Assembly: GCA_024636505.1 (NCBI GenBank)
Contig: JAGXGY010000064.1
Location: 1 to 64,000, forward strand
DNA length: 64,000 nt
Origin: Methylobacter sp.
GTDB taxonomy: Bacteria > Pseudomonadota > Gammaproteobacteria > Methylococcales > Methylomonadaceae
Direction: 5' to 3'
In this document: positions 1 to 64,000 of the stretch, piece after piece
Position numbering within the stretch: the stretch's first letter is position 1
Layout of the letters: each line of letters starts with the position of its first letter
Made by a program: the position numbers and the translations under genes
Notes under the pieces: model-generated
Told to the model about the DNA's origin: nothing
Database searches by the model: none
The model's input: only the letters and a program-made list of their open reading frames with translations

Positions 1-64
1 CTTGCGACAAACCACTGCTTTGCCAAGTGTCGATATGGGTTTTCCAATGGACTGATAAGGCCAT
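1..64 (-). mobile_element. IS66-type accessory gene, 5' end only (runs off window)
   Basis: Only the first 21 codons are inside the window. They start at an ATG (62-64) preceded by a GAGG ribosome site about 8 bases upstream. The peptide begins MALSVHWKTHIDTWQSSG and resembles the N-terminus of IS66-family accessory TnpA proteins, which open with a similar HW..H...W..SGLSQ pattern. It lies immediately downstream of the broken hsdR fragment in the same orientation, so an element of this type probably truncated hsdR. The terminal inverted repeat was not located. The assignment rests on a short peptide match from memory. Confidence 0.45.
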
Positions 65-102
65 GTTGTATCCTCTTCAAAAAATGCAGAGGATGCCAGT
101 TT

Positions 103-858
103 CTATTGGGCTTGATTAGATGGCACGGTTGGGCGCTTACTGTCATCGCCTTCCAAACGCGTAGCCATATACACTTCATATTGGCTGACGGCAAAATGCA
201 CCAGCGCACCGCGTTTAAAGGTTAATAATGGCTCTGGTTTTTTTGTGGCAGGATCTACTGGATGGCGAGTGGTTTTGTATTGTTTAATGGCATTGTGTAC
301 GGCCTGTTTAAACTCCGACTTTAGCTCTAATGTTGCTATCGGCAGGCCATTGACAAACAGCACCAAATCAATGCGCTAGGCTTTGGCTTTTGCGCCGGTT
401 TCAGCCAAGTGCGCTTCGGTAGTCTACGGGCTATAGACCAACTCAGGCACTACCCGACAACGATTCTTCTGGTAACGTGCCAAGGTATCGGGGTTTAGAT
501 TATGTTCGGGTTTAAACTGACACAAACTAAAGCGGGTGCCACGATCACGCAGTTCATGACGCAACACGCCCAAGGTGCCAAAGGTGCGCATCTCTTTGTT
601 GGCGGCATTGGGATCGGCTTTGTTGAGCTGAGTGGCGACACGCTCCAGAAACTTTTCTTCGGGATTATTGGGATACAAGGCACGAAACTTTTGCCACTGG
701 GTATCTTGAGTCTCTTGCACAAAACCCAACAAGTCCTCCGGATACAAAGCCAGTTCACGGTTGTAGTTTTCCGATTTCCCCAATAGCCAGCCACCATTAG
801 CAAGCAAATGAACAATCATGTCGTTTTGAAACACGCTTTCTTTGGATTTGTTATCCAT
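103..858 (-). pseudogene. hsdR: Type I restriction endonuclease HsdR, N-terminal remnant with in-frame stops
   Basis: Type I R-M endonuclease/translocase subunits begin with an HSDR_N nuclease domain. Here an ATG at 858 opens a frame reading through ESVFQNDMIVHLLANGGW. It is interrupted by TAG at 424-426 and again by TAG at 376-378, and then continues in the same frame as RIDLVLFVNGLPIATLELK, the conserved nuclease-domain strand with the catalytic E-x-K. The frame ends with TAG at 103-105, just before the IS66-like gene. About 250 of the usual 900-1000 residues remain, with no helicase motifs. A functional enzyme is impossible without readthrough. It sits directly after the hepT frame, consistent with a former operon with the hsdS remnant. 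Confidence 0.85.
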
Positions 859-1194
859 CTACTTTATAATTTTTTGTAACTCGATAATCAGTGCCGGAAT
901 ATCACCCTGAATAATGCTCTATAAAGTATCGTTATCAATCCCCAAATACCCATGAATTAACCTATTTCGTGTTGCAATAACCTGCCGCCATGAAATCGAG
1001 GGATAAGTATCACGAATTTCAGAAGGTATATGCGTCGCCGCCTCACCAATTAACTCCAGGTTACGAACCGTCGCATCATAATTTAAACCAGTCGCCACAA
1101 AGGTATCTTGATCAAAGCCATCGGTATAAGCCAGGACATTTTCAGCAAAACCCAGCATGTCATCCAGATAAAAACGCCATTCCCTCTCAGACAT
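859..1194 (-). pseudogene. hepT: HepT-like HEPN toxin (DUF86), interrupted by a TAG stop
   Basis: HepT is the HEPN-domain RNase toxin of MntA/HepT modules. The frame starts at 1194, overlapping the mntA end by 8 bases, and carries the Rx4HxY motif as RNRLIHGY near residue 80. A TAG at 919-921 stops translation after 91 residues. The same frame continues afterwards with SIIQGDIPALIIELQKIIK to a natural stop at 859-861, abutting the hsdR start. The lost codon was probably TGG. The truncated product keeps the catalytic motif but lacks the last helix, so activity is uncertain. Either a pseudogene or a shortened toxin is possible. Confidence 0.8.
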
Positions 1195-1477
1195 TAACAG
1201 CCTCGCTCTCTATAAAGGGACGAAGTTCTGGCCGCATCGCTTTTTCAGTCACTAAATCCACGGGAGCACCTAATTCATCTTCCAGATAAAATTGCACGCC
1301 AAAATATTTTGTCGACGTTGCAGGGCCATCAAAAGCAACAATAATATCAATATCGCTCTCTGGAGTTGCCTCATTTCGCATTGTAGAACCAAACAGTGCC
1401 AAACGTGTTACCCCAAAGCGTTTAACCAATTCAGGTTTAAGTTTACTCAGCGTTTCTATTGCTTGTTGACGAATCAT
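1187..1477 (-). CDS. mntA: MntA-type minimal nucleotidyltransferase antitoxin
   Basis: A 96-residue minimal nucleotidyltransferase. The hallmark GSx10DxD motif is present as GSTMRNEATPESDIDI near residues 33-48. In characterised MntA/HepT pairs this enzyme modifies the tyrosine of the toxin's Rx4HxY motif to neutralise it. The ATG at 1477 is chosen over a TTG four codons upstream because GAGGGG lies 4 bases before it. The gene overlaps the following hepT frame by 8 bases, the usual coupled arrangement. It appears intact although its partner is interrupted. Regulation is not visible beyond translational coupling. Confidence 0.82.
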   Translation of the reverse strand: MIRQQAIETLSKLKPELVKRFGVTRLALFGSTMRNEATPESDIDIIVAFDGPATSTKYFGVQFYLEDELGAPVDLVTEKAMRPELRPFIESEAVNV

Positions 1478-1546
1478 AAAGCCCCTCAATTAAATGATCT
1501 TTCTACACATGCCTACCTATTCTACAAGGTTTGAATGCTCAGGCAT

Positions 1547-1702
1547 CACTCACATTTTTTTATAAGCACCATAGAACAATTCAGCCTTAACAACATCGCA
1601 CAGCAAAATAGCTGATTCAGGCAGCGCGGCAATTCGATTTTTGACCGGATTGGGTTCTCGTTCAAGATAAGCAATCCAGGCATTGGTATCGAGCAACCAC
1701 AT
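1547..1702 (-). pseudogene. vapC: VapC-type PIN-domain toxin, truncated
   Basis: The ATG overlaps the stop of the vapB-like gene (TAATG), the standard vapBC coupling. The 51-residue product begins MWLLDTNAWIAYLE, with the first PIN-domain aspartate, and reaches KAELFYGAYKK, with the second acidic residue. It then stops at TGA. VapC proteins are about 130-140 residues and need two more acidic residues downstream, which are absent here. The downstream DNA does not resume a recognisable PIN sequence in that frame. The toxin is therefore very likely dead. Confidence 0.75.
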
Positions 1703-1932
1703 TATTCAAATTTCCTGCGTGTTTCATAGTCGCCTTGAGGCGCTCGCTCTAGCTTTTCACCTTCCCAACAACTGGCTAAAGACATCAAAGTGTGTTTTTT
1801 AACGGTCGGTGCAGACTGTTCCGGCAATGAATCGAGCGCCATAAAAATAACTTCAGTACGGCGGTGACGAAATTCAGGAGGAATCGGAATCACATTTTGA
1901 GGGTCTTCAATAATCTGGCGGATGGCAAGCAT
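1702..1932 (-). CDS. vapB: VapB-like antitoxin
   Basis: A 76-residue protein whose identity comes mainly from position, as it is coupled by a TAATG overlap to the truncated vapC. Residues 10-30 contain PQNVIPIPPEFRHRRTEVIF, which resembles the short beta-strand DNA-binding half of AbrB/DUF2281-type antitoxins. The C-terminal part is charged and would bind the toxin. It starts 15 bases after the hsdS remnant, so it was probably co-transcribed with the restriction genes. With vapC truncated, its role may be lost. The family assignment is moderate. Confidence 0.6.
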   Translation of the reverse strand: MLAIRQIIEDPQNVIPIPPEFRHRRTEVIFMALDSLPEQSAPTVKKHTLMSLASCWEGEKLERAPQGDYETRRKFE

Positions 1933-1947
1933 ATTTTATACTTCTGT

Positions 1948-2212
1948 TTATTTGAAATTTCTTACGTCGATTTTTCCGGTAACGGCGGCGGAGATTAGGG
2001 CGGTGCGGCGTTCTTTAAGGAGTTCAATTTGATCCTGTGCTTTACCAAGCAGAGTGCCAAATTTTTCAGTGATCTTATTTATATAATCGTTAATCTTGTG
2101 CTGCTCAGAAATCGGCGGTGCGGTGATTTTTATTAATTTAGTTTTCTCTTGGTTCATTATTCCAATTGTGGAGGCATTTGAAAGTTGCTCCACTTGAACG
2201 GCTAATGAATAC
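1948..2212 (-). pseudogene. hsdS: Type I restriction specificity subunit HsdS, C-terminal remnant
   Basis: The frame ends with LLKERRTALISAAVTGKIDVR, the typical C-terminus of HsdS after its second coiled coil. HsdS recognises the target DNA and bridges HsdM and HsdR. Only about 85 residues remain. Reading upstream, the homology is cut at about 2213, where an IS3-family terminal repeat begins. No methyltransferase (hsdM) gene is found on the other side of the IS copy. The remnant is followed 15 bases later by vapB and, further on, by hsdR, which outlines a former operon. Confidence 0.85.
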
Positions 2213-2897
2213 TGAAGTGGCTACACTAAACCGGACACACACTCTAAAATAACCTGAGATTAGAGAGTGTCGAAAATGGATCAAGAAAAACAAAAACCAA
2301 AAATATATAGTGCCGAATTTAGACAATCCTCGGTGAAACTGGCGATAGGCTCAAACAAGCCGATCTGATCTCCCAGACAGCAAAGGATTTAGGTGTTAAT
2401 CCCAATACGCTACATACCCGGATCAACAAATATAGCCATTCCAAGGAGCAAAATAAAGTTGAGCGAACCGATGAGCATTCGCGGCAAGTGGTCGGCTGGT
2501 CAATGGCCGAGCATCTGCGGGCTAAATGGGTGAACAATGCCTTATTGATGGCGGTTTGGAAACGTAAACCCGGTAAAGGCTTGGTTTGGCACCGACAGAG
2601 GCAGTCAATACGCCTCCGACAGTGTTGCGGCAACATGGCATCGTAGAGCATGAGCCGCAAAGGCAACTGCTGGGATAATGCCGTCTCTGAAAGCTTCTTT
2701 CATACGCTGAAAACAGAACTGGTTCATCATCAGCGCTATCAAACCAGAGCGGAGGCTAAGCAGGAACTATTTGAATAGTTCGAGGTGTTTTATAACCGTG
2801 AACGACTTCTTCGGCCAATGACTATTTGTCGCCAGTGGACTACGAAATGCAGCTAAAATCTGCTTAACTTTGTGTCCGGAAAAGTGTTGACACATCA
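2213..2897 (+). mobile_element. Internally deleted IS3-family insertion sequence
   Basis: The ends form an imperfect inverted repeat of about 27 bp (left TGAAGTGGCTACACTAAACC, right end complementary to TGATGTGTCAACACTTTTCC, both followed by GGACACA). An orfA start at 2276 reads MDQEKQKPKIYSAEFRQSSV, frameshifts near 2368, then gives the HTH part TAKDLGVNPNTLHT. After KVERTDEH the sequence jumps to the late part of orfB (VVGWSMAEHLRAKWVNNALL), followed by a frameshifted DRGSQYAS block and [20 protein letters not shown] with the last catalytic glutamate. A stop interrupts FE-FEVFYNRERL. About half of the usual 1.2-1.3 kb is missing, so it cannot move by itself. Confidence 0.85.
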
Positions 2898-3039
2898 GTC
2901 ATCGGATTACTGATTAACAAGGTCGAGTTTGGCTTGGATATTCATGCAAAATCACAGATTTAACCCGCTACCAAAAATTTATAGTTTATGAGCGGAAAGA
3001 CGAATTTCCAAACAGCTTCTTAGGGTTTTGACCGACTTG

Positions 3040-3762
3040 TCAAAAACGGCCTTTATTAGTGAGTAAATTCCATATATCCGGGTTTTTTTCAGCTACGCAA
3101 TCAAGCATATCGGCTATTTTTATCACGGTCGGCCAGCGTTCGCCGTGATAATCCACTAATGGACCGATTTTTATTAAATTGATGCCCATTGCTGATAGAA
3201 AACGTAACCACGGCGGCTGTGAAGCGGAATATATGTAGTGAATATTGTTTTCATGGCTTGCTTTAATGGCACAAGCGATTAAAGCTAGACTAAGATAAGG
3301 AAAAGTCCGCCGCTCTTCTTGTTTAGGATAATCCTGCCAACCAGAACTGACAGTCGCTAAGGTATTCTTTTCATTATTTCTTTTTTTAAACGCTTTCGAT
3401 ATACAAAACCGTGATATTTCTGCCAGGTGTGCTCGATTAATAGATTCCATCACTGCAACATTATCAATTGTGCAATATTGTTCAAGTGGAAAATTTTTTT
3501 CAGGGTTATTGGCATCGGGAGGGATAAGACGCGTTGTCGCGGCATAAACTCCTGAATTACGGTGACGAATCAGGTAATGAACCGAATGCCGATCAAAGTC
3601 GTCACTTTCAAGCTGACTAGGGTAGTCTTCACAATTAAATATTTTATTTTCAACGCAAAATACTTGATAACGCAATTTATACACTTCATCTTTAAGTTCA
3701 TCAGAGGTTGCTGGGACAATCTCAAAATATTCATTAAAATGATCGATAATATTGTTAGCCAA
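3040..3762 (-). CDS. PEP-CTERM/exosortase system-associated acyltransferase
   Basis: A 240-residue GNAT-fold protein of the family found beside exosortase/PEP-CTERM loci and related to acyl-homoserine-lactone synthases. The conserved opening is present: FEIVPATSDELKDEVYKLRY, then VFCVEN, the acidic patch ESDDFDRHSVHYLIRH, and TTRLIPPD around residue 80. AEISRFCISKAF near residue 117 also fits the family. The length is normal. No exosortase, PEP-CTERM substrate or sugar polymer gene is in the window, so its substrate and partner genes are unknown. It lies next to the decayed restriction/IS island, with a 730-base gap upstream. Confidence 0.8.
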   Translation of the reverse strand: MANNIIDHFNEYFEIVPATSDELKDEVYKLRYQVFCVENKIFNCEDYPSQLESDDFDRHSVHYLIRHRNSGVYAATTRLIPPDANNPEKNFPLEQYCTIDNVAVMESINRAHLAEISRFCISKAFKKRNNEKNTLATVSSGWQDYPKQEERRTFPYLSLALIACAIKASHENNIHYIYSASQPPWLRFLSAMGINLIKIGPLVDYHGERWPTVIKIADMLDCVAEKNPDIWNLLTNKGRF

Positions 3763-4411
3763 GTGTTTATCTCTTAATTAATCAGGGGTGATTGAGAATA
3801 CAAGAGTTTCCTTTCCAGGAAAACGTCAAAGAAGTATAGTTTTTATCGGTATAAAAAGCTAGGTAGGTATAAATCATCAGTGCCTTCGCTGATTTAATCA
3901 GGAAAAAGCGGTTCGGGTTCGACAAAATCCATGATAATAGCTAGGCTAACTTAGTACTCAGTCAACTATTCTGACGGTTAAGTAAAACTGGATGTGGGGG
4001 CCCTCATCATTTCTCAATGAACTAAATAGTTGTGAATTCCATAGATAAAGTATCTTATGTTCATCTAAACGCTTCAACGCCAATTGCTGCCCCAATAAAG
4101 TGGATCAGTCTTAGATAAGCTCTGCGTTCGTATAGCATTGCCAACTCTCAATGCTCCTTTCGCCATCAAATCGAAAGTGGCACCGATTGTAATTGACGAC
4201 TGAGTTTTTTTACATGTTTTTATTGTGAGGTAGAGAAATCGCATTTTTATCCATAATGAATGACGATATTTTGCTATAAGTGACTATGAAAAATATAAAA
4301 GAAAGAAATACCAGGTTTCCAGCTTACTTCGGGACAGTAGGGTAGATCGGTTTTTATGTTTTTGTTCTTCTCGGGGATAAAAGAGCTTGATCTGCGGTAA
4401 AACCATTTGCT
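3763..4411. other. Gene-free stretch between the acyltransferase and the methyltransferase
   Basis: No credible open frame was found in about 650 bases on either strand. The sequence is AT-rich with scattered stops. A short minus-strand reading around 4080-4150 vaguely resembles a transposase C-terminus but is too weak to annotate. The stretch is bounded on the right by the long palindrome at 4412-4458. Confidence 0.6.
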
Positions 4412-4458
4412 GGCTTGCTTTGAGAAATGTCAATCATTGACATTTCTCAAAGCAAGCC
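4412..4458. repeat. 47-bp perfect palindrome
   Basis: Two 23-base arms (GGCTTGCTTTGAGAAATGTC continuing AAT) are exact reverse complements, separated by one C. The palindrome ends 34 bases before the methyltransferase ATG at 4493, so it would form a long hairpin in that gene's leader or a cruciform in DNA. No T-run follows, so it is not a typical terminator. Confidence 0.9.
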
Positions 4459-4492
4459 GAATATCACACACAAACTGTATTAAGGATAAATA

Positions 4493-5275
4493 ATGTCACA
4501 ACCTAAAGGCTATGTAGACCCCGAATATCTGCGTGCCATGAGAAATTTGCTTAATCATATTAAGCAACGCTCCTATGGGCTTATGCAAATTCAGCCCGGT
4601 CATAAAGTGCTGGATTTGGGCTGTGGTCCCGGTACGGACACGATTCCGCTGGCGCCAATGGTGGGTGTAAATGGACAGGTCATTGGCGCAGATTACGATG
4701 AGGCGATGATTGCCGCAGCGGTGTTAAGTGCTGAGCAAGCCGATGTCAATACATGGGTCATGCATCAGTGTGTTGATGCAAGGTCGCTGCCGTTTGAAAC
4801 GGATTATTTCGATTCCTGCCGTAGCGAGAGATTGTTTCAGCACTTACTCAATCCCGCGCCTGCTTTGTCCGAAATGACTCGGGTCACAAAACCGGGCGGA
4901 TGGGTAGTCGTTGCGGATACCGATTGGGGTAGCCTGTCAACAGATAGCGATGAAATAGATATTGAGCGCCGTCTGGCTCGTTTTTTGGCCGAATCCTCTT
5001 TGCATAATGGTTATTCAGGGCGAAAATTATACCGCTTATTCAAACAACAAAATCTGACTGATATTTCATTTGAGGTGTTTCCTGTCGCAACTCCCTGCTA
5101 TAGCTTGGCACGCCAGGCAACGCAGGCAGAAAGAATCGAACAGCAAGCCCTTAAAGCGGGTGTTGTTACGGCTAAGGAACTCCAACGCTGGCAGGCTAGC
5201 CTTGAACAAGCAGACTCCGAAGGTGTTTATTTTGGTAGTGTAAATCTGATGATGTTTGCCGGACGGAAAAATTGA
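4493..5275 (+). CDS. Class I SAM-dependent methyltransferase, unknown substrate
   Basis: A 260-residue Rossmann-fold methyltransferase. Motif I is KVLDLGCGPGTDTIPLA at about residues 39-55. An acidic strand end (VIGADYDEAM) binds the SAM ribose, and MTRVTKPGGWVVVADTDW is the post-motif strand. The N-terminus MSQPKGYVDPEYLRAMRNL and C-terminal half are like the UbiE/menaquinone-type Methyltransf_11/31 group that acts on small molecules, but the substrate cannot be told. It stands alone, convergent with purD and far from the acyltransferase. The long palindrome just before the start may affect expression. Confidence 0.8.
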   Translation: MSQPKGYVDPEYLRAMRNLLNHIKQRSYGLMQIQPGHKVLDLGCGPGTDTIPLAPMVGVNGQVIGADYDEAMIAAAVLSAEQADVNTWVMHQCVDARSLPFETDYFDSCRSERLFQHLLNPAPALSEMTRVTKPGGWVVVADTDWGSLSTDSDEIDIERRLARFLAESSLHNGYSGRKLYRLFKQQNLTDISFEVFPVATPCYSLARQATQAERIEQQALKAGVVTAKELQRWQASLEQADSEGVYFGSVNLMMFAGRKN

Positions 5276-5328
5276 ATCTACTGTTATTGATCTGTCGGAG
5301 GCGCCTTAGTCGCTGATGCCTTTGCTCA

Positions 5329-5352
5329 AGGGGCAACCCGCCGGTCGCCCCT
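5329..5352. repeat. GC-rich hairpin between convergent genes
   Basis: AGGGGCAACC and GGTCGCCCCT pair over 10 bp with one mismatch around a CGCC loop. It lies between the convergent methyltransferase and purD genes. The form is that of REP-like intergenic hairpins. There is no poly-T tail, so a terminator role is only possible. Confidence 0.6.
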
Positions 5353-5377
5353 GCAACTTATCGCGAGTTCAAATTAT

Positions 5378-6661
5378 TTAGATTTTATTTTTAATGGCTT
5401 TAAAGCCAATGTCGGTGCGGTAATAGACATTATCCCAGTGGATGCCGTTAGCCAGCGCATAGGCTTTGCTTTGGGCTTCTTTAATATCATGGCCCAAGGC
5501 ACAGGCGCATAAGACCCTGCCGCCTGCGGTGACCAAATCGCTGCCGACTTGTTGGGTGGCGGCATGAAAAACCTTGCGGTCTTCGCGCTCCTCGCTAGGC
5601 AAACCGGAAATGACTGCGCCGCTTTGATAGCTGTCGGGATAGCCGCCTGCCGCCAAAACCACGCCTAAGGCGGCGCGCTGGTCCCAGTCGCTGCTGGTAA
5701 GGTCGAGATTGCCAGCCAGCGCGGCTTCGCACAGTTCTACCAAATCGCTTTTCAAACGCATCATGATCGGCTGGGTTTCCGGGTCGCCGAAGCGGCAGTT
5801 ATATTCCAGCACTTTAATAGAGCCGTCGGCGCTGATCATCAAACCGGCGTAGAGAAAACCGGTATAAGGCAGGCCGTCTGCCGCCATGCCTTTTAAGGTC
5901 GGCTCGATCACATCGCGCATGACTTTGGCATGGATTTCTGGCGTGACCACAGGGGCAGGGGAGTAAGCGCCCATGCCGCCGGTGTTAGGGCCTTGGTCGC
6001 CATTGTCGCGGGCTTTGTGGTCTTGCGAGGTCGCCATCGGCAAGGCGTGTTTGCCGTCGGCGATGACGATAAAGCTGGCCTCCTCGCCGCTTAGGAATTC
6101 TTCGACGACAACGCGGTGACCGGCTTCGCCGAACACATTGCCGGATAACATATCTTCGACGGCGGCGATGGCTTCCGCTTCGGTTTGGGCGACGATCACG
6201 CCTTTGCCTGCCGCCAAACCGTCGGCTTTAACCACAATCGGCGCGCCTTGTTGCTGGATGTAAGCAATGGCTTGCTGTTTGTCGGTGAAGGATTGGAACG
6301 CGGCGGTCGGGATGCTATGGCGGGTCATGAAGTCTTTGCAAAAAGTCTTCGAGCCTTCGAGTTGCGCGGCTTTGGCGCTTGGGCCGAAGCATTTCAGACC
6401 GGCTTGCCGGAAGCTATCGACGACGCCCAAAACCAGCGGCACTTCGGGGCCGATGATGGTCAAACCAATGGCTTCCTTCTGGGCGAAGGCCAGCAGCGCG
6501 TCAATATCATTGACGGCAATAGCGACGTTTTCAACAGCCGGTTCCAGTGCGGTGCCGGCATTGCCGGGCGCGACAAAAACCTTGTCGACTTTGGCTGATT
6601 GTTGGACTTTCCAGGCGAGGGCGTGTTCACGGCCGCCGCTGCCGACGATGAGGATTTTCAT
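5378..6661 (-). CDS. purD: Phosphoribosylamine-glycine ligase
   Basis: PurD condenses 5-phosphoribosylamine with glycine using ATP to make GAR, the second step of purine synthesis in the cytosol. At 427 residues it matches the bacterial norm. The N-terminal GSGGREHALAWK loop, the ATP-grasp segment VVKADGLAAGKGVIVAQ near residue 145, and EYNCRFGDPETQ near residue 290 with metal-binding residues are all present. It follows purH on the minus strand after a 77-base spacer that holds a nested palindrome. It is the last gene of the aroQ-acc-prmA-dusB-fis-purHD block. Nothing is unusual in the protein. Confidence 0.97.
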   Translation of the reverse strand: MKILIVGSGGREHALAWKVQQSAKVDKVFVAPGNAGTALEPAVENVAIAVNDIDALLAFAQKEAIGLTIIGPEVPLVLGVVDSFRQAGLKCFGPSAKAAQLEGSKTFCKDFMTRHSIPTAAFQSFTDKQQAIAYIQQQGAPIVVKADGLAAGKGVIVAQTEAEAIAAVEDMLSGNVFGEAGHRVVVEEFLSGEEASFIVIADGKHALPMATSQDHKARDNGDQGPNTGGMGAYSPAPVVTPEIHAKVMRDVIEPTLKGMAADGLPYTGFLYAGLMISADGSIKVLEYNCRFGDPETQPIMMRLKSDLVELCEAALAGNLDLTSSDWDQRAALGVVLAAGGYPDSYQSGAVISGLPSEEREDRKVFHAATQQVGSDLVTAGGRVLCACALGHDIKEAQSKAYALANGIHWDNVYYRTDIGFKAIKNKI

Positions 6662-6676
6662 GGTGATTCTCGTATT

Positions 6677-6734
6677 CTGTAGGGCGACTTTAGTCGCCCA
6701 GTATGTTTAAAGGGCGACTAAAGTCGCCCTACAG
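6677..6734. repeat. Nested palindromic repeat between purH and purD
   Basis: Two exact 23-base inverted arms (CTGTAGGGCGACTTTAGTCG continuing CCC) flank a 12-base spacer. Each arm also contains an internal inverted repeat (GGGCGAC/GTCGCCC). This double-hairpin design is typical of REP/BIME-type dispersed elements. It lies in the purH-purD transcript and may stabilise the mRNA or shift purD expression. Confidence 0.85.
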
Positions 6735-6738
6735 CTAA

Positions 6739-8298
6739 TCAATGCCTGAAATGGCGCATGCCGGTAAACACCATGGCGATATTGTGTTGGTCGGCGGCGG
6801 CTATGACTTCATTATCGCGCATTGAGCCGCCGGGCTGGATGACGGCGGTGATGCCCGCTTCGGCGGCGGAATCGATGCCGTCACGGAACGGGAAAAAGGC
6901 GTCTGATGCCATCGCCGAACCCGGCACATCCAAGCCTGCATCGGCGGCTTTGATACCGGCGATTTTGGCCGAATAGACCCGGCTCATTTGTCCTGCGCCG
7001 ACGCCGATTGTCTGGCCGTTTTTGCAGTAGACAATGGCGTTGGATTTGACGAATTTGGCGACTTTCCAGGCAAATAATAAATCGGCCAGTTCCTGTTCTG
7101 TGGGCGCGCGTTTGCTGACTATCTTAAGATTGGCGGCGCTGATTTCGCCGAGATCCTTGTCCTGGACTAATAAACCGCCGACAACGCGTTTAAAATCAAG
7201 CGCGGCTTGGTTATCGTTGTCCCATTGTCCGCATTCCAGCACGCGGATATTTTGTTTTCCCGCTAAAACAGTTTGCGCGGCTGCACTGACCGTTGGTGCA
7301 ATAATCACTTCGACAAATTGACGTTTGACGATTTCGGCGGCGGTTGCTGAGTCCAGTTCGCGGTTGAAGGCGATAATGCCGCCGAATGCCGAGGTCGGAT
7401 CGGTTGTGTAGGCTTTATCGTAGGCGGACAACAAATTATCTGCCTGGGCCACGCCGCAGGGATTGGCGTGTTTGACGATCACGCAGGTAGCTTGGCCTCC
7501 AAACGATTTGACGCATTCCAGCGCCGCGTCTGCGTCGCTAATATTGTTGTAGGATAATTCCTTGCCTTGCAGTTGTTTGGCGGCGGCAATGGTGCCGTTG
7601 GCCGGTGATTTTTCCCGGTAAAACGCCGCGTTTTGATGCGGATTTTCGCCGTATCTCATGCTTTGCTGGTGATAAAACTGCAAGTTCAGGGTGTCGGGAA
7701 ATTGCACGCCGCCAAGCTTGCCCAGATAAGCTGAAATTGCGCTGTCGTAACGCGCGGTATGTTCAAAACTTTTTAGCGCCAGATTGAAGCGGGTTTGCTG
7801 GGCAAGGCCGCTGTTGTTGGCTTTCAGTTCGGCAATGATCGCTGGATAATCGGCAGGATCGACCACGATGGCCACATCGGCATGGTTTTTGGCGGCGGCG
7901 CGGATCATGGTTGGGCCGCCGATGTCGATATTTTCAATCGCGGTGTCGAAATCGCAATCGGGATTGCTGATGGTTTGCTCAAACGGGTACAGGTTGACCA
8001 CCACCATATCGATGGGTTTGATGCCGTTCGCGGCCATGACTGCATCATCGATGCCGCGACGGGCTAAAATGCCGCCGTGGACTTTGGGATGCAAGGTCTT
8101 GACCCGGCCGTCCATCATTTCCGGAAAACCGGTGTAATCGGATACTTCGGTTGCCGGAATATGATGTTCGGCCAGCGTTTTGGCGGTGCCGCCGGTGGAC
8201 AGGATTTCGATGCCTAAGTGATTAAGCTCACGGCAAAAATCCACAATACCGGATTTGTCGGATACGCTGATCAGCGCGCGAGTGACTTTTTTGTTCAT
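6739..8298 (-). CDS. purH: Bifunctional AICAR transformylase / IMP cyclohydrolase
   Basis: PurH performs the last two steps of IMP synthesis: formylation of AICAR with 10-formyl-THF and ring closure. The 519 residues begin with an MGS-like cyclohydrolase domain ([13 protein letters not shown], then STGGTAKTL near residue 35). They continue with the transformylase domain containing the conserved KHANPCGVA lysine-histidine site in the middle of the protein. The C-terminus [18 protein letters not shown] is typical. It sits 70 bases after fis and before purD, an arrangement common in gammaproteobacteria. Length and motifs are normal. Confidence 0.97.
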
Positions 8299-8368
8299 GC
8301 AGGTCTCTTCAATGAAAGGTGAGGGCGATTAAAGCTGGAGCGGATTAAAAACCCGGCTTATTGAAATC

Positions 8369-8653
8369 TTAGGACAGGCCGTAAAATTCCAGTTTTTTGC
8401 GTAAGGTGCTGCGGCTCAAACCCAAGGCTTTAGCCGCTTTGGTTTGGTTGAAGCCGGAGTGTTCCAGGGTCGCCTGCAATAAAGGTTTTTCGACTTCGCC
8501 GATAACCATCGCATGCAGACCTACCGGATCATGACCGTTCAGGTGCAAAAAATATTGCTCCACGGTCTGTTTAACATGGGCGGATAAAGGAATGGCGGCT
8601 GTTTTCTTGCTGTCTATGTTGATGATTTCGGCACTTTTTTGGGATGCGGTCAT
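8369..8653 (-). CDS. fis: Nucleoid-associated regulator Fis
   Basis: A 94-residue Fis protein, slightly shorter than the 98 of E. coli. The C-terminal helix-turn-helix NQTKAAKALGLSRSTLRKKL is close to invariant in the family. It bends DNA and regulates rRNA, supercoiling and many growth-phase genes. It starts 2 bases after the dusB stop, the conserved dusB-fis operon in which fis expression depends on dusB translation or transcript. The N-terminal beta-hairpin region is diverged, as is usual outside enterics. Confidence 0.95.
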   Translation of the reverse strand: MTASQKSAEIINIDSKKTAAIPLSAHVKQTVEQYFLHLNGHDPVGLHAMVIGEVEKPLLQATLEHSGFNQTKAAKALGLSRSTLRKKLEFYGLS

Positions 8654-8655
8654 AA

Positions 8656-9639
8656 TTATGCAGCGCTGTCGGTGGTTAAAAGAGTAAAGGCCGAATCAAT
8701 CAGCGCTATTTGTTGGGATGGACATTGTGCCCGGTTGATGTTGATTTTGGTATCCGGAGCTATGGACTCAAGATGGGCAAAGTACCAGGCGATATGTTTG
8801 CGAGCTATTTTAACACCGCTTGTGTTGCCGTAGAAACTATATAGTTTGTCCAAATGACTCATGAGTATGCTGTATATGTCAGTAACCGTTGGTTTTTCAA
8901 GATGTTTTCCGTGGTTGATGAAGTGACTTATTTGGCTGAATAGCCATGGATTTCCTTGGGCGGCGCGGCCTATCATAATGGCGTCGGCACCGGTGGACTG
9001 CAGTACAAATTGAGCCTGTTCGGGGCTATCAATATCGCCGTTGGCGATAACCGGAATGCTGATGGCCTGTTTTACCTGTTTAACGGTGTCGTGTTCGGCC
9101 CGGCCTTCAAATTTACAGGCACGGGTTCGGCCATGAATAGTCAACGCGGCAATGCCTGCATTTTCGGCTATTCGGGCTATTTGGGCCGCATTGCGGCTGT
9201 GTAAATCCCAACCGGTACGGATTTTTAAGGTGACCGGTATATCGACGGCATTAACCACGGCATCCAGTATGCGCTTTACTAGCGCTTCATCTCTCATTAG
9301 CGCCGAGCCTGCCGCAACTGAACACACTTTTTTGGCCGGACAACCCATATTAATATCGATAATCTGAGCGCCTCGCCGGGCATTAAGTGTTGCCGCTTCA
9401 GCCATAAGCTGAGGGTCGGTGCCTAGAATTTGTACCGAGCGTATGCCGGTTTCGCCATCATGATTAGCTTTTAACAGTGTTCTTTTGTGCTGACGTAAAG
9501 CCGGATTGGAGGCCACCATTTCAGATACGGCTAAGCCTGCGCCGAATTGCGTGCACAATTCCCTGAACGGACGGTCGCTGATACCGGCCATAGGCGCCAG
9601 AATCAGATTGTTTTTAAGTTGATAAGGACCGATGTGCAT
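8656..9639 (-). CDS. dusB: tRNA-dihydrouridine synthase B
   Basis: An FMN-dependent enzyme that reduces uridine to dihydrouridine in the tRNA D-loop. The 327-residue product from the ATG at 9639 begins MHIGPYQLKNNLILAPMAG, the normal DusB N-terminus. A longer TTG start at 9687 adds 16 unrelated residues and is less likely. Neither has a strong ribosome site. The catalytic-cysteine region is NMGCPAKKVC near residue 95. It is the first gene of dusB-fis and is separated from the Cys-rich gene upstream by 160 bases. Confidence 0.94.
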   Translation of the reverse strand: MHIGPYQLKNNLILAPMAGISDRPFRELCTQFGAGLAVSEMVASNPALRQHKRTLLKANHDGETGIRSVQILGTDPQLMAEAATLNARRGAQIIDINMGCPAKKVCSVAAGSALMRDEALVKRILDAVVNAVDIPVTLKIRTGWDLHSRNAAQIARIAENAGIAALTIHGRTRACKFEGRAEHDTVKQVKQAISIPVIANGDIDSPEQAQFVLQSTGADAIMIGRAAQGNPWLFSQISHFINHGKHLEKPTVTDIYSILMSHLDKLYSFYGNTSGVKIARKHIAWYFAHLESIAPDTKININRAQCPSQQIALIDSAFTLLTTDSAA

Positions 9640-9799
9640 GAGAGAGATAAAAGCCAAAAGGCGAAAAAACCGTAGCAACGCAGTCAATGCAAATTTTCGC
9701 TTGTTCCTACACAGCAGAGCGTGGGAACCCGTCCTGCTGAGTAGCGGTGAAAGGCAAAGGGCTAAGGGAGATTTTTTCGTCCTTCACCCTTCGTCTAAA

Positions 9800-10327
9800 T
9801 TACTTCTCTTCGACATCATTCCAAATTGGATTTCCCCGGTCTTCCGCTTCCAATTTAGTAATATCTTCAGAGTATAAATGCCAGAACGACTTATCGATGC
9901 TGGCATTGCTATAGCTTTCTTTTTTCTCGTGGGTGAACGGACACCACCAGTTTTCCACGATCTTGACCATATAGGCATGCCATTCGAATAAGGCAACGCT
10001 ATAAGGGCAGTACCAGGTGCAGTTCAGTATCCAAAACAGTTTTGACTGAGCCATACTGGCTGCGAAAGAACCTTCCATAGTGATCTGGTTTTTCAGGTTA
10101 TAACGGTGGCTGCTGCGGTCAGGAATGAAATCGGCCCAGGTTTTAAGGTTGGTAGCGCCTTCCATGCGTAAGTGATAGTAGGTCAGATAGGCGCTGGCAA
10201 TCACAAAAGGGAAGGTCAATAACGGCAGGTAGATCAGCACCATGCCGATGCCTCTTTGCCATACGGGGATTTTTTTATGGTTTTTGCCGATTTCAACGCG
10301 GCCGGAACAGGAATCGCAAGCTTTCAT
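9800..10327 (-). CDS. Unrecognised Cys/Trp-rich membrane protein
   Basis: A 175-residue protein of unknown function. It opens with a CxxC pair (KACDSCSG), then has one clear hydrophobic helix at about residues 27-50 (GIGMVLIYLPLLTFPFVIAS). A second, weaker hydrophobic part contains CTWYCPYSVALFEWHAYM, and WWCPFTHEKK lies near residue 130. The many Cys, His and Trp residues suggest metal or cofactor binding near a membrane, but this is inference. It begins 13 bases after a 66-residue Cys-rich gene, and both follow rlmI, so the three are likely one transcript. They interrupt the otherwise conserved prmA-dusB neighbourhood. Confidence 0.7.
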   Translation of the reverse strand: MKACDSCSGRVEIGKNHKKIPVWQRGIGMVLIYLPLLTFPFVIASAYLTYYHLRMEGATNLKTWADFIPDRSSHRYNLKNQITMEGSFAASMAQSKLFWILNCTWYCPYSVALFEWHAYMVKIVENWWCPFTHEKKESYSNASIDKSFWHLYSEDITKLEAEDRGNPIWNDVEEK

Positions 10328-10340
10328 TATTTTTATATCC

Positions 10341-10541
10341 TCATTTTTTCTTAGTTTTGGTTAGCAGGGGGGTTATGGTCGGTTTTACTTTATCGGCATT
10401 AAATAACTGATAAATGCTCAGGCAACCGGCGCAGCAGAATTTTTGCAGACCATCATCGGTGGTCAGGGAAAAACCGGTAATTTCTACCGGTTGCCCGCAA
10501 AGTAAGCAGGGTTCCTTGTCTTTTGCATTGCCTATATACAT
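10341..10541 (-). CDS. Small Cys-rich putative metal-binding protein
   Basis: A 66-residue protein with two cysteine pairs, CLLCGQPVEI near residue 13 and FCCAGCLSIYQLF near residue 35. This spacing resembles the metal-binding segment at the N-terminus of CcoI/FixI-type heavy-metal P-type ATPases (CxxCG...FCCxGC). Here it is a stand-alone protein without the ATPase. The tail is lysine-rich. It lies 10 bases after rlmI and 13 bases before the Cys-rich membrane protein gene. A copper- or zinc-handling role is plausible, particularly in a methanotroph, but not shown. Confidence 0.7.
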   Translation of the reverse strand: MYIGNAKDKEPCLLCGQPVEITGFSLTTDDGLQKFCCAGCLSIYQLFNADKVKPTITPLLTKTKKK

Positions 10542-10551
10542 GCCTGATATT

Positions 10552-11748
10552 TTACAAGCTTGACGAGACAGAACAAAAAAAAGTTTTCAGATATTCAGTC
10601 TCGGAAGCTGCCGGGTCGATTGGGTGGTCGGGGCCTTGGCCGCCGTCGGCAAAAAATACCAGATGACGGTCGATATGGCGTCCTGACGAGCGTAAAATTT
10701 CATGCAGATTTTCACGGCTCAGATGATAAGAGCAAGATGCCGAAACCAGTACGCCATTCTTGGCCAATACCTGTAAAGCCAGATGATTCAGGCGGCGATA
10801 GGCTTCGTAGCCTTGTTTGAAATCTTTTTTACGTTTAATTAACGCAGGTGGATCCAGTACAATAATATCATAGAGCTGGTTTTCCAAACGCGCTTGCTTA
10901 AGAAATTCAAACACATCGCTACGCATAAAATGCATCTTGTCCTGAACCTGGTTGAGCACTGCATTTTCTTCGGCTAATGCCAGGGCGCTTTCCGACGTAT
11001 CTACGCAGGTGACTTCGGAGGCTCCGGCTAACGCGGCAGGAATGCCCCATGCTCCAGTATAGGAAAATAGATCCAGTACCCGTTGGTCTTTGGCAATGCC
11101 GGCCAATTGGGCGCGGCTGCTGCGGTGATCGTAAAACCAGCCGGTTTTTTGTCCCCCCAGTATATCGATTTTAAAGCGAGCGCCATTTTCTTCAATAATC
11201 AGCGGTTCGGGGAGCTTGCCATAGGCTATTTCGGATTCCAGGCTTAAGCCTTCCTGTTGCCTTTGGCTGTTATCGTTTTTCAGGATAATAGCCTCGGGGT
11301 TCAGTAACTCAATCAGTGCAGTAAACAACGATTCTTTACGCAGTTCGATGCCGGCGGTGGTTATTTGCACCGATAATACCGAACCGAAACGGTCGATGAC
11401 CAGACCGGGCAAGCCGTCGCTTTCGCCGAATATCAGGCGATAGTAGGGTTTGTCGAACAGTTTTTCTCGTAGCGCCAGTGCGGTAGTCAGACGTTCTTTG
11501 AAAAAGTTGGCGCCGCATTTCAAGTTGGGTTTTCTGGATAAAAGCCTTGCGCATATCAGGGTTTGCGGGTTGATGTAGGCGGTGCCCATGACCTTGCCGT
11601 CATCGCTTTTTACCTGTACCAGATCGCCTGCGCTGAACTGTTCAAGCGGTGAGCGCTTGGTGTCGACTTCGTTGCTGAAAACCCATAGATGGCCTTTGCG
11701 CAGACGTTTGTCTTCGTTCTTTTTTAAATAAATTTCCGGATGTGCCAT
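10552..11748 (-). CDS. rlmI: 23S rRNA m5C methyltransferase RlmI-like
   Basis: RlmI methylates C1962 of 23S rRNA. The 398-residue product has an N-terminal PUA domain (LRKGHLWVFSNEVD near residue 16) and a RlmI-type central domain. The C-terminal methyltransferase carries LDLFSYTGAWGIPAALAGAS and the IVLDPPALIKRKKDF loop. Length equals the E. coli enzyme (396). Usual gammaproteobacterial order would place prmA next to dusB; here rlmI plus two small Cys-rich genes are inserted between them. The exact rRNA position is inferred from family membership. Confidence 0.88.
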   Translation of the reverse strand: MAHPEIYLKKNEDKRLRKGHLWVFSNEVDTKRSPLEQFSAGDLVQVKSDDGKVMGTAYINPQTLICARLLSRKPNLKCGANFFKERLTTALALREKLFDKPYYRLIFGESDGLPGLVIDRFGSVLSVQITTAGIELRKESLFTALIELLNPEAIILKNDNSQRQQEGLSLESEIAYGKLPEPLIIEENGARFKIDILGGQKTGWFYDHRSSRAQLAGIAKDQRVLDLFSYTGAWGIPAALAGASEVTCVDTSESALALAEENAVLNQVQDKMHFMRSDVFEFLKQARLENQLYDIIVLDPPALIKRKKDFKQGYEAYRRLNHLALQVLAKNGVLVSASCSYHLSRENLHEILRSSGRHIDRHLVFFADGGQGPDHPIDPAASETEYLKTFFCSVSSSL

Positions 11749-12108
11749 TGTCGTTAAATGAGTTAAAAAGTATAACCGCCGTCTTTTCAGTACGGCGATG
11801 TTCAGGCGGATATGCCTTAAATTGATACTGATGCGATACTTGAAAAATTCCCGAGAGAGATTATCCTATCAAGAATTTGATTCGCAGGAAAAAACAGGGT
11901 CCACGAAATATAGTAACTGCTTGGTTATCAACTGATAGAACGCGGATGACACGGATGAATATGATAAACGCGGATAACTCAAGAAGGAATCTTATTTTTA
12001 TCTTAAGTATCTGTGTCATCGGCGTTCTATTTTTTTAACGCTAAGTACCGCTATATTTGGTGTCCTTCGTTGACGATTCTTTTGGTAGGGTCCTTATCGG
12101 AAATTAGC
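11749..12108. other. Intergenic stretch between prmA and rlmI
   Basis: About 360 bases contain no convincing gene. Most of the right half is a dispersed repeat copy (11936-12029). The left part, up to about 11935, has no recognised motif. A promoter for rlmI and the Cys-rich genes should lie here but no clear consensus was found. Confidence 0.55.
11936..12029. repeat. Dispersed repeat, copy 1
   Basis: The sequence begins AGAACGCGGATGACACGGAT and ends CTGTGTCATCGGCGTTCT, so its ends are imperfect inverted repeats. A clearly related copy occurs at 29990-30079, sharing GAACGC.GATGAC, AT.AATATGAT.AACGC.GAT and the inverted tail GTCAT.GG/TGTTCT. The size (about 90 bp) and palindromic ends suggest a small non-coding mobile or REP-like element. 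Confidence 0.75.
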
Positions 12109-12987
12109 TTAGCGCTTGATGCCTTCAAGCCTGATCCAGTCCTCCTGTTGCACCGGTGCTTCGAATGTTATATATGGCCGATAAGCGTCCATGACCGATT
12201 CGGCTTGTTCGTGCAGGATGCCGGATAAAATCAAATAGCTGCCCGGAGTCACCAGAGTGGAAATCTGTTCCGCCATGTCGATTAAGGGTTTTGCCAATAT
12301 ATTAGCCAGCACAATGTCAGCCTGAAACGGAGCAAACTGTTCGGGCAGATAACAGCTGATTTTATCTTGTACCTTGTTCTTTAGTGCGTTGCTTTGCGTT
12401 GCGGTGATTGCTTGCGGATCAATATCCACCGCATGGGCTTCTTTAGCGCCTAACAGCGTAGCCGCAACAGCCAGTATGCCGGAGCCGCAGCCGTAATCAA
12501 TGACAATTTTTCCGGTCAAATCATGGCTGGCCAGCCATTCCAGACATAAAGCGGTGGTCGGATGGGTGCCGGTACCAAAGGCCAGGCCCGGATCAAGGGT
12601 CAGGCAAACCGTACCGTGCTCATATTGCTCCTGATCGGTTGGGCAAACCCAAAGTTTATCGGCAAACTTCATCGGCTTATAAAATTCCATCCAGGCGCGT
12701 TCCCATTCCTGGTCTTCTACAACTTCATAGCGCCAGGTGTGTAACTGTTCGGTCTTAAACCGGGCGTAAACCAGGGTTCTGATCAGCTCCGGTTCGGTAT
12801 CCAGTTCATACAGCGCAATAACTTCGGTATGGCTCCATATTTTGGTTTCGCCGATAGCCGGTTCGTAAACCGGTTCGTCTTCGGCGTCCATATAAGTAAC
12901 GGACACAGCGCCCAGGCTGTCGAAAAGATCGGCAAGCCGGGGTGCAAGGTGTTCATCGGTGGTAACGGAAATTTGGTGCCAAGTCAT
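12109..12987 (-). CDS. prmA: Ribosomal protein L11 methyltransferase
   Basis: PrmA trimethylates several amino groups of ribosomal protein L11. The 292-residue product has the family's N-terminal substrate domain (MTWHQISVTTDEHLAPRLAD). Its methyltransferase domain has LDPGLAFGTGTHPTT near residue 130, VIDYGCGSGILAVAA near residue 162 and the NILAKPL motif near residue 227. It follows accC on the minus strand, as in most gammaproteobacteria (accB-accC-prmA). The downstream gap of 360 bases separates it from rlmI. Confidence 0.96.
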   Translation of the reverse strand: MTWHQISVTTDEHLAPRLADLFDSLGAVSVTYMDAEDEPVYEPAIGETKIWSHTEVIALYELDTEPELIRTLVYARFKTEQLHTWRYEVVEDQEWERAWMEFYKPMKFADKLWVCPTDQEQYEHGTVCLTLDPGLAFGTGTHPTTALCLEWLASHDLTGKIVIDYGCGSGILAVAATLLGAKEAHAVDIDPQAITATQSNALKNKVQDKISCYLPEQFAPFQADIVLANILAKPLIDMAEQISTLVTPGSYLILSGILHEQAESVMDAYRPYITFEAPVQQEDWIRLEGIKR

Positions 12988-13103
12988 AGGAAAAAAGTGA
13001 TTGGTAACTATTGAGCGTGATCGTGTCTATACGCCTGTTCAGAACATGACAGAACCAAGGCTAAAGGCTAAAGAATGATTGCGCCTTTGTTCTTCGTTTC
13101 AAT

Positions 13104-14447
13104 CTAATAAATGCCCAGCTTTTTTTCCAGGTAATGGATATTTTGCCCGCCAGTTGCAAAGGCGCTGTCATTCATGATGTCGTGCTGTAACGGGATATTG
13201 GTTTTAATGCCGTCGATGATGATTTCACTTAATGCAGTGTTCATTCGGGCAATAGCGCTATTGCGATTTTCGCCGTGGGCAATCAGTTTGCCGATCATCG
13301 AATCATAATAAGGAGGGACTTTATAGCCGTTGTAGATATGCGTCTCGCAACGGATACCGGGGCCTCCGGGCATATGGAACTGGTCTATGGTGCCGGGGCA
13401 GGGCATGAAGGTTCTGGGATCTTCGGCATTTAGTCGGCATTCGATGGCATGACCCTGAATTCTGACTTGATCCTGAGTAATAGACAAGCGTTCGCCTGCG
13501 GCAATACGCAGTTGCTCCTTGACGATGTCAAAGCCGGTTACCATTTCGGTGACCGGATGCTCAACCTGTACGCGGGTGTTCATTTCAATAAAATAAAACT
13601 CGCCTTTTTCATACAAAAATTCAAAGGTGCCGGCACCCAGATAGCCGATGTCGACACAGGCTTTGGCGCAACGTTCGCCGATAAATTTGCGTTGTTCTTC
13701 AGTAATGCCCGGTGCCGGGGCTTCTTCGACCACTTTTTGATGGCGGCGCTGCATGGAGCAGTCGCGTTCGCCTAAATGGATCGCATTGCCGTGCGAGTCG
13801 GCCATGACTTGAAACTCGATGTGTCTTGGATCTTCCAGGAATTTTTCCATGTACACCGTGGAGTTGCCGAATGCCGTACCCGCTTCGGCTTTGGTCATTG
13901 CGATGGCGTTTAATAAGGCCGCTTCAGTATGCACTGTACGCATGCCCCGTCCGCCGCCGCCGCCGGCGGCCTTGATGATAACCGGATAACCGATTTCCTG
14001 AGCCAGCTTCAGGTTTTTTTTGTTGTCATCCGACAAGGGGTCATTGTTGCCGGGTACGCAGGGTATTCCGGCTGCCAGCATGGCGCGTTTAGCGGAAATT
14101 TTATCACCCATCATGCGGATAGTTTCCGCATTCGGGCCGATAAAAACAAAGCCGCTTTGTTTGACCTTTTCAGAAAAGTCGGCATTTTCAGATAAGAAAC
14201 CGTAGCCCGGATGAATAGCTTCCGCATCAGTGACTTCGGCGGCGCTGATAATAGCCGGGATATTCAAATAGCTGTCTGCAGATGCGGCAGGGCCTATGCA
14301 AACGGATTCGTCGGCTAGGCGCACGTGTTTTAGATCACGATCTGCCTCGGAATGCACGGCGACAACCTTGATGCCTAGCTCCCGGCAGGCGCGTAAAATG
14401 CGCAGTGCGATTTCGCCTCGATTGGCGATAACAATTTTATCGAACAT
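13104..14447 (-). CDS. accC: Biotin carboxylase subunit of acetyl-CoA carboxylase
   Basis: AccC carboxylates the biotin carried on AccB using ATP and bicarbonate, the first half of malonyl-CoA formation. From the ATG at 14447 the protein has 447 residues and opens with [20 protein letters not shown], the universal start. An upstream in-frame ATG would add 24 non-conserved residues. The ATP-grasp glycine loop [11 protein letters not shown] near residue 163 and the [14 protein letters not shown] active-site motif near residue 288 are intact. It starts 19 bases after accB. Confidence 0.97.
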
Positions 14448-14466
14448 GAGTTTTGGGTCCCTGGTG

Positions 14467-14910
14467 TTATTCAATGATGAATAATGGCTGGCCATATTCG
14501 ACAGGTTCGGCATTTTCAACCAAGACTTTAGTGATAGTGCCGGTTTTATCGGACTCGATCTGATTAAGGATTTTCATCGCCTCAATGATGCACAAGGTGT
14601 CGCCGACCTGCACGGATTGACCGACTTCGGCAAAAACCTTGGTGCCCGGTGAAGCCGCACGGTAAAAGGTGCCGACCATCGGCGATTTAACCGCATGCCC
14701 GATGATTTTTTCGTCTGCCAATGGAGCGGTTGCTGCCGAAATGGCTATTGCAGGTGCAGCGGCAACAGGCGCCGACGCATAGGAGACAGTCGCAGGTGCC
14801 GCAGAATAACGGCTGATACGTATAGACTCTTCACCCTCTTTAATTTCCAGTTCGGCAATGTCGGATTCTTCGATAATCTCGATGAGTTTTTTTATTTTTC
14901 TAATATCCAT
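14467..14910 (-). CDS. accB: Biotin carboxyl carrier protein of acetyl-CoA carboxylase
   Basis: A 147-residue BCCP. The N-terminal helix ([20 protein letters not shown]) is followed by an Ala/Pro-rich flexible linker around residues 37-65. The lipoyl-like biotinyl domain then carries EAMKILNQI, whose lysine receives biotin. The motif reads AMKI instead of the more common AMKM. It sits between aroQ (3-base spacing) and accC, the conserved aroQ-accB-accC order. Confidence 0.97.
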
Positions 14911-14913
14911 AGT

Positions 14914-15360
14914 TTAGTGTCTCTCGGCTAATATCTGATGAGCGGCCAGTAAGGCCAATTCGTACCCTGTTGCGCCTAATCCGCAGATAACGCCTTTGGC
15001 AATATCCGAGAAATAGGAATGTTTTCTAAAAGGTTCACGTGCGTGGACGTTTGATAAATGAACTTCAATAAAGGGGATCTTGGTTGCCAGCAGCGCGTCG
15101 CGAATAGCGATGCTGGTATGGGTAAAAGCTGCCGGATTGATAATGATAAAATCAACCTGGGCATGATAGGCGTGATGTATCCATTCTACAATATCGTGTT
15201 CCGCATTATTTTGATGAAAATTCAGCTGATGCCCCAGTTCGACAGCCTTTTGTTGCAGATTTTGCTTAATGTCGGCGAGCGTGTGATTGCCGTAAAGACC
15301 GGGTTCGCGAATGCCTAGCAGGTTTAAATTCGGCCCATTTAGAACGGTAATAATCGCCAT
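14914..15360 (-). CDS. aroQ: Type II 3-dehydroquinate dehydratase
   Basis: AroQ dehydrates 3-dehydroquinate to 3-dehydroshikimate in the shikimate pathway. The 148-residue product has the signature [19 protein letters not shown] at the N-terminus, the N-P-A-A/G-FTHTS segment near residue 75 and [18 protein letters not shown] near residue 97 with the catalytic histidine. The ATG at 15360 is preferred to a TTG one codon upstream. It heads the aroQ-accB-accC-prmA group. Confidence 0.97.
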
Positions 15361-15549
15361 CAATCTGCAAGTCGGTTGGTGTTAAAAAGGATAATTAGCC
15401 GCTGATTTTGCCCAATTTGTAGGGTTTTGTCCAGATATTCTAGTTTTTAGCGACACAATTCAAACTGTTTGGGTTTGTTGTCCACAAAACTGCTGATTTT
15501 AAGGGTTATTTGGGGGTAAATCCGCTTGGGCAGTCTACTGATTTATGCG

Positions 15550-15578
15550 TTGACATGATCTTTTTGCCAGCGTATAAA
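15550..15578 (+). promoter_or_regulatory. Near-consensus sigma-70 promoter for the secreted 115-residue protein
   Basis: TTGACA at 15550-15555 is followed after exactly 17 bases by TATAAA at 15573-15578. Transcription would start near 15585, about 40 bases before the ATG at 15624. It is one of the best promoter matches in the window and suggests strong constitutive expression of the downstream gene. Confidence 0.7.
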
Positions 15579-15623
15579 ATCGGCACCGCGCCACTTCGAT
15601 GCGGCTTAACCCAAGAGAAAAAC

Positions 15624-15971
15624 ATGAAAGCTTTCCATTTCGTCGGCACATCGGTTATCACCGTATCATTGTTCGTGGGAATGATTTCTGTTCATCATGC
15701 GATAGCAGCTGAATCAGAGTATTCGTTTGGTGTGCGTAATAACACCCGGGTCAAGCTTACCAAACTGTTGGTATCTGAGGATGGCAAGGATTGGGGGTAT
15801 TTCGATATTGGTTCAGGCATTGCAGCAGGCAGCGATGTGACGCTGACCTGGGATTCCAGTACCGATGACGAAGGCTGCGATCAGTATGTTAAAGCCGTCT
15901 ATGCCGACGGCTCGGAATCCGAGGAAGCTAGGTTTAATTTTTGCGAAGCCGATTTGGAATTGGAGTTTTAA
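15624..15971 (+). CDS. Secreted protein of unknown function
   Basis: A 115-residue protein with a clear Sec signal peptide (residues 1 to about 27, hydrophobic VITVSLFVGMISVHHAIAAES). The mature part is acidic and resembles small beta-sandwich periplasmic domains that read xxNNTxxxxxxLxVSxxGxDWG, then an acidic centre with two cysteines (EGCDQY and FNFCEA) able to form a disulfide. The ATG at 15624 is preceded by AAGAGA and lies 40 bases downstream of a strong promoter. It is inserted on the opposite strand between aroQ and tlpA, which are neighbours in related genomes. Function unknown. Confidence 0.75.
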   Translation: MKAFHFVGTSVITVSLFVGMISVHHAIAAESEYSFGVRNNTRVKLTKLLVSEDGKDWGYFDIGSGIAAGSDVTLTWDSSTDDEGCDQYVKAVYADGSESEEARFNFCEADLELEF

Positions 15972-16011
15972 GGATATTCTTCGCGGACGGCTAAACCTTG
16001 AACCGTTGCTG

Positions 16012-16527
16012 TCAGTTCAGCAACGGCGTAATAATTTCCTTTAGTTGCTCTCTGGAAAGCTCCCCCGGATGTCGATGGATGATTTTTCCCTGTCGGTCGA
16101 CAATCAGGGTATAGGGAACTGCGCCGACACTGTTGCCCAGTTGCTGAGTCAGGGCGATGCCGTTGTCACCGCCTAATAAAATCGGGTAATTGATGTTGTT
16201 GGCGCTGAGGAACTTGGCGACCGGTTCCTTATTCTCCAAGGCAATGCCGATAAACTGTACGCCTTGGGCTTTATATTGTTCCTGCAAGGCGATAAAGTCA
16301 GGGATTTCCTTGAGGCACGGCGGACACCAGCTTGCCCAAAAGTTGATGACCAAAATCTTGCCTGGCCATTCGGAAATATTGTGCTGACGACCGGACAAAT
16401 CCGGCAGGTTGAATGCGGGTAAATCGCTAATGCCGGTTTTTCCGGCCAACGGGAAAAAATGCCGGACGCTGATGCCTAAACCCAAGGCGATCAGCGCGGC
16501 AATAATAATCAGGCCGGTTTGTTTCAT
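16012..16527 (-). CDS. TlpA/ResA-type membrane-anchored thioredoxin
   Basis: A 171-residue thiol-disulfide oxidoreductase. An N-terminal membrane anchor (TGLIIIAALIALGLGISV) is followed by a periplasmic AhpC/TSA-like thioredoxin fold. The redox motif is WASWCPPCLKEIP near residue 68, with the cis-proline loop VGAVPYTLIVD near residue 138. The start at MKQTG (16527) is chosen over an upstream frame start because the preceding codons run through a palindrome and overlap dsbD. It follows dsbD, which would keep it reduced, so it likely acts in cytochrome c or disulfide reduction. Confidence 0.88.
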   Translation of the reverse strand: MKQTGLIIIAALIALGLGISVRHFFPLAGKTGISDLPAFNLPDLSGRQHNISEWPGKILVINFWASWCPPCLKEIPDFIALQEQYKAQGVQFIGIALENKEPVAKFLSANNINYPILLGGDNGIALTQQLGNSVGAVPYTLIVDRQGKIIHRHPGELSREQLKEIITPLLN

Positions 16528-16569
16528 CACGGGCTGTCCCTGCCCGTGCCTCTTCGGGCGCTGTGCGTG

Positions 16570-16592
16570 CCAATCCGCTCCTGGCGGATTGG
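16570..16592. repeat. Hairpin just after the dsbD stop
   Basis: CCAATCCGC and GCGGATTGG are exact inverted arms around a 5-base loop, directly abutting the dsbD stop codon on the minus strand. It has no T-run on that strand, so it is more likely an mRNA-stabilising or REP-like hairpin than a terminator. Confidence 0.6.
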
Positions 16593-18809
16593 TCATGGTT
16601 TGACGCGTTGCAGTGAGTGAAGGAAAGTGTCGGCATCCTGATAGCCGATGACCCGGTTGGCGGTTTTTTCCCGGTTATCTAAGCCGAAGAATAATATGGC
16701 TGGAGGACCGATCAGCTTGAATTTTGCCAGCAAGGCTTTGTCGTCGTCGGTATTATCGGTAACATCGACTTGCAGCAGTACAAAGTCGTTGAGCGCCTGT
16801 TTAACGCGCGGGTCGGCAAAGGTGTAGGCGTCCATTTCCTTGCACGAAATGCACCAGTCGGCGTAAAAATCGAGCATCACCGGTTTATGATTGGCGGCAG
16901 CCTGGCTGATTCGGGCTTCCAGTGCTCCCGGGGCGACCCGTTCAAAGACCAGTTCTTGCGGCTCTGCGGCTTGCGCGGTATTCAAGCCCAGTCCTTGCAG
17001 CGGCTTTAACGGATTGCTGTTGCCTAGGCTAAAACCTATCAGCAATAGCAGGCCGTAAGCCAGCATCATCAGGCCTAAGCCTTTCCACAGTTTGCGCCAG
17101 CCGGTGCTGTTTTCGGGGAGCGGGTCGACGGCGCTGAGGTAAATGGCCGGAAATATCAACAGCATCGCCCATAACATCATAATCACCTCGCCCGGTAAAA
17201 TGCGACTGAGCATCCATACCGCAACCGCCAGCATGATCACGCCGAATACCGCTTTGGTGGAATTCAGCCAGTTTCCGGCCTTGGGTAACAGTTTTCCGGC
17301 GGATGCGCCCAGCAACAATAACGGTACGCCCATGCCTAAGCCTAAGAAAAATAAGGCGCTGCCGCCTAATATGGCATCGCCGGTTTGGCCGATATAAATC
17401 AGTGCGCCGGCCAGCGGCGCGGCAACGCAGGGGCCGACGATCAACGAGGACAGTGCGCCCATGATCGCCGCGCCCCAGAGTGAGCCGTCACGGTGTATTT
17501 CGCTGGAATTATGCAGTTTGACCTGCAGCGACTTAGGCAGTTCCAGATGATAAAAGCCGAACATCGACAGAGACAACAATACAAAAATGCTGCTGAACAG
17601 GCCGATAATCCAGGGTTGTTGGAAAGCGCTTTGCAGATTGCTGCCGAATAGCGCGGCCAGTATGCCGAATACGGTATAGGTCAGCGCTGAAGCCAGTACA
17701 TAACTGAGAGACAGCATAAAGGCCCGCCCCGTGGTAATCCGATTGCCGTGACCGACAATAATGCCCGATAAAATAGGAATCATCGGGAAAATACACGGAG
17801 TCAGCGATAACAATAAGCCGAAGCCGAAAAAACTGAGAAGGGTTATCGGCAAGCTGTCTTTATGTAAGGATTGTACGATTTGATCCTGTTCGGACACCTC
17901 CGGTTCGGCAGGTTGTTGCGCTGAGGCTTGCAGCGCAACGGGTAAGGCCAAGTCGATGTTTTTACTCATCGGCGGATAGCAAACGCCGCGGTCGGCGCAA
18001 CCCTGATATTTTGCCTGCAGGGTAAGGGTTTGCGCCGCTGTGCCGTAACGGATAAGCGGCAGGTCGAAGTCGAGTTCGTTGTGGAAGGTTTCGACCGGAC
18101 CGAAGGCTTCATCCTGTTTGGGCGCGCCTCGGGGGATGTCGTAATGGCCCAGTTTTACGCCGTCGGCGTTAATCAATTCAAATTGGACTTTTTCCCGATA
18201 CAGGTAATAGCCGTCGGCAATGCGCCAGTTAACATGCAGGGTGTGAGCGTCTTTGACCGCTGCAAAAAACTCGAAAGCCTGATCCGGCGGCAGCAGTTCA
18301 TCTTCAAACAGATTCAGTTTTAGGCCTTGAAAACCGCCTAACAGTTGTTTAACCGGATCGACTTTGGTAGCAGGCGCGGGCAGCTTTAGGTTGAAGGTGG
18401 TTTTTTGCGGGGGATAGCAAATACCCCGATCGGCGCAGCCTTGATATTGCACCAGCAATTGCAGCGAAGATGCGCTATTTTCGATGGTCAATGCAATAGG
18501 GATGATCAGGGTATTGCGGTAAATAATGACATCGCCGAAGTTTTCGTCATGGTGAGTTTGTCCAGCCGGAAAGTCGGGATCGCCTAAGCGGATTTGCCGG
18601 GTTTTGGATTCAAAATGCATTTTATCGCGATAAAGATAATAGCCCTCGGCGATCTCCCAGGAAATGTCGATCCGGTCGGCGGAAATTACCTTGGCAGCAA
18701 CCTTGAAAGCCTGGTCGGGAGGCAGAAATTGGTCGGTACTCAGCGCAAAGGCCGATTGGCTGATAACTGACAGAAAGCAGAGAAAAATTATTTTTTTGAA
18801 GAATGGCAT
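16593..18809 (-). CDS. dsbD: Thiol:disulfide interchange protein DsbD with duplicated N-terminal domain
   Basis: DsbD carries electrons from cytosolic thioredoxin across the inner membrane to periplasmic thiol proteins. The product (738 residues) has a signal peptide and two tandem alpha domains. Each has its cysteine pair: CADRGICYPP near residue 125 and CADRGVCYPP near residue 265. An eight-helix beta domain follows with TPCIFPMIP and VGPCVAAP, then a C-terminal thioredoxin domain with YADWCISCKEMD. E. coli DsbD has one alpha domain and 565 residues. The ATG at 18809 is chosen because GGATA precedes it; a TTG lies four codons upstream. It overlaps cutA and precedes tlpA. Confidence 0.95.
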   Translation of the reverse strand: MPFFKKIIFLCFLSVISQSAFALSTDQFLPPDQAFKVAAKVISADRIDISWEIAEGYYLYRDKMHFESKTRQIRLGDPDFPAGQTHHDENFGDVIIYRNTLIIPIALTIENSASSLQLLVQYQGCADRGICYPPQKTTFNLKLPAPATKVDPVKQLLGGFQGLKLNLFEDELLPPDQAFEFFAAVKDAHTLHVNWRIADGYYLYREKVQFELINADGVKLGHYDIPRGAPKQDEAFGPVETFHNELDFDLPLIRYGTAAQTLTLQAKYQGCADRGVCYPPMSKNIDLALPVALQASAQQPAEPEVSEQDQIVQSLHKDSLPITLLSFFGFGLLLSLTPCIFPMIPILSGIIVGHGNRITTGRAFMLSLSYVLASALTYTVFGILAALFGSNLQSAFQQPWIIGLFSSIFVLLSLSMFGFYHLELPKSLQVKLHNSSEIHRDGSLWGAAIMGALSSLIVGPCVAAPLAGALIYIGQTGDAILGGSALFFLGLGMGVPLLLLGASAGKLLPKAGNWLNSTKAVFGVIMLAVAVWMLSRILPGEVIMMLWAMLLIFPAIYLSAVDPLPENSTGWRKLWKGLGLMMLAYGLLLLIGFSLGNSNPLKPLQGLGLNTAQAAEPQELVFERVAPGALEARISQAAANHKPVMLDFYADWCISCKEMDAYTFADPRVKQALNDFVLLQVDVTDNTDDDKALLAKFKLIGPPAILFFGLDNREKTANRVIGYQDADTFLHSLQRVKP

Positions 18810-19117
18810 GAATTTATCCAATGCAGGTATTCGGGTAATCCGTACTCAACAGGCACGGCGATTACTTCAGGTACATCGTAAGGGTGATGATGACGCAAAG
18901 CGGTTTCAATAGACGGGTAGCAGTCTTTATGCGTCTTAATCATCAGCAGGTGTTCTTTGGCGGATTCGATTTTTCCTTCCCATTTGTACAGCGAGGTCAT
19001 GTTGGGCAGGATGCTGACGCAGGCGGCTTTATTGCTTTCGACCAGCAGCCGGGCAATTTTTTCTGCGGTATCTTTATCGGGGCAAGTACAGAAGATTATT
19101 AAATGATCAGCAGACAT
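18788..19117 (-). CDS. cutA: CutA family divalent-cation tolerance protein
   Basis: A small trimeric cytosolic protein of the CutA1 family (about 109 residues from ATG 19117; an ATG at 19129 would add four). Conserved segments are FCTCPDKDTAEKIARLL, NKAACVSILPNMTSLYKWEG and EVIAVPVEYGLPEYLHWI. Historically linked to copper tolerance in E. coli, its biochemical role is still unclear. It overlaps the start of dsbD by 22 bases, so the two are co-translated, the usual cutA-dsbD order. The divergent fxsA gene lies upstream. Confidence 0.92.
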   Translation of the reverse strand: MSADHLIIFCTCPDKDTAEKIARLLVESNKAACVSILPNMTSLYKWEGKIESAKEHLLMIKTHKDCYPSIETALRHHHPYDVPEVIAVPVEYGLPEYLHWINSCHSSKK

Positions 19118-19218
19118 GGTTCCAGTCATTAAAAATGGGTGCGTCAGATATTATCCTAGAAATTAAGCGAAATTGCCCTTATATTGTAAAGATGATGACT
19201 ATAACAAGAGAACTTTAG

Positions 19219-19656
19219 ATGAAAATTTTTCAAACACTATTTCTGGTCGTGCTGATTATTCCTTTTGCTGAAATTTATTTACTGTTACAGATTGGCGGGA
19301 TTGTGGGTGCATTTTTGACCGTTATGCTGGTGGTATTTACCGCAGCACTGGGAGCTTGGCTATTAAGACAACAAGGCTTTGCAACTTTTCAGCGGTTTCA
19401 GGAAAATCTGGCGCAAGGTGTGATTCCGGCTTACGAAATGGTTGAAGGGCCTATTATTCTGGTCGGCGGAGCATTATTGTTAACGCCGGGGTTTATTACC
19501 GATTTGATCGGTTTCGCCTGTTTAATTCCGCAATCACGTAAAAAAATCGCTCAATATGTGATTGAAAATTATCTGGTTCAAGCGGGGGCGCCTTTTCAGC
19601 AGCAAAAAGCGGCTGAAAATAACGTGTTGGAAGGTGAGTTTCGTAAAGAAGAGTAG
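19219..19656 (+). CDS. fxsA: FxsA family membrane protein
   Basis: A 145-residue inner-membrane protein of the FxsA family, named for suppressing phage T7 exclusion by F plasmid in E. coli. The N-terminal IIPFAEIYLLLQIGGIVGA and the GGALLLTPGFITDLIGFACLI segment near residue 82 are family hallmarks, with two to three hydrophobic helices. It lies divergent from cutA-dsbD, as in many gammaproteobacteria. The C-terminal 25 residues are polar and cytoplasmic. Physiological role unknown. Confidence 0.92.
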   Translation: MKIFQTLFLVVLIIPFAEIYLLLQIGGIVGAFLTVMLVVFTAALGAWLLRQQGFATFQRFQENLAQGVIPAYEMVEGPIILVGGALLLTPGFITDLIGFACLIPQSRKKIAQYVIENYLVQAGAPFQQQKAAENNVLEGEFRKEE

Positions 19657-19710
19657 CAATAGGTAAAAGGCACAAGGCTAATTCCGGTTTTTGTCTTGTG
19701 CCCTGGTAAC

Positions 19711-19971
19711 TTAGCTTTTTGAAGAATCGCTTTCGGTTTCAGAGTCGCCCTGGGTTTCGCAGGTATTTTTGTTCAGCCCGGAATAAACCGGACACCAGCC
19801 GGAATAACCGGTTGCAACCAGAACCAAGCCTACTAATAATAAAAGGACTTCACCGCCGGGGACGAAAAGTGAAATAATTAGGAGTGCAGACCCGCCATAC
19901 AAACGGTATTTTTTTTCCTGCTCACCAATATTGCGTTCAAATTTAAGCATACGTTTAACATCAAAATTCAT
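19711..19971 (-). CDS. DUF2892 small membrane protein
   Basis: An 86-residue protein with the DUF2892 pattern: NIGEQEKKYRLYGGSALLII, a hydrophobic hairpin, then ATGYSGWCPVYSGLNKNTC. This domain is also found fused to rhodanese in YgaP. Two hydrophobic helices are predicted, at about residues 26-40 and 42-58, with two cysteines in the tail. It is convergent with fxsA and divergent from uvrD. Function is not known. Confidence 0.8.
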   Translation of the reverse strand: MNFDVKRMLKFERNIGEQEKKYRLYGGSALLIISLFVPGGEVLLLLVGLVLVATGYSGWCPVYSGLNKNTCETQGDSETESDSSKS

Positions 19972-20087
19972 CTTAAAATCCTCTGTGTATAGTTATTATT
20001 ATCTTTAACAAAGCAATGGTTCGGTTTGTTATTATTGAACCAAGTCAATATACACATATCCGAAAAATGTGCAAGCGAAAAAAATCA

Positions 20088-22265
20088 ATGGATGTCACCT
20101 CAATAATAGATTCCCTTAACGATGCCCAACGCCGGGCAGTTACTGCGCCCTCTCAAGCCATGCTGGTGTTGGCCGGCGCCGGCAGCGGCAAAACCCGTGT
20201 TTTAGTGCATCGCATCGCCTGGCAGATCCAGGTCGAAGGCGTATCGGCGCACAGCATTTTAGCGGTCACTTTCACCAACAAAGCGGCCAAGGAAATGCGC
20301 GGCAGGATTGAGGATTTACTGAAAATGTCCGCGCAATCGATGTGGATCGGCACTTTTCATGGCGTCGCGCATCGGCTGTTAAGACGCCACGCCATGCAGG
20401 CCAAATTGCCGGAAACTTTTCAGGTCATGGATTCCGGCGATCAGTTGCGGGTGATCAAACGCCTGTTGGCGACGCTGAATCTTGATGCCGACAAGTGGCC
20501 GCCGCGCCAGGTGCAATGGCATATCAATGCGCAAAAAGACGAGGGCAAGCGCGCCAGGCATATGCTGGAGACCAGCGATGCTTACCAGCGGCAAATGCTG
20601 ATTATCTATAAAGCTTATGAAGAGCTGTGCGACCGCTCCGGCTTGGTGGATTTTGCCGAGTTGTTGCTGCGGGCGCATGAATTGCTGCGCGATAACGCCG
20701 ACGTGCTGGAGCATTATCAGCAGCGTTTCCGGCAGGTTCATGTCGACGAGTTTCAGGATACCAACACCATACAATATGCGTGGTTGCGGCTGTTGACCGA
20801 GGGCAGGGACAATATCTTTGTGGTCGGCGATGACGATCAGTCCATTTACGGCTGGCGCGGCGCGAAGATTGAAAATATCTACAGTTTCCAAAAACATTAC
20901 CCCAATCATCAGGTCATCAAGCTGGAACAAAATTACCGCTCCACCGGTCATATCCTCAAAGCCGCCAACAAGGTAATCAGTGTTAATGACGGTCGTATGG
21001 GCAAAGAGTTGTGGACCGATGCCGGTGACGGCGAGCTGATTTCCCTGTATGCCGCATTTAACGAACAGGATGAAGCCCATTTTGTCGTCGACCGCATCAA
21101 GGCTTGGGTCAACGAGGGCGGCCTGCGCAGCGATGCCGCCATTCTTTATCGGTCCAATGCCCAATCCCGTCAGTTTGAAGAACGCTTGATGACCACCGGC
21201 ACACCGTACCGGGTTTACGGCGGCTTGCGCTTTTTCGAGCGGATGGAGATTAAAAACGCGCTGGCCTATTTGCGGCTGATGTCCAACCGTAATGACGATG
21301 CCTCGTTTGAACGGGTGATCAACACCCCGACACGCGGTATAGGCGCTAAAACCATCGATGAAATTCGAACTATAGCGCGGGATCAAAGCCTTTCATTATG
21401 GGCGGCGGCTATCGTGTTGATTAATCAACGCAGCTTGTCGGCAAGGGCGACCAATGCGCTGATAGGCTTTTTGGAGTTGATTAAGCGGTTTGCAGGAGAG
21501 GCGGAAGGCACGGAACTTTTTGAACAGGTCAAGCTGGTTGTCGAAAAAAGCGGACTCATTGAGCTGTATCAAAAAGACAAGGCCGACAAAGGCGAAGAAA
21601 AAGTAGAAAACCTGGAAGAGCTGGTCAACGCGGCGCGGCTTTTTGATGCGAGCACTATCGGCGATATGGAGGATGAAGAGCGCTTGAGCGAACTGGATAT
21701 GTTTTTAGCGCATGCAACACTGGAATCCGGTGAGCTGCAAGGCGATGACTTCGACGATTGCGTGCAGCTGATGACTCTGCACTCGGCCAAAGGCCTGGAG
21801 TTTAAGCAGGTGTTTCTGGTCGGCATGGAAGAGGGCTTGTTTCCGTCGCAACAATCCGTCGATGATGTCGGGCGGCTGGAAGAAGAACGTCGGCTTTGTT
21901 ACGTGGGCATCACCCGCGCCATGCAACAGTTGTACCTGATCTATGCCGAATCCCGGCGTTTGTACGGACGCGAAACCTATCCCAGGCCGTCGCGATTTCT
22001 GCGCGAAATTCCGCCGGAACACCTGCAGGAAGTCAGGGTGCGTGCCACCGTGACGCGCCCGGTAACTTCAGTCAAACCGGAAGCGCCGTCGTTGCAAATA
22101 GCAGGGAAGTACAAGCTGGGGCAGCGCATCAGTCATGGCAAATTCGGCGAAGGCGTGGTCTTGCAGATGGAAGGCGAAGGCGCGCAGGAACGGGTGCAAA
22201 TCAACTTCAAGCAAGTCGGGATCAAGTGGCTGCTGTTGGCTTATGCGCAATTGGATGTGTTGTAA
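20088..22265 (+). CDS. uvrD: DNA helicase II (UvrD)
   Basis: A 3'-5' superfamily 1 helicase for nucleotide-excision and mismatch repair. From the ATG at 20088 the protein has 725 residues (E. coli 720) and begins MDVTSIIDSLNDAQRRAV. Helicase motifs seen: I LAGAGSGKTRVLVHRI, Ia AVTFTNKAA, II VDEFQDTN, III GDDDQSIYGWRGA, IV QNYRST, V LMTLHSAKGLEF and VI CYVGITRA. The C-terminal GKFGEGVVLQMEG Tudor-like RNAP-binding module is present. An upstream frame extension of 24 residues is not conserved. Single gene on the plus strand. Confidence 0.97.
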   Translation: MDVTSIIDSLNDAQRRAVTAPSQAMLVLAGAGSGKTRVLVHRIAWQIQVEGVSAHSILAVTFTNKAAKEMRGRIEDLLKMSAQSMWIGTFHGVAHRLLRRHAMQAKLPETFQVMDSGDQLRVIKRLLATLNLDADKWPPRQVQWHINAQKDEGKRARHMLETSDAYQRQMLIIYKAYEELCDRSGLVDFAELLLRAHELLRDNADVLEHYQQRFRQVHVDEFQDTNTIQYAWLRLLTEGRDNIFVVGDDDQSIYGWRGAKIENIYSFQKHYPNHQVIKLEQNYRSTGHILKAANKVISVNDGRMGKELWTDAGDGELISLYAAFNEQDEAHFVVDRIKAWVNEGGLRSDAAILYRSNAQSRQFEERLMTTGTPYRVYGGLRFFERMEIKNALAYLRLMSNRNDDASFERVINTPTRGIGAKTIDEIRTIARDQSLSLWAAAIVLINQRSLSARATNALIGFLELIKRFAGEAEGTELFEQVKLVVEKSGLIELYQKDKADKGEEKVENLEELVNAARLFDASTIGDMEDEERLSELDMFLAHATLESGELQGDDFDDCVQLMTLHSAKGLEFKQVFLVGMEEGLFPSQQSVDDVGRLEEERRLCYVGITRAMQQLYLIYAESRRLYGRETYPRPSRFLREIPPEHLQEVRVRATVTRPVTSVKPEAPSLQIAGKYKLGQRISHGKFGEGVVLQMEGEGAQERVQINFKQVGIKWLLLAYAQLDVL

Positions 22266-22500
22266 GATGTGCCGCCACTCAGGATAATAGTACCCGGCAT
22301 ATCGCTATGCCGCTCCTGCAGTACTCTGTCTCCTATATCCATGCCGGTTAACGACTATCAGGGACTTGTGCAACAGTAGCCTATTGTATAAACACACTTT
22401 ATAATAGTCGGCAGACTGCATTGGGCGGCGGGTATTTCCCGCAACCGCAATGGCTTTCGGCTTGATCCCTCAACGTAACAGATTGAAACAGGAACCCTTA

Positions 22501-23580
22501 ATGTCACAGAAAATTTTAGATGTAGTAAAGCCCGGTGTTGTTACTGGCGATGACGTACAAAAAATCTTTGCGATTTGCAAAGAAAACAGCTTTGCCTTGC
22601 CTGCGGTCAATGTGATCAACACGGATTCGATTAATGCGGCGTTAGAAGCAGCGGCAAAAGTTAAATCGGCGGTTGTTATCCAGTTTTCCAATGGCGGCGC
22701 GGCATTTGTTGCCGGTAAAGGCTTTAAGGCTGAAGGCCAGCAAGCGGCTGTTTTGGGGGCTGTTTCAGGCGCTCAACACGTGCATACTATGGCTGAAGCT
22801 TATGGCGTACCGGTTATTTTACATACCGACCACGCGGCGAAAAAACTGCTGCCTTGGATCGACGGCTTATTGGATGCCGGCGAAAAGCATTTTGCAGCAA
22901 CCGGCAAACCTTTATTCAGTTCACACATGCTGGATTTGTCTGAAGAAAGTCTGCAAGAAAATATCGAGATTTGCGGCCAATATTTGGAACGCATGTCTAA
23001 AATGAACATGACCCTGGAAATTGAATTGGGCTGTACCGGCGGCGAAGAAGACGGCGTTGACAACAGCGATATGGATCATTCATTGCTGTACACCCAGCCT
23101 GAAGATGTGGCTTATGCTTATGAAGAGTTAAGCAAAATCAGCCCACGCTTTACCATTGCCGCTTCTTTCGGCAACGTTCACGGTGTTTATAAGCCGGGTA
23201 ATGTCAAATTGACGCCCAGCATCTTAGCTAACTCGCAAAAATACGTCTCTGAAAAATTAGGTGTTCCAACTAACACCTTGAATTTTGTATTCCACGGCGG
23301 TTCAGGTTCTACGGCTGCAGAAATCAAGGAATCGATCAGCTACGGCGTGGTCAAGATGAACATCGATACCGATACCCAATGGGCAACTTGGGAAGGGATC
23401 ATGAACTACTACAAACAAAACGAAGGTTATTTGCAAGGCCAAATCGGTAATCCGGACGGTGACGACAAGCCCAACAAAAAATACTACGATCCACGCGTCT
23501 GGCAACGTGCCGGTGAAGTCGCAATGGCGGTTCGTCTAGAGCAAGCGTTTAAGGAATTGAACGCAGTGAATACGCTGTAA
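22501..23580 (+). CDS. fba: Class II fructose-1,6-bisphosphate aldolase
   Basis: A zinc-dependent aldolase, 359 residues, the length of E. coli FbaA. It cleaves or forms fructose 1,6-bisphosphate, which in the RuMP cycle is the cleavage step yielding triose phosphates. Zinc ligands and active-site segments are seen: HTDHAAKKLLPW near residue 108, ELGCTGGEEDGVD near residue 180, ASFGNVHGVYKPGN and FVFHGGSGST. The ATG at 22501 is 9 bases after AGGAA; an upstream extension is not conserved. A TATAAT at 22400-22405 may be its -10 box. A strong terminator follows. Confidence 0.97.
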   Translation: MSQKILDVVKPGVVTGDDVQKIFAICKENSFALPAVNVINTDSINAALEAAAKVKSAVVIQFSNGGAAFVAGKGFKAEGQQAAVLGAVSGAQHVHTMAEAYGVPVILHTDHAAKKLLPWIDGLLDAGEKHFAATGKPLFSSHMLDLSEESLQENIEICGQYLERMSKMNMTLEIELGCTGGEEDGVDNSDMDHSLLYTQPEDVAYAYEELSKISPRFTIAASFGNVHGVYKPGNVKLTPSILANSQKYVSEKLGVPTNTLNFVFHGGSGSTAAEIKESISYGVVKMNIDTDTQWATWEGIMNYYKQNEGYLQGQIGNPDGDDKPNKKYYDPRVWQRAGEVAMAVRLEQAFKELNAVNTL

Positions 23581-23598
23581 ATTCATTAGCTGAGTACC

Positions 23599-23629
23599 AG
23601 GCCGGTGCAGTTGCACCGGCCTTTTTTTT
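23599..23629 (+). terminator. Rho-independent terminator of fba
   Basis: AGGCCGGTGCA and TGCACCGGCCT form an 11-bp stem with a 2-base centre (10 bp with a tetraloop), followed by eight Ts. It begins 18 bases after the fba stop codon. Confidence 0.92.
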
Positions 23630-23632
23630 ACC

Positions 23633-23654
23633 TTGGAGGCGGCGCCGCCTCCAA
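23633..23654. repeat. 22-bp perfect palindrome after the fba terminator
   Basis: TTGGAGGCGGC and GCCGCCTCCAA are exact inverted arms with no spacer. It follows the fba terminator directly and precedes an A-run. It lacks a T-run in either reading direction. Confidence 0.7.
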
Positions 23655-23731
23655 AAAAAAGCAGCTCAACACATGACGAATAACCTACTAATATAGTAGA
23701 CTATATAAACTTTCTATTACGGTTTAATACC

Positions 23732-24439
23732 ATGACAGCAACAGACAATGTGCACCCGCACGAAATTCATAAGTTCGGCTCGATGGCGGAACGCTGGTGG
23801 GATACCCAGGGCGAATTCAAAACCCTGCACGATATTAACCCGTTACGACTCCAGTTTATCCAGCGTTATGCCGATATTGCAGGTTCTCGCATCGTTGATG
23901 TCGGTTGCGGCGGCGGTATTTTAACCGAAGGCCTGGCTAAACACGGCGCTGATGCGTTAGGTATCGACCTGAGTGAAGATCTGATTGATATTGCCGACCT
24001 GCACGGACTTGAAACCGGCGTGACCGCGCATTATCAAAAAATCAGTGCTGAAGATTTAGCCCGGCAACAGCCGGAAAGCTTCGATCATGTGACTTGCATG
24101 GAAATGCTTGAACATGTGCCTGATCCAGGCTCGATCATCTCCGCTTGCGCCAGAATGGTCAAGCCCGGCGGTCTGGTGTTTTTTTCGACGCTGAATCGCA
24201 AACCCAAGGCGTATTTATTGGCTGTTTTTGCCGCCGAATATGTCTTGCAAATGTTGCCTAAAGGCACGCATGACTTTAAAACTTTTATCAAACCGTCAGA
24301 GTTATGCCAGACAGCGCGAGCCGCAGGGCTTGACTTGCAGGGTATGGTCGGTATTGAATACAATCCGTTCACTAAGCACTTCAGCCTCGGCAAAGACATA
24401 GACGTCAATTACATCGCTGTTTTTAAGCGCCCCGAATAG
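23732..24439 (+). CDS. ubiG: Ubiquinone biosynthesis O-methyltransferase
   Basis: UbiG performs both O-methylations in ubiquinone synthesis. The 235-residue protein carries the family opening EIHKFGSMAERWWDTQGEFK, SAM motif I VDVGCGGGILTEGLA near residue 52, and the membrane-associated insert region KGTHDFKTFIKPSEL. It heads a tight plus-strand group ubiG-gph-SDR-sufT, with 3 bases to gph. The ubiG-gph pairing is common in gammaproteobacteria. Confidence 0.96.
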   Translation: MTATDNVHPHEIHKFGSMAERWWDTQGEFKTLHDINPLRLQFIQRYADIAGSRIVDVGCGGGILTEGLAKHGADALGIDLSEDLIDIADLHGLETGVTAHYQKISAEDLARQQPESFDHVTCMEMLEHVPDPGSIISACARMVKPGGLVFFSTLNRKPKAYLLAVFAAEYVLQMLPKGTHDFKTFIKPSELCQTARAAGLDLQGMVGIEYNPFTKHFSLGKDIDVNYIAVFKRPE

Positions 24440-24442
24440 ACC

Positions 24443-25120
24443 ATGGCCGCCGATTTCAAATTATCCTGCGTATTGTTCGACCTTGACGGTACGCTGGTGG
24501 ATACTGCGCCGGATTTGATTTCATGTCTGAACCGCGCGCTAAACGTCCACGGTTTTGATGTTGTTGTCCCTGAAATTATCAAGCCGTTCATATCATATGG
24601 CGCGGCGGCTATGATTAGCGCCAGTCAGGCGTCGCTTGATGATACGCTAAAGGCCGATATTCTGGAAACCATGCTGACCTATTATCAGAATAATATTGCC
24701 GAACACACGGTTTTTTTCTCCGGTATGGCGGACACGCTGGCGGCGATTGAAGCGCGAGGCCTTAAATGGGGCGTGGTCACCAATAAACGCGAACGTTTCA
24801 CTCATCCGCTGATGGCGGCCTTAAAGCTGACCGAGCGCGCCTCCTGCATCGTCAGCGGCGATACCACCGCTAATTCCAAGCCGCACCCGGAACCGATGCT
24901 GCTGGCCTGCAAACAGGCCGATGTCGACCCGAAACAGTGCGTCTATATCGGCGATGCGTTACATGACATTACCGCAGGAAAGAATGCGCAAATGAAAACC
25001 CTGGCCGCAGTTTACGGCTACATAAATCCCGGCGATACGCCGGAAACCTGGGGCGCTGATGCGTTAATCGAATCGCCCGATCAAATACCCATCTGGATAG
25101 CATCACTGTCATGCCGCTAA
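24443..25120 (+). CDS. gph: Phosphoglycolate phosphatase (HAD family)
   Basis: A 225-residue HAD hydrolase with the nucleophile motif FDLDGTLVDTAPDL near residue 10, motif II VVTNKRERFT near residue 109 and the motif III/IV region KPHPEP...YIGDALHDITAGKNA. Gph dephosphorylates 2-phosphoglycolate formed by oxygenation or DNA repair. It may instead be the closely related MupP, which acts on N-acetylmuramate 6-phosphate and is also found beside ubiG; the two cannot be separated here. It overlaps the next gene by 10 bases. Confidence 0.88.
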   Translation: MAADFKLSCVLFDLDGTLVDTAPDLISCLNRALNVHGFDVVVPEIIKPFISYGAAAMISASQASLDDTLKADILETMLTYYQNNIAEHTVFFSGMADTLAAIEARGLKWGVVTNKRERFTHPLMAALKLTERASCIVSGDTTANSKPHPEPMLLACKQADVDPKQCVYIGDALHDITAGKNAQMKTLAAVYGYINPGDTPETWGADALIESPDQIPIWIASLSCR

Positions 25121-25839
25121 CACATCAAGTCATCTTAATTACCGGCGCAGGCGGAGGTCTTGGCAGCACAGCTGCTTTGACATTAGCCAAGCACGGTGCG
25201 CACATCATTTTACTGGATAAAAATATCGCCAAACTCGAAGCGGTTTACGATGCGATTTTGGCTGTCAACGCGCCTGAACCGATCATTTACCCATTCGATT
25301 TAGCCGGTGCCAATGAAAATGAGTACCAGGAGTTGGCCGACAAGATCGATGAAAAATACGGCTCGCTCCAAGGTATCTTGCATTCAGCGGTCGAATTCAG
25401 CAGTTTTTCTCCGATTGCTACGCACAAAACCAAAGACTGGGGACATACCTTAAACGTCAATCTGAATGCACCTTTTCTATTGTGCCGGGTGTTATTGCCG
25501 GTACTGCAAAAGAGCGCGCATGCGTCTATCGTTTTCACTTCCGATTCTTCCGCCAGAAAGGCTCCGGCTTATGCCGGCGCTTACGGCGTGTCAAAAATAG
25601 CCCTGGAAGGTTTGGCCAGAATCCTGGCCGATGAACATGAAGCCTTCGGCAAAATCCGGGTCAATACCCTGATACCCGGACCGATAGACTCGCCGTTACG
25701 AAAACGGGCTTATCCGGCGGAAGATAAAAGCAAGCTGCCTTCAATGAAGTCATTGGCCCCCATTTATCTGTATTTGTTCGGCTCAGAGAGTCTAGGCATA
25801 ACCGGCCAGGCTATCGATGCCCGAACCTTCTATTTATAA
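25111..25839 (+). CDS. Short-chain dehydrogenase, YciK family
   Basis: A 242-residue NAD(P)-binding oxidoreductase. The glycine-rich cofactor motif is TGAGGGLGSTAAL near residue 12. The catalytic Ser is in FTSDSSARKAPAY and the YxxxK motif in YGVSKIALEGLA near residue 160. Order ubiG-gph-yciK is conserved in many gammaproteobacteria, which supports the YciK assignment. The substrate is not known. It overlaps gph by 10 bases and is followed 10 bases later by sufT. Confidence 0.85.
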   Translation: MPLTHQVILITGAGGGLGSTAALTLAKHGAHIILLDKNIAKLEAVYDAILAVNAPEPIIYPFDLAGANENEYQELADKIDEKYGSLQGILHSAVEFSSFSPIATHKTKDWGHTLNVNLNAPFLLCRVLLPVLQKSAHASIVFTSDSSARKAPAYAGAYGVSKIALEGLARILADEHEAFGKIRVNTLIPGPIDSPLRKRAYPAEDKSKLPSMKSLAPIYLYLFGSESLGITGQAIDARTFYL

Positions 25840-25849
25840 CGAAATCATT

Positions 25850-26398
25850 ATGGCTGAAAGAGAAGATGTTGTTTTAACCCGGGATGTCAATATTGTTACC
25901 ATTCCTGATGGCAATACCGATACTTTACGTCAAGGTCAGATAGTGACTATTCATCAGGCACTTGGCGATAACTATACGGTGGTCACTGAACACGGGCACA
26001 TGGTGCGCATTGCCGGGGTCGATGCCGATGCTTTGGGCAAGGAATCGCATCAACTGCAAACGCTGATATCGGAGACCGATGCGGCCGCCGTCAAACAAAA
26101 CTGCTGGGAAGTGATGAAAACGGTTTACGATCCGGAAATTCCGGTCAATATTGTTGATCTTGGGCTGGTCTATCAGTGCAAGGTCACCCCGGTAGGTGAA
26201 GACCTGAATGATGTTCATGTCGTCATGACCTTGACTGCACCAGGCTGCGGGATGGGGCCGGTTATCCAGAGCGACGTGGAAAAATGTATCCGCGCATTAC
26301 CGGGCGTCGATCGCGTTAATGTCGAAGTGGTGCTTGACCCGCCGTGGTCGCGGGAAATGATGTCGGAAGTGGCTCAGTTGCAATTGGGTTTGTATTAA
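25850..26398 (+). CDS. sufT: Putative Fe-S cluster assembly protein SufT
   Basis: A 182-residue protein containing a MIP18/DUF59 domain. The DPEIPVNIVDLGLVY core near residue 100 and TAPGCGMGPVIQSDVEKC with its conserved cysteine near residue 140 are diagnostic; the C-terminal VLDPPWSREMMSE is also typical. SufT proteins help iron-sulfur cluster maturation. The start at ATG 25850 (MAEREDVVLTRDV) is preferred over an 11-codon extension inside the previous gene. No other suf genes are nearby. Confidence 0.9.
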   Translation: MAEREDVVLTRDVNIVTIPDGNTDTLRQGQIVTIHQALGDNYTVVTEHGHMVRIAGVDADALGKESHQLQTLISETDAAAVKQNCWEVMKTVYDPEIPVNIVDLGLVYQCKVTPVGEDLNDVHVVMTLTAPGCGMGPVIQSDVEKCIRALPGVDRVNVEVVLDPPWSREMMSEVAQLQLGLY

Positions 26399-26441
26399 GG
26401 TAATCGCAAAAAACGCCTATTAAAATTCGAGTAAAATCAAG

Positions 26442-27089
26442 ATGACCGCTTTCAAAGATATTAATCTGCAAGTTGGTTCGCGCTTACAAATGGCATTGCG
26501 ACACGGCCTCATTGACATCATATATTATACGCAGCTTATCGGTTGCCTGGATGGACAAGTACATCATTATAAAAACACCTTTTGAGAATGGACTTTCCGT
26601 TCACATGTAGGTAGATGAGCAGGTCGCTTTACGGATATTATCCGGAGTCGATGTTTTTATTTTAACTTGCCGGATTAGAACCATCTTTAGAGCCCCGCAT
26701 CATTATATTCACCTCAGTTTTCCCACCGATATTAAAGCTATCGCCCTACGTGGTGCGCTCAGGGCCAAAGTCAATTTACCGGTACAAGTCAATGGCGTTG
26801 ACGCCGGTATTATTACCGATATTAGTGTTACAGGTGCGGCGATAACGGCCAATAAAGTACTGGGAGGGCTTAATACAGAAGTTTTGCTTTCTTTCGACTT
26901 TCCGTAAAACCGACCAATCAGCGCGCGCATATAGACACCAGTGCGACGATTCGCAGTATTTAAGAGATACCCAGTAAGAAAAAAGACGCACCGCTAAGGG
27001 TATCGCATGGGGTTTTGTTTAATGAAATCGACCCTACCAGCCAAGTGATGCTGTTAAACCTGGTTTATGAATCGATAAACAGATTGTAA
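26442..27089 (+). pseudogene. YcgR/PilZ-type flagellar-brake gene, frameshifted and interrupted
   Basis: An ATG at 26442 starts MTAFKDINLQVGSRLQMAL and reaches TQLIGCLDGQ. A frameshift near 26560 moves the homology to another frame: YIIIKTPFENGLSVHM, a TAG, VDEQVALRILSGVDVF, FRAPHHYIHLSFPTDIKAIA. The PilZ core then appears as RGALRAKVNLP and DISVTGAAI, the c-di-GMP-binding RxxxR and D/NxSxxG motifs. Further stops and frameshifts follow to MLLNLVYESINRL. An intact copy would be a c-di-GMP receptor of about 215 residues. It is clearly dead, having at least two frame changes and several stops. Confidence 0.8.
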
Positions 27090-27231
27090 TTGATGTCTGT
27101 TCAGGCGTGATTAGCAGTCAAATTGGGTGCGCATCGCGTACAGGGTCTTTTGAAAATGGCATGCGATAGCCTATATAACTTTGGTTAGCATTAGAATTTA
27201 TAATATTCCAGTATCTAAAAATAAAATGTAG

Positions 27232-28092
27232 ATGGCACACGAAAAAAAACTACGCGAATACGGCTTGCCCTGGCCTGAGTACCAGCTGCTTGATGCCGGT
27301 GACGGCAAAAAACTGGAGCGATGGGGGCAGATCATTACCATTCGCCCGGAAATTCAAGCCGATTTTAAGCCGGGGTGGTCTTACGCCCAATGGCATAACA
27401 TGGCGCATTGGGAATTTGAAGAACAATCCTCAACCCAGGGACGCTGGCTTAACATCAGGCCTCATGCTCCCGAACACTGGCTTATTACCTACGGAAACTT
27501 AACATTCGGTTTAAAGCTAACCAAATTCAAGCATCTGGGCCTATTTCCCGAGCAACAGGCCAACTGGCGATTTATTAAAAATCAGGTGAGTGCGGGTCAA
27601 AAAATATTAAACTTATTTGCCTACACCGGCGCGGCATCGCTGGTTGCCCGCAACAAGGGCGCTGAAGTGGTACATGTGGATTCGGTCAGGCAGCTGATTA
27701 CCTGGGCTAACGAAAACAGGGAGCGAAGCGCCCTTTCCGACATCAAATGGGTGCATGAAGATGCGTTAAAATTTGCCCAGCGCGAATTAAAGCGGGGTAA
27801 GCAATACGACGGCATTATCATGGATCCGCCCGCCTGGGGATTGGGCGCTAAAGGTGAAAAATGGAAATTGGAAAATCACCTGTCCGGCTTGATAGAAGCG
27901 GCTTATGGATTAATGAGTCCGGGAGCGTTTTTAATTGTTAACACCTACTCACCTAAAGTGGAAATAGCTGATTTGGCCAGCACTGCCGGACAGTATTTTT
28001 CCGCACATCAACTGGAAATAAAACAGCTGTGGATGCCGACAAAAACCGGTAAAGAGCTGTATTGCGGCAATTTATTGCGGGCCATCAAGTAA
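27232..28092 (+). CDS. RlmI-like class I SAM-dependent methyltransferase
   Basis: A 286-residue methyltransferase related to the COG1092/RlmI catalytic domain but without the PUA domain. The N-terminus LLDAGDGKKLERWGQIITIR is followed by FKHLGLFPEQQANW and SAM motif I LNLFAYTGAASLVAR near residue 126. DGIIMDPPAWGLG near residue 195 carries the DPPxx motif. This compact form is, to my recollection, more typical of Bacteroidetes and scattered proteobacteria, so transfer is possible. The target, presumably an RNA, is unknown. It is isolated between the dead PilZ gene and a decayed MITE. Confidence 0.8.
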   Translation: MAHEKKLREYGLPWPEYQLLDAGDGKKLERWGQIITIRPEIQADFKPGWSYAQWHNMAHWEFEEQSSTQGRWLNIRPHAPEHWLITYGNLTFGLKLTKFKHLGLFPEQQANWRFIKNQVSAGQKILNLFAYTGAASLVARNKGAEVVHVDSVRQLITWANENRERSALSDIKWVHEDALKFAQRELKRGKQYDGIIMDPPAWGLGAKGEKWKLENHLSGLIEAAYGLMSPGAFLIVNTYSPKVEIADLASTAGQYFSAHQLEIKQLWMPTKTGKELYCGNLLRAIK

Positions 28093-28162
28093 GGTGAGTT
28101 GGGGATGCTCGCCAAGTTAAGGAGGTATGGCAGTTTTCCGCAGCTGGAGGTGTCCCCGCAAG

Positions 28163-28297
28163 CATAGCTATCTACACCGCTTTTATTCGCTCCCGCCTAA
28201 TAATGCCAAGCCCTTAACTTGTATGATTAAAACAGGAAATTTTTTAAATGGGCAGCATGCCTAGTCTGTATGCAGTGACTTGTGTATTTATAGGGCT
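28163..28297. mobile_element. Decayed MITE related to the 54.7-kb element
   Basis: The left end CATAGCTATCTACAC is identical to the terminal repeat of the MITE at 54741-54916. About 115 bases downstream TGACTTGTGTATTTATAG matches its right end (TGACTTGTGTAGATAGCTATG) with several changes. No target duplication could be recognised. Non-coding. Confidence 0.5.
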
Positions 28298-28312
28298 GAG
28301 TAGTTTCCCTGT

Positions 28313-29269
28313 TTAAATAACACCTTTAGCCTGAAGGTCAGCATGGTATGAGGATCTAACCATCGGCGCGCTGGCGACTTGTTTAAACCCTAAGGCTTTG
28401 GCAACTGCGCCATATTCATCGAACTGTTCGGGGGTGATATAGCTTTGCACCGGCAAATGGGCTTTGCTGGGTTGCAGATATTGGCCTATGGTCAGCATTG
28501 AGCAGCCATGAGCCAATAAATCTTTCATGACCTGGTGAACCTCATCCGGTTGTTCGCCTACGCCGAGCATCAAGCCGGATTTAGTGGGGACTTGCGGCAG
28601 GATTTGGTGGAATTGGCGCAGTAAGTTCAGTGAGCCTTGGTAATCGGAGCCGGGGCGCACTTGTTTGTACAGTCTGGGAACGGTTTCGAGGTTGTGGTTG
28701 AATACGTCGCAGGGTTGTTCGGCTAAGATGGCTACGGCTTTTTCGATGCGTCCGCGAAAGTCGGGCACCAGGATTTCTATTTTGGTCTCGGGGGTTTGCC
28801 GACGGATTTTTTCGATGCAGTCGGCGAAATGTCCGGCGCCGCCGTCTCTTAAGTCATCGCGGTCTACTGAGGTGATGACGACGTACTTCAAGGTCATGGC
28901 CTGTATCGCATCGGCCAAGTGTTGAGGTTCGCCTTTATCCAGCGGCAGCGGCTTGCCGTGCGCGACATCGCAAAACGGGCAGCGGCGTGTGCACAAGTCG
29001 CCCATGATCATGAAGGTGGCGGTGCCGTGCTGAAAACATTCAGTCAAGTTAGGGCAGGCAGCTTCTTCGCAAACGCTATGCAGGTTGTTTTCGCGCAGCA
29101 GTTGCTTGATGCGGGTGACTTCGTCGCTGGCCGATATTTTTACGCGTATCCACTCGGGTTTGCGCAAAGTCGTTTCGGCTGGCTCCACCTTGATCGGGAT
29201 TCTTGCCAGCTTTTCGGTGTTGCGCTGGTGGGAGTCGGGCGTGGCGCGGGAGGGTGCTTGATAAGTCAT
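28313..29269 (-). CDS. lipA: Lipoyl synthase
   Basis: A radical-SAM enzyme inserting two sulfurs into protein-bound octanoyl groups. The 318 residues carry the auxiliary cluster cysteines in [14 protein letters not shown] near residue 80 and the radical-SAM CxxxCxxC as [11 protein letters not shown] near residue 110. The [12 protein letters not shown]-terminus near residue 305 carries the RSSYHA serine. It overlaps lipB by 4 bases (ATGA) and is the last gene of the elongation/wall block on the minus strand, as in E. coli dacA-ybeD-lipB-lipA. Confidence 0.98.
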
Positions 29270-29871
29270 TTTTGTAATGCCGTAATGATAGCTTGGGTAA
29301 CAGGAATGGAGAGTTCAGCATTGCTGACAGTCACGCCCAGATCGGCCAGTTGGGTTACTTCAAGTCCTGAATAACCGCAGGTATTGATGTGGTCGAAAGG
29401 GCGCAAATTCATATGATTGTTAATACTCAGGCCATGATAACTGCAATTTCTTTTAATGCGTAGACCGATGGAACCTATTTTTTTGCCATCGACGTAAACG
29501 CCGGGGGCGTCGGCTCTGGCTATGGCGTTTATGTCGTGTTGCGCCAAGGTGAAGATCATGGCTTGTTCCAGCGTTGTGACCAGTTGGCGGACGCCGAGAT
29601 TCAGCCGTTTAATATCGATCAGAGTATAAATAATCAGCTGGCCGGGGCCGTGATAGGTGACCTGTCCGCCCCGGTCGGAATTAATGACGGGTATGGTGCC
29701 GGTGGCTAGCAGATGCTCGCGTTTGCCGTTTAAGCCCAGCGTATAGACCGGACGGTGTTCGGTGATCCAGATTTCATCAGCGGTTCGGGCGTCGCGATTT
29801 TGGGTGAATCGCTGCATGTCCTGCCAAGCGGATTGATAATCTTGCAATCCTAAGTTACGTATCACTGCCAT
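29266..29871 (-). CDS. lipB: Octanoyltransferase
   Basis: LipB transfers octanoate from ACP to lipoyl domains before LipA acts. The 201-residue protein contains [20 protein letters not shown] near residue 70 and [16 protein letters not shown] near residue 130 with the active lysine. [18 protein letters not shown] near residue 160 has the acyl-carrying cysteine. It is followed by lipA with a 4-base overlap. A 260-base spacer with a dispersed repeat separates it from ybeD, so a separate promoter may lie there. Confidence 0.97.
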
Positions 29872-29989
29872 TAAGATGATTTATCCTAGAAAAATCATTT
29901 CGCGTCCACGAAAAGCACGAAAAAATTCAGAGAGACGCCAAACTGTAGATTATTACTCAACGGGTGAGTAACTAAATATAAACGCAATG

Positions 29990-30079
29990 GAACGCAGATG
30001 ACGCTGATAAATATGATGAACGCAGATAACTCAAAAAATCTTACTTAATCATAACTGTCAGCGTCATCTGTGTTCTGTT
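29990..30079. repeat. Dispersed repeat, copy 2
   Basis: About 90 bases beginning GGAACGCAGATGACGCTGAT and ending CAGCGTCATCTGTGTTCT. The two ends are inverted relative to each other, and the whole matches the copy at 11936-12029 with about three quarters of bases shared by eye. It lies in the ybeD-lipB spacer. Confidence 0.75.
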
Positions 30080-30131
30080 TTAATAGTTATTGGGTTAATC
30101 GAATATTTACGATTGTTGTAGGAAATCCCTT

Positions 30132-30404
30132 CTACAAAGCCATCAATACATGCGGATGGTTGCTTAAATCCTGATAAATGGCATCCAGTTGTTGCTTGCT
30201 GGAGGCTTCTATAATAACGGTTACGGCGATGTAGTTGCCGTCTTTGCTGAGGCGTGTCGTTACCGCACCTTCGTTAATGTCGGCAACATGACGACGCACG
30301 ATCTCAATAACCAGCAGGTCAAGTTCCAGTTCGGCTTTGCCCATGGCCTTGACCGGAAATCGGCAGGGGAATTCTAAGAGGGTTTCTTCACTCATGGCTG
30401 GCAC
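30132..30404 (-). CDS. ybeD: YbeD/DUF493 family protein
   Basis: A 90-residue ACT-like alpha/beta protein: LEFPCRFPVKAMGKAEL at the N-terminus, then YIAVTVIIEASSKQQLDAIY and HPHVLMAL at the C-terminus, as in E. coli YbeD. Its position between the penicillin-binding protein gene dacA (here with dat) and lipB is conserved. It overlaps dat by 17 bases. A regulatory role in lipoate metabolism is suggested only by location. Confidence 0.92.
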   Translation of the reverse strand: MPAMSEETLLEFPCRFPVKAMGKAELELDLLVIEIVRRHVADINEGAVTTRLSKDGNYIAVTVIIEASSKQQLDAIYQDLSNHPHVLMAL

Positions 30405-31233
30405 GTTTGTAAGCTTGGAATAATCGGTTCATGGTTTGCCAGAGCGGGCCGGGTTTGCCGTCGGCAATGATTTCATTGTCGAGTTGAACAACCGGTATGA
30501 TTTCCCGCGTGGAGCTGGTTAGCCAGATTTCACTGGCTGTTTGTAAAGCATCCAATGAAATGATGTCTTCACTGTAGGGAATGTTGTTTTTCTTGGCGAT
30601 GTCCAGAATGACGTTACGGGTTATGCCCGGCAATATTTCGTGGCCTTGCGGCGGTGTAATTAAAATACCGTCAATGACGGCAAATATATTGCTGGCGGTT
30701 CCTTCGGTTACATAACCATCTTTAACCAAAATGGCTTCGGCGCAGCCTTTTTCGACCGCCTGTTGTCTGAGCAAAATATTGGCCAGCAGCGTGGTAGCTT
30801 TAACGTTGCATAATTCCCAGCGGCTGTCATCAACGCTGATGGCTTTCACTCCGGAGTCCAGCTTTGCAAAAGGCACGATGTTCGAGCACATTACAAACAC
30901 AGTGGGGCTGGTCTTTTCCGGAAAGGTGTGGTCTCTTTTTGAGTCTACGCCGCGGGTAATTTGCAGATAAATAGACTGATCCCGACTTGTATCCAGCAAG
31001 GGCGTTAAAATTTCCAGCCATTGCGCCCGGTCATACGGATTAACTAAACGAATGGACGACAGGCTGTTTTCCAGTCGCTCCATATGTTCAGAGAAGTGGA
31101 ACAAATGACCTGAGTAAGAGGGGATGACTTCATAAATCCCGTCACCAAACAAAAAACCGCGATCCAGGACCGATATTTTTGCTTCATTTAATGGCAGGTA
31201 CTGACCGTTGAGATAGACGGTTTTATTGTCCAT
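30388..31233 (-). CDS. dat: D-amino-acid aminotransferase, class IV PLP enzyme
   Basis: A 281-residue fold-type IV aminotransferase. It likely interconverts D-alanine and D-glutamate with keto acids, supplying wall precursors. Family features: RGFLFGDGIYEVIPSYSG near residue 25, the PLP lysine in LCNVKATTLLANILL near residue 142, and the phosphate-binding EGTASNIFAVIDG near residue 177. Overlap with dacA (11 bases) and ybeD (17 bases) ties it to peptidoglycan genes, which favours D-amino-acid over branched-chain substrates. Confidence 0.88.
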   Translation of the reverse strand: MDNKTVYLNGQYLPLNEAKISVLDRGFLFGDGIYEVIPSYSGHLFHFSEHMERLENSLSSIRLVNPYDRAQWLEILTPLLDTSRDQSIYLQITRGVDSKRDHTFPEKTSPTVFVMCSNIVPFAKLDSGVKAISVDDSRWELCNVKATTLLANILLRQQAVEKGCAEAILVKDGYVTEGTASNIFAVIDGILITPPQGHEILPGITRNVILDIAKKNNIPYSEDIISLDALQTASEIWLTSSTREIIPVVQLDNEIIADGKPGPLWQTMNRLFQAYKRASHE

Positions 31234-32392
31234 CCGATTTCTCCAGCATCATCATTCCGCTGTCATAGAGCCGCTGGAACATGTTGCCGGGTTCTATCGG
31301 TTTTAGCGCTATCAGGTCTTTTTCTGCGACCGGGTCGCCTTTAAGCGTCACGTTGACGGTGCCCAGTTTAGTGCCTTCTTTAACGGGAGCGACAATTTTT
31401 TTATCGATGGTGATCACGGCTTTCAGATCATCGTAATGACGGCGGGGAATGGTCACATATAGATCCTCTGCTAGGCCGATTTGCAGATTTTTAGTGTTAC
31501 CCTTCCATACTCTGGCTTCGGATAAGGCGGTTTTTCCTTGATACAGTTTGTGTGATTCAAAAAAACGAAAGCCATAGTTGAGCAGGTTTTGATTTTCGCT
31601 GGCTCTGGCATTGGGGCTGCGTGCTCCCATGACGACAGAAATCAGGCGCATGTCATTTCTTAATGCAGAGGCGACCAGGCAATAGCCTGCAGCATCGGTA
31701 AATCCGGTTTTAACGCCATCCACTGATTCATCGCGAGACAGCAGTTTATTGCGATTATGTTGGACGATATTGTTGTAGGTGAATTCTTTTTGCGAAAACC
31801 AGCGGTAGTAGTCAGGAAATTCCTTGATTAACGCCTGGGTGAGGATGGCCAGATCGCGTGCTGTGGTGTAATGATTTTCGATGGGTAGGCCGTTGCTGTC
31901 CTCAAAGTGACTGTTTTTCATGCCCAGACGTACGGCATGTTGATTCATCATGTCGGCAAAAGTGGATTCATTGCCTGCGATATGTTCAGCCAGGGCAACA
32001 CTGGCATCGTTGCCGGATTGAATGATGACGCCTAATAGCAAATCTTCAATTTTAACGTGTTTGCCGACCTCGACAAACATGCGTGAACCGGGTGTTTCCC
32101 AGGCTTTGCGGCTGATAGTAACCATGTCGTCAAAATGTAAGTGACCATTGCTGACCTCCCGGAATACTACATAAACAGACATGATCTTGGTAAGACTGGC
32201 AGGTGCCAGCTTAACATCGGCATTGTTTTCTGCCAGCACTTTTCCGGTGTTGTAGTCCAGCAATATATGGCTGCTGGCAGCAATAGTCGGTGCTGCTGGC
32301 GTTAAGATTTCGGCGTCTTCTGCGTTTGCCGGAAGTATGGCAATAAACAGACAAAAAAATAAAAAAACGGGGCGGTTTTTGAAAAGAATCAT
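31223..32392 (-). CDS. dacA: D-alanyl-D-alanine carboxypeptidase (PBP5/6 type)
   Basis: A low-molecular-mass penicillin-binding protein that trims the terminal D-Ala of peptidoglycan stems in the periplasm. The 389 residues contain a signal peptide (FLFFCLFIAILPANAEDAE) and the active-site SxxK as ASLTKIM near residue 67. SGN lies near residue 127 and KTG in DGVKTGFTDAAGY near residue 230. A PBP5-type C-terminal domain follows, with an amphipathic tail (MFQRLYDSGMMML) for membrane binding. It sits 38 bases after rlpA, as in E. coli. Confidence 0.96.
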   Translation of the reverse strand: MILFKNRPVFLFFCLFIAILPANAEDAEILTPAAPTIAASSHILLDYNTGKVLAENNADVKLAPASLTKIMSVYVVFREVSNGHLHFDDMVTISRKAWETPGSRMFVEVGKHVKIEDLLLGVIIQSGNDASVALAEHIAGNESTFADMMNQHAVRLGMKNSHFEDSNGLPIENHYTTARDLAILTQALIKEFPDYYRWFSQKEFTYNNIVQHNRNKLLSRDESVDGVKTGFTDAAGYCLVASALRNDMRLISVVMGARSPNARASENQNLLNYGFRFFESHKLYQGKTALSEARVWKGNTKNLQIGLAEDLYVTIPRRHYDDLKAVITIDKKIVAPVKEGTKLGTVNVTLKGDPVAEKDLIALKPIEPGNMFQRLYDSGMMMLEKSDGQ

Positions 32393-32430
32393 TGCTCTCT
32401 AATAGGGGGTGGACTTAGTAAAACACAGAC

Positions 32431-33225
32431 TTATTGTATCATGGCGATTTGTTTTTGCATGATGGCTTCGGTAACAAATTGGGTTTTTGTTATCCCCAGT
32501 TTTGCTAACTGTGCACTCAGCTTGCGGGCACTCGCTGGTGATTTGATCGGTCCCATTTGAACCCTGTAGAGCGTAGAGCCTTTATGTGTTGAAGGTAGTA
32601 TCTTTGCCTGGGGCAGATGATGGGCAGCAATTTTATTTTGCAGTTTTAACGCTCTTTTCTTTTTACCAAAAGTACCTACTTGTAAATAGACGCTTTTTTC
32701 TTGTTTTTTCGCCGTTTTTTGCAGTTGAGCCAATGCCTGTTCAGGAGCTATTGCCTTGATTTCAACTTTCCCCGAGCCGGCCTGTTCAATGTCCAGTTTT
32801 TTGGCGGCCGCATAAGACAAATCCAAAACTCGGTTGCCGTAAAAAGGACCTCTGTCGTTGATACGAACAATAACGCTACGTTGATTTTTCAGATTGGTGA
32901 CTCGAGCATAAGATGAAAGCGGCAGTGTTTTATGTGCGGCTGTCATTGCATACATGTCGTATATTTCGCCGGAGGCGGTTTTTCTTCCGTGAAATTTCGG
33001 ACCATACCATGAGGCTATCCCTTGTTTTAGATAGCGGGTAATGCGAGGTAAGATGTCGTCCTGTGGGTCGGCATCCTGTGTGTTAGGAACGCTTATATGT
33101 AATATAGAGTGATGCCTAGCTACGGTTGTATCTGATGGCGGACTTGAAATATCGCTGGTTTTTACTTGTTCGGCGGTACAGCCAGATAACACAATAATTA
33201 AAAATACCGGTATGATTTTATTCAT
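32431..33225 (-). CDS. rlpA: Septal ring lytic transglycosylase RlpA
   Basis: An outer-membrane lipoprotein of 264 residues. The lipobox is VLSGC at residues 12-16. The double-psi beta-barrel domain has GIASWYGPKFHGRKTASGE near residue 69 and VRINDRGPFYGNRVLDLS near residue 120, with the catalytic Asp. A SPOR domain at about 175-255 (VYLQVGTFGKK) binds denuded glycan at division sites. It overlaps mltB by 4 bases and belongs to the rod/wall operon. Confidence 0.96.
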   Translation of the reverse strand: MNKIIPVFLIIVLSGCTAEQVKTSDISSPPSDTTVARHHSILHISVPNTQDADPQDDILPRITRYLKQGIASWYGPKFHGRKTASGEIYDMYAMTAAHKTLPLSSYARVTNLKNQRSVIVRINDRGPFYGNRVLDLSYAAAKKLDIEQAGSGKVEIKAIAPEQALAQLQKTAKKQEKSVYLQVGTFGKKKRALKLQNKIAAHHLPQAKILPSTHKGSTLYRVQMGPIKSPASARKLSAQLAKLGITKTQFVTEAIMQKQIAMIQ

Positions 33226-34244
33226 GGGTAAGAGCCTTTTTTATTTAAAATAGATTGACTTAACTGATAAACGGCCATGGCATATAAAGGGCTGTGGTTG
33301 TAGCGGGTGATAACATAAAAATTGTTTAACGCGGCCCAGAGTTCTTCGCCTTGTTCTAATTCAAAGTTAAGCAGTTTTACTTTACTGTCTAAAGGTAATT
33401 GCCTCGATACGATTAAGTTGAGCGATTCTAACTCAGTGAGACTTAAGTTCGGCTTAAGGTTTTTATTGAGCGCTGACCGATAGGTTTTGTCTTTGGCGAT
33501 AACGGGGACAGCAATGGCCTTGCCGACTTGCCAATGATGTTTAGCAAAATAATTGCCAACGCTGCCGATGACATCGTTGTTGTTGTGCCAGATGTCGCGG
33601 CGATTATCATTGTCAAAATCGACTGCATAGGCTCTGAAGCTGCTGGGCATAAATTGCGGCAAGCCCATGGCGCCGGCATAAGAGCCAAGGGGGGCTGTGG
33701 GATTGATGCGCTCATCACGGCAAAGCAGCAAGAAATGTTCAAGTTCGCTGGTAAAAAATTTGCTGCGGGCAGGATAGGCAAAAGCCAGTGTAGATAGGGC
33801 ATCAATTACGCGGTGGTTGCCGGTATTTTTTCCGAATAGCGTTTCAACGCCGATAATCGCAGTAATGATTTCGGCGGGAACGCCGTATTGTTGTTCTGCG
33901 GCGACCAGCGCCGGGGCGTTGTCTCTCCAAAATTTTACGCCGGCATCGATACGGGCTTCGGTCAGGAATATTTTGCGATATTTGTACCAAGGCATGCCTT
34001 CCGAGGGAGAGGAAATTCTTTTGAGTATGTCTTGTTTGATCTCGACTGTTTCAAACCAATCATCAAGTTCGGATTTATCGAACTGGTGTTTGCTTGCCAT
34101 TTGTTCGATAAAAGTCTTGACGGATTCGGTGTCTTTGATGTTGCCGGTGCAGGCGATCAGTAAAAGGGGCATGGCGAAAGTCGAAAGACGAAGGGGGGAC
34201 GCTAGGTTTTTCAGTCGAGATATAAGGTTGTCTTTTTTCATCAA
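33222..34244 (-). CDS. mltB: Membrane-bound lytic murein transglycosylase B
   Basis: A 340-residue lipoprotein cleaving glycan strands to 1,6-anhydroMurNAc ends. The lipobox LLLIAC is near residue 27. The family 103 core includes PAEIITAIIGVETLFGKNTG near residue 122 with the catalytic Glu, then GAMGLPQFMPSSFRAYAVDF and HHWQVGKAI. It is placed between rodA (162-base spacer with two hairpins) and rlpA (4-base overlap). The order mrdA-rodA-mltB-rlpA-dacA is common in Pseudomonas-like gammaproteobacteria. Confidence 0.95.
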   Translation of the reverse strand: MMKKDNLISRLKNLASPLRLSTFAMPLLLIACTGNIKDTESVKTFIEQMASKHQFDKSELDDWFETVEIKQDILKRISSPSEGMPWYKYRKIFLTEARIDAGVKFWRDNAPALVAAEQQYGVPAEIITAIIGVETLFGKNTGNHRVIDALSTLAFAYPARSKFFTSELEHFLLLCRDERINPTAPLGSYAGAMGLPQFMPSSFRAYAVDFDNDNRRDIWHNNNDVIGSVGNYFAKHHWQVGKAIAVPVIAKDKTYRSALNKNLKPNLSLTELESLNLIVSRQLPLDSKVKLLNFELEQGEELWAALNNFYVITRYNHSPLYAMAVYQLSQSILNKKGSYP

Positions 34245-34267
34245 TTTTTTTCGCTGGTCTGAAACCT

Positions 34268-34351
34268 CCCCCTTCAGGGGGATTATTTGAGTTTAACAAC
34301 GATGCACTGGCATCGTTATCCTTTTGGGTAACCTCCTCGTTCACGGGGAGG
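34268..34351. repeat. Two TTCA-loop hairpins in the rodA-mltB spacer
   Basis: CCCCC-TTCA-GGGGG at 34268-34281 and CCTCCTCG-TTCA-CGGGGAGG at 34332-34351 share the same tetraloop and a similar stem. They look like REP-type repeat units. In the minus-strand transcript they could stabilise upstream rodA RNA or reduce mltB expression. Confidence 0.6.
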
Positions 34352-34406
34352 AATAATTCACCGACCTCTATCCGTCGGCGGCTGTCACTCGACGGATGAG
34401 GTCGGA

Positions 34407-35537
34407 TCAATGGGGTAAAAATTTCTTATGGGTATGGATTGACATAAGAATGCCGAAGCCGGACAGCAGCGTGACTATGGAGGTGCCGCCATAGCTGATT
34501 AAAGGTAGCGGCACGCCGACGACGGGGAGTACGCCGATGACCATGCCTATGTTAACAAAAACATAAACAAAAAAAGTGAAGGCCAGGCTGCCAGCTAATA
34601 GACGACTGTAAGTATCCTGAGCCTGTGAGGCGATATATAAACAGCGGCTGATGATAAGCAAGTACAACGCTAATAGGCCGATGCAGCCGAAAAGACCGAA
34701 TTCTTCGGCAAACACGGCAAATATAAAGTCGGTAGAGCTTTCCGGCAAAAAGTCCAATTCCGATTGGGTGCTGCCCAGCCAGCCTTTGCCATAGATGCCC
34801 CCGGAGCCAATGGCGATTTTCGATTGAATAATATGGTAACCCCTGCCTAAGGGATCGGCTTCCGGATTTAAGAAGGTCAGTACCCGGTCGCGCTGATAGG
34901 TGCGCATAAAATGCCAGAGTATCGGCGTCAGTCCTGTTAGTGTCGCACCAATGGCCAATATGAATCGCCAGGAGAGTCCGGCAAAAAACAGTACACCGGC
35001 ACCGGAACTGGCAACCAGCAGTGAGGTGCCTAAATCCGGTTGTTTGGCGATCAATAGGGTCGGAATAATGATCAGTATCCCGGCTATCAGCAGTTGTTTC
35101 GGTTTTGGCGGTAATGCGTGTTCCGCTAAATACCAGGCGATCATCATGGGGGTGGTGATTTTGATCATTTCCGACGGCTGAAAACGAAAAATACCCAGAT
35201 CCAGCCAGCGTTGTGCACCCTTACCGAATTGACCCAAAACCAGTACCGCAACGAGCAACAACAGTCCTAAGCCAAAAAGCAGAGCCGAATAACGTTTAAA
35301 CTGATAAGGATCGACATGAGCCAGTATGGTCATTAAAAAAAAGGCCAGACCAACCCGTGCCGCCTGGCGCACCAGTATATCCATATCCTGACTGCCGGCA
35401 CTGTAAAGAATAATAAAACTCAACAATGAGATAAGAAACAGGCCGATAAATAAGGGAATATCTATGTGCAGTTTTCTGAGAATATTACCGATAACCGACG
35501 GAGGATGAAATTGTTCGCTTCGGGTTTCAGTTTTCAT
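34407..35537 (-). CDS. rodA: Peptidoglycan glycosyltransferase RodA
   Basis: RodA polymerises glycan strands during elongation as a SEDS-family integral membrane enzyme. The 376-residue protein has about ten hydrophobic helices, GAQRWLDLGIFRFQPSEMIK near residue 108 and the conserved ESSTDFIFAVFAEEFG loop near residue 270. The end GGTSIVTLLSGFGILMSI is also typical. It overlaps mrdA (PBP2), its partner transpeptidase, by 11 bases. Confidence 0.97.
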   Translation of the reverse strand: MKTETRSEQFHPPSVIGNILRKLHIDIPLFIGLFLISLLSFIILYSAGSQDMDILVRQAARVGLAFFLMTILAHVDPYQFKRYSALLFGLGLLLLVAVLVLGQFGKGAQRWLDLGIFRFQPSEMIKITTPMMIAWYLAEHALPPKPKQLLIAGILIIIPTLLIAKQPDLGTSLLVASSGAGVLFFAGLSWRFILAIGATLTGLTPILWHFMRTYQRDRVLTFLNPEADPLGRGYHIIQSKIAIGSGGIYGKGWLGSTQSELDFLPESSTDFIFAVFAEEFGLFGCIGLLALYLLIISRCLYIASQAQDTYSRLLAGSLAFTFFVYVFVNIGMVIGVLPVVGVPLPLISYGGTSIVTLLSGFGILMSIHTHKKFLPH

Positions 35538-37371
35538 TATTGCTACCTAAAAATTGCTTGATAACCTTGCCCGCGATCGGTGCCGCGACTGAGCCGCCGT
35601 GACCGCCGTTTTCCATAACAACCGCAACGGCAATTTTGGGGTCGTCAGCCGGGGCGAAAGAAATAAACAAGGCGTGGTCGCGTAATTTGAAATCAATGTC
35701 GTTTTCGTTGTATTTGGCATCCTGTTTAATGCTGAACACCTGCGCGGTGCCGGTTTTTCCGGCGATTTGGTAGTTAATATCCTTGCCGATGCTCTTGGCT
35801 GTACCGCGTGCGCCATGAATAACATTGACCATGGACGAAATGATGCTATCGATATTTTCTGGTTTAAGCTCGAGATTTTCCTGGGGATTTTCCGTGTCCG
35901 AGCCGGTAGCATCGGGATCGACAGGTTTTTTTACCAGAAAGGGAGTGACTACTTCGCCTTTATTTGCCAGTGTGGCGGTGGCTCTGGCAAGCTGTATCGG
36001 TGTAATCTGAAGAAATCCCTGGCCTATGCCGGTGATCAGCGTTTCTCCCGGATACCAGGCCTGATTGCGTCGATTGCGTTTCCACTCCCGCGATGGCAAC
36101 AATCCTTGCTTTTCTCCGGTCAGATCAATGCCGGACTTTTCGCCAAAACCAAAATACTGTAAAAAATCATGCATACGATCGATACCTAAAGTTAATGCCA
36201 GACTGTAAAAATACACATCGCAGGATTGAGTAATGGCGTCGGTCATATTAACCGAGCCATGACCGCCTCTTTTCCAATCGCGATAATGGTGGCTGACATT
36301 GGGCAGCTGATAATAGCCGGGGCAGAAGGTCTTGTGATCAACACTTATGGCGTTGTATTCAAGCCCGGCCAATGCAATAAACGGTTTAAGGGTTGATCCC
36401 GGTGGATATAAGCCACGTAGTGCGCGATTAAACAGCGGTTGATTATCGGAGGACTGTAGCGCTTGATATGCATCATTGCTTATGCCGATAACAAAAGGAT
36501 TGGGATCAAATCCGGGACGACTGGCAAAAACCAGTACGCCGCCGCTTTTAATGTCAATGGCGACCACGGCGCCATTAAAAGTATCCAATGCGTCATAAGC
36601 GGTTTTTTGTAAATCTATATCCAGCGTCAGATAAAGATTTTTGCCCGCAACCGGAAGGACTGAGTTTACCGTGTTAATGGCGCGACCCTGCACATTGGTT
36701 TCTATTTCTGCATAGCCGGTCTTGCCATGCAGTTCGCTTTCATAGGAGTTTTCTATACCAATTTTGCCGACATGGCTAGAGCCTCTGTATTCGGCGATAG
36801 GCAGCGATTTCATTTCTGCTTCGTTGATGCGTCCCACGTAACCGACAACATGAGAAGCTAAGTCGGTATAGGGATAATGTCGGACCAGACGAGCCTGAAT
36901 GTCAACGCCGGGAAAATAGGGTCTGACAACCGCAAATTTGGCAATTTCCTGGTCGCTCATACTCATTAACAGTGGGGTGCTGACGAAGCGTTTTTGCCGT
37001 TTGCGTTGCTTCTGAAATTGGTCGATCTTTTCGTCAGAGATGTCGAGTAGTTTTTGTAAACGCAGCAAAGTATCGTCAATATTTTTGATTTGCTCTGGAA
37101 TGAGCTCAAGGCTGAAAGATTGTGTGTTGTCGGCTAGAACCTTGCCGTTTCGATCATAAATAATACCTCTGGTCGGCACCAGAGGTTCTATTTTAATGCT
37201 ATTGTCTTTAGCCAGTGAAGCGTAATGTTCGTGACCTACAATCTGCAGATAAACCAGCCGCACAATCAGACCGGAAGTTAATAGTGAAATGACAATAAAT
37301 GCAGCAATAATCCGATTAAGAAATAGGCGACTCTCTACTAACTTATTTTTAATAGTATAGATACGGGACAT
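35527..37371 (-). CDS. mrdA: Penicillin-binding protein 2 (elongasome transpeptidase)
   Basis: PBP2 cross-links peptidoglycan in the elongation complex with RodA and MreC. The 614 residues start with a cytoplasmic stretch and a membrane helix (IIAAFIVISLLTSGLIVRLV). The pedestal domain has PTRGIIYDRNGKVLADN near residue 73. In the transpeptidase domain, SxxK is STLKPF near residue 330, SxD (SCD) lies near 387 and KTGTAQ near 544. A 17-base gap follows mreD. Length is normal (E. coli 633). Confidence 0.97.
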   Translation of the reverse strand: MSRIYTIKNKLVESRLFLNRIIAAFIVISLLTSGLIVRLVYLQIVGHEHYASLAKDNSIKIEPLVPTRGIIYDRNGKVLADNTQSFSLELIPEQIKNIDDTLLRLQKLLDISDEKIDQFQKQRKRQKRFVSTPLLMSMSDQEIAKFAVVRPYFPGVDIQARLVRHYPYTDLASHVVGYVGRINEAEMKSLPIAEYRGSSHVGKIGIENSYESELHGKTGYAEIETNVQGRAINTVNSVLPVAGKNLYLTLDIDLQKTAYDALDTFNGAVVAIDIKSGGVLVFASRPGFDPNPFVIGISNDAYQALQSSDNQPLFNRALRGLYPPGSTLKPFIALAGLEYNAISVDHKTFCPGYYQLPNVSHHYRDWKRGGHGSVNMTDAITQSCDVYFYSLALTLGIDRMHDFLQYFGFGEKSGIDLTGEKQGLLPSREWKRNRRNQAWYPGETLITGIGQGFLQITPIQLARATATLANKGEVVTPFLVKKPVDPDATGSDTENPQENLELKPENIDSIISSMVNVIHGARGTAKSIGKDINYQIAGKTGTAQVFSIKQDAKYNENDIDFKLRDHALFISFAPADDPKIAVAVVMENGGHGGSVAAPIAGKVIKQFLGSNNEN

Positions 37372-37388
37372 ATTGGTTTCGGCGCGTT

Positions 37389-37871
37389 TTATTTAGCGCG
37401 TCGTGATAAACGGACGCGACGTAATGCTGTATAGATAAAAGGCCAGCATAGGGTGCCGGTAAAAACAGGTAGCCAAAAAGAGGCGTGCAGTTGAGACTGA
37501 TGCTGAATATTGTTAAGCCAGAAAAGCAGTATTTGGATAAATAGCAGGCAAAAGAAAATAAACAGGCTTTGTTGCGGCAAGGGGAATTGACGCAAGCGCT
37601 TATGCAGCAACAGACAAATATAGATGATCAATGAATAGGTCAGTGCATACTGGCCAAGGACTCTTCCCGTCAGCACGTCGGTCAATAACCCAATTGTCCA
37701 GGCATGAAATATACCGACGCGTTCCGGCACGGCAATTGTCCAGTAGATGAGTGCCAGAAGTACCCAATCCGGATTTATGTTGATTAAAAAACCGGGCCAA
37801 GGTGCAATTCTTAAACACATTGCCACGACGATAGTCACAATAATGCGGCCAAATCCGGAATAGTTATTCAT
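37389..37871 (-). CDS. mreD: Rod shape-determining protein MreD
   Basis: A 160-residue inner-membrane protein with about five hydrophobic helices. Family features include PWPGFLININPDWVLLALIY near residue 24 and HAWTIGLLTDVLTGRVLGQ near residue 56. MreD works with MreC to organise the elongasome. It overlaps mreC by 8 bases and precedes mrdA. Size equals the E. coli homologue. Confidence 0.95.
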   Translation of the reverse strand: MNNYSGFGRIIVTIVVAMCLRIAPWPGFLININPDWVLLALIYWTIAVPERVGIFHAWTIGLLTDVLTGRVLGQYALTYSLIIYICLLLHKRLRQFPLPQQSLFIFFCLLFIQILLFWLNNIQHQSQLHASFWLPVFTGTLCWPFIYTALRRVRLSRRAK

Positions 37872-38799
37872 CGCTGGCTGTTCCCGCCTTTGCTGCGGGC
37901 ACTTTGCGCGTTAATACGCTGTCGGCTGATGGGTTGTTGACGGTTTCCGCTGTTGGTTTTGTCGTTAGCGAAACAGGGGACGAGTCGCTCCAGACAATTA
38001 ACAATTCCCTGTTCCGATCCAGCATGGCTTTAGGCGTAGCGGTAATGTTGACGAAAGGTTTGCTGGTTATCGGGGTGAAATCGTCGACCACGGCTACCGG
38101 ATAACCCGACGGGAAAGTGCCGCCTAGACCTGATGTTATCAGCAAATCACCCGGGCGAATATCCGCATTATTGGGTAAAAAGGGCAGGTTAAGTCGGTTT
38201 AGCTGTCCGCTGCCTACCGCAATAGTCAATAGGCCGTTACGATTGACTTGTACGGGGATGGCATGATTCGGGTCGGTAATCAACATGATTTCAGAGCTGA
38301 ATGGCAAGGCACGGAAAACTTGTCCGACCACGCCGTTGGCATCCAGTACCGGTTGTTGGGGATGAACACCGAAACGGGTGCCTTTGTTGACTGCCACGAC
38401 ATGTTCGTAGGGAGCCATATTGATCGATAATAATTCTGCGATCAGCAATTGTTCGCCAAGTTTAAAAGAATTTTCCAGTAATGCGCGCAGACGGATGTTT
38501 TCTTTTTCCAGGGAGTCAAATTTAAGTAAGCGGGTTTTATCGATAAATTGTTCGTCGCGTAAGTGGGCGTTCTCCGTTTTTAAGGCCGAATAAGAGCTGA
38601 TCGAGTAGGCGGCTTCCTCGATCAATACTGACGGTAAGTCGATTAAATATTTTATAGGGTCGATGACAACGGATAATGTGGATCGAAGTGAGTCCAGTCG
38701 ATGACTTCTGTATTCGGTTATCAGTAAAGCCACTGAAGCAATTATGGCTACAAGCAGGCGGGTGTTGATGGACGGTCCGGTAGCAAATAAAAGTTTTAT
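37864..38799 (-). CDS. mreC: Rod shape-determining protein MreC, apparently with an ATA start
   Basis: MreC is a periplasmic scaffold anchored by one N-terminal helix. Canonical starts are missing: the first usable GTG (38733) falls inside the membrane helix. Reading upstream in frame gives IKLLFATGPSINTRLLVAII, matching the normal MreC opening (compare MKPIFSRGPSL in E. coli). The first codon is ATA at 38797-38799, nine bases after AAAGAGG. From there the protein is 311 residues, with the coiled-coil and beta domains (NKGTRFGVHPQQPVLDANG, GDLLITSGLGGTFPSGYPV) intact. An AUA start, a recent ATG-to-ATA change or a sequence error would explain this. It overlaps mreD by 8 bases. Confidence 0.93.
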   Translation of the reverse strand: MKLLFATGPSINTRLLVAIIASVALLITEYRSHRLDSLRSTLSVVIDPIKYLIDLPSVLIEEAAYSISSYSALKTENAHLRDEQFIDKTRLLKFDSLEKENIRLRALLENSFKLGEQLLIAELLSINMAPYEHVVAVNKGTRFGVHPQQPVLDANGVVGQVFRALPFSSEIMLITDPNHAIPVQVNRNGLLTIAVGSGQLNRLNLPFLPNNADIRPGDLLITSGLGGTFPSGYPVAVVDDFTPITSKPFVNITATPKAMLDRNRELLIVWSDSSPVSLTTKPTAETVNNPSADSVLTRKVPAAKAGTASDE

Positions 38800-38911
38800 A
38801 GCGGGATGCCTCTTTATCCAGTTGAAAAATAATATGAACGCACAGGCTGGGCTCGCGCCACCCAGTCTGTGATTTCGGCTGCCGCCAAAATAAACGACCG
38901 AATGATTATTT

Positions 38912-39970
<1,059 letters not shown>

Positions 39971-40084
39971 TCAAGGGAATAGTTATGTATTACTTTATCA
40001 ATCAAGCGGGTATTTGAGCAAGATATAAAGTATTATAAACATATTAATTATAGAGTATCTGAAATTTTTTATTGGGAGTTAATC

Positions 40085-40372
40085 GTGTCTTTAACCGTAA
40101 GTGAAGTCAAAGATTGCGCACATTTAGCGCGACTGGGAATAGAGGAACAGGATATTTCCTCTTATGCAAAAGATTTATCCGGGATGCTGGATTTGCTGAC
40201 GCAGATGAACGATCTTGACACTGATGGCGTCGAGCCCATGGCTCACCCGATGGATCAAGTGCAAAGATTGCGTGTCGATGTCGTCACCGAACAGGTCGAC
40301 CGCGAAAAATTTCAGGCTATTGCTCCGCAGGTAGAAGCGGGGCTTTACCTAGTACCCAAAGTCATCGAGTAA
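40085..40372 (+). CDS. gatC: Asp/Glu-tRNA amidotransferase subunit C
   Basis: A 95-residue linker subunit of GatCAB, which amidates mischarged Glu-tRNA(Gln) or Asp-tRNA(Asn). It starts with GTG at 40085, four bases after GGGAG. The sequence [20 protein letters not shown] and the [16 protein letters not shown] segment near residue 55 are conserved. It is first in gatC-gatA-gatB, 17 bases before gatA. Confidence 0.95.
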
Positions 40373-40389
40373 CAGGGAAAATAATACCT

Positions 40390-41841
40390 ATGTATAACAA
40401 AACAATTGCAGAGTTAGCCAAAAGCTTGCGTTCCGGTGAGTTTTCCAGCGTGGAATTGACCTTGGCTTTTTTAGACAGAATTAAACAACATGGCTCACTT
40501 AATGCTTATGTCACTATCACCGAAGATTTAGCGCTTCAGGCGGCCAAAACTGCTGACATAAGACTGGCAGCCGGTAATGCCGAACTGTTAACCGGCATTC
40601 CGATAGCGCAAAAAGATATTTTTTGCACTGAGGGCATTAAAACCAGCTGCGGATCAAGAATGCTGGATAATTTTATTGCACCCTATAATGCAACGGTGGT
40701 GGATAAATTTAATAGCGCCGGTGCGGTGATGCTGGGTAAGCTGAATATGGACGAGTTTGCGATGGGCTCGTCCAATGAAACCAGTTATTACGGCGCAGTT
40801 AAAAATCCCTGGAATATTAACGCCGTACCCGGCGGATCATCCGGCGGTTCGGCGGCGGCCGTTGCCGCAAGGCTTGCGGTCTGTGCGACCGGCACTGATA
40901 CCGGCGGTTCGATACGCCAACCTGCCGCGCTTTGCGGCATTACCGGCTTGAAGCCAACTTATGGCCGGGTGTCCCGTTACGGCATGATTGCTTATGCCTC
41001 CAGCCTTGATCAAGGCGGGCCGATGACCCGCAGCGCCGAAGATGCGGCGCTCATGCTGCAAACTATGGCCGGTTTTGATGACAAAGATTCAACCAGCGTC
41101 GACGTGTCGGTTCCTGATTATAGAGCCGGCTTAAACAACAGCCTCGAAGGCTTGAAAATCGGTCTGCCCAAAGAGTTTTTCGGCGAGGGCTTAAGTAGCG
41201 ATGTGGCGGCAACGCTTGAAGCTGCTATTAACGAATACCGGAAATTAGGCGCTACGGTTACGGAAGTTTCCATGCCCAGTCTTAAGCTGGCCATTCCCGC
41301 TTATTATGTGATTGCCCCGGCGGAATGCTCCGCCAATCTGTCGCGTTTTGACGGCGTACGTTTTGGTTATCGTTGTGAAAATCCGGTTGATTTAACCGAC
41401 CTCTATACCCGTTCGCGCGGCGAAGGTTTTGGTAAGGAAGTTAAGCGCCGTATTCTGATGGGTACCTATGCGCTGTCGGCCGGTTATTACGACGCTTATT
41501 ATATAAAGGCGCAAAAAGTCCGCCGTCTGATTAGCGAGGATTTCAAAAGAGCGCTGGCGGAAGTCGACGTGATGATGGGACCGGTTACGCCATCCACCGC
41601 TTTCGGCATCGGCGAGAAAATCGACAATCCGATTGAAATGTATTTATCCGATATTTACACGATTGCAATCAATCTTGCCGGGGTTCCGGCGATGTCGGTT
41701 CCGGCTGGGTTTGCTAAAGGCTTGCCGGTCGGTTTGCAGATTATCGGTCATTATTTTGCCGAAGATAAGTTGTTGAATATCGCCCATCAGTATCAACAAG
41801 TCACCGATTGGCACACACAGATACCTAAAGGTTTCGAGTAA
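40390..41841 (+). CDS. gatA: Asp/Glu-tRNA amidotransferase subunit A
   Basis: The glutaminase/amidase subunit, 483 residues. The amidase signature is intact: catalytic lysine in [20 protein letters not shown] near residue 77, [13 protein letters not shown] near residue 150 with the cis-serine, and [17 protein letters not shown] near residue 170 with the nucleophile. It liberates ammonia and channels it to GatB. Spacing of 11 bases to gatB indicates one operon. Confidence 0.97.
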
Positions 41842-41852
41842 GGAGCACACAG

Positions 41853-43289
41853 ATGAGATCACAATGGGAAACAATCATCGGCCTGGAAATCCACGCCCAA
41901 CTTGCCACCAAATCAAAAATATTTTCAGGGGCATCCACCGCTTACGGCGCGGAACCCAATACTCAGGCCTGCGCGGTTGATTTGGGTTTGCCGGGCGTAC
42001 TGCCGGTATTGAACGAACAAGCTGTACGCATGGCGGTCATCTTCGGCATGGCCGTAGACGCGTATATTGCGCCGTTCTCGGTGTTCGCCAGAAAAAATTA
42101 TTTTTACCCCGACTTGCCGAAAGGCTATCAAATCAGCCAGATGGAACTGCCGATTGTCGGCATCGGCCATTTGGATATTGACGTTGACGGCGTTAGCAAA
42201 CGCATCGGCATCACCCGCGCTCATCTGGAAGAAGACGCCGGCAAATCGCTGCATGAAAATTTTCACGGCTTGACCGGTATTGATTTAAACCGTGCCGGTA
42301 CGCCGTTGCTGGAAATCGTGTCCGAACCGGACATGAATTCGGCTAAAGAAGCTGTAGCTTATATGCGCAAAATGCACGAACTGGTGCGCTATCTGGGTAT
42401 TTGCGACGGCAATATGCAGGAAGGCTCATTCCGCTGTGACGCCAACGTATCGGTGCGTCCCAAAGGCCAGAAAGCATTCGGCACGCGAGCCGAGATCAAA
42501 AACATCAACTCGTTCAGGTTTGTCGAAAAAGCCATCAATCACGAAGTTGAGCGGCAAATAGAGCTGATAGAAAGCGGCGGCAAAGTGGTTCAGGAAACCC
42601 GGCTTTATGATTCCGACAAGGATGAAACCCGTTCCATGCGTAGCAAGGAAGAGGCTAACGATTACCGGTATTTTCCCGATCCAGATCTGTTGCCGGTGCT
42701 GGTCGATGAAGACTTTAAAGCGCAAATAAAAGCCCAATTACCGGAATTGCCCCAAGCAAAAAAACAGCGCTTTAAAGATAGCTATGCGTTGGATGAAGAG
42801 AACGCGACGATACTGACAGCCTCGCGGCAGCTTGGTGATTATTTCGAAACTGTGGTTAAAGAGTCGGGCTGCGAAGCAAAAATGTGCGCCAACTGGCTGA
42901 CCGGCGATTTGTTGGCGGCGCTTAACAAAGCCGGTTTGGAAATTATCGATTCGCCCGTCGGTCACGAACGCCTGGCGGGTTTGCTAACGCGCATCAGCGA
43001 CGGCACTATTTCCGGCAAGATCGCCAAACAGGTATTCGAGGAAATGTGGCAGAGCGCCGCGACCGCCGACCAAATTATCGAAGCCAAAGGCTTGAAACAG
43101 ATCACCGATGTCGGCGCGATAGAAGCCATTATCGATAAAATTATTGCCGATAATCAGGATCAGGTTGAGCAATACCGTAGCGGTAAAGATAAAGTCTTTG
43201 GCTTTTTTGTCGGCCAAGTGATGAAAGAAATGCAGGGTAAGGCCAACCCCGGCGAAGTTAACAAGATGCTGAAAGAAAAGTTAAAGTAA
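41853..43289 (+). CDS. gatB: Asp/Glu-tRNA amidotransferase subunit B
   Basis: The transamidase subunit, 478 residues, which phosphorylates the misacylated tRNA and replaces the carboxyl by an amide. It starts [20 protein letters not shown]. It contains [15 protein letters not shown] near residue 80, [13 protein letters not shown] near residue 190 and a C-terminal YqeY-like tRNA-binding tail ([16 protein letters not shown]). A GU-containing terminator follows. Confidence 0.97.
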
Positions 43290-43361
43290 GCGTATATATG
43301 GGCAATGTTTTCTGCCCGCGCGATTAACGGCATAAGCTGTCAAATCGCATCCCGGCACAAA

Positions 43362-43395
43362 CCATCCAATCCTTAGCGGGGTTGGGTGGTTTTTT
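43362..43395 (+). terminator. Rho-independent terminator after gatB
   Basis: CCATCCAA pairs with TTGGGTGG over 8 bp, including one G-T pair, around a 12-base loop, followed by six Ts. It lies 72 bases after the gatB stop, between convergent genes. Confidence 0.75.
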
Positions 43396-43441
43396 ATGAG
43401 TGCTGTTTGGGGTTTCAATCTGGCAATGCATTAGCTGGGAG

Positions 43442-44206
43442 TTACATCAACGGCAGTATCTGTTTAAGAATCTTGCCGTTTGTTACCAGGATTTGCTTGG
43501 GAAATAGCCCTTTATTGCCTTGAAAGTCGGTAACCGTGGCTCCCGCTTCTTCGGCTATCAATGCGCCGGCGGCAACGTCATACAGGTTCAACTCCTGCTC
43601 CCAAAAAGCATCAACTTGGCCATCCGCAACTAGGCATAGATCGATTGCTGCCGAGCCGAAACGGCGCTGTCCGGTTGTTACCTCGGCAATCCGGCAAAAC
43701 CGTTGCAGGTTGTTTTCTTTTAGGTAAGAGCGCAAGCAGGCGAATCCGGTGGCGACCATTGCATCGGCAAGGTTGCTTTCATTGGAGACGGCAATGGTTT
43801 GGCCGTTTTTCCAGGCTCCCTTGCCTTTTTCGGCGGCATAATAATCATCCAGTGCCGGCGCATAGACGGCGCCAAAGATGAGTTCCTGGTCAATTTCCAG
43901 AGCAACGCTGATGCCCCAGAAGTACTGGCCTCTTGAAAATGAGTGCGTTCCATCAATCGGATCGACAATCCAGCGGTTAGTTTGATTGGCGCTTTGTCCG
44001 CTTTCTTCTCCCCAAAAACCGAATTGCGGGTAATGTTCGGCTAGGGATGCTTGTAAAAAGGCTTCAACCGCCACGTCGGCATCGGTGACTAGGTCGCGGG
44101 GACTTTTTTTTGTGACTTCTAAGTTTTTCAGATCTTTAAAGTAAGTCATCGCAATCGACCCGGCTTCGCGGATGATGTTTTCAAGAACGGTCTGTGAGAT
44201 GGACAT
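43442..44206 (-). CDS. Inositol monophosphatase family protein
   Basis: A 254-residue Mg2+-dependent phosphatase. The family signature WIVDPIDGTHSFSRG near residue 82 holds metal ligands. Upstream SPRDLVTDADVAVEAFL and GEESG near residue 67 supply others, and LNLYDVAAGALIAEEAG near residue 208 is the second signature. The substrate could be inositol phosphate, histidinol phosphate or PAP. No pathway neighbours decide. It is convergent with gatB and divergent from dhaL. Confidence 0.87.
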   Translation of the reverse strand: MSISQTVLENIIREAGSIAMTYFKDLKNLEVTKKSPRDLVTDADVAVEAFLQASLAEHYPQFGFWGEESGQSANQTNRWIVDPIDGTHSFSRGQYFWGISVALEIDQELIFGAVYAPALDDYYAAEKGKGAWKNGQTIAVSNESNLADAMVATGFACLRSYLKENNLQRFCRIAEVTTGQRRFGSAAIDLCLVADGQVDAFWEQELNLYDVAAGALIAEEAGATVTDFQGNKGLFPKQILVTNGKILKQILPLM

Positions 44207-44595
44207 TTATAGTAACCTTGTCGATAAGAGGGTGAGAGTATCGTTAATCCGGATAAGTATTACTTTATAGAAAATATCCTTATATCGGAATCAGCATTAG
44301 GCATGACTTTTTTGGGCAACCATAACATCAGCTTTGTAATCAGATTTTAATGTTCTGCTGAGTGACTTTGCACACCAAGAAAATAGGCATTTAATCGGGC
44401 ATGATGGATATTCGTTGTCATTGCGGGCAAACCATAGCTTTTGTCGATGATTAATTCAAGCGGTATTAGTCGACAGACGAATATGGCGGTCGAATAAATG
44501 CGCGCTAACATAGGATGTGCGGCTTGGGGTATGATTTGTAAGGCGGGTGAGGGATGCGCATCACCCTAATGACTTTTTTTGACTTGGAGAATGCC
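44207..44595. other. Spacer upstream of dhaL
   Basis: About 390 bases with no supported gene. Near its right end GGGTGA and TCACCC (44546-44567) form a short hairpin followed by a loose T-rich stretch at 44574-44580, within the dhaL leader. Nothing else recognisable was seen. Confidence 0.5.
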
Positions 44596-45243
44596 ATGCA
44601 ATTTGTTCCAGCATTATTACCCAGCCTGATTCAGGCAATAGATCAGGTAATCGAAACGAATGCCGAAGAAGTGACTGCCCTGGATCAGGCTATAGGCGAC
44701 GGCGATCATGTGACTAATCTGCAGCGCGGCATCAAGGCGCTGGTCGCACAAAGCGATGAGTTGGCGCAACTTGATTGGGCTGCTGCCTGGCAGAAAATCG
44801 GTATGACTATGATGACGGCGGTAGGTGGCGCGTCCGGTTCTTTATACGGTACGCTGTTTGTTGCGATGAGCAAGGCTGCTCGCGAACAGCCTTTGGATTT
44901 ACAGGCTTTTGCCGAGATATTCAGCAGCGGCGTGGATGCGGTAAAGCTGCGAGGAAAGGCCGATGCCGGTGAGAAAACCATGCTGGATGTGTTGATTCCG
45001 GTAGCGGCAAGCTTGCGGCAGGGCGCAGCCGATGGGGCTGCGCTGGCTGATGTTTTGGGCAATGTCGCACAGACAGCCATTGTGGGCATGGAATCTACCC
45101 GGGACATGTTGGCTACCAAGGGGCGCGCTTCTTTTTTGGAGGAGCGCAGCCGGGGGCATATTGATGCAGGCGCTAAAACCAGTCAGTTAATGATTTGTGC
45201 GCTGGTCGGCGTGTTGGCGGAGCGTTTAACAGCCCCAGCGTAA
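44596..45243 (+). CDS. dhaL: Dihydroxyacetone kinase subunit DhaL
   Basis: The ADP/ATP-binding subunit of dihydroxyacetone kinase, 215 residues. The nucleotide/Mg motif is DQAIGDGDHVTNLQRGIKAL near residue 30, and GGASGSLYGTLF near residue 77 and GKADAGEKTMLDVLIP near residue 118 are conserved. The ATG at 44596 follows GGAG by 8 bases; a longer frame start is unsupported. Its gene runs towards dhaK and the two overlap at their 3' ends by 18 bases, instead of forming one operon. No PTS subunit (dhaM) is present here. Confidence 0.92.
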   Translation: MQFVPALLPSLIQAIDQVIETNAEEVTALDQAIGDGDHVTNLQRGIKALVAQSDELAQLDWAAAWQKIGMTMMTAVGGASGSLYGTLFVAMSKAAREQPLDLQAFAEIFSSGVDAVKLRGKADAGEKTMLDVLIPVAASLRQGAADGAALADVLGNVAQTAIVGMESTRDMLATKGRASFLEERSRGHIDAGAKTSQLMICALVGVLAERLTAPA

Positions 45244-46215
45244 GGCCGCCGTATGGACGGGAGCATCCCACAGGCGGAGCAGTTCTTCATCAAGCAGGCT
45301 CAGGGTGATCGAACAGCCCGCCATATCGAGTGAGGTGGTGTAGTTGCCGACCAGGGAGCGGCAGATGTTAATGCCGCGTTTTTCCCAATATTCGGAGGCC
45401 AGTTGATAAATAAGGTGCAGTTCCATTAACGGTGTCGCACCGAAGCCGTTAGCATGCAATAACGCCGATTGGCCTTTTTGCGGCTTCAGATCGTCATTAA
45501 TCATGTTTGCCAGATAGTCGACAATTTCGGAGGCGCTGCGCATGGCTATACGCTCACGTCCTGGCTCGCCATGAATGCCCACGCCCATTTCGATTTCGTT
45601 GTCACCAATGTCGAAAGTGGGCTTGCCCAGGGCGGGGACGGTGCAACTGCTTAAGGCCACGCCCATGGACGCAGTGGCAAGGTTGACTCGATCGCCCAAT
45701 GCTTTGCAGGCGGCCAAATCAGCACCGGCTTCTGCGGCTGCGCCGACGATTTTTTCCACAATCAGCGTGCCTGCAACGCCGCGCCGCCCGGTGCTGTGGG
45801 TTTTTGGGAAAGACACGTCATCGCTCACTAATAGGGTTTCGTTTTGGCAGTCCAGCATTTCAGCGGCGATTTCGAAATTCATCACGTCGCCGGCATAGTT
45901 TTTTACGATGAACAAAACCCCGCCGCCGTTTTCAACAGCCTGCGCCGCAGCCAACATTTGGTCGGGGCTAGGGGAGGTGAATACTTGACCCGGACAGGCC
46001 GCATCCAGCATGCCTAAACCGATAAAGCCGGTATGCAACGGCTCATGACCTGAACCGCCGCCGGAAATCAGCGCAACTTTGCCAGGCGCAGTGGGTTTTA
46101 TGCGTCTTATAAAATTAGGTTGGCTGCTGAGTTGGACTATATCGGCATGGGCTTTGGCAAAGCCTGAGAGGCTTTCGGCCAGCAGATTATCAATGTTATT
46201 GATGAATTTTTTCAT
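45226..46215 (-). CDS. dhaK: Dihydroxyacetone kinase subunit DhaK
   Basis: The substrate-binding subunit, 329 residues. It includes LISGGGSGHEPLHTGFIGLG near residue 50, the NYAGDVMNFEIAAEM segment near residue 106, and GVGIHGEPGRERI near residue 215, whose histidine forms the covalent hemiaminal with dihydroxyacetone. It is on the strand opposite dhaL and overlaps it tail to tail. A HAD phosphatase gene lies 93 bases upstream on the same strand. Dihydroxyacetone kinase could recycle DHA to DHAP; its role in this organism is not known. Confidence 0.93.
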   Translation of the reverse strand: MKKFINNIDNLLAESLSGFAKAHADIVQLSSQPNFIRRIKPTAPGKVALISGGGSGHEPLHTGFIGLGMLDAACPGQVFTSPSPDQMLAAAQAVENGGGVLFIVKNYAGDVMNFEIAAEMLDCQNETLLVSDDVSFPKTHSTGRRGVAGTLIVEKIVGAAAEAGADLAACKALGDRVNLATASMGVALSSCTVPALGKPTFDIGDNEIEMGVGIHGEPGRERIAMRSASEIVDYLANMINDDLKPQKGQSALLHANGFGATPLMELHLIYQLASEYWEKRGINICRSLVGNYTTSLDMAGCSITLSLLDEELLRLWDAPVHTAALRWGC

Positions 46216-46308
46216 TGCAGCGGCTCCGGTAGATTCAGGTTTTTTTCATGATAGCGCTTATGGTAGGTCCGGGCAATTGGCGGTAATGCGTATCAAGAGC
46301 GCTAATCA

Positions 46309-47136
46309 TCAGTTTTTCAACGCTTGGGTTACCGCGCGGATGTCGGGCATAACCCAGGTTGGTTGATAATCCGCTGCGGTAATGTCTTCTTCAGTGGACA
46401 CGCCCGATAACACCATCAGGCTGCGTATGCCGGTGCGAACGGCACCAAGAATGTCAGTTTCAAGTCGATCGCCGATAGCCACTGTTTGCGCAGGATCAGT
46501 ACCCAGCAACGTCAGGGCTTGCTGATAAATGATAGGTTCGGGCTTGCCGATAATGGTCGGCGTTACGCCGGTGGCAGCCGTTAATGCAGCCAGAATTGCG
46601 CCGTTGCCGTGGGTGAGGCCGCGTTCTGTCGGCAACGTGGTATCGGCATTGGTGCCGATGAATTGGGCTCCGGCGCGAATATTCAGCGTAGCGGTCGCCA
46701 GTTTGTCCCAGGACAAGGTTTTATCCATGCCACAGACAACAATGTCAGCGCCCTTATTGGGATTGGTTTTGTCATCATTTAATTCATACAGTGCGGTTAG
46801 AGTAAATCCGCGTTCAATAAGCGGCTGTCTAGCGCCATCCTCGCCAATTACAAATACGCGACTGTTCGCCGGATTGTTATGCTCGCTCAGGTATAGGGCC
46901 GTTGCCATGCTGGAGGTGAGGATTTCTTCGCGGGTTACTTCTACACCCATCAGTGCCAGCTTAGTGACATACTGTTCCTGTGTCAGACTGGCGTTATTGG
47001 TTGCCAGAATAAAGGGTATTTGTTGATCGCGTAAGGTTTGAAAAAAATCAGTCAATCCGGGCATCGGCTGCTCGCCGTGCCATAAAACGCCATCCATATC
47101 GATGATGAGTCCGCGTATGTTGGTAAAAGGTTTCAT
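46309..47136 (-). CDS. HAD-IIA family sugar-phosphatase (NagD-like)
   Basis: A 275-residue HAD hydrolase of subfamily IIA. The nucleophile motif is GLIIDMDGVLWHGEQPMPG near residue 9. Motif II lies in PFILATNNASLTQEQYV, the C2 cap follows (VVCGMDKTLSWDKL), and motifs III and IV are GKPEPIIYQQAL and VAIGDRLETDILGA. NagD/AraL-type enzymes dephosphorylate small sugar phosphates or phosphoglycolate. Adjacent dhaK on the same strand hints at triose or glycerol phosphates, which is inference. Confidence 0.85.
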   Translation of the reverse strand: MKPFTNIRGLIIDMDGVLWHGEQPMPGLTDFFQTLRDQQIPFILATNNASLTQEQYVTKLALMGVEVTREEILTSSMATALYLSEHNNPANSRVFVIGEDGARQPLIERGFTLTALYELNDDKTNPNKGADIVVCGMDKTLSWDKLATATLNIRAGAQFIGTNADTTLPTERGLTHGNGAILAALTAATGVTPTIIGKPEPIIYQQALTLLGTDPAQTVAIGDRLETDILGAVRTGIRSLMVLSGVSTEEDITAADYQPTWVMPDIRAVTQALKN

Positions 47137-47678
47137 TGGGTGTTTCTCTCTTTTTAAAGTAGTGCTTATTATTATAATTTACATTGAATGTAAGGCGAAC
47201 AAGCAGGTTGGTTTCAGTTAAGCGTAATTTCCGGTTTTTGGCGTAAGGCCACGAAAAAAAAGAGTTGAACGGTTTTTAATTGGTGATCCTGATGTGGCGA
47301 AAATCTTACGATCCAAGCGTAGAGATGGCTTAATGGCTTATGTTATTTAGGGTGATATTTACGTGGATTCTAAACAAAAATGCCTGATGAAGTTACAGTT
47401 ATTTAAATGAAAAGCATGTTTACGCGTCTTTTTATTTTGACTAAGAGGGATTTTAATCGACAGAAAAAACGTTATTTAGAAAAATTAGAGGGTCTTGGTA
47501 TATAAGTACAAAGCAGATAATAGCGTGTATATCTGTTGCATTTAATTGATGTGCCAACGCAGAACATTGAGCATTGGGCATTGACATCGATCCCCTTTCT
47601 ACTTTAAAGTTGCATTCGCATAAAAGAGTAAGTGACTAAAATTATAACTATTACTATAAACCATTCGGAGCACGCATC
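47137..47678. other. Long leader region upstream of hps
   Basis: About 540 AT-rich bases without a supported gene. It carries the hps promoter candidate at 47581-47608 and several short frames with no ribosome sites. The length suggests extra regulatory elements for the formaldehyde-assimilation cluster, but none was recognised. Confidence 0.5.
47581..47608 (+). promoter_or_regulatory. Candidate sigma-70 promoter of the RuMP cluster
   Basis: A perfect TTGACA at 47581-47586 is followed after 16 bases by TTTAAA at 47603-47608, four of six matching TATAAT. It lies about 70 bases upstream of the hps start. The strong -35 fits high expression, but the -10 is modest. Confidence 0.5.
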
Positions 47679-48320
47679 ATGGCAAAACCATTAATACAAA
47701 TGGCATTAGATTCATTGGATTTCGACCAAACAGTCGCACTGGCTACTTTAGTAGCGCCGCATGTCGACATTTTTGAAATCGGAACCCCATGCATCAAACA
47801 CAATGGTGTTAATCTGGTCAGAGAGCTTAGAGCAAGATTTCCAGAAAAATTACTGTTAGTCGATCTTAAAACAATGGACGCCGGCGAGTATGAAGCAACA
47901 CCTTTCTACGCAGCAGGCGCTGATATTTGTACAGTTCTGGGCGTGTCTGGTCTTGCAACTTGTGCAGGCGTTATCAAAGCAGCCAATGCACACGGTGCAG
48001 AAGCTCAAATCGATTTAATTAATGTGGGTGATAAAATAGCTTGTGCAAGAGCAACTGCTGAAGCAGGCGCGCACATTATGGGTATTCATACAGGTCTTGA
48101 CGCTCAAGCAGCCGGTCATACGCCGTTTGCTGATTTGACTGATATCGCATCGTTGGGATTGCCTGTTAGAATTTCAGTAGCGGGCGGCATTAACGCATCA
48201 ACCGTACAAGACGTAGTTAGAGCCGGTGCGAACATTATCGTCGTTGGCGCTGCAATTTACGGCGCAGCTTCACCTGCTGACGCAGCACGTGAAATTCGCG
48301 AATTGGTTGACGCGGTATAA
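47679..48320 (+). CDS. hps: 3-hexulose-6-phosphate synthase
   Basis: The first enzyme of the RuMP cycle, adding formaldehyde to ribulose 5-phosphate to give D-arabino-3-hexulose 6-phosphate. It has 213 residues of the OMP-decarboxylase-like TIM barrel. IQMALDSLDFDQTVALA is at the N-terminus, the metal/catalytic LLVDLKTMDAGEYEA lies near residue 57, and phosphate-binding ISVAGGINAST and IIVVGAAIYGA follow. A GGAG lies 8 bases before the ATG. It opens hps-phi-tkt-X-Y-tal and starts 2 bases before phi. It also detoxifies formaldehyde. Confidence 0.97.
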   Translation: MAKPLIQMALDSLDFDQTVALATLVAPHVDIFEIGTPCIKHNGVNLVRELRARFPEKLLLVDLKTMDAGEYEATPFYAAGADICTVLGVSGLATCAGVIKAANAHGAEAQIDLINVGDKIACARATAEAGAHIMGIHTGLDAQAAGHTPFADLTDIASLGLPVRISVAGGINASTVQDVVRAGANIIVVGAAIYGAASPADAAREIRELVDAV

Positions 48321-48322
48321 TT

Positions 48323-48856
48323 ATGCATCAGCAACTTATCATAGAAAAGATTTCAGGTGTTCTTGAAGCTACAGATGATTCGTATGATGTAAAACTGACC
48401 CAATTGCTTGATAGTGCCAAACGTATATTTATTGCAGGTGCTGGGCGTTCCAAACTCGTCGGTAATTTCTTTGCAATGAGACTGGTTCACGGCGGTTACG
48501 ATGTCAGTGTCGTAGGTGAAATTGTCACGCCAAGCATTAAAAGTGGCGATTTATTGATCATTATTTCCGGATCAGGAGAAACTGAGCAATTAATAGCGTT
48601 CACTAAAAATGCAAAAAAAATAGGTGCAAACATCGTCTTGATCTCTGCAAAAAGTGGCTCAACCATTGGTGATATGGCAGATGCTGTATTTCAAATCGGT
48701 AGTCCTGAGCAGTATGGCAAGGTTTTAGGCATGCCTATGGGAACTGTGTTTGAGCTATCTACCTTGTTATTTCTGGAAGCAACCGTTTCACATATTATCC
48801 ATGAAAAGGGAATTGCTGAAGAAATCATGAGAGAAAGACACGCTAATTTAGAATAG
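48323..48856 (+). CDS. hxlB: 6-phospho-3-hexuloisomerase
   Basis: It converts the HPS product to fructose 6-phosphate. The 177-residue SIS-domain protein has IFIAGAGRSKLVGNFFAMRL near residue 35 and GDLLIIISGSGETEQLI near residue 76. VLGMPMGTVFELSTLLFLEA, with the conserved Glu, lies near residue 134. It starts 2 bases after the hps stop without a clear ribosome site, so translation is probably coupled. Two hairpins separate it from tkt. Confidence 0.96.
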   Translation: MHQQLIIEKISGVLEATDDSYDVKLTQLLDSAKRIFIAGAGRSKLVGNFFAMRLVHGGYDVSVVGEIVTPSIKSGDLLIIISGSGETEQLIAFTKNAKKIGANIVLISAKSGSTIGDMADAVFQIGSPEQYGKVLGMPMGTVFELSTLLFLEATVSHIIHEKGIAEEIMRERHANLE

Positions 48857-48865
48857 CAACACAGG

Positions 48866-48957
48866 AACGAGTGGTCATAGCCACTCGTTCTATTCTTTAG
48901 TAGAGCAAAAACGCCAAAGAACATTCCGTGACCAGTCTTTCAGACTGAAAGGTCACC
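48866..48957. promoter_or_regulatory. Two hairpins between phi and tkt
   Basis: AACGAGTGG pairs with CCACTCGTT around TCATAG at 48866-48889. A second structure at about 48929-48957 nests CTTTCAG-A-CTGAAAG inside GTGACC/GGTCAC. Neither has a full T-run. They may act as partial terminators or RNA-processing sites that set hps-phi above tkt expression. Confidence 0.5.
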
Positions 48958-48990
48958 ATTTAGTAATCTATAAATAGTAAGGAGAACAAT

Positions 48991-50976
48991 ATGACTTCGC
49001 GTCGAGAATTAGCGAACGCCATACGCGCTTTGAGCATGGATGCCGTGCAGAAAGCAAACTCTGGGCATCCAGGCGCACCAATGGGCATGGCGGACATTGC
49101 CGAGGTTTTGTGGAATGATCACATGAACCATAATCCGTCCAACCCAAAATGGTCAGATCGCGACCGTTTTGTTCTTTCAAATGGTCACGGATCAATGCTG
49201 ATTTATTCACTATTGCATTTGAGTGGCTATGATTTACCAATGAGTGAATTGGCCTCTTTCCGTCAACTGCATTCAAAATGTGCGGGACATCCAGAATACG
49301 GTTATGCGCCAGGTATTGAAACAACAACCGGACCGTTAGGTCAAGGTATTGCCAATGGGGTTGGCTTTGCAATGGCTGAAAAACTGCTTGCCGATCAATT
49401 TAACCGCCCTGGTCATAAAATCGTTGATCATCATACCTATGTATTCATGGGCGATGGTTGTTTGATGGAAGGCATTTCCCATGAAGCCTGTTCGTTAGCA
49501 GGCACTTGGGGTTTAGGCAACTTAATCGCTTTCTGGGACGATAATGGTATTTCTATCGATGGTCATATTGAAGGCTGGTACACGGATGATACCGTAAAGC
49601 GTTTTGAAGCTTACGGCTGGCATGTTCTGTCAGTAGACGGGCATAATCCTGAAGAAATTAATAAAGCGATTGTCACGGCTAAAGCGATGAACGATATACC
49701 TTCATTAATTTGCTGCAAAACCACTATCGGTTTTGGTTCGCCAAACAAATCAGGCACGCATGAATGTCATGGTGCGGCTTTAGGCGATGCTGAAATCAAC
49801 TTAACTAAAGCCGCTTTAGGTTGGGATTATGAAGCTTTTATTATCCCAGAAAATGTTTATGCGGGTTGGGATGCTAAAGCCAAAGGCGCGAAAGCTGAAG
49901 CTGCATGGGATACTAAATTTGCAGCATATGCTGCAGAGCATCCGGAATTAGCTGCAGAATTCAAGCGCCGTATGGCAGGTGAATTACCGGCTAATTGGGC
50001 GTCTGCAACTGACGCATTGATTGCTGAAACTAACGCAAAAGCAGAAAACCTTGCTACACGTCAATCTTCACAAAAAGTCATTGGCGGATTAGCGCCGACA
50101 TTACCTGAATTTTTAGGTGGTTCTGCGGATTTAACAGGCTCTAACTTGACCAGTTGCAGCAGCTTTAAACATGTCAGTGGTAAAGAGGTGGGCAATTACA
50201 TCTCCTACGGTGTGCGCGAGTTCGGTATGTACGCCATTATGAACGGTATGACCTTACATGGCGGCTTATTGCCTTTCGGCGGAACATTCCACATGTTCTC
50301 TGATTATGCAAAAAGCGCTTTGCGTATGGCCGCGTTAATGAAAATTCGCACCATTGCTGTTTTAACTCATGATTCTATCGGTCAAGGTGAAGACGGTCCG
50401 ACGCATCAGCCGATTGAAAACACGTCTGCTATGCGCTACATTCCAAATATGGATGTTTGGCGTCCTGCCGATACCACAGAAACAGCTGTTTCCTGGATTA
50501 TGGCAGTTGAGCGTACGACCGGACCTACAAGTTTGGTGCTGAGTCGTCAGGGCTTGCCTTTTATTGCGCGTACTGATGCACAAATTGCAGCTATCCGTAA
50601 AGGCGCGTACGTTGTTTCTGAAGCTGCGGGCAATGCTCAGGTTATTCTTATTGCAACCGGTTCGGAAGTTGATTTAGCGATAAAATCACAAGCAGCCTTG
50701 GTAGAAAAAGGTATTCAAGCGCGTGTTGTTTCAATGCCATCAACCAATGTATTTGACCGTCAAGATCAAGCTTATAAAGACAGCGTATTAACACCTGGTG
50801 TCAAACGTGTTGCGATTGAAGCCGGTATTACAGATTTTTGGCGTAAATATGTTGGCTTAGAAGGCGCAGTTGTCGGTATTGATACTTTTGGCGAATCTGC
50901 ACCTGGCGGCGTGTTGATGAAGCACTTCGGCTTTACGGTTGAAAACGTTGTCAAAAACGTAGAAGAAGTACTTTAA
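48991..50976 (+). CDS. tkt: Transketolase
   Basis: A thiamine-diphosphate enzyme that rearranges sugar phosphates in the regeneration half of the RuMP cycle. It has 661 residues, the bacterial norm. Motifs: [20 protein letters not shown] near residue 18, [16 protein letters not shown] near residue 60, and the ThDP GDG...N motif as [14 protein letters not shown] with [11 protein letters not shown] near residues 153-190. [16 protein letters not shown] near residue 462 is in the pyrimidine domain. GTAAGGAGAA provides a strong ribosome site. It follows hps-phi and precedes two repeat-protein genes. Confidence 0.97.
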
Positions 50977-51123
50977 TTTAAAGGTCATATTTGCGCTGGT
51001 CATACGATTAGATATATTGATTGAACGGGTATTTTATACATCGTCGATGAATTAATAGGATTAAATTACAAATACAGCGCAGGTGTGGCCATTCTAAAAC
51101 AACGCATAATGGGGGATTTACAC

Positions 51124-51813
51124 GTGAAAATAAATAATTTGACGAATAGTTTAATTGCCACGCTATTATTAGCTAGTCCCATAGTCGGGGCAGAAACTCA
51201 ATATCCAGCGGCAGATTTCGAGCCAAAAGTAGTTTATCAGGATGCTGAATATATTAGCCAAAACAAGCCTGCATCTGCAGCGGTATCAACCAAAGAAGCT
51301 AAGCAGACTAAGGCGGTTGAGGTTGATTCAAAATATCCTGCAGCAGACTTTGAACCAAAGGTTTTATATAAAGACCCAGACTATAAGCCAAGTGCGATTA
51401 CAGAGAGACCGTCGGTATCTGAACGTACTACTACAACAGATGATGCAGCCGTAACTGGAGTGGAAAAAGTGGAAGAAGAATCAATGCTGAGTTATTTGCT
51501 CGGATTAGCAGTTTTTGCTGTAGCTGGGTATGCTTTTTTGAGAAAACGCGAACAAAAAGTAAAGGCCAGTGGTGCGCCAGTTTATTCCGGCCATATCAGT
51601 GGGCTTTCCGGCGTTGCTCGATACATGAGAAAACATAATATGTCTGCGGTAACTGGTGTTGCCAGATATTTAGAAAGCCAGGTTATTTCTGCAAAAGATG
51701 CCGTAGTAGTAAGTGGCGTTGAAAAGTACCTTGAAAAACAGGCTGAATCGGTAAAAGAAAAAGCAGCGCAAGCGGGAACCGGAGTTGAAAAGTACATGCG
51801 CGACCGGGGGTGA
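51124..51813 (+). CDS. Membrane-anchored repeat protein X of the RuMP cluster (unrecognised)
   Basis: A 229-residue protein of unknown family. The GTG at 51124 is chosen because GGGGGA lies 7 bases upstream and a signal peptide follows (NSLIATLLLASPIVGA, cleavage near residue 23). The next 95 residues hold two copies of YPAADFEPKVxYxDxxY, at about residues 27 and 71. One membrane helix follows (MLSYLLGLAVFAVAGYAFL, about 121-139), then RKREQKVK, which by the positive-inside rule places the tail in the cytoplasm. The tail has four GVxxYL/M repeats (about 162, 177, 197, 219). The same repeat fills the next gene, 3 bases downstream. An anchoring role is inference. Confidence 0.8.
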   Translation: MKINNLTNSLIATLLLASPIVGAETQYPAADFEPKVVYQDAEYISQNKPASAAVSTKEAKQTKAVEVDSKYPAADFEPKVLYKDPDYKPSAITERPSVSERTTTTDDAAVTGVEKVEEESMLSYLLGLAVFAVAGYAFLRKREQKVKASGAPVYSGHISGLSGVARYMRKHNMSAVTGVARYLESQVISAKDAVVVSGVEKYLEKQAESVKEKAAQAGTGVEKYMRDRG

Positions 51814-51816
51814 TGC

Positions 51817-52986
51817 ATGGATCAAAATTACCTAGTCAATTTAGTGTCAGGACTTTTTGGATCCAAAAAGGAAGTTGAAACGCAAATCAGTTCCCCTGTA
51901 TATCCTAGTGATTCTAACGGACTGACTGGAGTTGATAGGTATTTAAAAAGCCAGGAAGTTGTGCCAGTACCAAGCGGGGTTGCGAGGTATCTGAGCGGTC
52001 TGGAAGAGTTGTCGGTAATCAATGAGGTTGCTAATACTTTGGAAAATCAGGGCGAAGTATCAGTAGTGGCAGACGAAGTTGACGATTACCTGGAAAAAGA
52101 TCACGAAGAAGTGTTAATAGCTGATGAGAGTGTCGATAATGAAAAAGTCGAGGCATCATTGAGCACTGTTGCCAAATATTTGGAGAAATTGGATCAGCAT
52201 CCTGTAAGCAGTGTTGCTAAATATATGGCAAGACAAGCTATCGTTGCAAAAAAAGCGCCGAAAATTAGTGGTGTTGCTAAGTACATGGCACAGCATGATT
52301 TTTTTACAAAAAAAGCGCCTGTAGTAAGCAGCGTTGCTAAGTATGTGGAAAAACAAGCTAGCTCTCCCGTTATGAGTGGTGTTTCTAAGTATTTAATAAA
52401 GCAGTCCATTTCTGCTAGAAATGCAGTGGCAACAACCGGAGTCGCTAAGTATCTTGAAGATGAGTCCATCGTTGCGAGAAAAGCGGCGGCGGCGACTATA
52501 GTTGCCAAATATTTGGAAGAGCAGCGTATTTTCGCAAAAGAGCAAGAAAAAGAAAAAGAAAAAGAACAGCAGTTGGCTAGAGAACAAGAGATGGAGAGGG
52601 CGGATCAAAGGGCAGTTGCCGCCGCCTCTGAAACCGGAGTGACTCGATATTTGGAAGAGCAGGCGATTCTGGCAAAAGAAAAGCCACCGGTAAGTAGTGT
52701 TTCCAAATATATGGCAAAACAAATTTTATCCAGAAAAGAAGCGCCTATTTTAACCGGTGTAGAAAAGTACATGGCAATGCAGGAACTACACGTAAAAGAA
52801 GCGCCGGTTATAAGTGGCGTTGCAAGGTATATGGAAAAAGAGGCGATGACTGCGAAAATATTGCCTAAAGCAAGCGGAGTCACTAAATATATGCAAAAAC
52901 AGGCTGTACTGCCGACTTCAAGTGGAGTCTCTAAATACGTGAGCAGGCAAGTTATTGCTGCAAGAGCAATGACTGAAAAAGTGTAA
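51817..52986 (+). CDS. Multirepeat protein Y of the RuMP cluster, putative scaffold (unrecognised)
   Basis: A 389-residue soluble protein made almost entirely of a short repeat with consensus SGVxKYLxKQxxxAKxAPxx. Fifteen clear copies start near residues 37, 53, 116, 131, 151, 171, 187, 207, 227, 273, 293, 313, 333, 353 and 369. Two weak ones lie near 70 and 86. Spacing is mostly exactly 20 residues, sometimes 16. Residues 238-266 are a charged coiled-coil-like insert (KEQEKEKEKEQQ). There is no catalytic motif, signal peptide or membrane helix. Lying between tkt and tal and sharing repeats with X, it could be a multivalent binder of RuMP enzymes. No known family was recognised. Confidence 0.8.
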   Translation: MDQNYLVNLVSGLFGSKKEVETQISSPVYPSDSNGLTGVDRYLKSQEVVPVPSGVARYLSGLEELSVINEVANTLENQGEVSVVADEVDDYLEKDHEEVLIADESVDNEKVEASLSTVAKYLEKLDQHPVSSVAKYMARQAIVAKKAPKISGVAKYMAQHDFFTKKAPVVSSVAKYVEKQASSPVMSGVSKYLIKQSISARNAVATTGVAKYLEDESIVARKAAAATIVAKYLEEQRIFAKEQEKEKEKEQQLAREQEMERADQRAVAAASETGVTRYLEEQAILAKEKPPVSSVSKYMAKQILSRKEAPILTGVEKYMAMQELHVKEAPVISGVARYMEKEAMTAKILPKASGVTKYMQKQAVLPTSSGVSKYVSRQVIAARAMTEKV

Positions 52987-53343
52987 TTTGACGAAGCTGT
53001 ATTAAACGAGTTAAAGATTTTGGTTGAATGTCAGTCCGACGAATTGGCTATCATTTTAAGAGTGACCGCCGCCATCATTAATTAGTTTCCAAGGTAAATA
53101 AATTTTATTTCTGGAGTTCTGCGAAAAGCAACGCGTTAATTCATTAAGTGATTGCTTACCTAGTATAACTGAGGGTTGGAATGTCATTTATGATAAACAG
53201 CCGCCGCTCAGAGCCTAGCTCTCCCGCACCCTTGTAATTATATTGGATGTCACACTAACACTAACAGATTTCAAATGTATTTTGAAATCATAAGTGTATG
53301 ATGTCCTAATGTTTTTTTAACCTTAAAATTAAAGGAGCCTCTA
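52987..53343. other. Spacer between repeat protein Y and tal
   Basis: About 357 bases with no credible gene and no strong terminator. A tal promoter may lie in the AT-rich part near 53270-53310 but no convincing -35/-10 pair was found. AGGAGCC at 53334-53340 is the tal ribosome site. Confidence 0.5.
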
Positions 53344-54330
53344 ATGGCAAAGACTTTACTTGAACAACTGAGAAAAATGACTGTTGTTGTAGCCGACACT
53401 GGTGATATCCAGGCTATTGAAACTTTCACTCCGCATGATGCGACAACTAATCCATCCTTGATTACTGCTGCTGCTCAAATGCCACAATATCAAGGGATTG
53501 TCGATGATACTTTGAAAGGTGCCAGAGAAACCTTAGGTAAAGATGCTTCTGCAGCGCAAGTGGCTACCCTTGCTTTCGAGCGACTAGCTGTTTCTTTCGG
53601 GCATAAGATACTTGAGGTAATTCCGGGCCGTGTTTCTACTGAAGTAGATGCTCGCCTTTCCTTCGATACTGATGCCAGTATCGCTGTAGGTCGTGACTTG
53701 ATTGCCATGTATGAAGCGCAAGGCGTTTCACGCGAACGAGTGCTGATTAAAATTGCAGCGACTTGGGAAGGAATACAGGCGGCTGCAGTTCTTGAAAAAG
53801 AAGGTATTCACTGTAATCTGACCTTATTATTTGGTCTGCATCAGGCAATCGCCTGTGCCGAAAATGGCATTACGCTGATTTCACCTTTTGTTGGCCGTAT
53901 TCTTGATTGGTATAAAAAAGACACTGGTCGTGATTCTTATGCGCCAGCTGAAGATCCTGGTGTGTTGTCTGTTACAGAAATCTATAACTACTACAAAAAA
54001 TTCGACTATAAAACCGAGGTTATGGGAGCGAGCTTCCGTAATATTGGCGAGATTGTTGAATTGGCAGGTTGTGATTTATTGACCATTGCGCCGGCCTTAT
54101 TAGCTGAACTCCAGTCTACAGAAGGTGATCTGGAACGTAAGTTGGATCCGAAAAATGCAATCAATGTATCAATTGAAAAAATGACAATGGACAAAGCAAC
54201 TTTTGATCGTATGCATGCCGAAAATCGAATGGCTTCTGACAAGCTCGCAGAAGGTATCGATGGCTTCACCAAAGCGTTAGAGTCTTTAGAAGGAATTCTT
54301 TCAGCACGATTAGCGGTTTTAGAAGGATAA
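53344..54330 (+). CDS. tal: Transaldolase
   Basis: Transfers a three-carbon dihydroxyacetone unit between sugar phosphates in the RuMP regeneration phase. The 328-residue protein is of the classical TalB type. [20 protein letters not shown] is near residue 27, [12 protein letters not shown] near residue 98, and the Schiff-base lysine in [16 protein letters not shown] near residue 137. [19 protein letters not shown] follows. It closes the cluster after a 357-base gap, and a hairpin follows the stop. Confidence 0.97.
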
Positions 54331-54340
54331 GATGTTTTAA

Positions 54341-54369
54341 CTCCCCGGATTATATCTATAATCCGGGAG
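54341..54369 (+). terminator. Hairpin after tal, probable terminator
   Basis: CCGGATTA and TAATCCGG are exact arms, extendable by CTC/GAG, around a 6-base loop. It starts 10 bases after the tal stop. The following ATGCTTCTTCTTTAT is only moderately T-rich, so termination may be partial. Confidence 0.6.
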
Positions 54370-54740
54370 ATGCTTCTTCTTTATCATCAACTACGTAACC
54401 ATAGGGTAGTATCCTCAGCTATGCTATAAAATTCCGCGCGGATGTCCAAAGTAAATCAATTGTTATCATCCACTTTCTATCATAAGGTGGAAAATCTGCT
54501 GCTTTTTGATCTCTAAATCTATTCACGATTGCCCGATACATTGGCTTTTGTACGCCGATTGTAAAGTAATTAAGTGTTGGACGGTTTTTGACCTATTGTG
54601 GAATAACATCAAATTTGCTGTCTACTTTAAAATCAATCAAGTGAATTATGAATTCCGTTAAGTAGATAAATTTTCGGTGCAGAGGTACTTCAAGACATTA
54701 AATTAACCCTCCCAATTAGTAATGCGTTTGCCTGAAAGGG

Positions 54741-54916
54741 CATAGCTATCTACACAACTTAGAAACGCTAAGCGGGGTGGGGTCTGGTTCCCATGCTCCT
54801 GCGTGGGAATCCATACTGACTCTGAATGTCATCATGCTTGCGTATGCGTTCCCACGCAGGAGCGTGGGAACGAGCGTTGCCCCGTCCGGCTATGATGACT
54901 TGTGTAGATAGCTATG
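54741..54916. mobile_element. MITE with 17-bp terminal repeats and 9-bp target duplication
   Basis: The ends CATAGCTATCTACACAA and TTGTGTAGATAGCTATG are perfect inverted repeats. CTGAAAGGG flanks both sides (54732-54740 and 54917-54925) in direct orientation, a target-site duplication. The 176-bp interior has no gene but contains a second inverted pair, TTCCCATGCTCCTGCGTGGGAA and GTTCCCACGCAGGAGCGTGG, of the common GTGGGAAC type. A 9-bp duplication would fit mobilisation by an IS1- or IS4-like transposase, which is inference. Confidence 0.85.
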
Positions 54917-55137
54917 CTGAAAGGGGAGGGTAACAAACCGTTCAAACTGATTTATAATCCACCCATTTAGACGCGATATGAATGCCGGTGTTTATTGTGA
55001 AAATAATATCTGTTAATATTCAAATTGCACTGGTTTTAGTTCGGTTTATGGGTTAATCCAATGTGTTATGTTTCGTAGAACCACCTCAATGCGAAATCTA
55101 ATTAAATAATAAGTGGGGTGAATTTTGGAAATATATT

Positions 55138-55656
55138 ATGAACAATCTTACAGCGCTTTCACTCAGTATTGCCGGTCTGGCTGGGTTAGCAACATTTTTG
55201 GCGGTGGGACCACTTAGCGGTATCTTTTTTATATGGGCCGCAACTATTGCATGGGCCACCTACTTTTTTCTCGGCGCCTCTCAGGAAGCCTTAAAAAATA
55301 CCATCGTGTGTGGAATTTTCGGTGTTTTTATGGCTTGGTTGGCTGCTATTCAAATCACCAATATTCCAGCCTCAGCGATTCTTGGTTTCCCGTTTTGGGC
55401 GGCCGTTACCGTTATGTTTTCAGTCGTAGTTATGTGTCTTGCGGCGAATATTCCTGCACTTGCATCAATACCAACAAGTGTGCTCGGGTATTCTGCTACA
55501 TTTGCGTACTTGTTGCAAACACCTGGTAAACTGAGTAAAGATGCTCTGCTAAGTGCTTCTTTGGATAATGCATTGATTGTAATATCTATTTCTATTGTAG
55601 CGGGTGCATACTTCGGTCAGTGGTCAGGGCAGCTGAGCGCTAAGTTAGCCAAATAA
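55138..55656 (+). CDS. DUF1097 family membrane protein
   Basis: A 172-residue inner-membrane protein with about five hydrophobic helices and almost no soluble part. Short glycine/alanine-rich segments (IFFIWAATIAWATYFFLGAS and GFPFWAAVTVMFSVV) match the DUF1097 pattern as I recall it. It stands alone after the MITE, with no operon partners. Its function is unknown. Start ATG 55138 has only a weak GGAAAT upstream. Confidence 0.7.
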   Translation: MNNLTALSLSIAGLAGLATFLAVGPLSGIFFIWAATIAWATYFFLGASQEALKNTIVCGIFGVFMAWLAAIQITNIPASAILGFPFWAAVTVMFSVVVMCLAANIPALASIPTSVLGYSATFAYLLQTPGKLSKDALLSASLDNALIVISISIVAGAYFGQWSGQLSAKLAK

Positions 55657-56014
55657 TTTAATCAGAAACTCTGAAATTGAGTTGAGTGCTAACAAATTTC
55701 CAACAGGATTATGTTTTCCTGGTCACCCCTTAATTATTATATTTGATCGGCGAATTATTTTAAGATATGAGGTGGCCAGCGCTTTTTATGTTAGGGCTTG
55801 AATCAAGAATCATTGGGCTGGAAAATTTTGAGCAATAGCCCTCAAAATAGTGATCGCTCAGCGAATTCGCATTACAAACTTAATATAGTCAATTTATCAG
55901 CTACGCTTTTTTTCATGCTCGATTAATGGCGATTGCGCTTATTTTTTGAGTCTAAGATTCAAAAAATAAAGGCTTTTACTGTCTCATATGGTATCAGCTC
56001 AACCTGTATATATT
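55657..56014. other. Spacer between convergent DUF1097 and JAMM genes
   Basis: About 358 bases with no gene. An AT-rich hairpin (TTATTTTTTGA / TCAAAAAATAA, 55939-55969) lies near its right end and could stop transcription from either side, since T-runs are part of the arms. Nothing else recognised. Confidence 0.5.
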
Positions 56015-56455
56015 CTATGATTCGTCGCTTAACGACAACGCTATCTCCTGGGCGAACTTGTGATTAATTTTGAAGCAGCGCATTTCTAAAATGCCTTTGG
56101 TATTGAGTGAAATGATTAGATAAAGCGCGTTAGGGTAGGACGAGAGCTCTAGATCGGTGATTGATGGTGTTGCCGGTGCGCTCGGGTGAGAATGATAGAT
56201 GGCAAATAGTTGTTCATTCTGTTCTCGCATTTTAGCCATGGCTGAGATTTGTTGGGCGGCGTCAAGCTGGAAGCTCAGTTGCGGGTGTTCTGCGATATTT
56301 TTAACGGGATAACAGCTGCACGGTAGGCTGTTTTTACTGCCGATAAGTCCGCATACTTCAATCTCCGGCGAGATTTGCGCAAGATGCAGTAATTGATTGA
56401 TTATTTTGCGCGGAATTTGGATATGTTCTTGGGTCATGATCGTTAAGGGTTCCAT
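56015..56455 (-). CDS. JAMM/MPN+ metalloprotease (M67 family)
   Basis: A 146-residue zinc isopeptidase-type protein. The JAMM motif is complete as IYHSHPSAPATPSITDLE (HxHx7Sx2D) near residue 88, with the upstream glutamate in EVCGLIG near residue 36. Bacterial relatives often process ubiquitin-like sulfur carriers and sit beside moeB or thiS genes; none is present here. It overlaps the prmC stop by 13 bases, though an ATG at 56437 just after prmC is also possible. Last gene of hemA-prfA-prmC. Confidence 0.88.
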   Translation of the reverse strand: MEPLTIMTQEHIQIPRKIINQLLHLAQISPEIEVCGLIGSKNSLPCSCYPVKNIAEHPQLSFQLDAAQQISAMAKMREQNEQLFAIYHSHPSAPATPSITDLELSSYPNALYLIISLNTKGILEMRCFKINHKFAQEIALSLSDES

Positions 56456-57285
56456 AAACCATAAGTTACCCGGGGTTGTCCGGATAAATCTTTATAAGTT
56501 TGTACTTTATCATAATGCAGCTCTTTAAATAGAGTTTGCACTTGTTGTTGCTGGTCGTAGCCATGTTCAATCAGCAAATGCCCGTCCGCTTCCAGATGGT
56601 TGCGAGCTAGGCTGGCAATGATTTTAATATCGCTGAGTCCCTGCTCTGCGGCGCATAACGCCGTTTGCGGTTCAAACCGGACATCGCCTTGGTGTAGGTG
56701 GCTGTCATTTTCTGCAATATAAGGGGGGTTGCTGATAATGAGGTTGAATTTGGTCTCGGGAACAGTGGCAAACCAGTTGCTTTGGTAAAACTGAATTTTA
56801 TGGGTATGGTGTTTGTCGGCATTGAGTTGAGCGATGCGTAACGCGGCTACGCTGATATCGGTCGCGCTGATCTGCGCCTGCGGACGTTCAGCCGCCAAGG
56901 TAATCGCAATAATGCCTGAGCCGGTACCCAGATCAATGATCTTGAACGGTTTATCTGCGGGTATCAATTCTAAACTGAGCTCAATCAATAGTTCGGTGTC
57001 GGGTCTGGGAATCAAGACGTCAGGCGAGACCTGAAAATCCCGCGACCAGAATTCCCGGTTGCCGGTAATATAGGCAATAGGGGTGCCTTTTTGTCGCTGC
57101 TCAAGCAACAGCCTGAACACGGTAAGTTGCTCGGGTTGTAGTTGTTTGTCCGGCCAAGTGCGAAGATAGGAACGTTGCTTGTCAATTACCATGCACAGTA
57201 AAATTTCTGCATCCAGTAAGGCTGAATCGGTGGTTAACATTAGTATATCGGCTGCCTCGCGCAACACGGATTTTATGCTGTGCAT
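56443..57285 (-). CDS. prmC: Release factor glutamine methyltransferase
   Basis: PrmC methylates the GGQ glutamine of release factors. The 280 residues have the N-terminal five-helix domain and TPIAYITGNREFWSRDFQV near residue 75. SAM motif I is IDLGTGSGIIAITLA near residue 118, and the catalytic NPPY lies in LIISNPPYIAEND near residue 186. It follows its substrate gene prfA by 5 bases, the conserved pairing. Confidence 0.97.
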   Translation of the reverse strand: MHSIKSVLREAADILMLTTDSALLDAEILLCMVIDKQRSYLRTWPDKQLQPEQLTVFRLLLEQRQKGTPIAYITGNREFWSRDFQVSPDVLIPRPDTELLIELSLELIPADKPFKIIDLGTGSGIIAITLAAERPQAQISATDISVAALRIAQLNADKHHTHKIQFYQSNWFATVPETKFNLIISNPPYIAENDSHLHQGDVRFEPQTALCAAEQGLSDIKIIASLARNHLEADGHLLIEHGYDQQQQVQTLFKELHYDKVQTYKDLSGQPRVTYGLWNP

Positions 57286-57290
57286 ATGAT

Positions 57291-58376
57291 TTAGTCTTCG
57301 CCCAATTGAGTGAGCAATTCGGCTTGGTGTTCGCTGATCAAGGGTTGCAGGACATGCTCCAGTCCACCCTGCATGATGTCGTCGAGTTTATACAGGGTCA
57401 GGTTGATGCGGTGGTCGGTTAATCGTCCTTGCGGGTAGTTGTAGGTGCGGATACGTTCGGAACGGTCGCCGCTGCCGACTTGCAGTTTTCGGGTGGCCGA
57501 TTGTTCTGCGTGGTGTTTTTCCTGTTCGGCGGACAGCAGGCGCGAGGCCAATAAGGACATGGCGCGGGCGCGGTTTTTATGTTGCGAGCGTTCGTCCTGG
57601 CATTCGACGACGACGCCGGTCGGGACGTGGGTGATGCGTATCGCCGATTCGGTTTTATTGATGTGCTGGCCGCCTGCGCCTGAGGCGCGGAACGTGTCAA
57701 CTTTAAGATCGGCAGGGTTGATGTCGATGGCGTCGACTTCGTCGACTTCGGGCATGATGGCGACGGTACAAGCCGAGGTGTGGATGCGCCCCTGCGATTC
57801 GGTTTCCGGTACGCGTTGCACTCGGTGCGCGCCGGACTCGAATTTTAGCTGGGAATACACATCCTTGCCGGTCACGCGCAGGATGACCTCTTTGTAACCG
57901 CCATGATCGCCGTGACTTTCGCTAATGAGTTCTGTTTGCCAGCCTTTGCGTTCGGCATAGCGCTGATACATGCGGGCAAGGTCGCCGGAGAAAATCGCCG
58001 CTTCGTCGCCGCCGGTTCCGGCGCGAATTTCGATAAAGATGTTGCGATTATCGTTAGGGTCTTTGGGCAGTAATAAGACTTGTAGGTCGTGCTCAATTGC
58101 TTCCAGTTGGGTTTCCGCATCATTAATTTCTTCCTTGACCATCTCCCTTAATTCCGGGTCGCTGTCGGTGGCCATTTCTTTGGCGGAAGCCAGGCTTTCC
58201 AGCGTTTGTTGATAGCGTTTGTAGCAATCGACCAGCGGATTGATCTGGGCGTATTCCTGGCTTAAAGAGCGGAACTTGTTTTGGTTACCTTGTACTTCGG
58301 GCTCCGAAAGTAAGGCGGCGATTTCGTCATAGCGTTCGCACAGGTTTTCGAGTTTATGTTGTATGGATGGTTTCAT
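57291..58376 (-). CDS. prfA: Peptide chain release factor 1
   Basis: RF1 terminates translation at UAA and UAG. The 361-residue protein has the coiled-coil domain 1 and [20 protein letters not shown] near residue 117. The peptide anticodon region is within [16 protein letters not shown] near residue 185, and [19 protein letters not shown] near residue 228 holds the GGQ. It overlaps hemA by 4 bases (ATGA) and precedes prmC by 5, giving hemA-prfA-prmC as in E. coli. Confidence 0.98.
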
Positions 58377-59632
58377 TGAGAGTTAGATAATTTAAAAATT
58401 TCGCGGGCGGCGGCAATCAAATCGTGGCGTTCGTTTTCGGCGGCTGCTCTGATCTGGATGCTGGGGGTGTGGATGAGTTTGTTGGTCAGGCTGTGCGCCA
58501 GTCGGTTAAGGGCTTGTTCGGCGGGGATGCCGTTTTTTAGTAAGTCTAAGGCTTTTTGTAAGGCCTCATCACGGGAGTGTTCGGCTTGTTTTCGATAATC
58601 CTGAATGGTCGATTGCGCGCCTTGGGCACGCAACCACGTTAAGAAATGATCGACTTGAGTGTCGATGATTTCCTCGGCCTGTTCGGCAGCCAGTCGGCGG
58701 GTATTCATGTTTCGATCTATGGTATTTTGCAGGTCATCAATGGTATAAAGATACACATCCCTAAGTTGCTCAACTTCGGCCTCAATATCCCGGGGTACGG
58801 CAAGATCTACCATGAATATCGGTTTATGCTTGCGTTTTTTTAGAGCGCTTTCAACGCGACCTTTGCCGAGTATCGGCAGCTGGCTTGCGGTTGACGAGAT
58901 AACAATGTCGGCTTCGGCCAGATGCGTCGGTAGCTCGGTTAGGTCGATCGCGTAGCCGTTAAACTGCGCGGCTAAGGTGTGAGCTTTATCATAGGTGCGG
59001 TTAGCAATAATGATGCGGCCGATACCTTGTTGCGATAAATGCCGTGCCGCTAATTCTATGGTTTCGCCGGCACCTATTAGAAGCGCGGTTTGCTCGCTGA
59101 GTTTGTTGAAGATTTGCTGTGCCAGTTGTACGGCGGCAAAGGCAACTGATACGGGGCTGGAGCCAATAGCCGTGTCGGTACGCACTTTTTTGGCGGCAGT
59201 AAAAGTGTGTTGAAAAAGTTTGCCCAAGCGCTTGCCCAAGGTGCCTGCATCACAGGCAGTCTGATAAGCCGTTTTCATTTGCCCGAGAATTTGCGGCTCT
59301 CCCAAAATCATCGAGTCCAGACCGCAGGCTACCCGAAACATGTGGCGGATCAGTTCGCTATCGGTATGGCAGTAAAGATAAGGCGTGAAATCGGCGGGAT
59401 TGATTTGTTTACTTTGGGCTACCCAGTCAATCAGGATTTGTTTATTTGCTGTGGTTGAGGTGCAGTAAAGCTCGGTGCGGTTGCAGGTTGACAGTATCGC
59501 GGCTTCACTGATTTCTTTGGTGCGCCATAATTCTTGTAACGAAGACTCAAGAATTTCGGTAGGGAATGACAGGCGCTCGCGGATCGAGATCGGCGCGGTG
59601 TTATAATTAATCCCAACGGCAAGAAGTGTCAT
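58373..59632 (-). CDS. hemA: Glutamyl-tRNA reductase
   Basis: HemA reduces Glu-tRNA to glutamate-1-semialdehyde, the committed step of tetrapyrrole synthesis. From the ATG at 59632 the protein has 419 residues and starts [20 protein letters not shown]. The catalytic cysteine is in [11 protein letters not shown] near residue 50. [20 protein letters not shown] follows near residue 99, and the NADPH loop [16 protein letters not shown] lies near residue 181. Ten additional upstream codons are possible but not conserved. A run of heptamer repeats lies 22 bases upstream. Confidence 0.97.
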
Positions 59633-59653
59633 GTGATTAGGTTCAAGGTAAAA

Positions 59654-59681
59654 AAGAATCAAGAATCAAGAATTAAGAATC
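59654..59681. repeat. Four tandem heptamers upstream of hemA
   Basis: AAGAATC occurs four times in tandem, the third copy as AAGAATT, 22-49 bases upstream of the hemA start. It sits inside a longer imperfect inverted repeat whose arms are GGTTCAAGGTAAAA and TTTTACCTTGAGCC. Such tandem units can vary in number by slippage. Confidence 0.75.
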
Positions 59682-59875
59682 AACGAGTAAGGTAGGATTT
59701 ATTTAAATCGCTAACCTTTTACCTTGAGCCTTAACGACTGTATTATGTAATATGATAAATGTATTCTAAGAAATATAATGATTTTATCCAAATGGAATAA
59801 ATCAGCGGTCTGACTCAACTGGCTTTTCTGATAATCTATGACAAAATATATGTGGACAATTAATAGGACGGCGGT

Positions 59876-61621
59876 GTGTTAATTTTTAGATTGTTTTCGG
59901 TGTTAATCCTCATGTTTCTTAATGGTTGCGCCAGTTCGCCTGAGAAGTCGAATGCACAGAAAGAAGTGATTGAGCCTGTAAAAATAGATGAGCCCAAGGA
60001 AAAAACACAACAAAATGAAGTAAAAACATCAATAGATCCAGATGTGATGTACATGCTGATGGCAGCAGAGCTTGCGGGACAAAGAGGGCAATATGCAATT
60101 GCGCTGGAGGGTTACATGGAGGCCTCCAGACGTGTTAACGATCCCAGGTTTGCTGAAAGGGCGGCAAAGATTGCCATGTACATGAGGGACGATAATAAAA
60201 CGGATGAAGCCGTTTCTTTATGGTTGAAACAAGATCCAAAAAATCCAACGGCAAGAAAAATAGCCGCATTATCTGCATTAAGAGTCGGTAATAAACAGGC
60301 TGCTGTTGATCATCTGGATGTACTGTTGAAGGCAGACCCGGCTGGATTCGAAAGAACAGTATTTGAATTAGCCAATATTTTACAAAGAGATGATAAGACC
60401 GATTTTTTTTATGAAGTATTAGATGCTGTGGCAGTAAAGCGTCCCAATCAGGCTACAGTTTATTTTGTACAGTCGTTGTTGGCTCTGGAGATGAGGGATA
60501 ATGCGTTGGCTGAAGAGAAAGTGCGGCGGGCTTTAAATATTCAGCCTGACTGGGATAAGGCATTAATATTGCAGGCTCAGATAGCGGTGTTTTCTGGGGA
60601 TTTAAATAAGGCAAAAACCCTGCTGAGAAATGCAACGGTTACATACCCTGGAAATGACAAGTTTAAAAAACTGCTGGCGCAAGTATTGATAAAAGCTGCT
60701 GAATACGAGAAGGCGGGTGAAGTTTATCAGGGTATTGTCTTGGCAAATCCGAAAGATGCCGAGAGTCAGATTTCACTGGCATTAGTCCATTTGCAGTTGG
60801 ATCGTGACGAGAAAGCTGAAGAAATCTTTAAGGAATTACTCGATCAGTCTGAATGGCGAAATCAGGCTGGTTTTTATTTGGGAAAAATAGAAGAAAAACG
60901 TGGGCATACGCAAAAAGCACTGGCATGGTTTGATAAGGTAAATGATGGGCCGTTGGTTTTTGAGTCGGCGATTACAGCGGTATCATTGCTGGTAAAGGAC
61001 AGGGAATTTGAAGAGGCTGATTCGCGGTTGGATCTATTGATGAACCGGTTTCCAAAACAAAGGTTGCGTATCATTCTAATGCGGGCGGGTTTGTATGGAC
61101 AGCAGGAGCAATATGAGCAGGCTTTTAAGCTATTGACTGATGAGTTGGCCGGTCAGTCGGATCAAAGAGATTTATTATATGCACGTGCGTTGCTGGCTGA
61201 ACGGATTAGTCAGTTGGATGTGCTGGAGGCTGACCTGAGAAAAATTTTAGCCGAATATCCTGATGATGCAGAGGCTTTAAATGCATTGGGTTATAGTTTG
61301 TTGGTTAATACGGATCGCTATGCCGAGGCGGAAAAATATCTATTACGTGCGCTTAAATTACAGCCGAATGAGGCTGTAATTATGGATAGTTTTGGTTGGC
61401 TGCAGTTTAAGTTGGGGAGGCTTGAACAAGCCAGGGATTATCTTGAGCGGGCGTATGCAAAGCAACAGGAGGGTGAAATAGCCGCTCATCTTGTTGAGGT
61501 GCTGTGGGTCTTGGGTAGAAAAGAGGAAGCCGAAAAAATATTTAATGAAGCTATTAAAAAAGTACCGGAAGATGAATATTTATTGGAGTTCAAAAAGAGA
61601 ATATTGGACGGCGAAGAATAG
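59876..61621 (+). CDS. TPR-repeat outer-membrane lipoprotein
   Basis: A 581-residue protein starting with GTG at 59876, three bases after the AGGACGG ribosome site. A lipoprotein signal (LFSVLILMFLNGCASS, lipidated Cys at about residue 18) precedes many tetratricopeptide repeats, for example AEEKVRRALNIQPDWDKALI near residue 210 and LNALGYSLLVNTDRYAEAEK near residue 470. Homologues next to lolB-ispE-prs and divergent from hemA are found in Pseudomonas and relatives, so the context is ancestral. It may assist outer-membrane protein or envelope assembly; the precise role is unknown. Confidence 0.88.
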   Translation: MLIFRLFSVLILMFLNGCASSPEKSNAQKEVIEPVKIDEPKEKTQQNEVKTSIDPDVMYMLMAAELAGQRGQYAIALEGYMEASRRVNDPRFAERAAKIAMYMRDDNKTDEAVSLWLKQDPKNPTARKIAALSALRVGNKQAAVDHLDVLLKADPAGFERTVFELANILQRDDKTDFFYEVLDAVAVKRPNQATVYFVQSLLALEMRDNALAEEKVRRALNIQPDWDKALILQAQIAVFSGDLNKAKTLLRNATVTYPGNDKFKKLLAQVLIKAAEYEKAGEVYQGIVLANPKDAESQISLALVHLQLDRDEKAEEIFKELLDQSEWRNQAGFYLGKIEEKRGHTQKALAWFDKVNDGPLVFESAITAVSLLVKDREFEEADSRLDLLMNRFPKQRLRIILMRAGLYGQQEQYEQAFKLLTDELAGQSDQRDLLYARALLAERISQLDVLEADLRKILAEYPDDAEALNALGYSLLVNTDRYAEAEKYLLRALKLQPNEAVIMDSFGWLQFKLGRLEQARDYLERAYAKQQEGEIAAHLVEVLWVLGRKEEAEKIFNEAIKKVPEDEYLLEFKKRILDGEE

Positions 61622-61622
61622 G

Positions 61623-62216
61623 GTGCTACGTTTTGAAATAAGACTATTGGTCAGTGGGTGTCTGATGTTTTTATTGTCAGCTTGTTCTATGGCCCCTATT
61701 GGTCAGGATGTGCGTTATTCAAGGGCAGCAATGCTTCATCTCTATGAGCTGGAGTCTTGGTCGTTTGAAGGGCGACTGGCTTTGACGGGGAAAAGTGATT
61801 CCTGGTCGGCCAATATAAGCTGGGATCATAGTCCTGATGTCGAGAAAATAAGGTTATCCGGTCCCATGGGTCAAGGAGCGGTTGTTATTTTATTGGCAGA
61901 TAATGTTGTGACCCTCGATCGAGGTGGCGACGATGTGCAATCGTCAACGCAGCCTGAAGCGTTTATTAATCAGCAATTGGGCCTGCTTGTTCCTGTGTTG
62001 TCTTTACGGTATTGGGTGGTGGGTTTACCTGAGCCATTGCTCTCATATAAAGAGACCGATGTCGGCTTTAATCAGGCCGGATGGCGGAGTGAATATAGGC
62101 AGATGCAGTTGGTTAATAATGTTGCTATGCCGCACAAAATGATGATTATGAATGATCAGGTCAAGTTAAAGTTAATTATCGATCACTGGATTGTAAATGA
62201 CGCTAAAAGAAATTAA
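61623..62216 (+). CDS. lolB: Outer-membrane lipoprotein receptor LolB
   Basis: LolB accepts lipoproteins from LolA and inserts them in the outer membrane. The 197-residue protein starts with GTG at 61623, one base after the TPR gene stop. A lipoprotein signal ends at LMFLLSAC (Cys near residue 21). The LolB fold is seen in WSFEGRLALTGKSDSWSANI near residue 42, LRYWVVGLPEPLLSY near residue 128 and the C-terminal KLKLIIDHWIV. It overlaps ispE by 20 bases. Sequence conservation in this family is low, so context adds weight. Confidence 0.92.
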   Translation: MLRFEIRLLVSGCLMFLLSACSMAPIGQDVRYSRAAMLHLYELESWSFEGRLALTGKSDSWSANISWDHSPDVEKIRLSGPMGQGAVVILLADNVVTLDRGGDDVQSSTQPEAFINQQLGLLVPVLSLRYWVVGLPEPLLSYKETDVGFNQAGWRSEYRQMQLVNNVAMPHKMMIMNDQVKLKLIIDHWIVNDAKRN

Positions 62217-63102
62217 TCAGTCCGCGTGGGCTGAAAAGTGGCCGGCTCCGGCAAAATTAAATTTAATGTTGCGAATTATTGGGCAAAGAAATGATGGTTA
62301 TCATTTACTGCAGACGGTATTTCAATTCATAAATTTATGTGATTGGATAACATTTCATCCTGTTGGTAATGGAGAGGTTAGTTTGAAAAAAACAATACCC
62401 GGTGTCTCTGAAGCGGATGATCTGACGATTAGAGCAGCGAAATTGTTAAAAGCAGAAACTGGCTGTGAGCAAGGCGTATGTATTGAGGTTGAAAAAAATT
62501 TACCTATGGGGGGCGGGCTTGGTGGCGGTAGTTCAGATGCGGCAACAACGCTGGTTGTACTGAATGAGCTATGGGGGCTGAATTTATCCAGAGAAAAATT
62601 GGCGCAGTTGGGCTTGGCATTGGGAGCAGATGTGCCGGTATTTGTATATGGTTATTCATCATGGGCGGAAGGTGTTGGTGAGAAACTTGAGGAAATAGAT
62701 GTTCCAGAACAGTGGGTTGTGTTAATAAGGCCAGATTGTCATGTGGATACGAAAGAAGTTTTTTCAGCTAAAGATTTGACACGGGATAGTAAATCAATCA
62801 CAATAGCCGACTTTATAGCGGGTCAGCACCAAAACGATTGTCTTGGGGTGGTTCGTGAGCGTTACCAGTCTGTTAAAGATGCTTTGGTTGATTTGTCTGA
62901 ATTTTCTGAGGCAAGGCTAACCGGGACAGGGGCTTGTGTTTTTGCACAGTTTGATTCAGAAAAAACCGCAGTCAGTGCGTATCGGTCGCTTCAAAAGAAA
63001 TGGCAGGTTTATCTGGTGAAAGGTATAAATGAATCTCCTTTGTTTTCAAAGTTGAAAGGCGGTAATGAATATCATAATTATTGGGCCGTCGCCAAGCGGT
63101 AA
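62197..63102 (+). CDS. ispE: 4-diphosphocytidyl-2-C-methyl-D-erythritol kinase
   Basis: A GHMP kinase of the MEP isoprenoid pathway, 301 residues. It contains WPAPAKLNLMLRIIGQRNDG near residue 16, the ATP loop PMGGGLGGGSSDAATTL near residue 102 and RLTGTGACVFAQFDSE near residue 239. The start overlaps lolB by 20 bases. The last seven codons lie inside the tRNA-Gln gene, and the TAA stop is formed by its D-arm sequence (GCGGTAAGGC). The C-terminal tail NEYHNYWAVAKR is therefore partly encoded by tRNA sequence and probably not conserved. Confidence 0.96.
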   Translation: MTLKEINQSAWAEKWPAPAKLNLMLRIIGQRNDGYHLLQTVFQFINLCDWITFHPVGNGEVSLKKTIPGVSEADDLTIRAAKLLKAETGCEQGVCIEVEKNLPMGGGLGGGSSDAATTLVVLNELWGLNLSREKLAQLGLALGADVPVFVYGYSSWAEGVGEKLEEIDVPEQWVVLIRPDCHVDTKEVFSAKDLTRDSKSITIADFIAGQHQNDCLGVVRERYQSVKDALVDLSEFSEARLTGTGACVFAQFDSEKTAVSAYRSLQKKWQVYLVKGINESPLFSKLKGGNEYHNYWAVAKR

Positions 63103-63156
63103 GGCACGGGGTTTTGATCTCCGCATACCAAGGTTCGAATCCTTGCGGCCCAGCCA
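63082..63156 (+). tRNA. tRNA-Gln (anticodon TTG)
   Basis: A 75-base tRNA with encoded CCA. The acceptor arm TGGGCCG pairs with CGGCCCA. The D-arm region is CGCCAAGCGGTAAGGC. The anticodon arm CGGGG-TTTTGAT-CTCCG contains TTG, and the T-arm CAAGG-TTCGAAT-CCTTG is canonical. The sequence closely follows E. coli tRNA-Gln. It lies between ispE and prs, its usual place in gammaproteobacteria, but here it overlaps the end of ispE by 21 bases. Confidence 0.97.
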
Positions 63157-63194
63157 TTTATCTCTGCTAAGTTAAATTCGTGTGGGAGTGCTTA

Positions 63195-64000
63195 ATGAGT
63201 GACACCTCTGTAATGGTGTTTTCTGGAAATGCTAACTTAGCTTTGTCGGAGGGTATAGTAAAAAAACTCAATATGCGTCTTGGAATGGCTACCGTCGGAA
63301 GATTTAGTGATGGAGAAATTGCGGTAGAGATTGAAGAAAACGTTCGTGGTAAGGATGTTTTTGTTATTCAGCCGACCTGCTCGCCAACAAATGAAAATCT
63401 GATGGAATTGCTAGTGATGATGGATGCTCTGGATAGAGCTTCAGCGTCACGAATAACAGCAGTAATACCTTATTATGGTTATGCTCGGCAGGACAGAAGG
63501 TCGCGTTCTGCGCGCGTTCCAATTAGTGCGAAGTTAGTTGCGAAAATGATTGAGCAAGCGGGGGCGGATAGAGTGTTAACCGTTGATTTGCATGCTGATC
63601 AAATTCAGGGTTTTTTTGATATTCCTGTGGATAATGTTTACTCGTCCCCCATTCTTCTTGGTGACGTGTGGCGTCAAAAATATAAAGATTTGATTGTTGT
63701 CTCGCCGGATGTTGGTGGTGTTGTCAGGGCTAGGGCGCTTGCAAAGCGCTTGGACGATGCTGATCTTGCAATTATAGATAAGCGTCGGCCAAAAGCCAAC
63801 GTAGCAGAAATTATGCATATAATTGGTGATGTTGATGGCCGTACTTGTGTATTGATTGATGATTTGGTTGATACGGCAGGAACGCTTTGTCATGCGGCGT
63901 CGGCATTGAAGAAACATGGTGCGATCAAAGTGGTTGCATATTGTACGCATGCGGTATTATCGGGTTCTGCTTTAAAAAATATAAATAGCTCAGAGCTTGA
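63195..64000 (+). CDS. prs: Ribose-phosphate pyrophosphokinase, 3' end beyond window
   Basis: Makes PRPP from ribose 5-phosphate and ATP for nucleotide, His and Trp synthesis. About 268 of the usual 310-320 residues are present. The start ATG 63195 follows GGGAG by 7 bases and reads [20 protein letters not shown]. Conserved parts: [53 protein letters not shown] and the PRPP loop [13 protein letters not shown]. The frame is open to the window edge. It belongs to the lolB-ispE-tRNA-Gln-prs series. Confidence 0.98.

Follow-up and report, generated by a model that had tools for sequence, protein, structure and literature searches.

A multivalent repeat-protein pair encoded with 3-hexulose-6-phosphate synthase in methanotrophs, a candidate scaffold for formaldehyde fixation

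The 64,000-nucleotide stretch of Methylobacter sp. DNA analysed here (contig JAGXGY010000064.1, positions 1 to 64,000; hereafter the window) carries two adjacent genes, X and Y, within its RuMP operon, and their products are a conserved, undescribed multivalent pair tied to 3-hexulose-6-phosphate synthase (HPS) in two distant lineages. An earlier note on this DNA had described Y as a repeat protein and suggested that it gathers enzymes of formaldehyde assimilation. The observation on Y was confirmed, and the scaffold idea, still unproven, survived the tests that were run, with exceptions. We consider it about an even call that X and Y are multivalent scaffolds of the RuMP pathway, with HPS as the likeliest client and with X tying the cluster to the membrane.

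The gene order hps-phi-tkt-X-Y-tal given in the earlier note stands, with hps, phi and tal assigned by the models TIGR03128, TIGR03127 and TIGR00874 and tkt by its translation. The enzyme genes are located as follows.

47679..48320, + strand: hps, 3-hexulose-6-phosphate synthase (TIGR03128, 239.7 bits, cut-off 200)
48323..48856, + strand: phi, 6-phospho-3-hexuloisomerase (TIGR03127, 194.7 bits, cut-off 160)
48991..50976, + strand: tkt, transketolase of 661 aa (identified from the translation alone)
53344..54330, + strand: tal, transaldolase (TIGR00874, 475.6 bits, and NF008965, 609.4 bits, both above their cut-offs)

Three features describe the anatomy of Y.

51817..52986, + strand: Y, repeat protein of 389 aa (ORF translation and motif count)
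51817..51870, + strand: hydrophobic N-terminal segment of Y, MDQNYLVNLVSGLFGSKK
51925..52983, + strand: region of Y with the 15 motif copies

The strict pattern [ST]xVx[KR]Y[LMIV] matches Y 15 times, whereas 2000 shuffles of its residues gave 0.012 matches on average and never more than one, and among the 86 ORFs of at least 100 aa in the window it is confined to X and Y. Two weak copies, INEVANTLENQ and ADEVDDYLEKD, can be made out by eye in the translation, in agreement with the count of about 15 clear and two weak repeats made earlier from the sequence. In 48 relatives of Y the number of copies ranges from 8 to 21, apart from one outlier with 4, and the spacing between them is most often 20 residues. 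Across 675 copies from Y and 181 from X, the valine at position 3 is conserved in 100% and the tyrosine at position 6 in 99–100%, while position 1 is S or T in 99–100% and position 5 is K or R in 97–98%, all of these percentages being somewhat raised because the copies were picked by a filter requiring five of six such features. Comparison with four relatives gave Ka/Ks values of about 0.17–0.21 for Y, falling to 0.08–0.11 in the motif cores versus 0.19–0.28 in the rest, so that Y is under purifying selection and is a real gene in which the motif cores are the most constrained part and the linkers are less constrained.

Y was also said to contain nothing enzymatic; the searches gave no Pfam family above cut-off, no NCBIfam match up to E 1 and nothing credible in the PDB (best E 0.68). 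Homology to the CsoS2 family is likewise absent among the Pfam and NCBIfam matches up to E 1. In 33 of the 48 Y proteins the most hydrophobic stretch lies in the N-terminal part, and it is possible that the segment MDQNYLVNLVSGLFGSKK of the window's Y serves as a weak membrane or self-association element. A repetitive sequence with 10% Lys could also suit a disordered, Lys-rich formaldehyde sink, a storage protein or a stabiliser that has no specific partner, but we regard such a role as very improbable in view of the position-specific conservation of V and Y, the tighter constraint on the motif cores and the presence of the same motif on the probable transmembrane protein X.

X, which was overlooked in the earlier note, lies directly upstream of Y and encodes an apparent signal peptide, one hydrophobic span and four motif copies. 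Its parts and its junction with Y are listed below.

51124..51813, + strand: X, whole gene with a GTG start (ORF translation and alignment)
51202..51369, + strand: predicted periplasmic part of X with two YPAADFEPKV(V/L)Y elements (conserved in the alignment; the side of the membrane is a prediction)
51481..51540, + strand: hydrophobic span of X, a probable TM segment, followed by RKREQKVK (translation and alignment)
51607..51810, + strand: four motif copies of X, SGVARYM, TGVARYL, SGVEKYL and TGVEKYM
51805..51819, + strand: stop of X and start of Y, CGGGGGTGATGCATG, with a Shine-Dalgarno-like run overlapping the stop of X

The start of X at 51124 is favoured over the position chosen by the ORF-caller (51085) because the aligned relatives begin there. 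The signal peptide, the hydrophobic span and its positive flank were seen by eye in an alignment of 29 X proteins, and the motif is present in 2–5 copies per X protein. The window's X, like its Y, matches no Pfam family above cut-off. Since the basic RKREQKVK follows the span, the positive-inside rule would place the C-terminus and the motif copies in the cytosol, and X is probably a single-pass, membrane-anchored protein with a cytosolic motif tail. Y starts 3 nt past the stop of X and is preceded by CGGGGGTGATGC; of 37 X-Y pairs taken from relatives, 28 have a gap of 2 or 3 nt, and all three stop codons are used. From the layout of this junction, X and Y are probably translationally coupled. 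Stop-codon read-through joining X and Y, which are in frame in the window, was considered and set aside: a coupled start is the simpler explanation because gaps and stop codons vary in the relatives and the end of X itself encodes the Shine-Dalgarno-like run.

At E<=1e-3, Y matches 178 of 251 Methylococcales genomes and X matches 215, some of the 178 being in reality matches to the repeats of X, and HPS is above cut-off in 214. Among 46 loci around Y matches (L032-L077), 27 contain the complete order hps-phi-tkt-X-Y-tal and the remainder are truncated at contig or locus ends or have rearranged or repeated operons. The earlier note had proposed asking whether homologues of Y lie beside RuMP genes, and they do: 44 of the 52 Y genes examined lie no more than 5 kb from hps, and for the other eight (L047, L048, L055, L063, L066, L069, L070 and L149) the contig stops on the hps side. 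These 52 genes are what is left of 55 rows once the CheA-like frames L146 and L148 and a different protein, L151, are set aside, and they include two relatives from family f10. For X, hps is within 5 kb in 41 of 45 rows from loci that were not chosen by HPS; nine more rows, from HPS-chosen and hence biased loci, were kept out of this count. When loci were centred on HPS instead (14 from f4-f6 and one from f1), a motif-bearing X was present in 8 of the 15, and two of the seven others encode a fused HPS-PHI, which leaves only 8 of 13 loci centred on an unfused HPS (12 from f4-f6, one from f1). The f4 loci centred on HPS include six with X, which there lies 46–461 nt from hps. Overall, hps is the most constant neighbour, being found near X in f4, beside the relative in f10 and near Y in repeated operons. 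One such repeated operon, L058 of G008, has three tandem hps-phi-tkt copies followed by Y, Y and X, respectively.

The neighbourhood also bears on which enzyme would be bound. The client could be transaldolase or transketolase, in which case the scaffold would serve regeneration of ribulose-5-phosphate and not formaldehyde fixation. In many f1 loci, as in those read from f10, the gene immediately before tal is Y or its relative, and in G018 (L149) the order is tkt-X-X-Y-tal while the only HPS match of that genome is on another contig, so HPS need not be the client. However, L088 has the order X-hps-phi with neither tal nor tkt within the stretch read, and in the rearranged or repeated operons L038, L039, L044 and L058-L060 it is hps or phi that Y adjoins, tal being 4.2–10.4 kb away. 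We therefore find a scaffold devoted to ribulose-5-phosphate regeneration quite unlikely, with transaldolase nonetheless a real alternative to HPS as the client.

The second lineage came from a class scan of 369 genomes, in which HPS was found outside the order in just three, all of family f10. These three genomes are Methylophilaceae-like, have tandem hps genes and are 1.7–2.6 Mb in size; PF02461 (pmoA) is absent from all three, and the X profile matched an ORF between their two hps genes. The three f10 relatives found beside hps were used for an alignment (A4) with which 57 f10 genomes were searched, a search that is sensitive to the hps-adjacent kind because it was seeded with such relatives. 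A small soluble relative (frame of 60–233 aa, with about 3–7 motif copies) was counted manually in 46 of the 57 genomes. It is present in 46 of the 48 genomes with an HPS match and in none of the nine without, a contrast inflated by physical linkage and incomplete assemblies. The order hps-Y-tal was read in 29 of 30 f10 loci, and in the remaining one (L175), which a contig end truncates, tal and hps are on the open side. The linkage of a motif protein to hps is hence seen in two distant lineages. A match of one f10 relative (L143) to DAPIT/ATP_synth_reg (PF14960) covers 20 residues with 20.6 bits, below the cut-off of 25, and was taken as chance.

In f10 the motif occurs in larger proteins as well, within long frames of 733–2065 aa in 34 of the 57 genomes (manual count). 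Three of these large proteins carry 2–6 motif copies in a linker: L147:5601-11207 (- strand) is a whole CheA-like kinase with Hpt, HATPase, CheW and receiver domains, L148:1-2549 (- strand) is a fragment with an Hpt domain in which the motif takes the form QTSVERYIQQQ, and L146:5745-11852 (- strand) is a further large motif-bearing protein. The scaffold reading of the earlier note is thus upheld in part: the linkage to hps extends to the distant RuMP operons of f10, but the motif in a CheA-like kinase is unexplained by a metabolon alone, which does not account for all occurrences. These copies, up to six in a linker of L147 or L148, would suit a motif that binds a shared regulatory or positioning hub and not a RuMP enzyme, so that a sensor kinase and the RuMP pathway met at one site in the cell. 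Against this, a query with Y at E<=10 matches only X and Y in the methanotroph's own genome, so no motif-bearing kinase is seen there, and we judge a shared hub unlikely, if worth keeping in view. A further motif protein, L151:9007-9846, consists of 279 aa and bears the motif four times, with a CKRKA segment that includes a Cys at its C-terminus; it has no family match, and no RuMP gene is present in the stretch read.

Several comparisons were made with genomes that have only part of this system. A fused HPS-PHI (HxlAB, NF041755) is another, covalent means of keeping HPS and PHI together, and none of the 20 loci encoding it contains X, Y or a motif ORF within the flanks covered (at most about 9 kb on either side, and shorter where a contig ends); each of these 20 genomes does match X at another place. 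This pattern fits a role of X and Y in holding separate enzymes together, and it fits different regulation too. PF02461 was tested in 34 genomes only, and nine of them are positive for it without an HPS match. A motif protein is missing from eight of these nine: six (G006, G007, G013, G014, G016 and G236) gave no X match, and in two (G009 and G207) the only matches are YPA-type proteins that lack the repeats. In the ninth, G246, a motif-bearing X adjoins a fragment of hps where the contig ends, so this genome does have hps.

These comparisons also bear on whether the repeats bind membranes, or shape or stack intracytoplasmic membranes, with the RuMP linkage reflecting co-expression only. X is probably membrane-anchored, the majority of Y proteins have the hydrophobic N-terminal stretch mentioned above, and most of the hosts found belong to one methanotroph order. 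Yet motif proteins are also present in f10, whose three tested genomes lack PF02461, and they are absent from eight of the nine PF02461-positive genomes tested that have no HPS match. The helical (amphipathic) moments of the window's repeats are modest (0.15–0.45), and together with the near-invariant tyrosine this favours protein recognition over plain lipid binding. A membrane-binding or membrane-shaping function is accordingly improbable.

The linkage to HPS also has exceptions. Seven f4 genomes (G025, G033, G052, G061, G081, G093 and G099) have HPS and gave no X match in the profile search, and G045 has HPS and an X without motifs. In f6, where seven genomes were searched with the profile, the motif was found only in G018, and six have X-like matches that end before the repeats. 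A search of 398 genomes of the phylum with the X profile gave the window's own genome as the only convincing match, plus three weak matches in the TM region. A true HPS is present in the 5-Mb genome G764 of another family, f188 (L213), with no motif within the 3.6 kb read; this genome is apparently among the 398, where it has no X match. Among 72,556 plasmid records, neither Y (E<=1e-3) nor HPS (E<=1e-40) was found. A sequence patch of HPS or PHI that tracks X and Y was looked for, and the idea was dropped as uninformative, since the residues separating X/Y-linked from fused enzymes amount to two columns each, namely columns 25 and 212 of HPS, and column 22 and the start Met of PHI. The corresponding comparison of Tal residues has two negatives only.

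The YPA elements of X occur in the absence of the motif in several other settings. In the Methylomonas-like group g4, the loci L056, L061, L062 and L063 have a short X of 85–94 aa before Y, with only a signal peptide and YPA elements and without motifs; one of the short-X genomes, G188, has a full X about 60 kb off (L104), in a second operon of the order hps-phi-tkt-X-tal. The X-like proteins of f6 (L152, L153, L158, L161 and L162) have the signal peptide, the YPA elements and the hydrophobic span, but where X has its repeats they have a basic C-terminal tail of the R-A-N-K-T-K-R type. In L152, L153, L158 and L161, the four loci whose neighbours were read, their genes adjoin a gene that looks mutS-like by eye, and one of these four is the second X of G018. 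In the window's own genome (contig C31), L085:9629-9871 encodes a secreted protein of 80 aa in which a single Cys lies between two YPAAxFQPKVIY elements; its gene comes after that of a taurine/sulfonate-type ABC transporter. A relative of 110 aa in L156 is likewise preceded by a similar transporter, and this arrangement was seen in both G000 and G207. G207 also encodes a secreted SRPBCC (Polyketide_cyc2) protein (L155:9097-9903, - strand) with two YPAANFEP elements at its end, which we take to resemble MxaD, a methanol-oxidation factor. Inspection by eye of the stretches read around the genes for the small YPAA proteins showed no recognisable methanol dehydrogenase.

These bacteria produce formaldehyde in the periplasm and fix it in the cytosol, and it has long been asked how they escape its toxic effects when the flux is high. 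We infer the following mechanism for X and Y, including their topology, binding, client, clustering and benefit. Each [ST]-G-V-x-[KR]-Y-[LM] copy, probably an N-capped short helix, would act as a short linear motif that docks on a RuMP enzyme, the likeliest client being HPS and the next transaldolase. Y would gather many copies of the enzyme into a cluster or condensate, which the cytosolic tail of X would hold at the inner or intracytoplasmic membrane, where formaldehyde from periplasmic methanol oxidation would arrive. The benefit would be a short residence of toxic formaldehyde and channelling from HPS to PHI, and methylotrophs of the Methylophilaceae type would use the small soluble version instead. 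In a more far-reaching version, which we think rather unlikely, X would form the backbone of a transmembrane metabolon leading from methanol to sugar: its YPAADFxPKVxY elements would bind the periplasmic methanol-oxidising machinery and its cytosolic motifs the RuMP cluster of Y, so that formaldehyde would be caught while crossing the membrane.

The carboxysomal CsoS2 and the pyrenoid EPYC1 are multivalent linkers of Rubisco. Y resembles them in that a single short conserved motif recurs many times, with variable linkers in between, and X and Y are encoded beside the carbon-fixing enzymes that they would gather if the client is as proposed. Unlike CsoS2 and EPYC1, X and Y have another motif, belong to another pathway and include a probably membrane-spanning member. 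The HPS of Methylococcus capsulatus was reportedly particulate in an older report. In the same pathway, Price et al. 2016 are reported to have engineered enzyme assemblies for methanol use and Orita et al. 2007 an artificial HPS-PHI fusion (both cited in PMC8879981); these man-made constructs were meant to improve methanol use, and X and Y would be a natural counterpart.

In the open PMC literature searched, nothing was found on X or Y. The duplicated RuMP locus of Methylococcus has been described, and no X- or Y-like protein is mentioned there in the portions consulted (PMC517821, PMC8527097). Another paper states that it is not known how intracytoplasmic membranes are formed and suggests that methanol dehydrogenase may be recruited by arrays of pMMO (PMC9445010). 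The role of X and Y is directly testable because the genes are small and related strains can be manipulated. If the scaffold reading is true, X and Y would be, as far as the literature searched shows, the first natural proteins put forward as a scaffold for fixing formaldehyde, which would parallel the scaffolds of Rubisco and could be transferred into synthetic methylotrophs.
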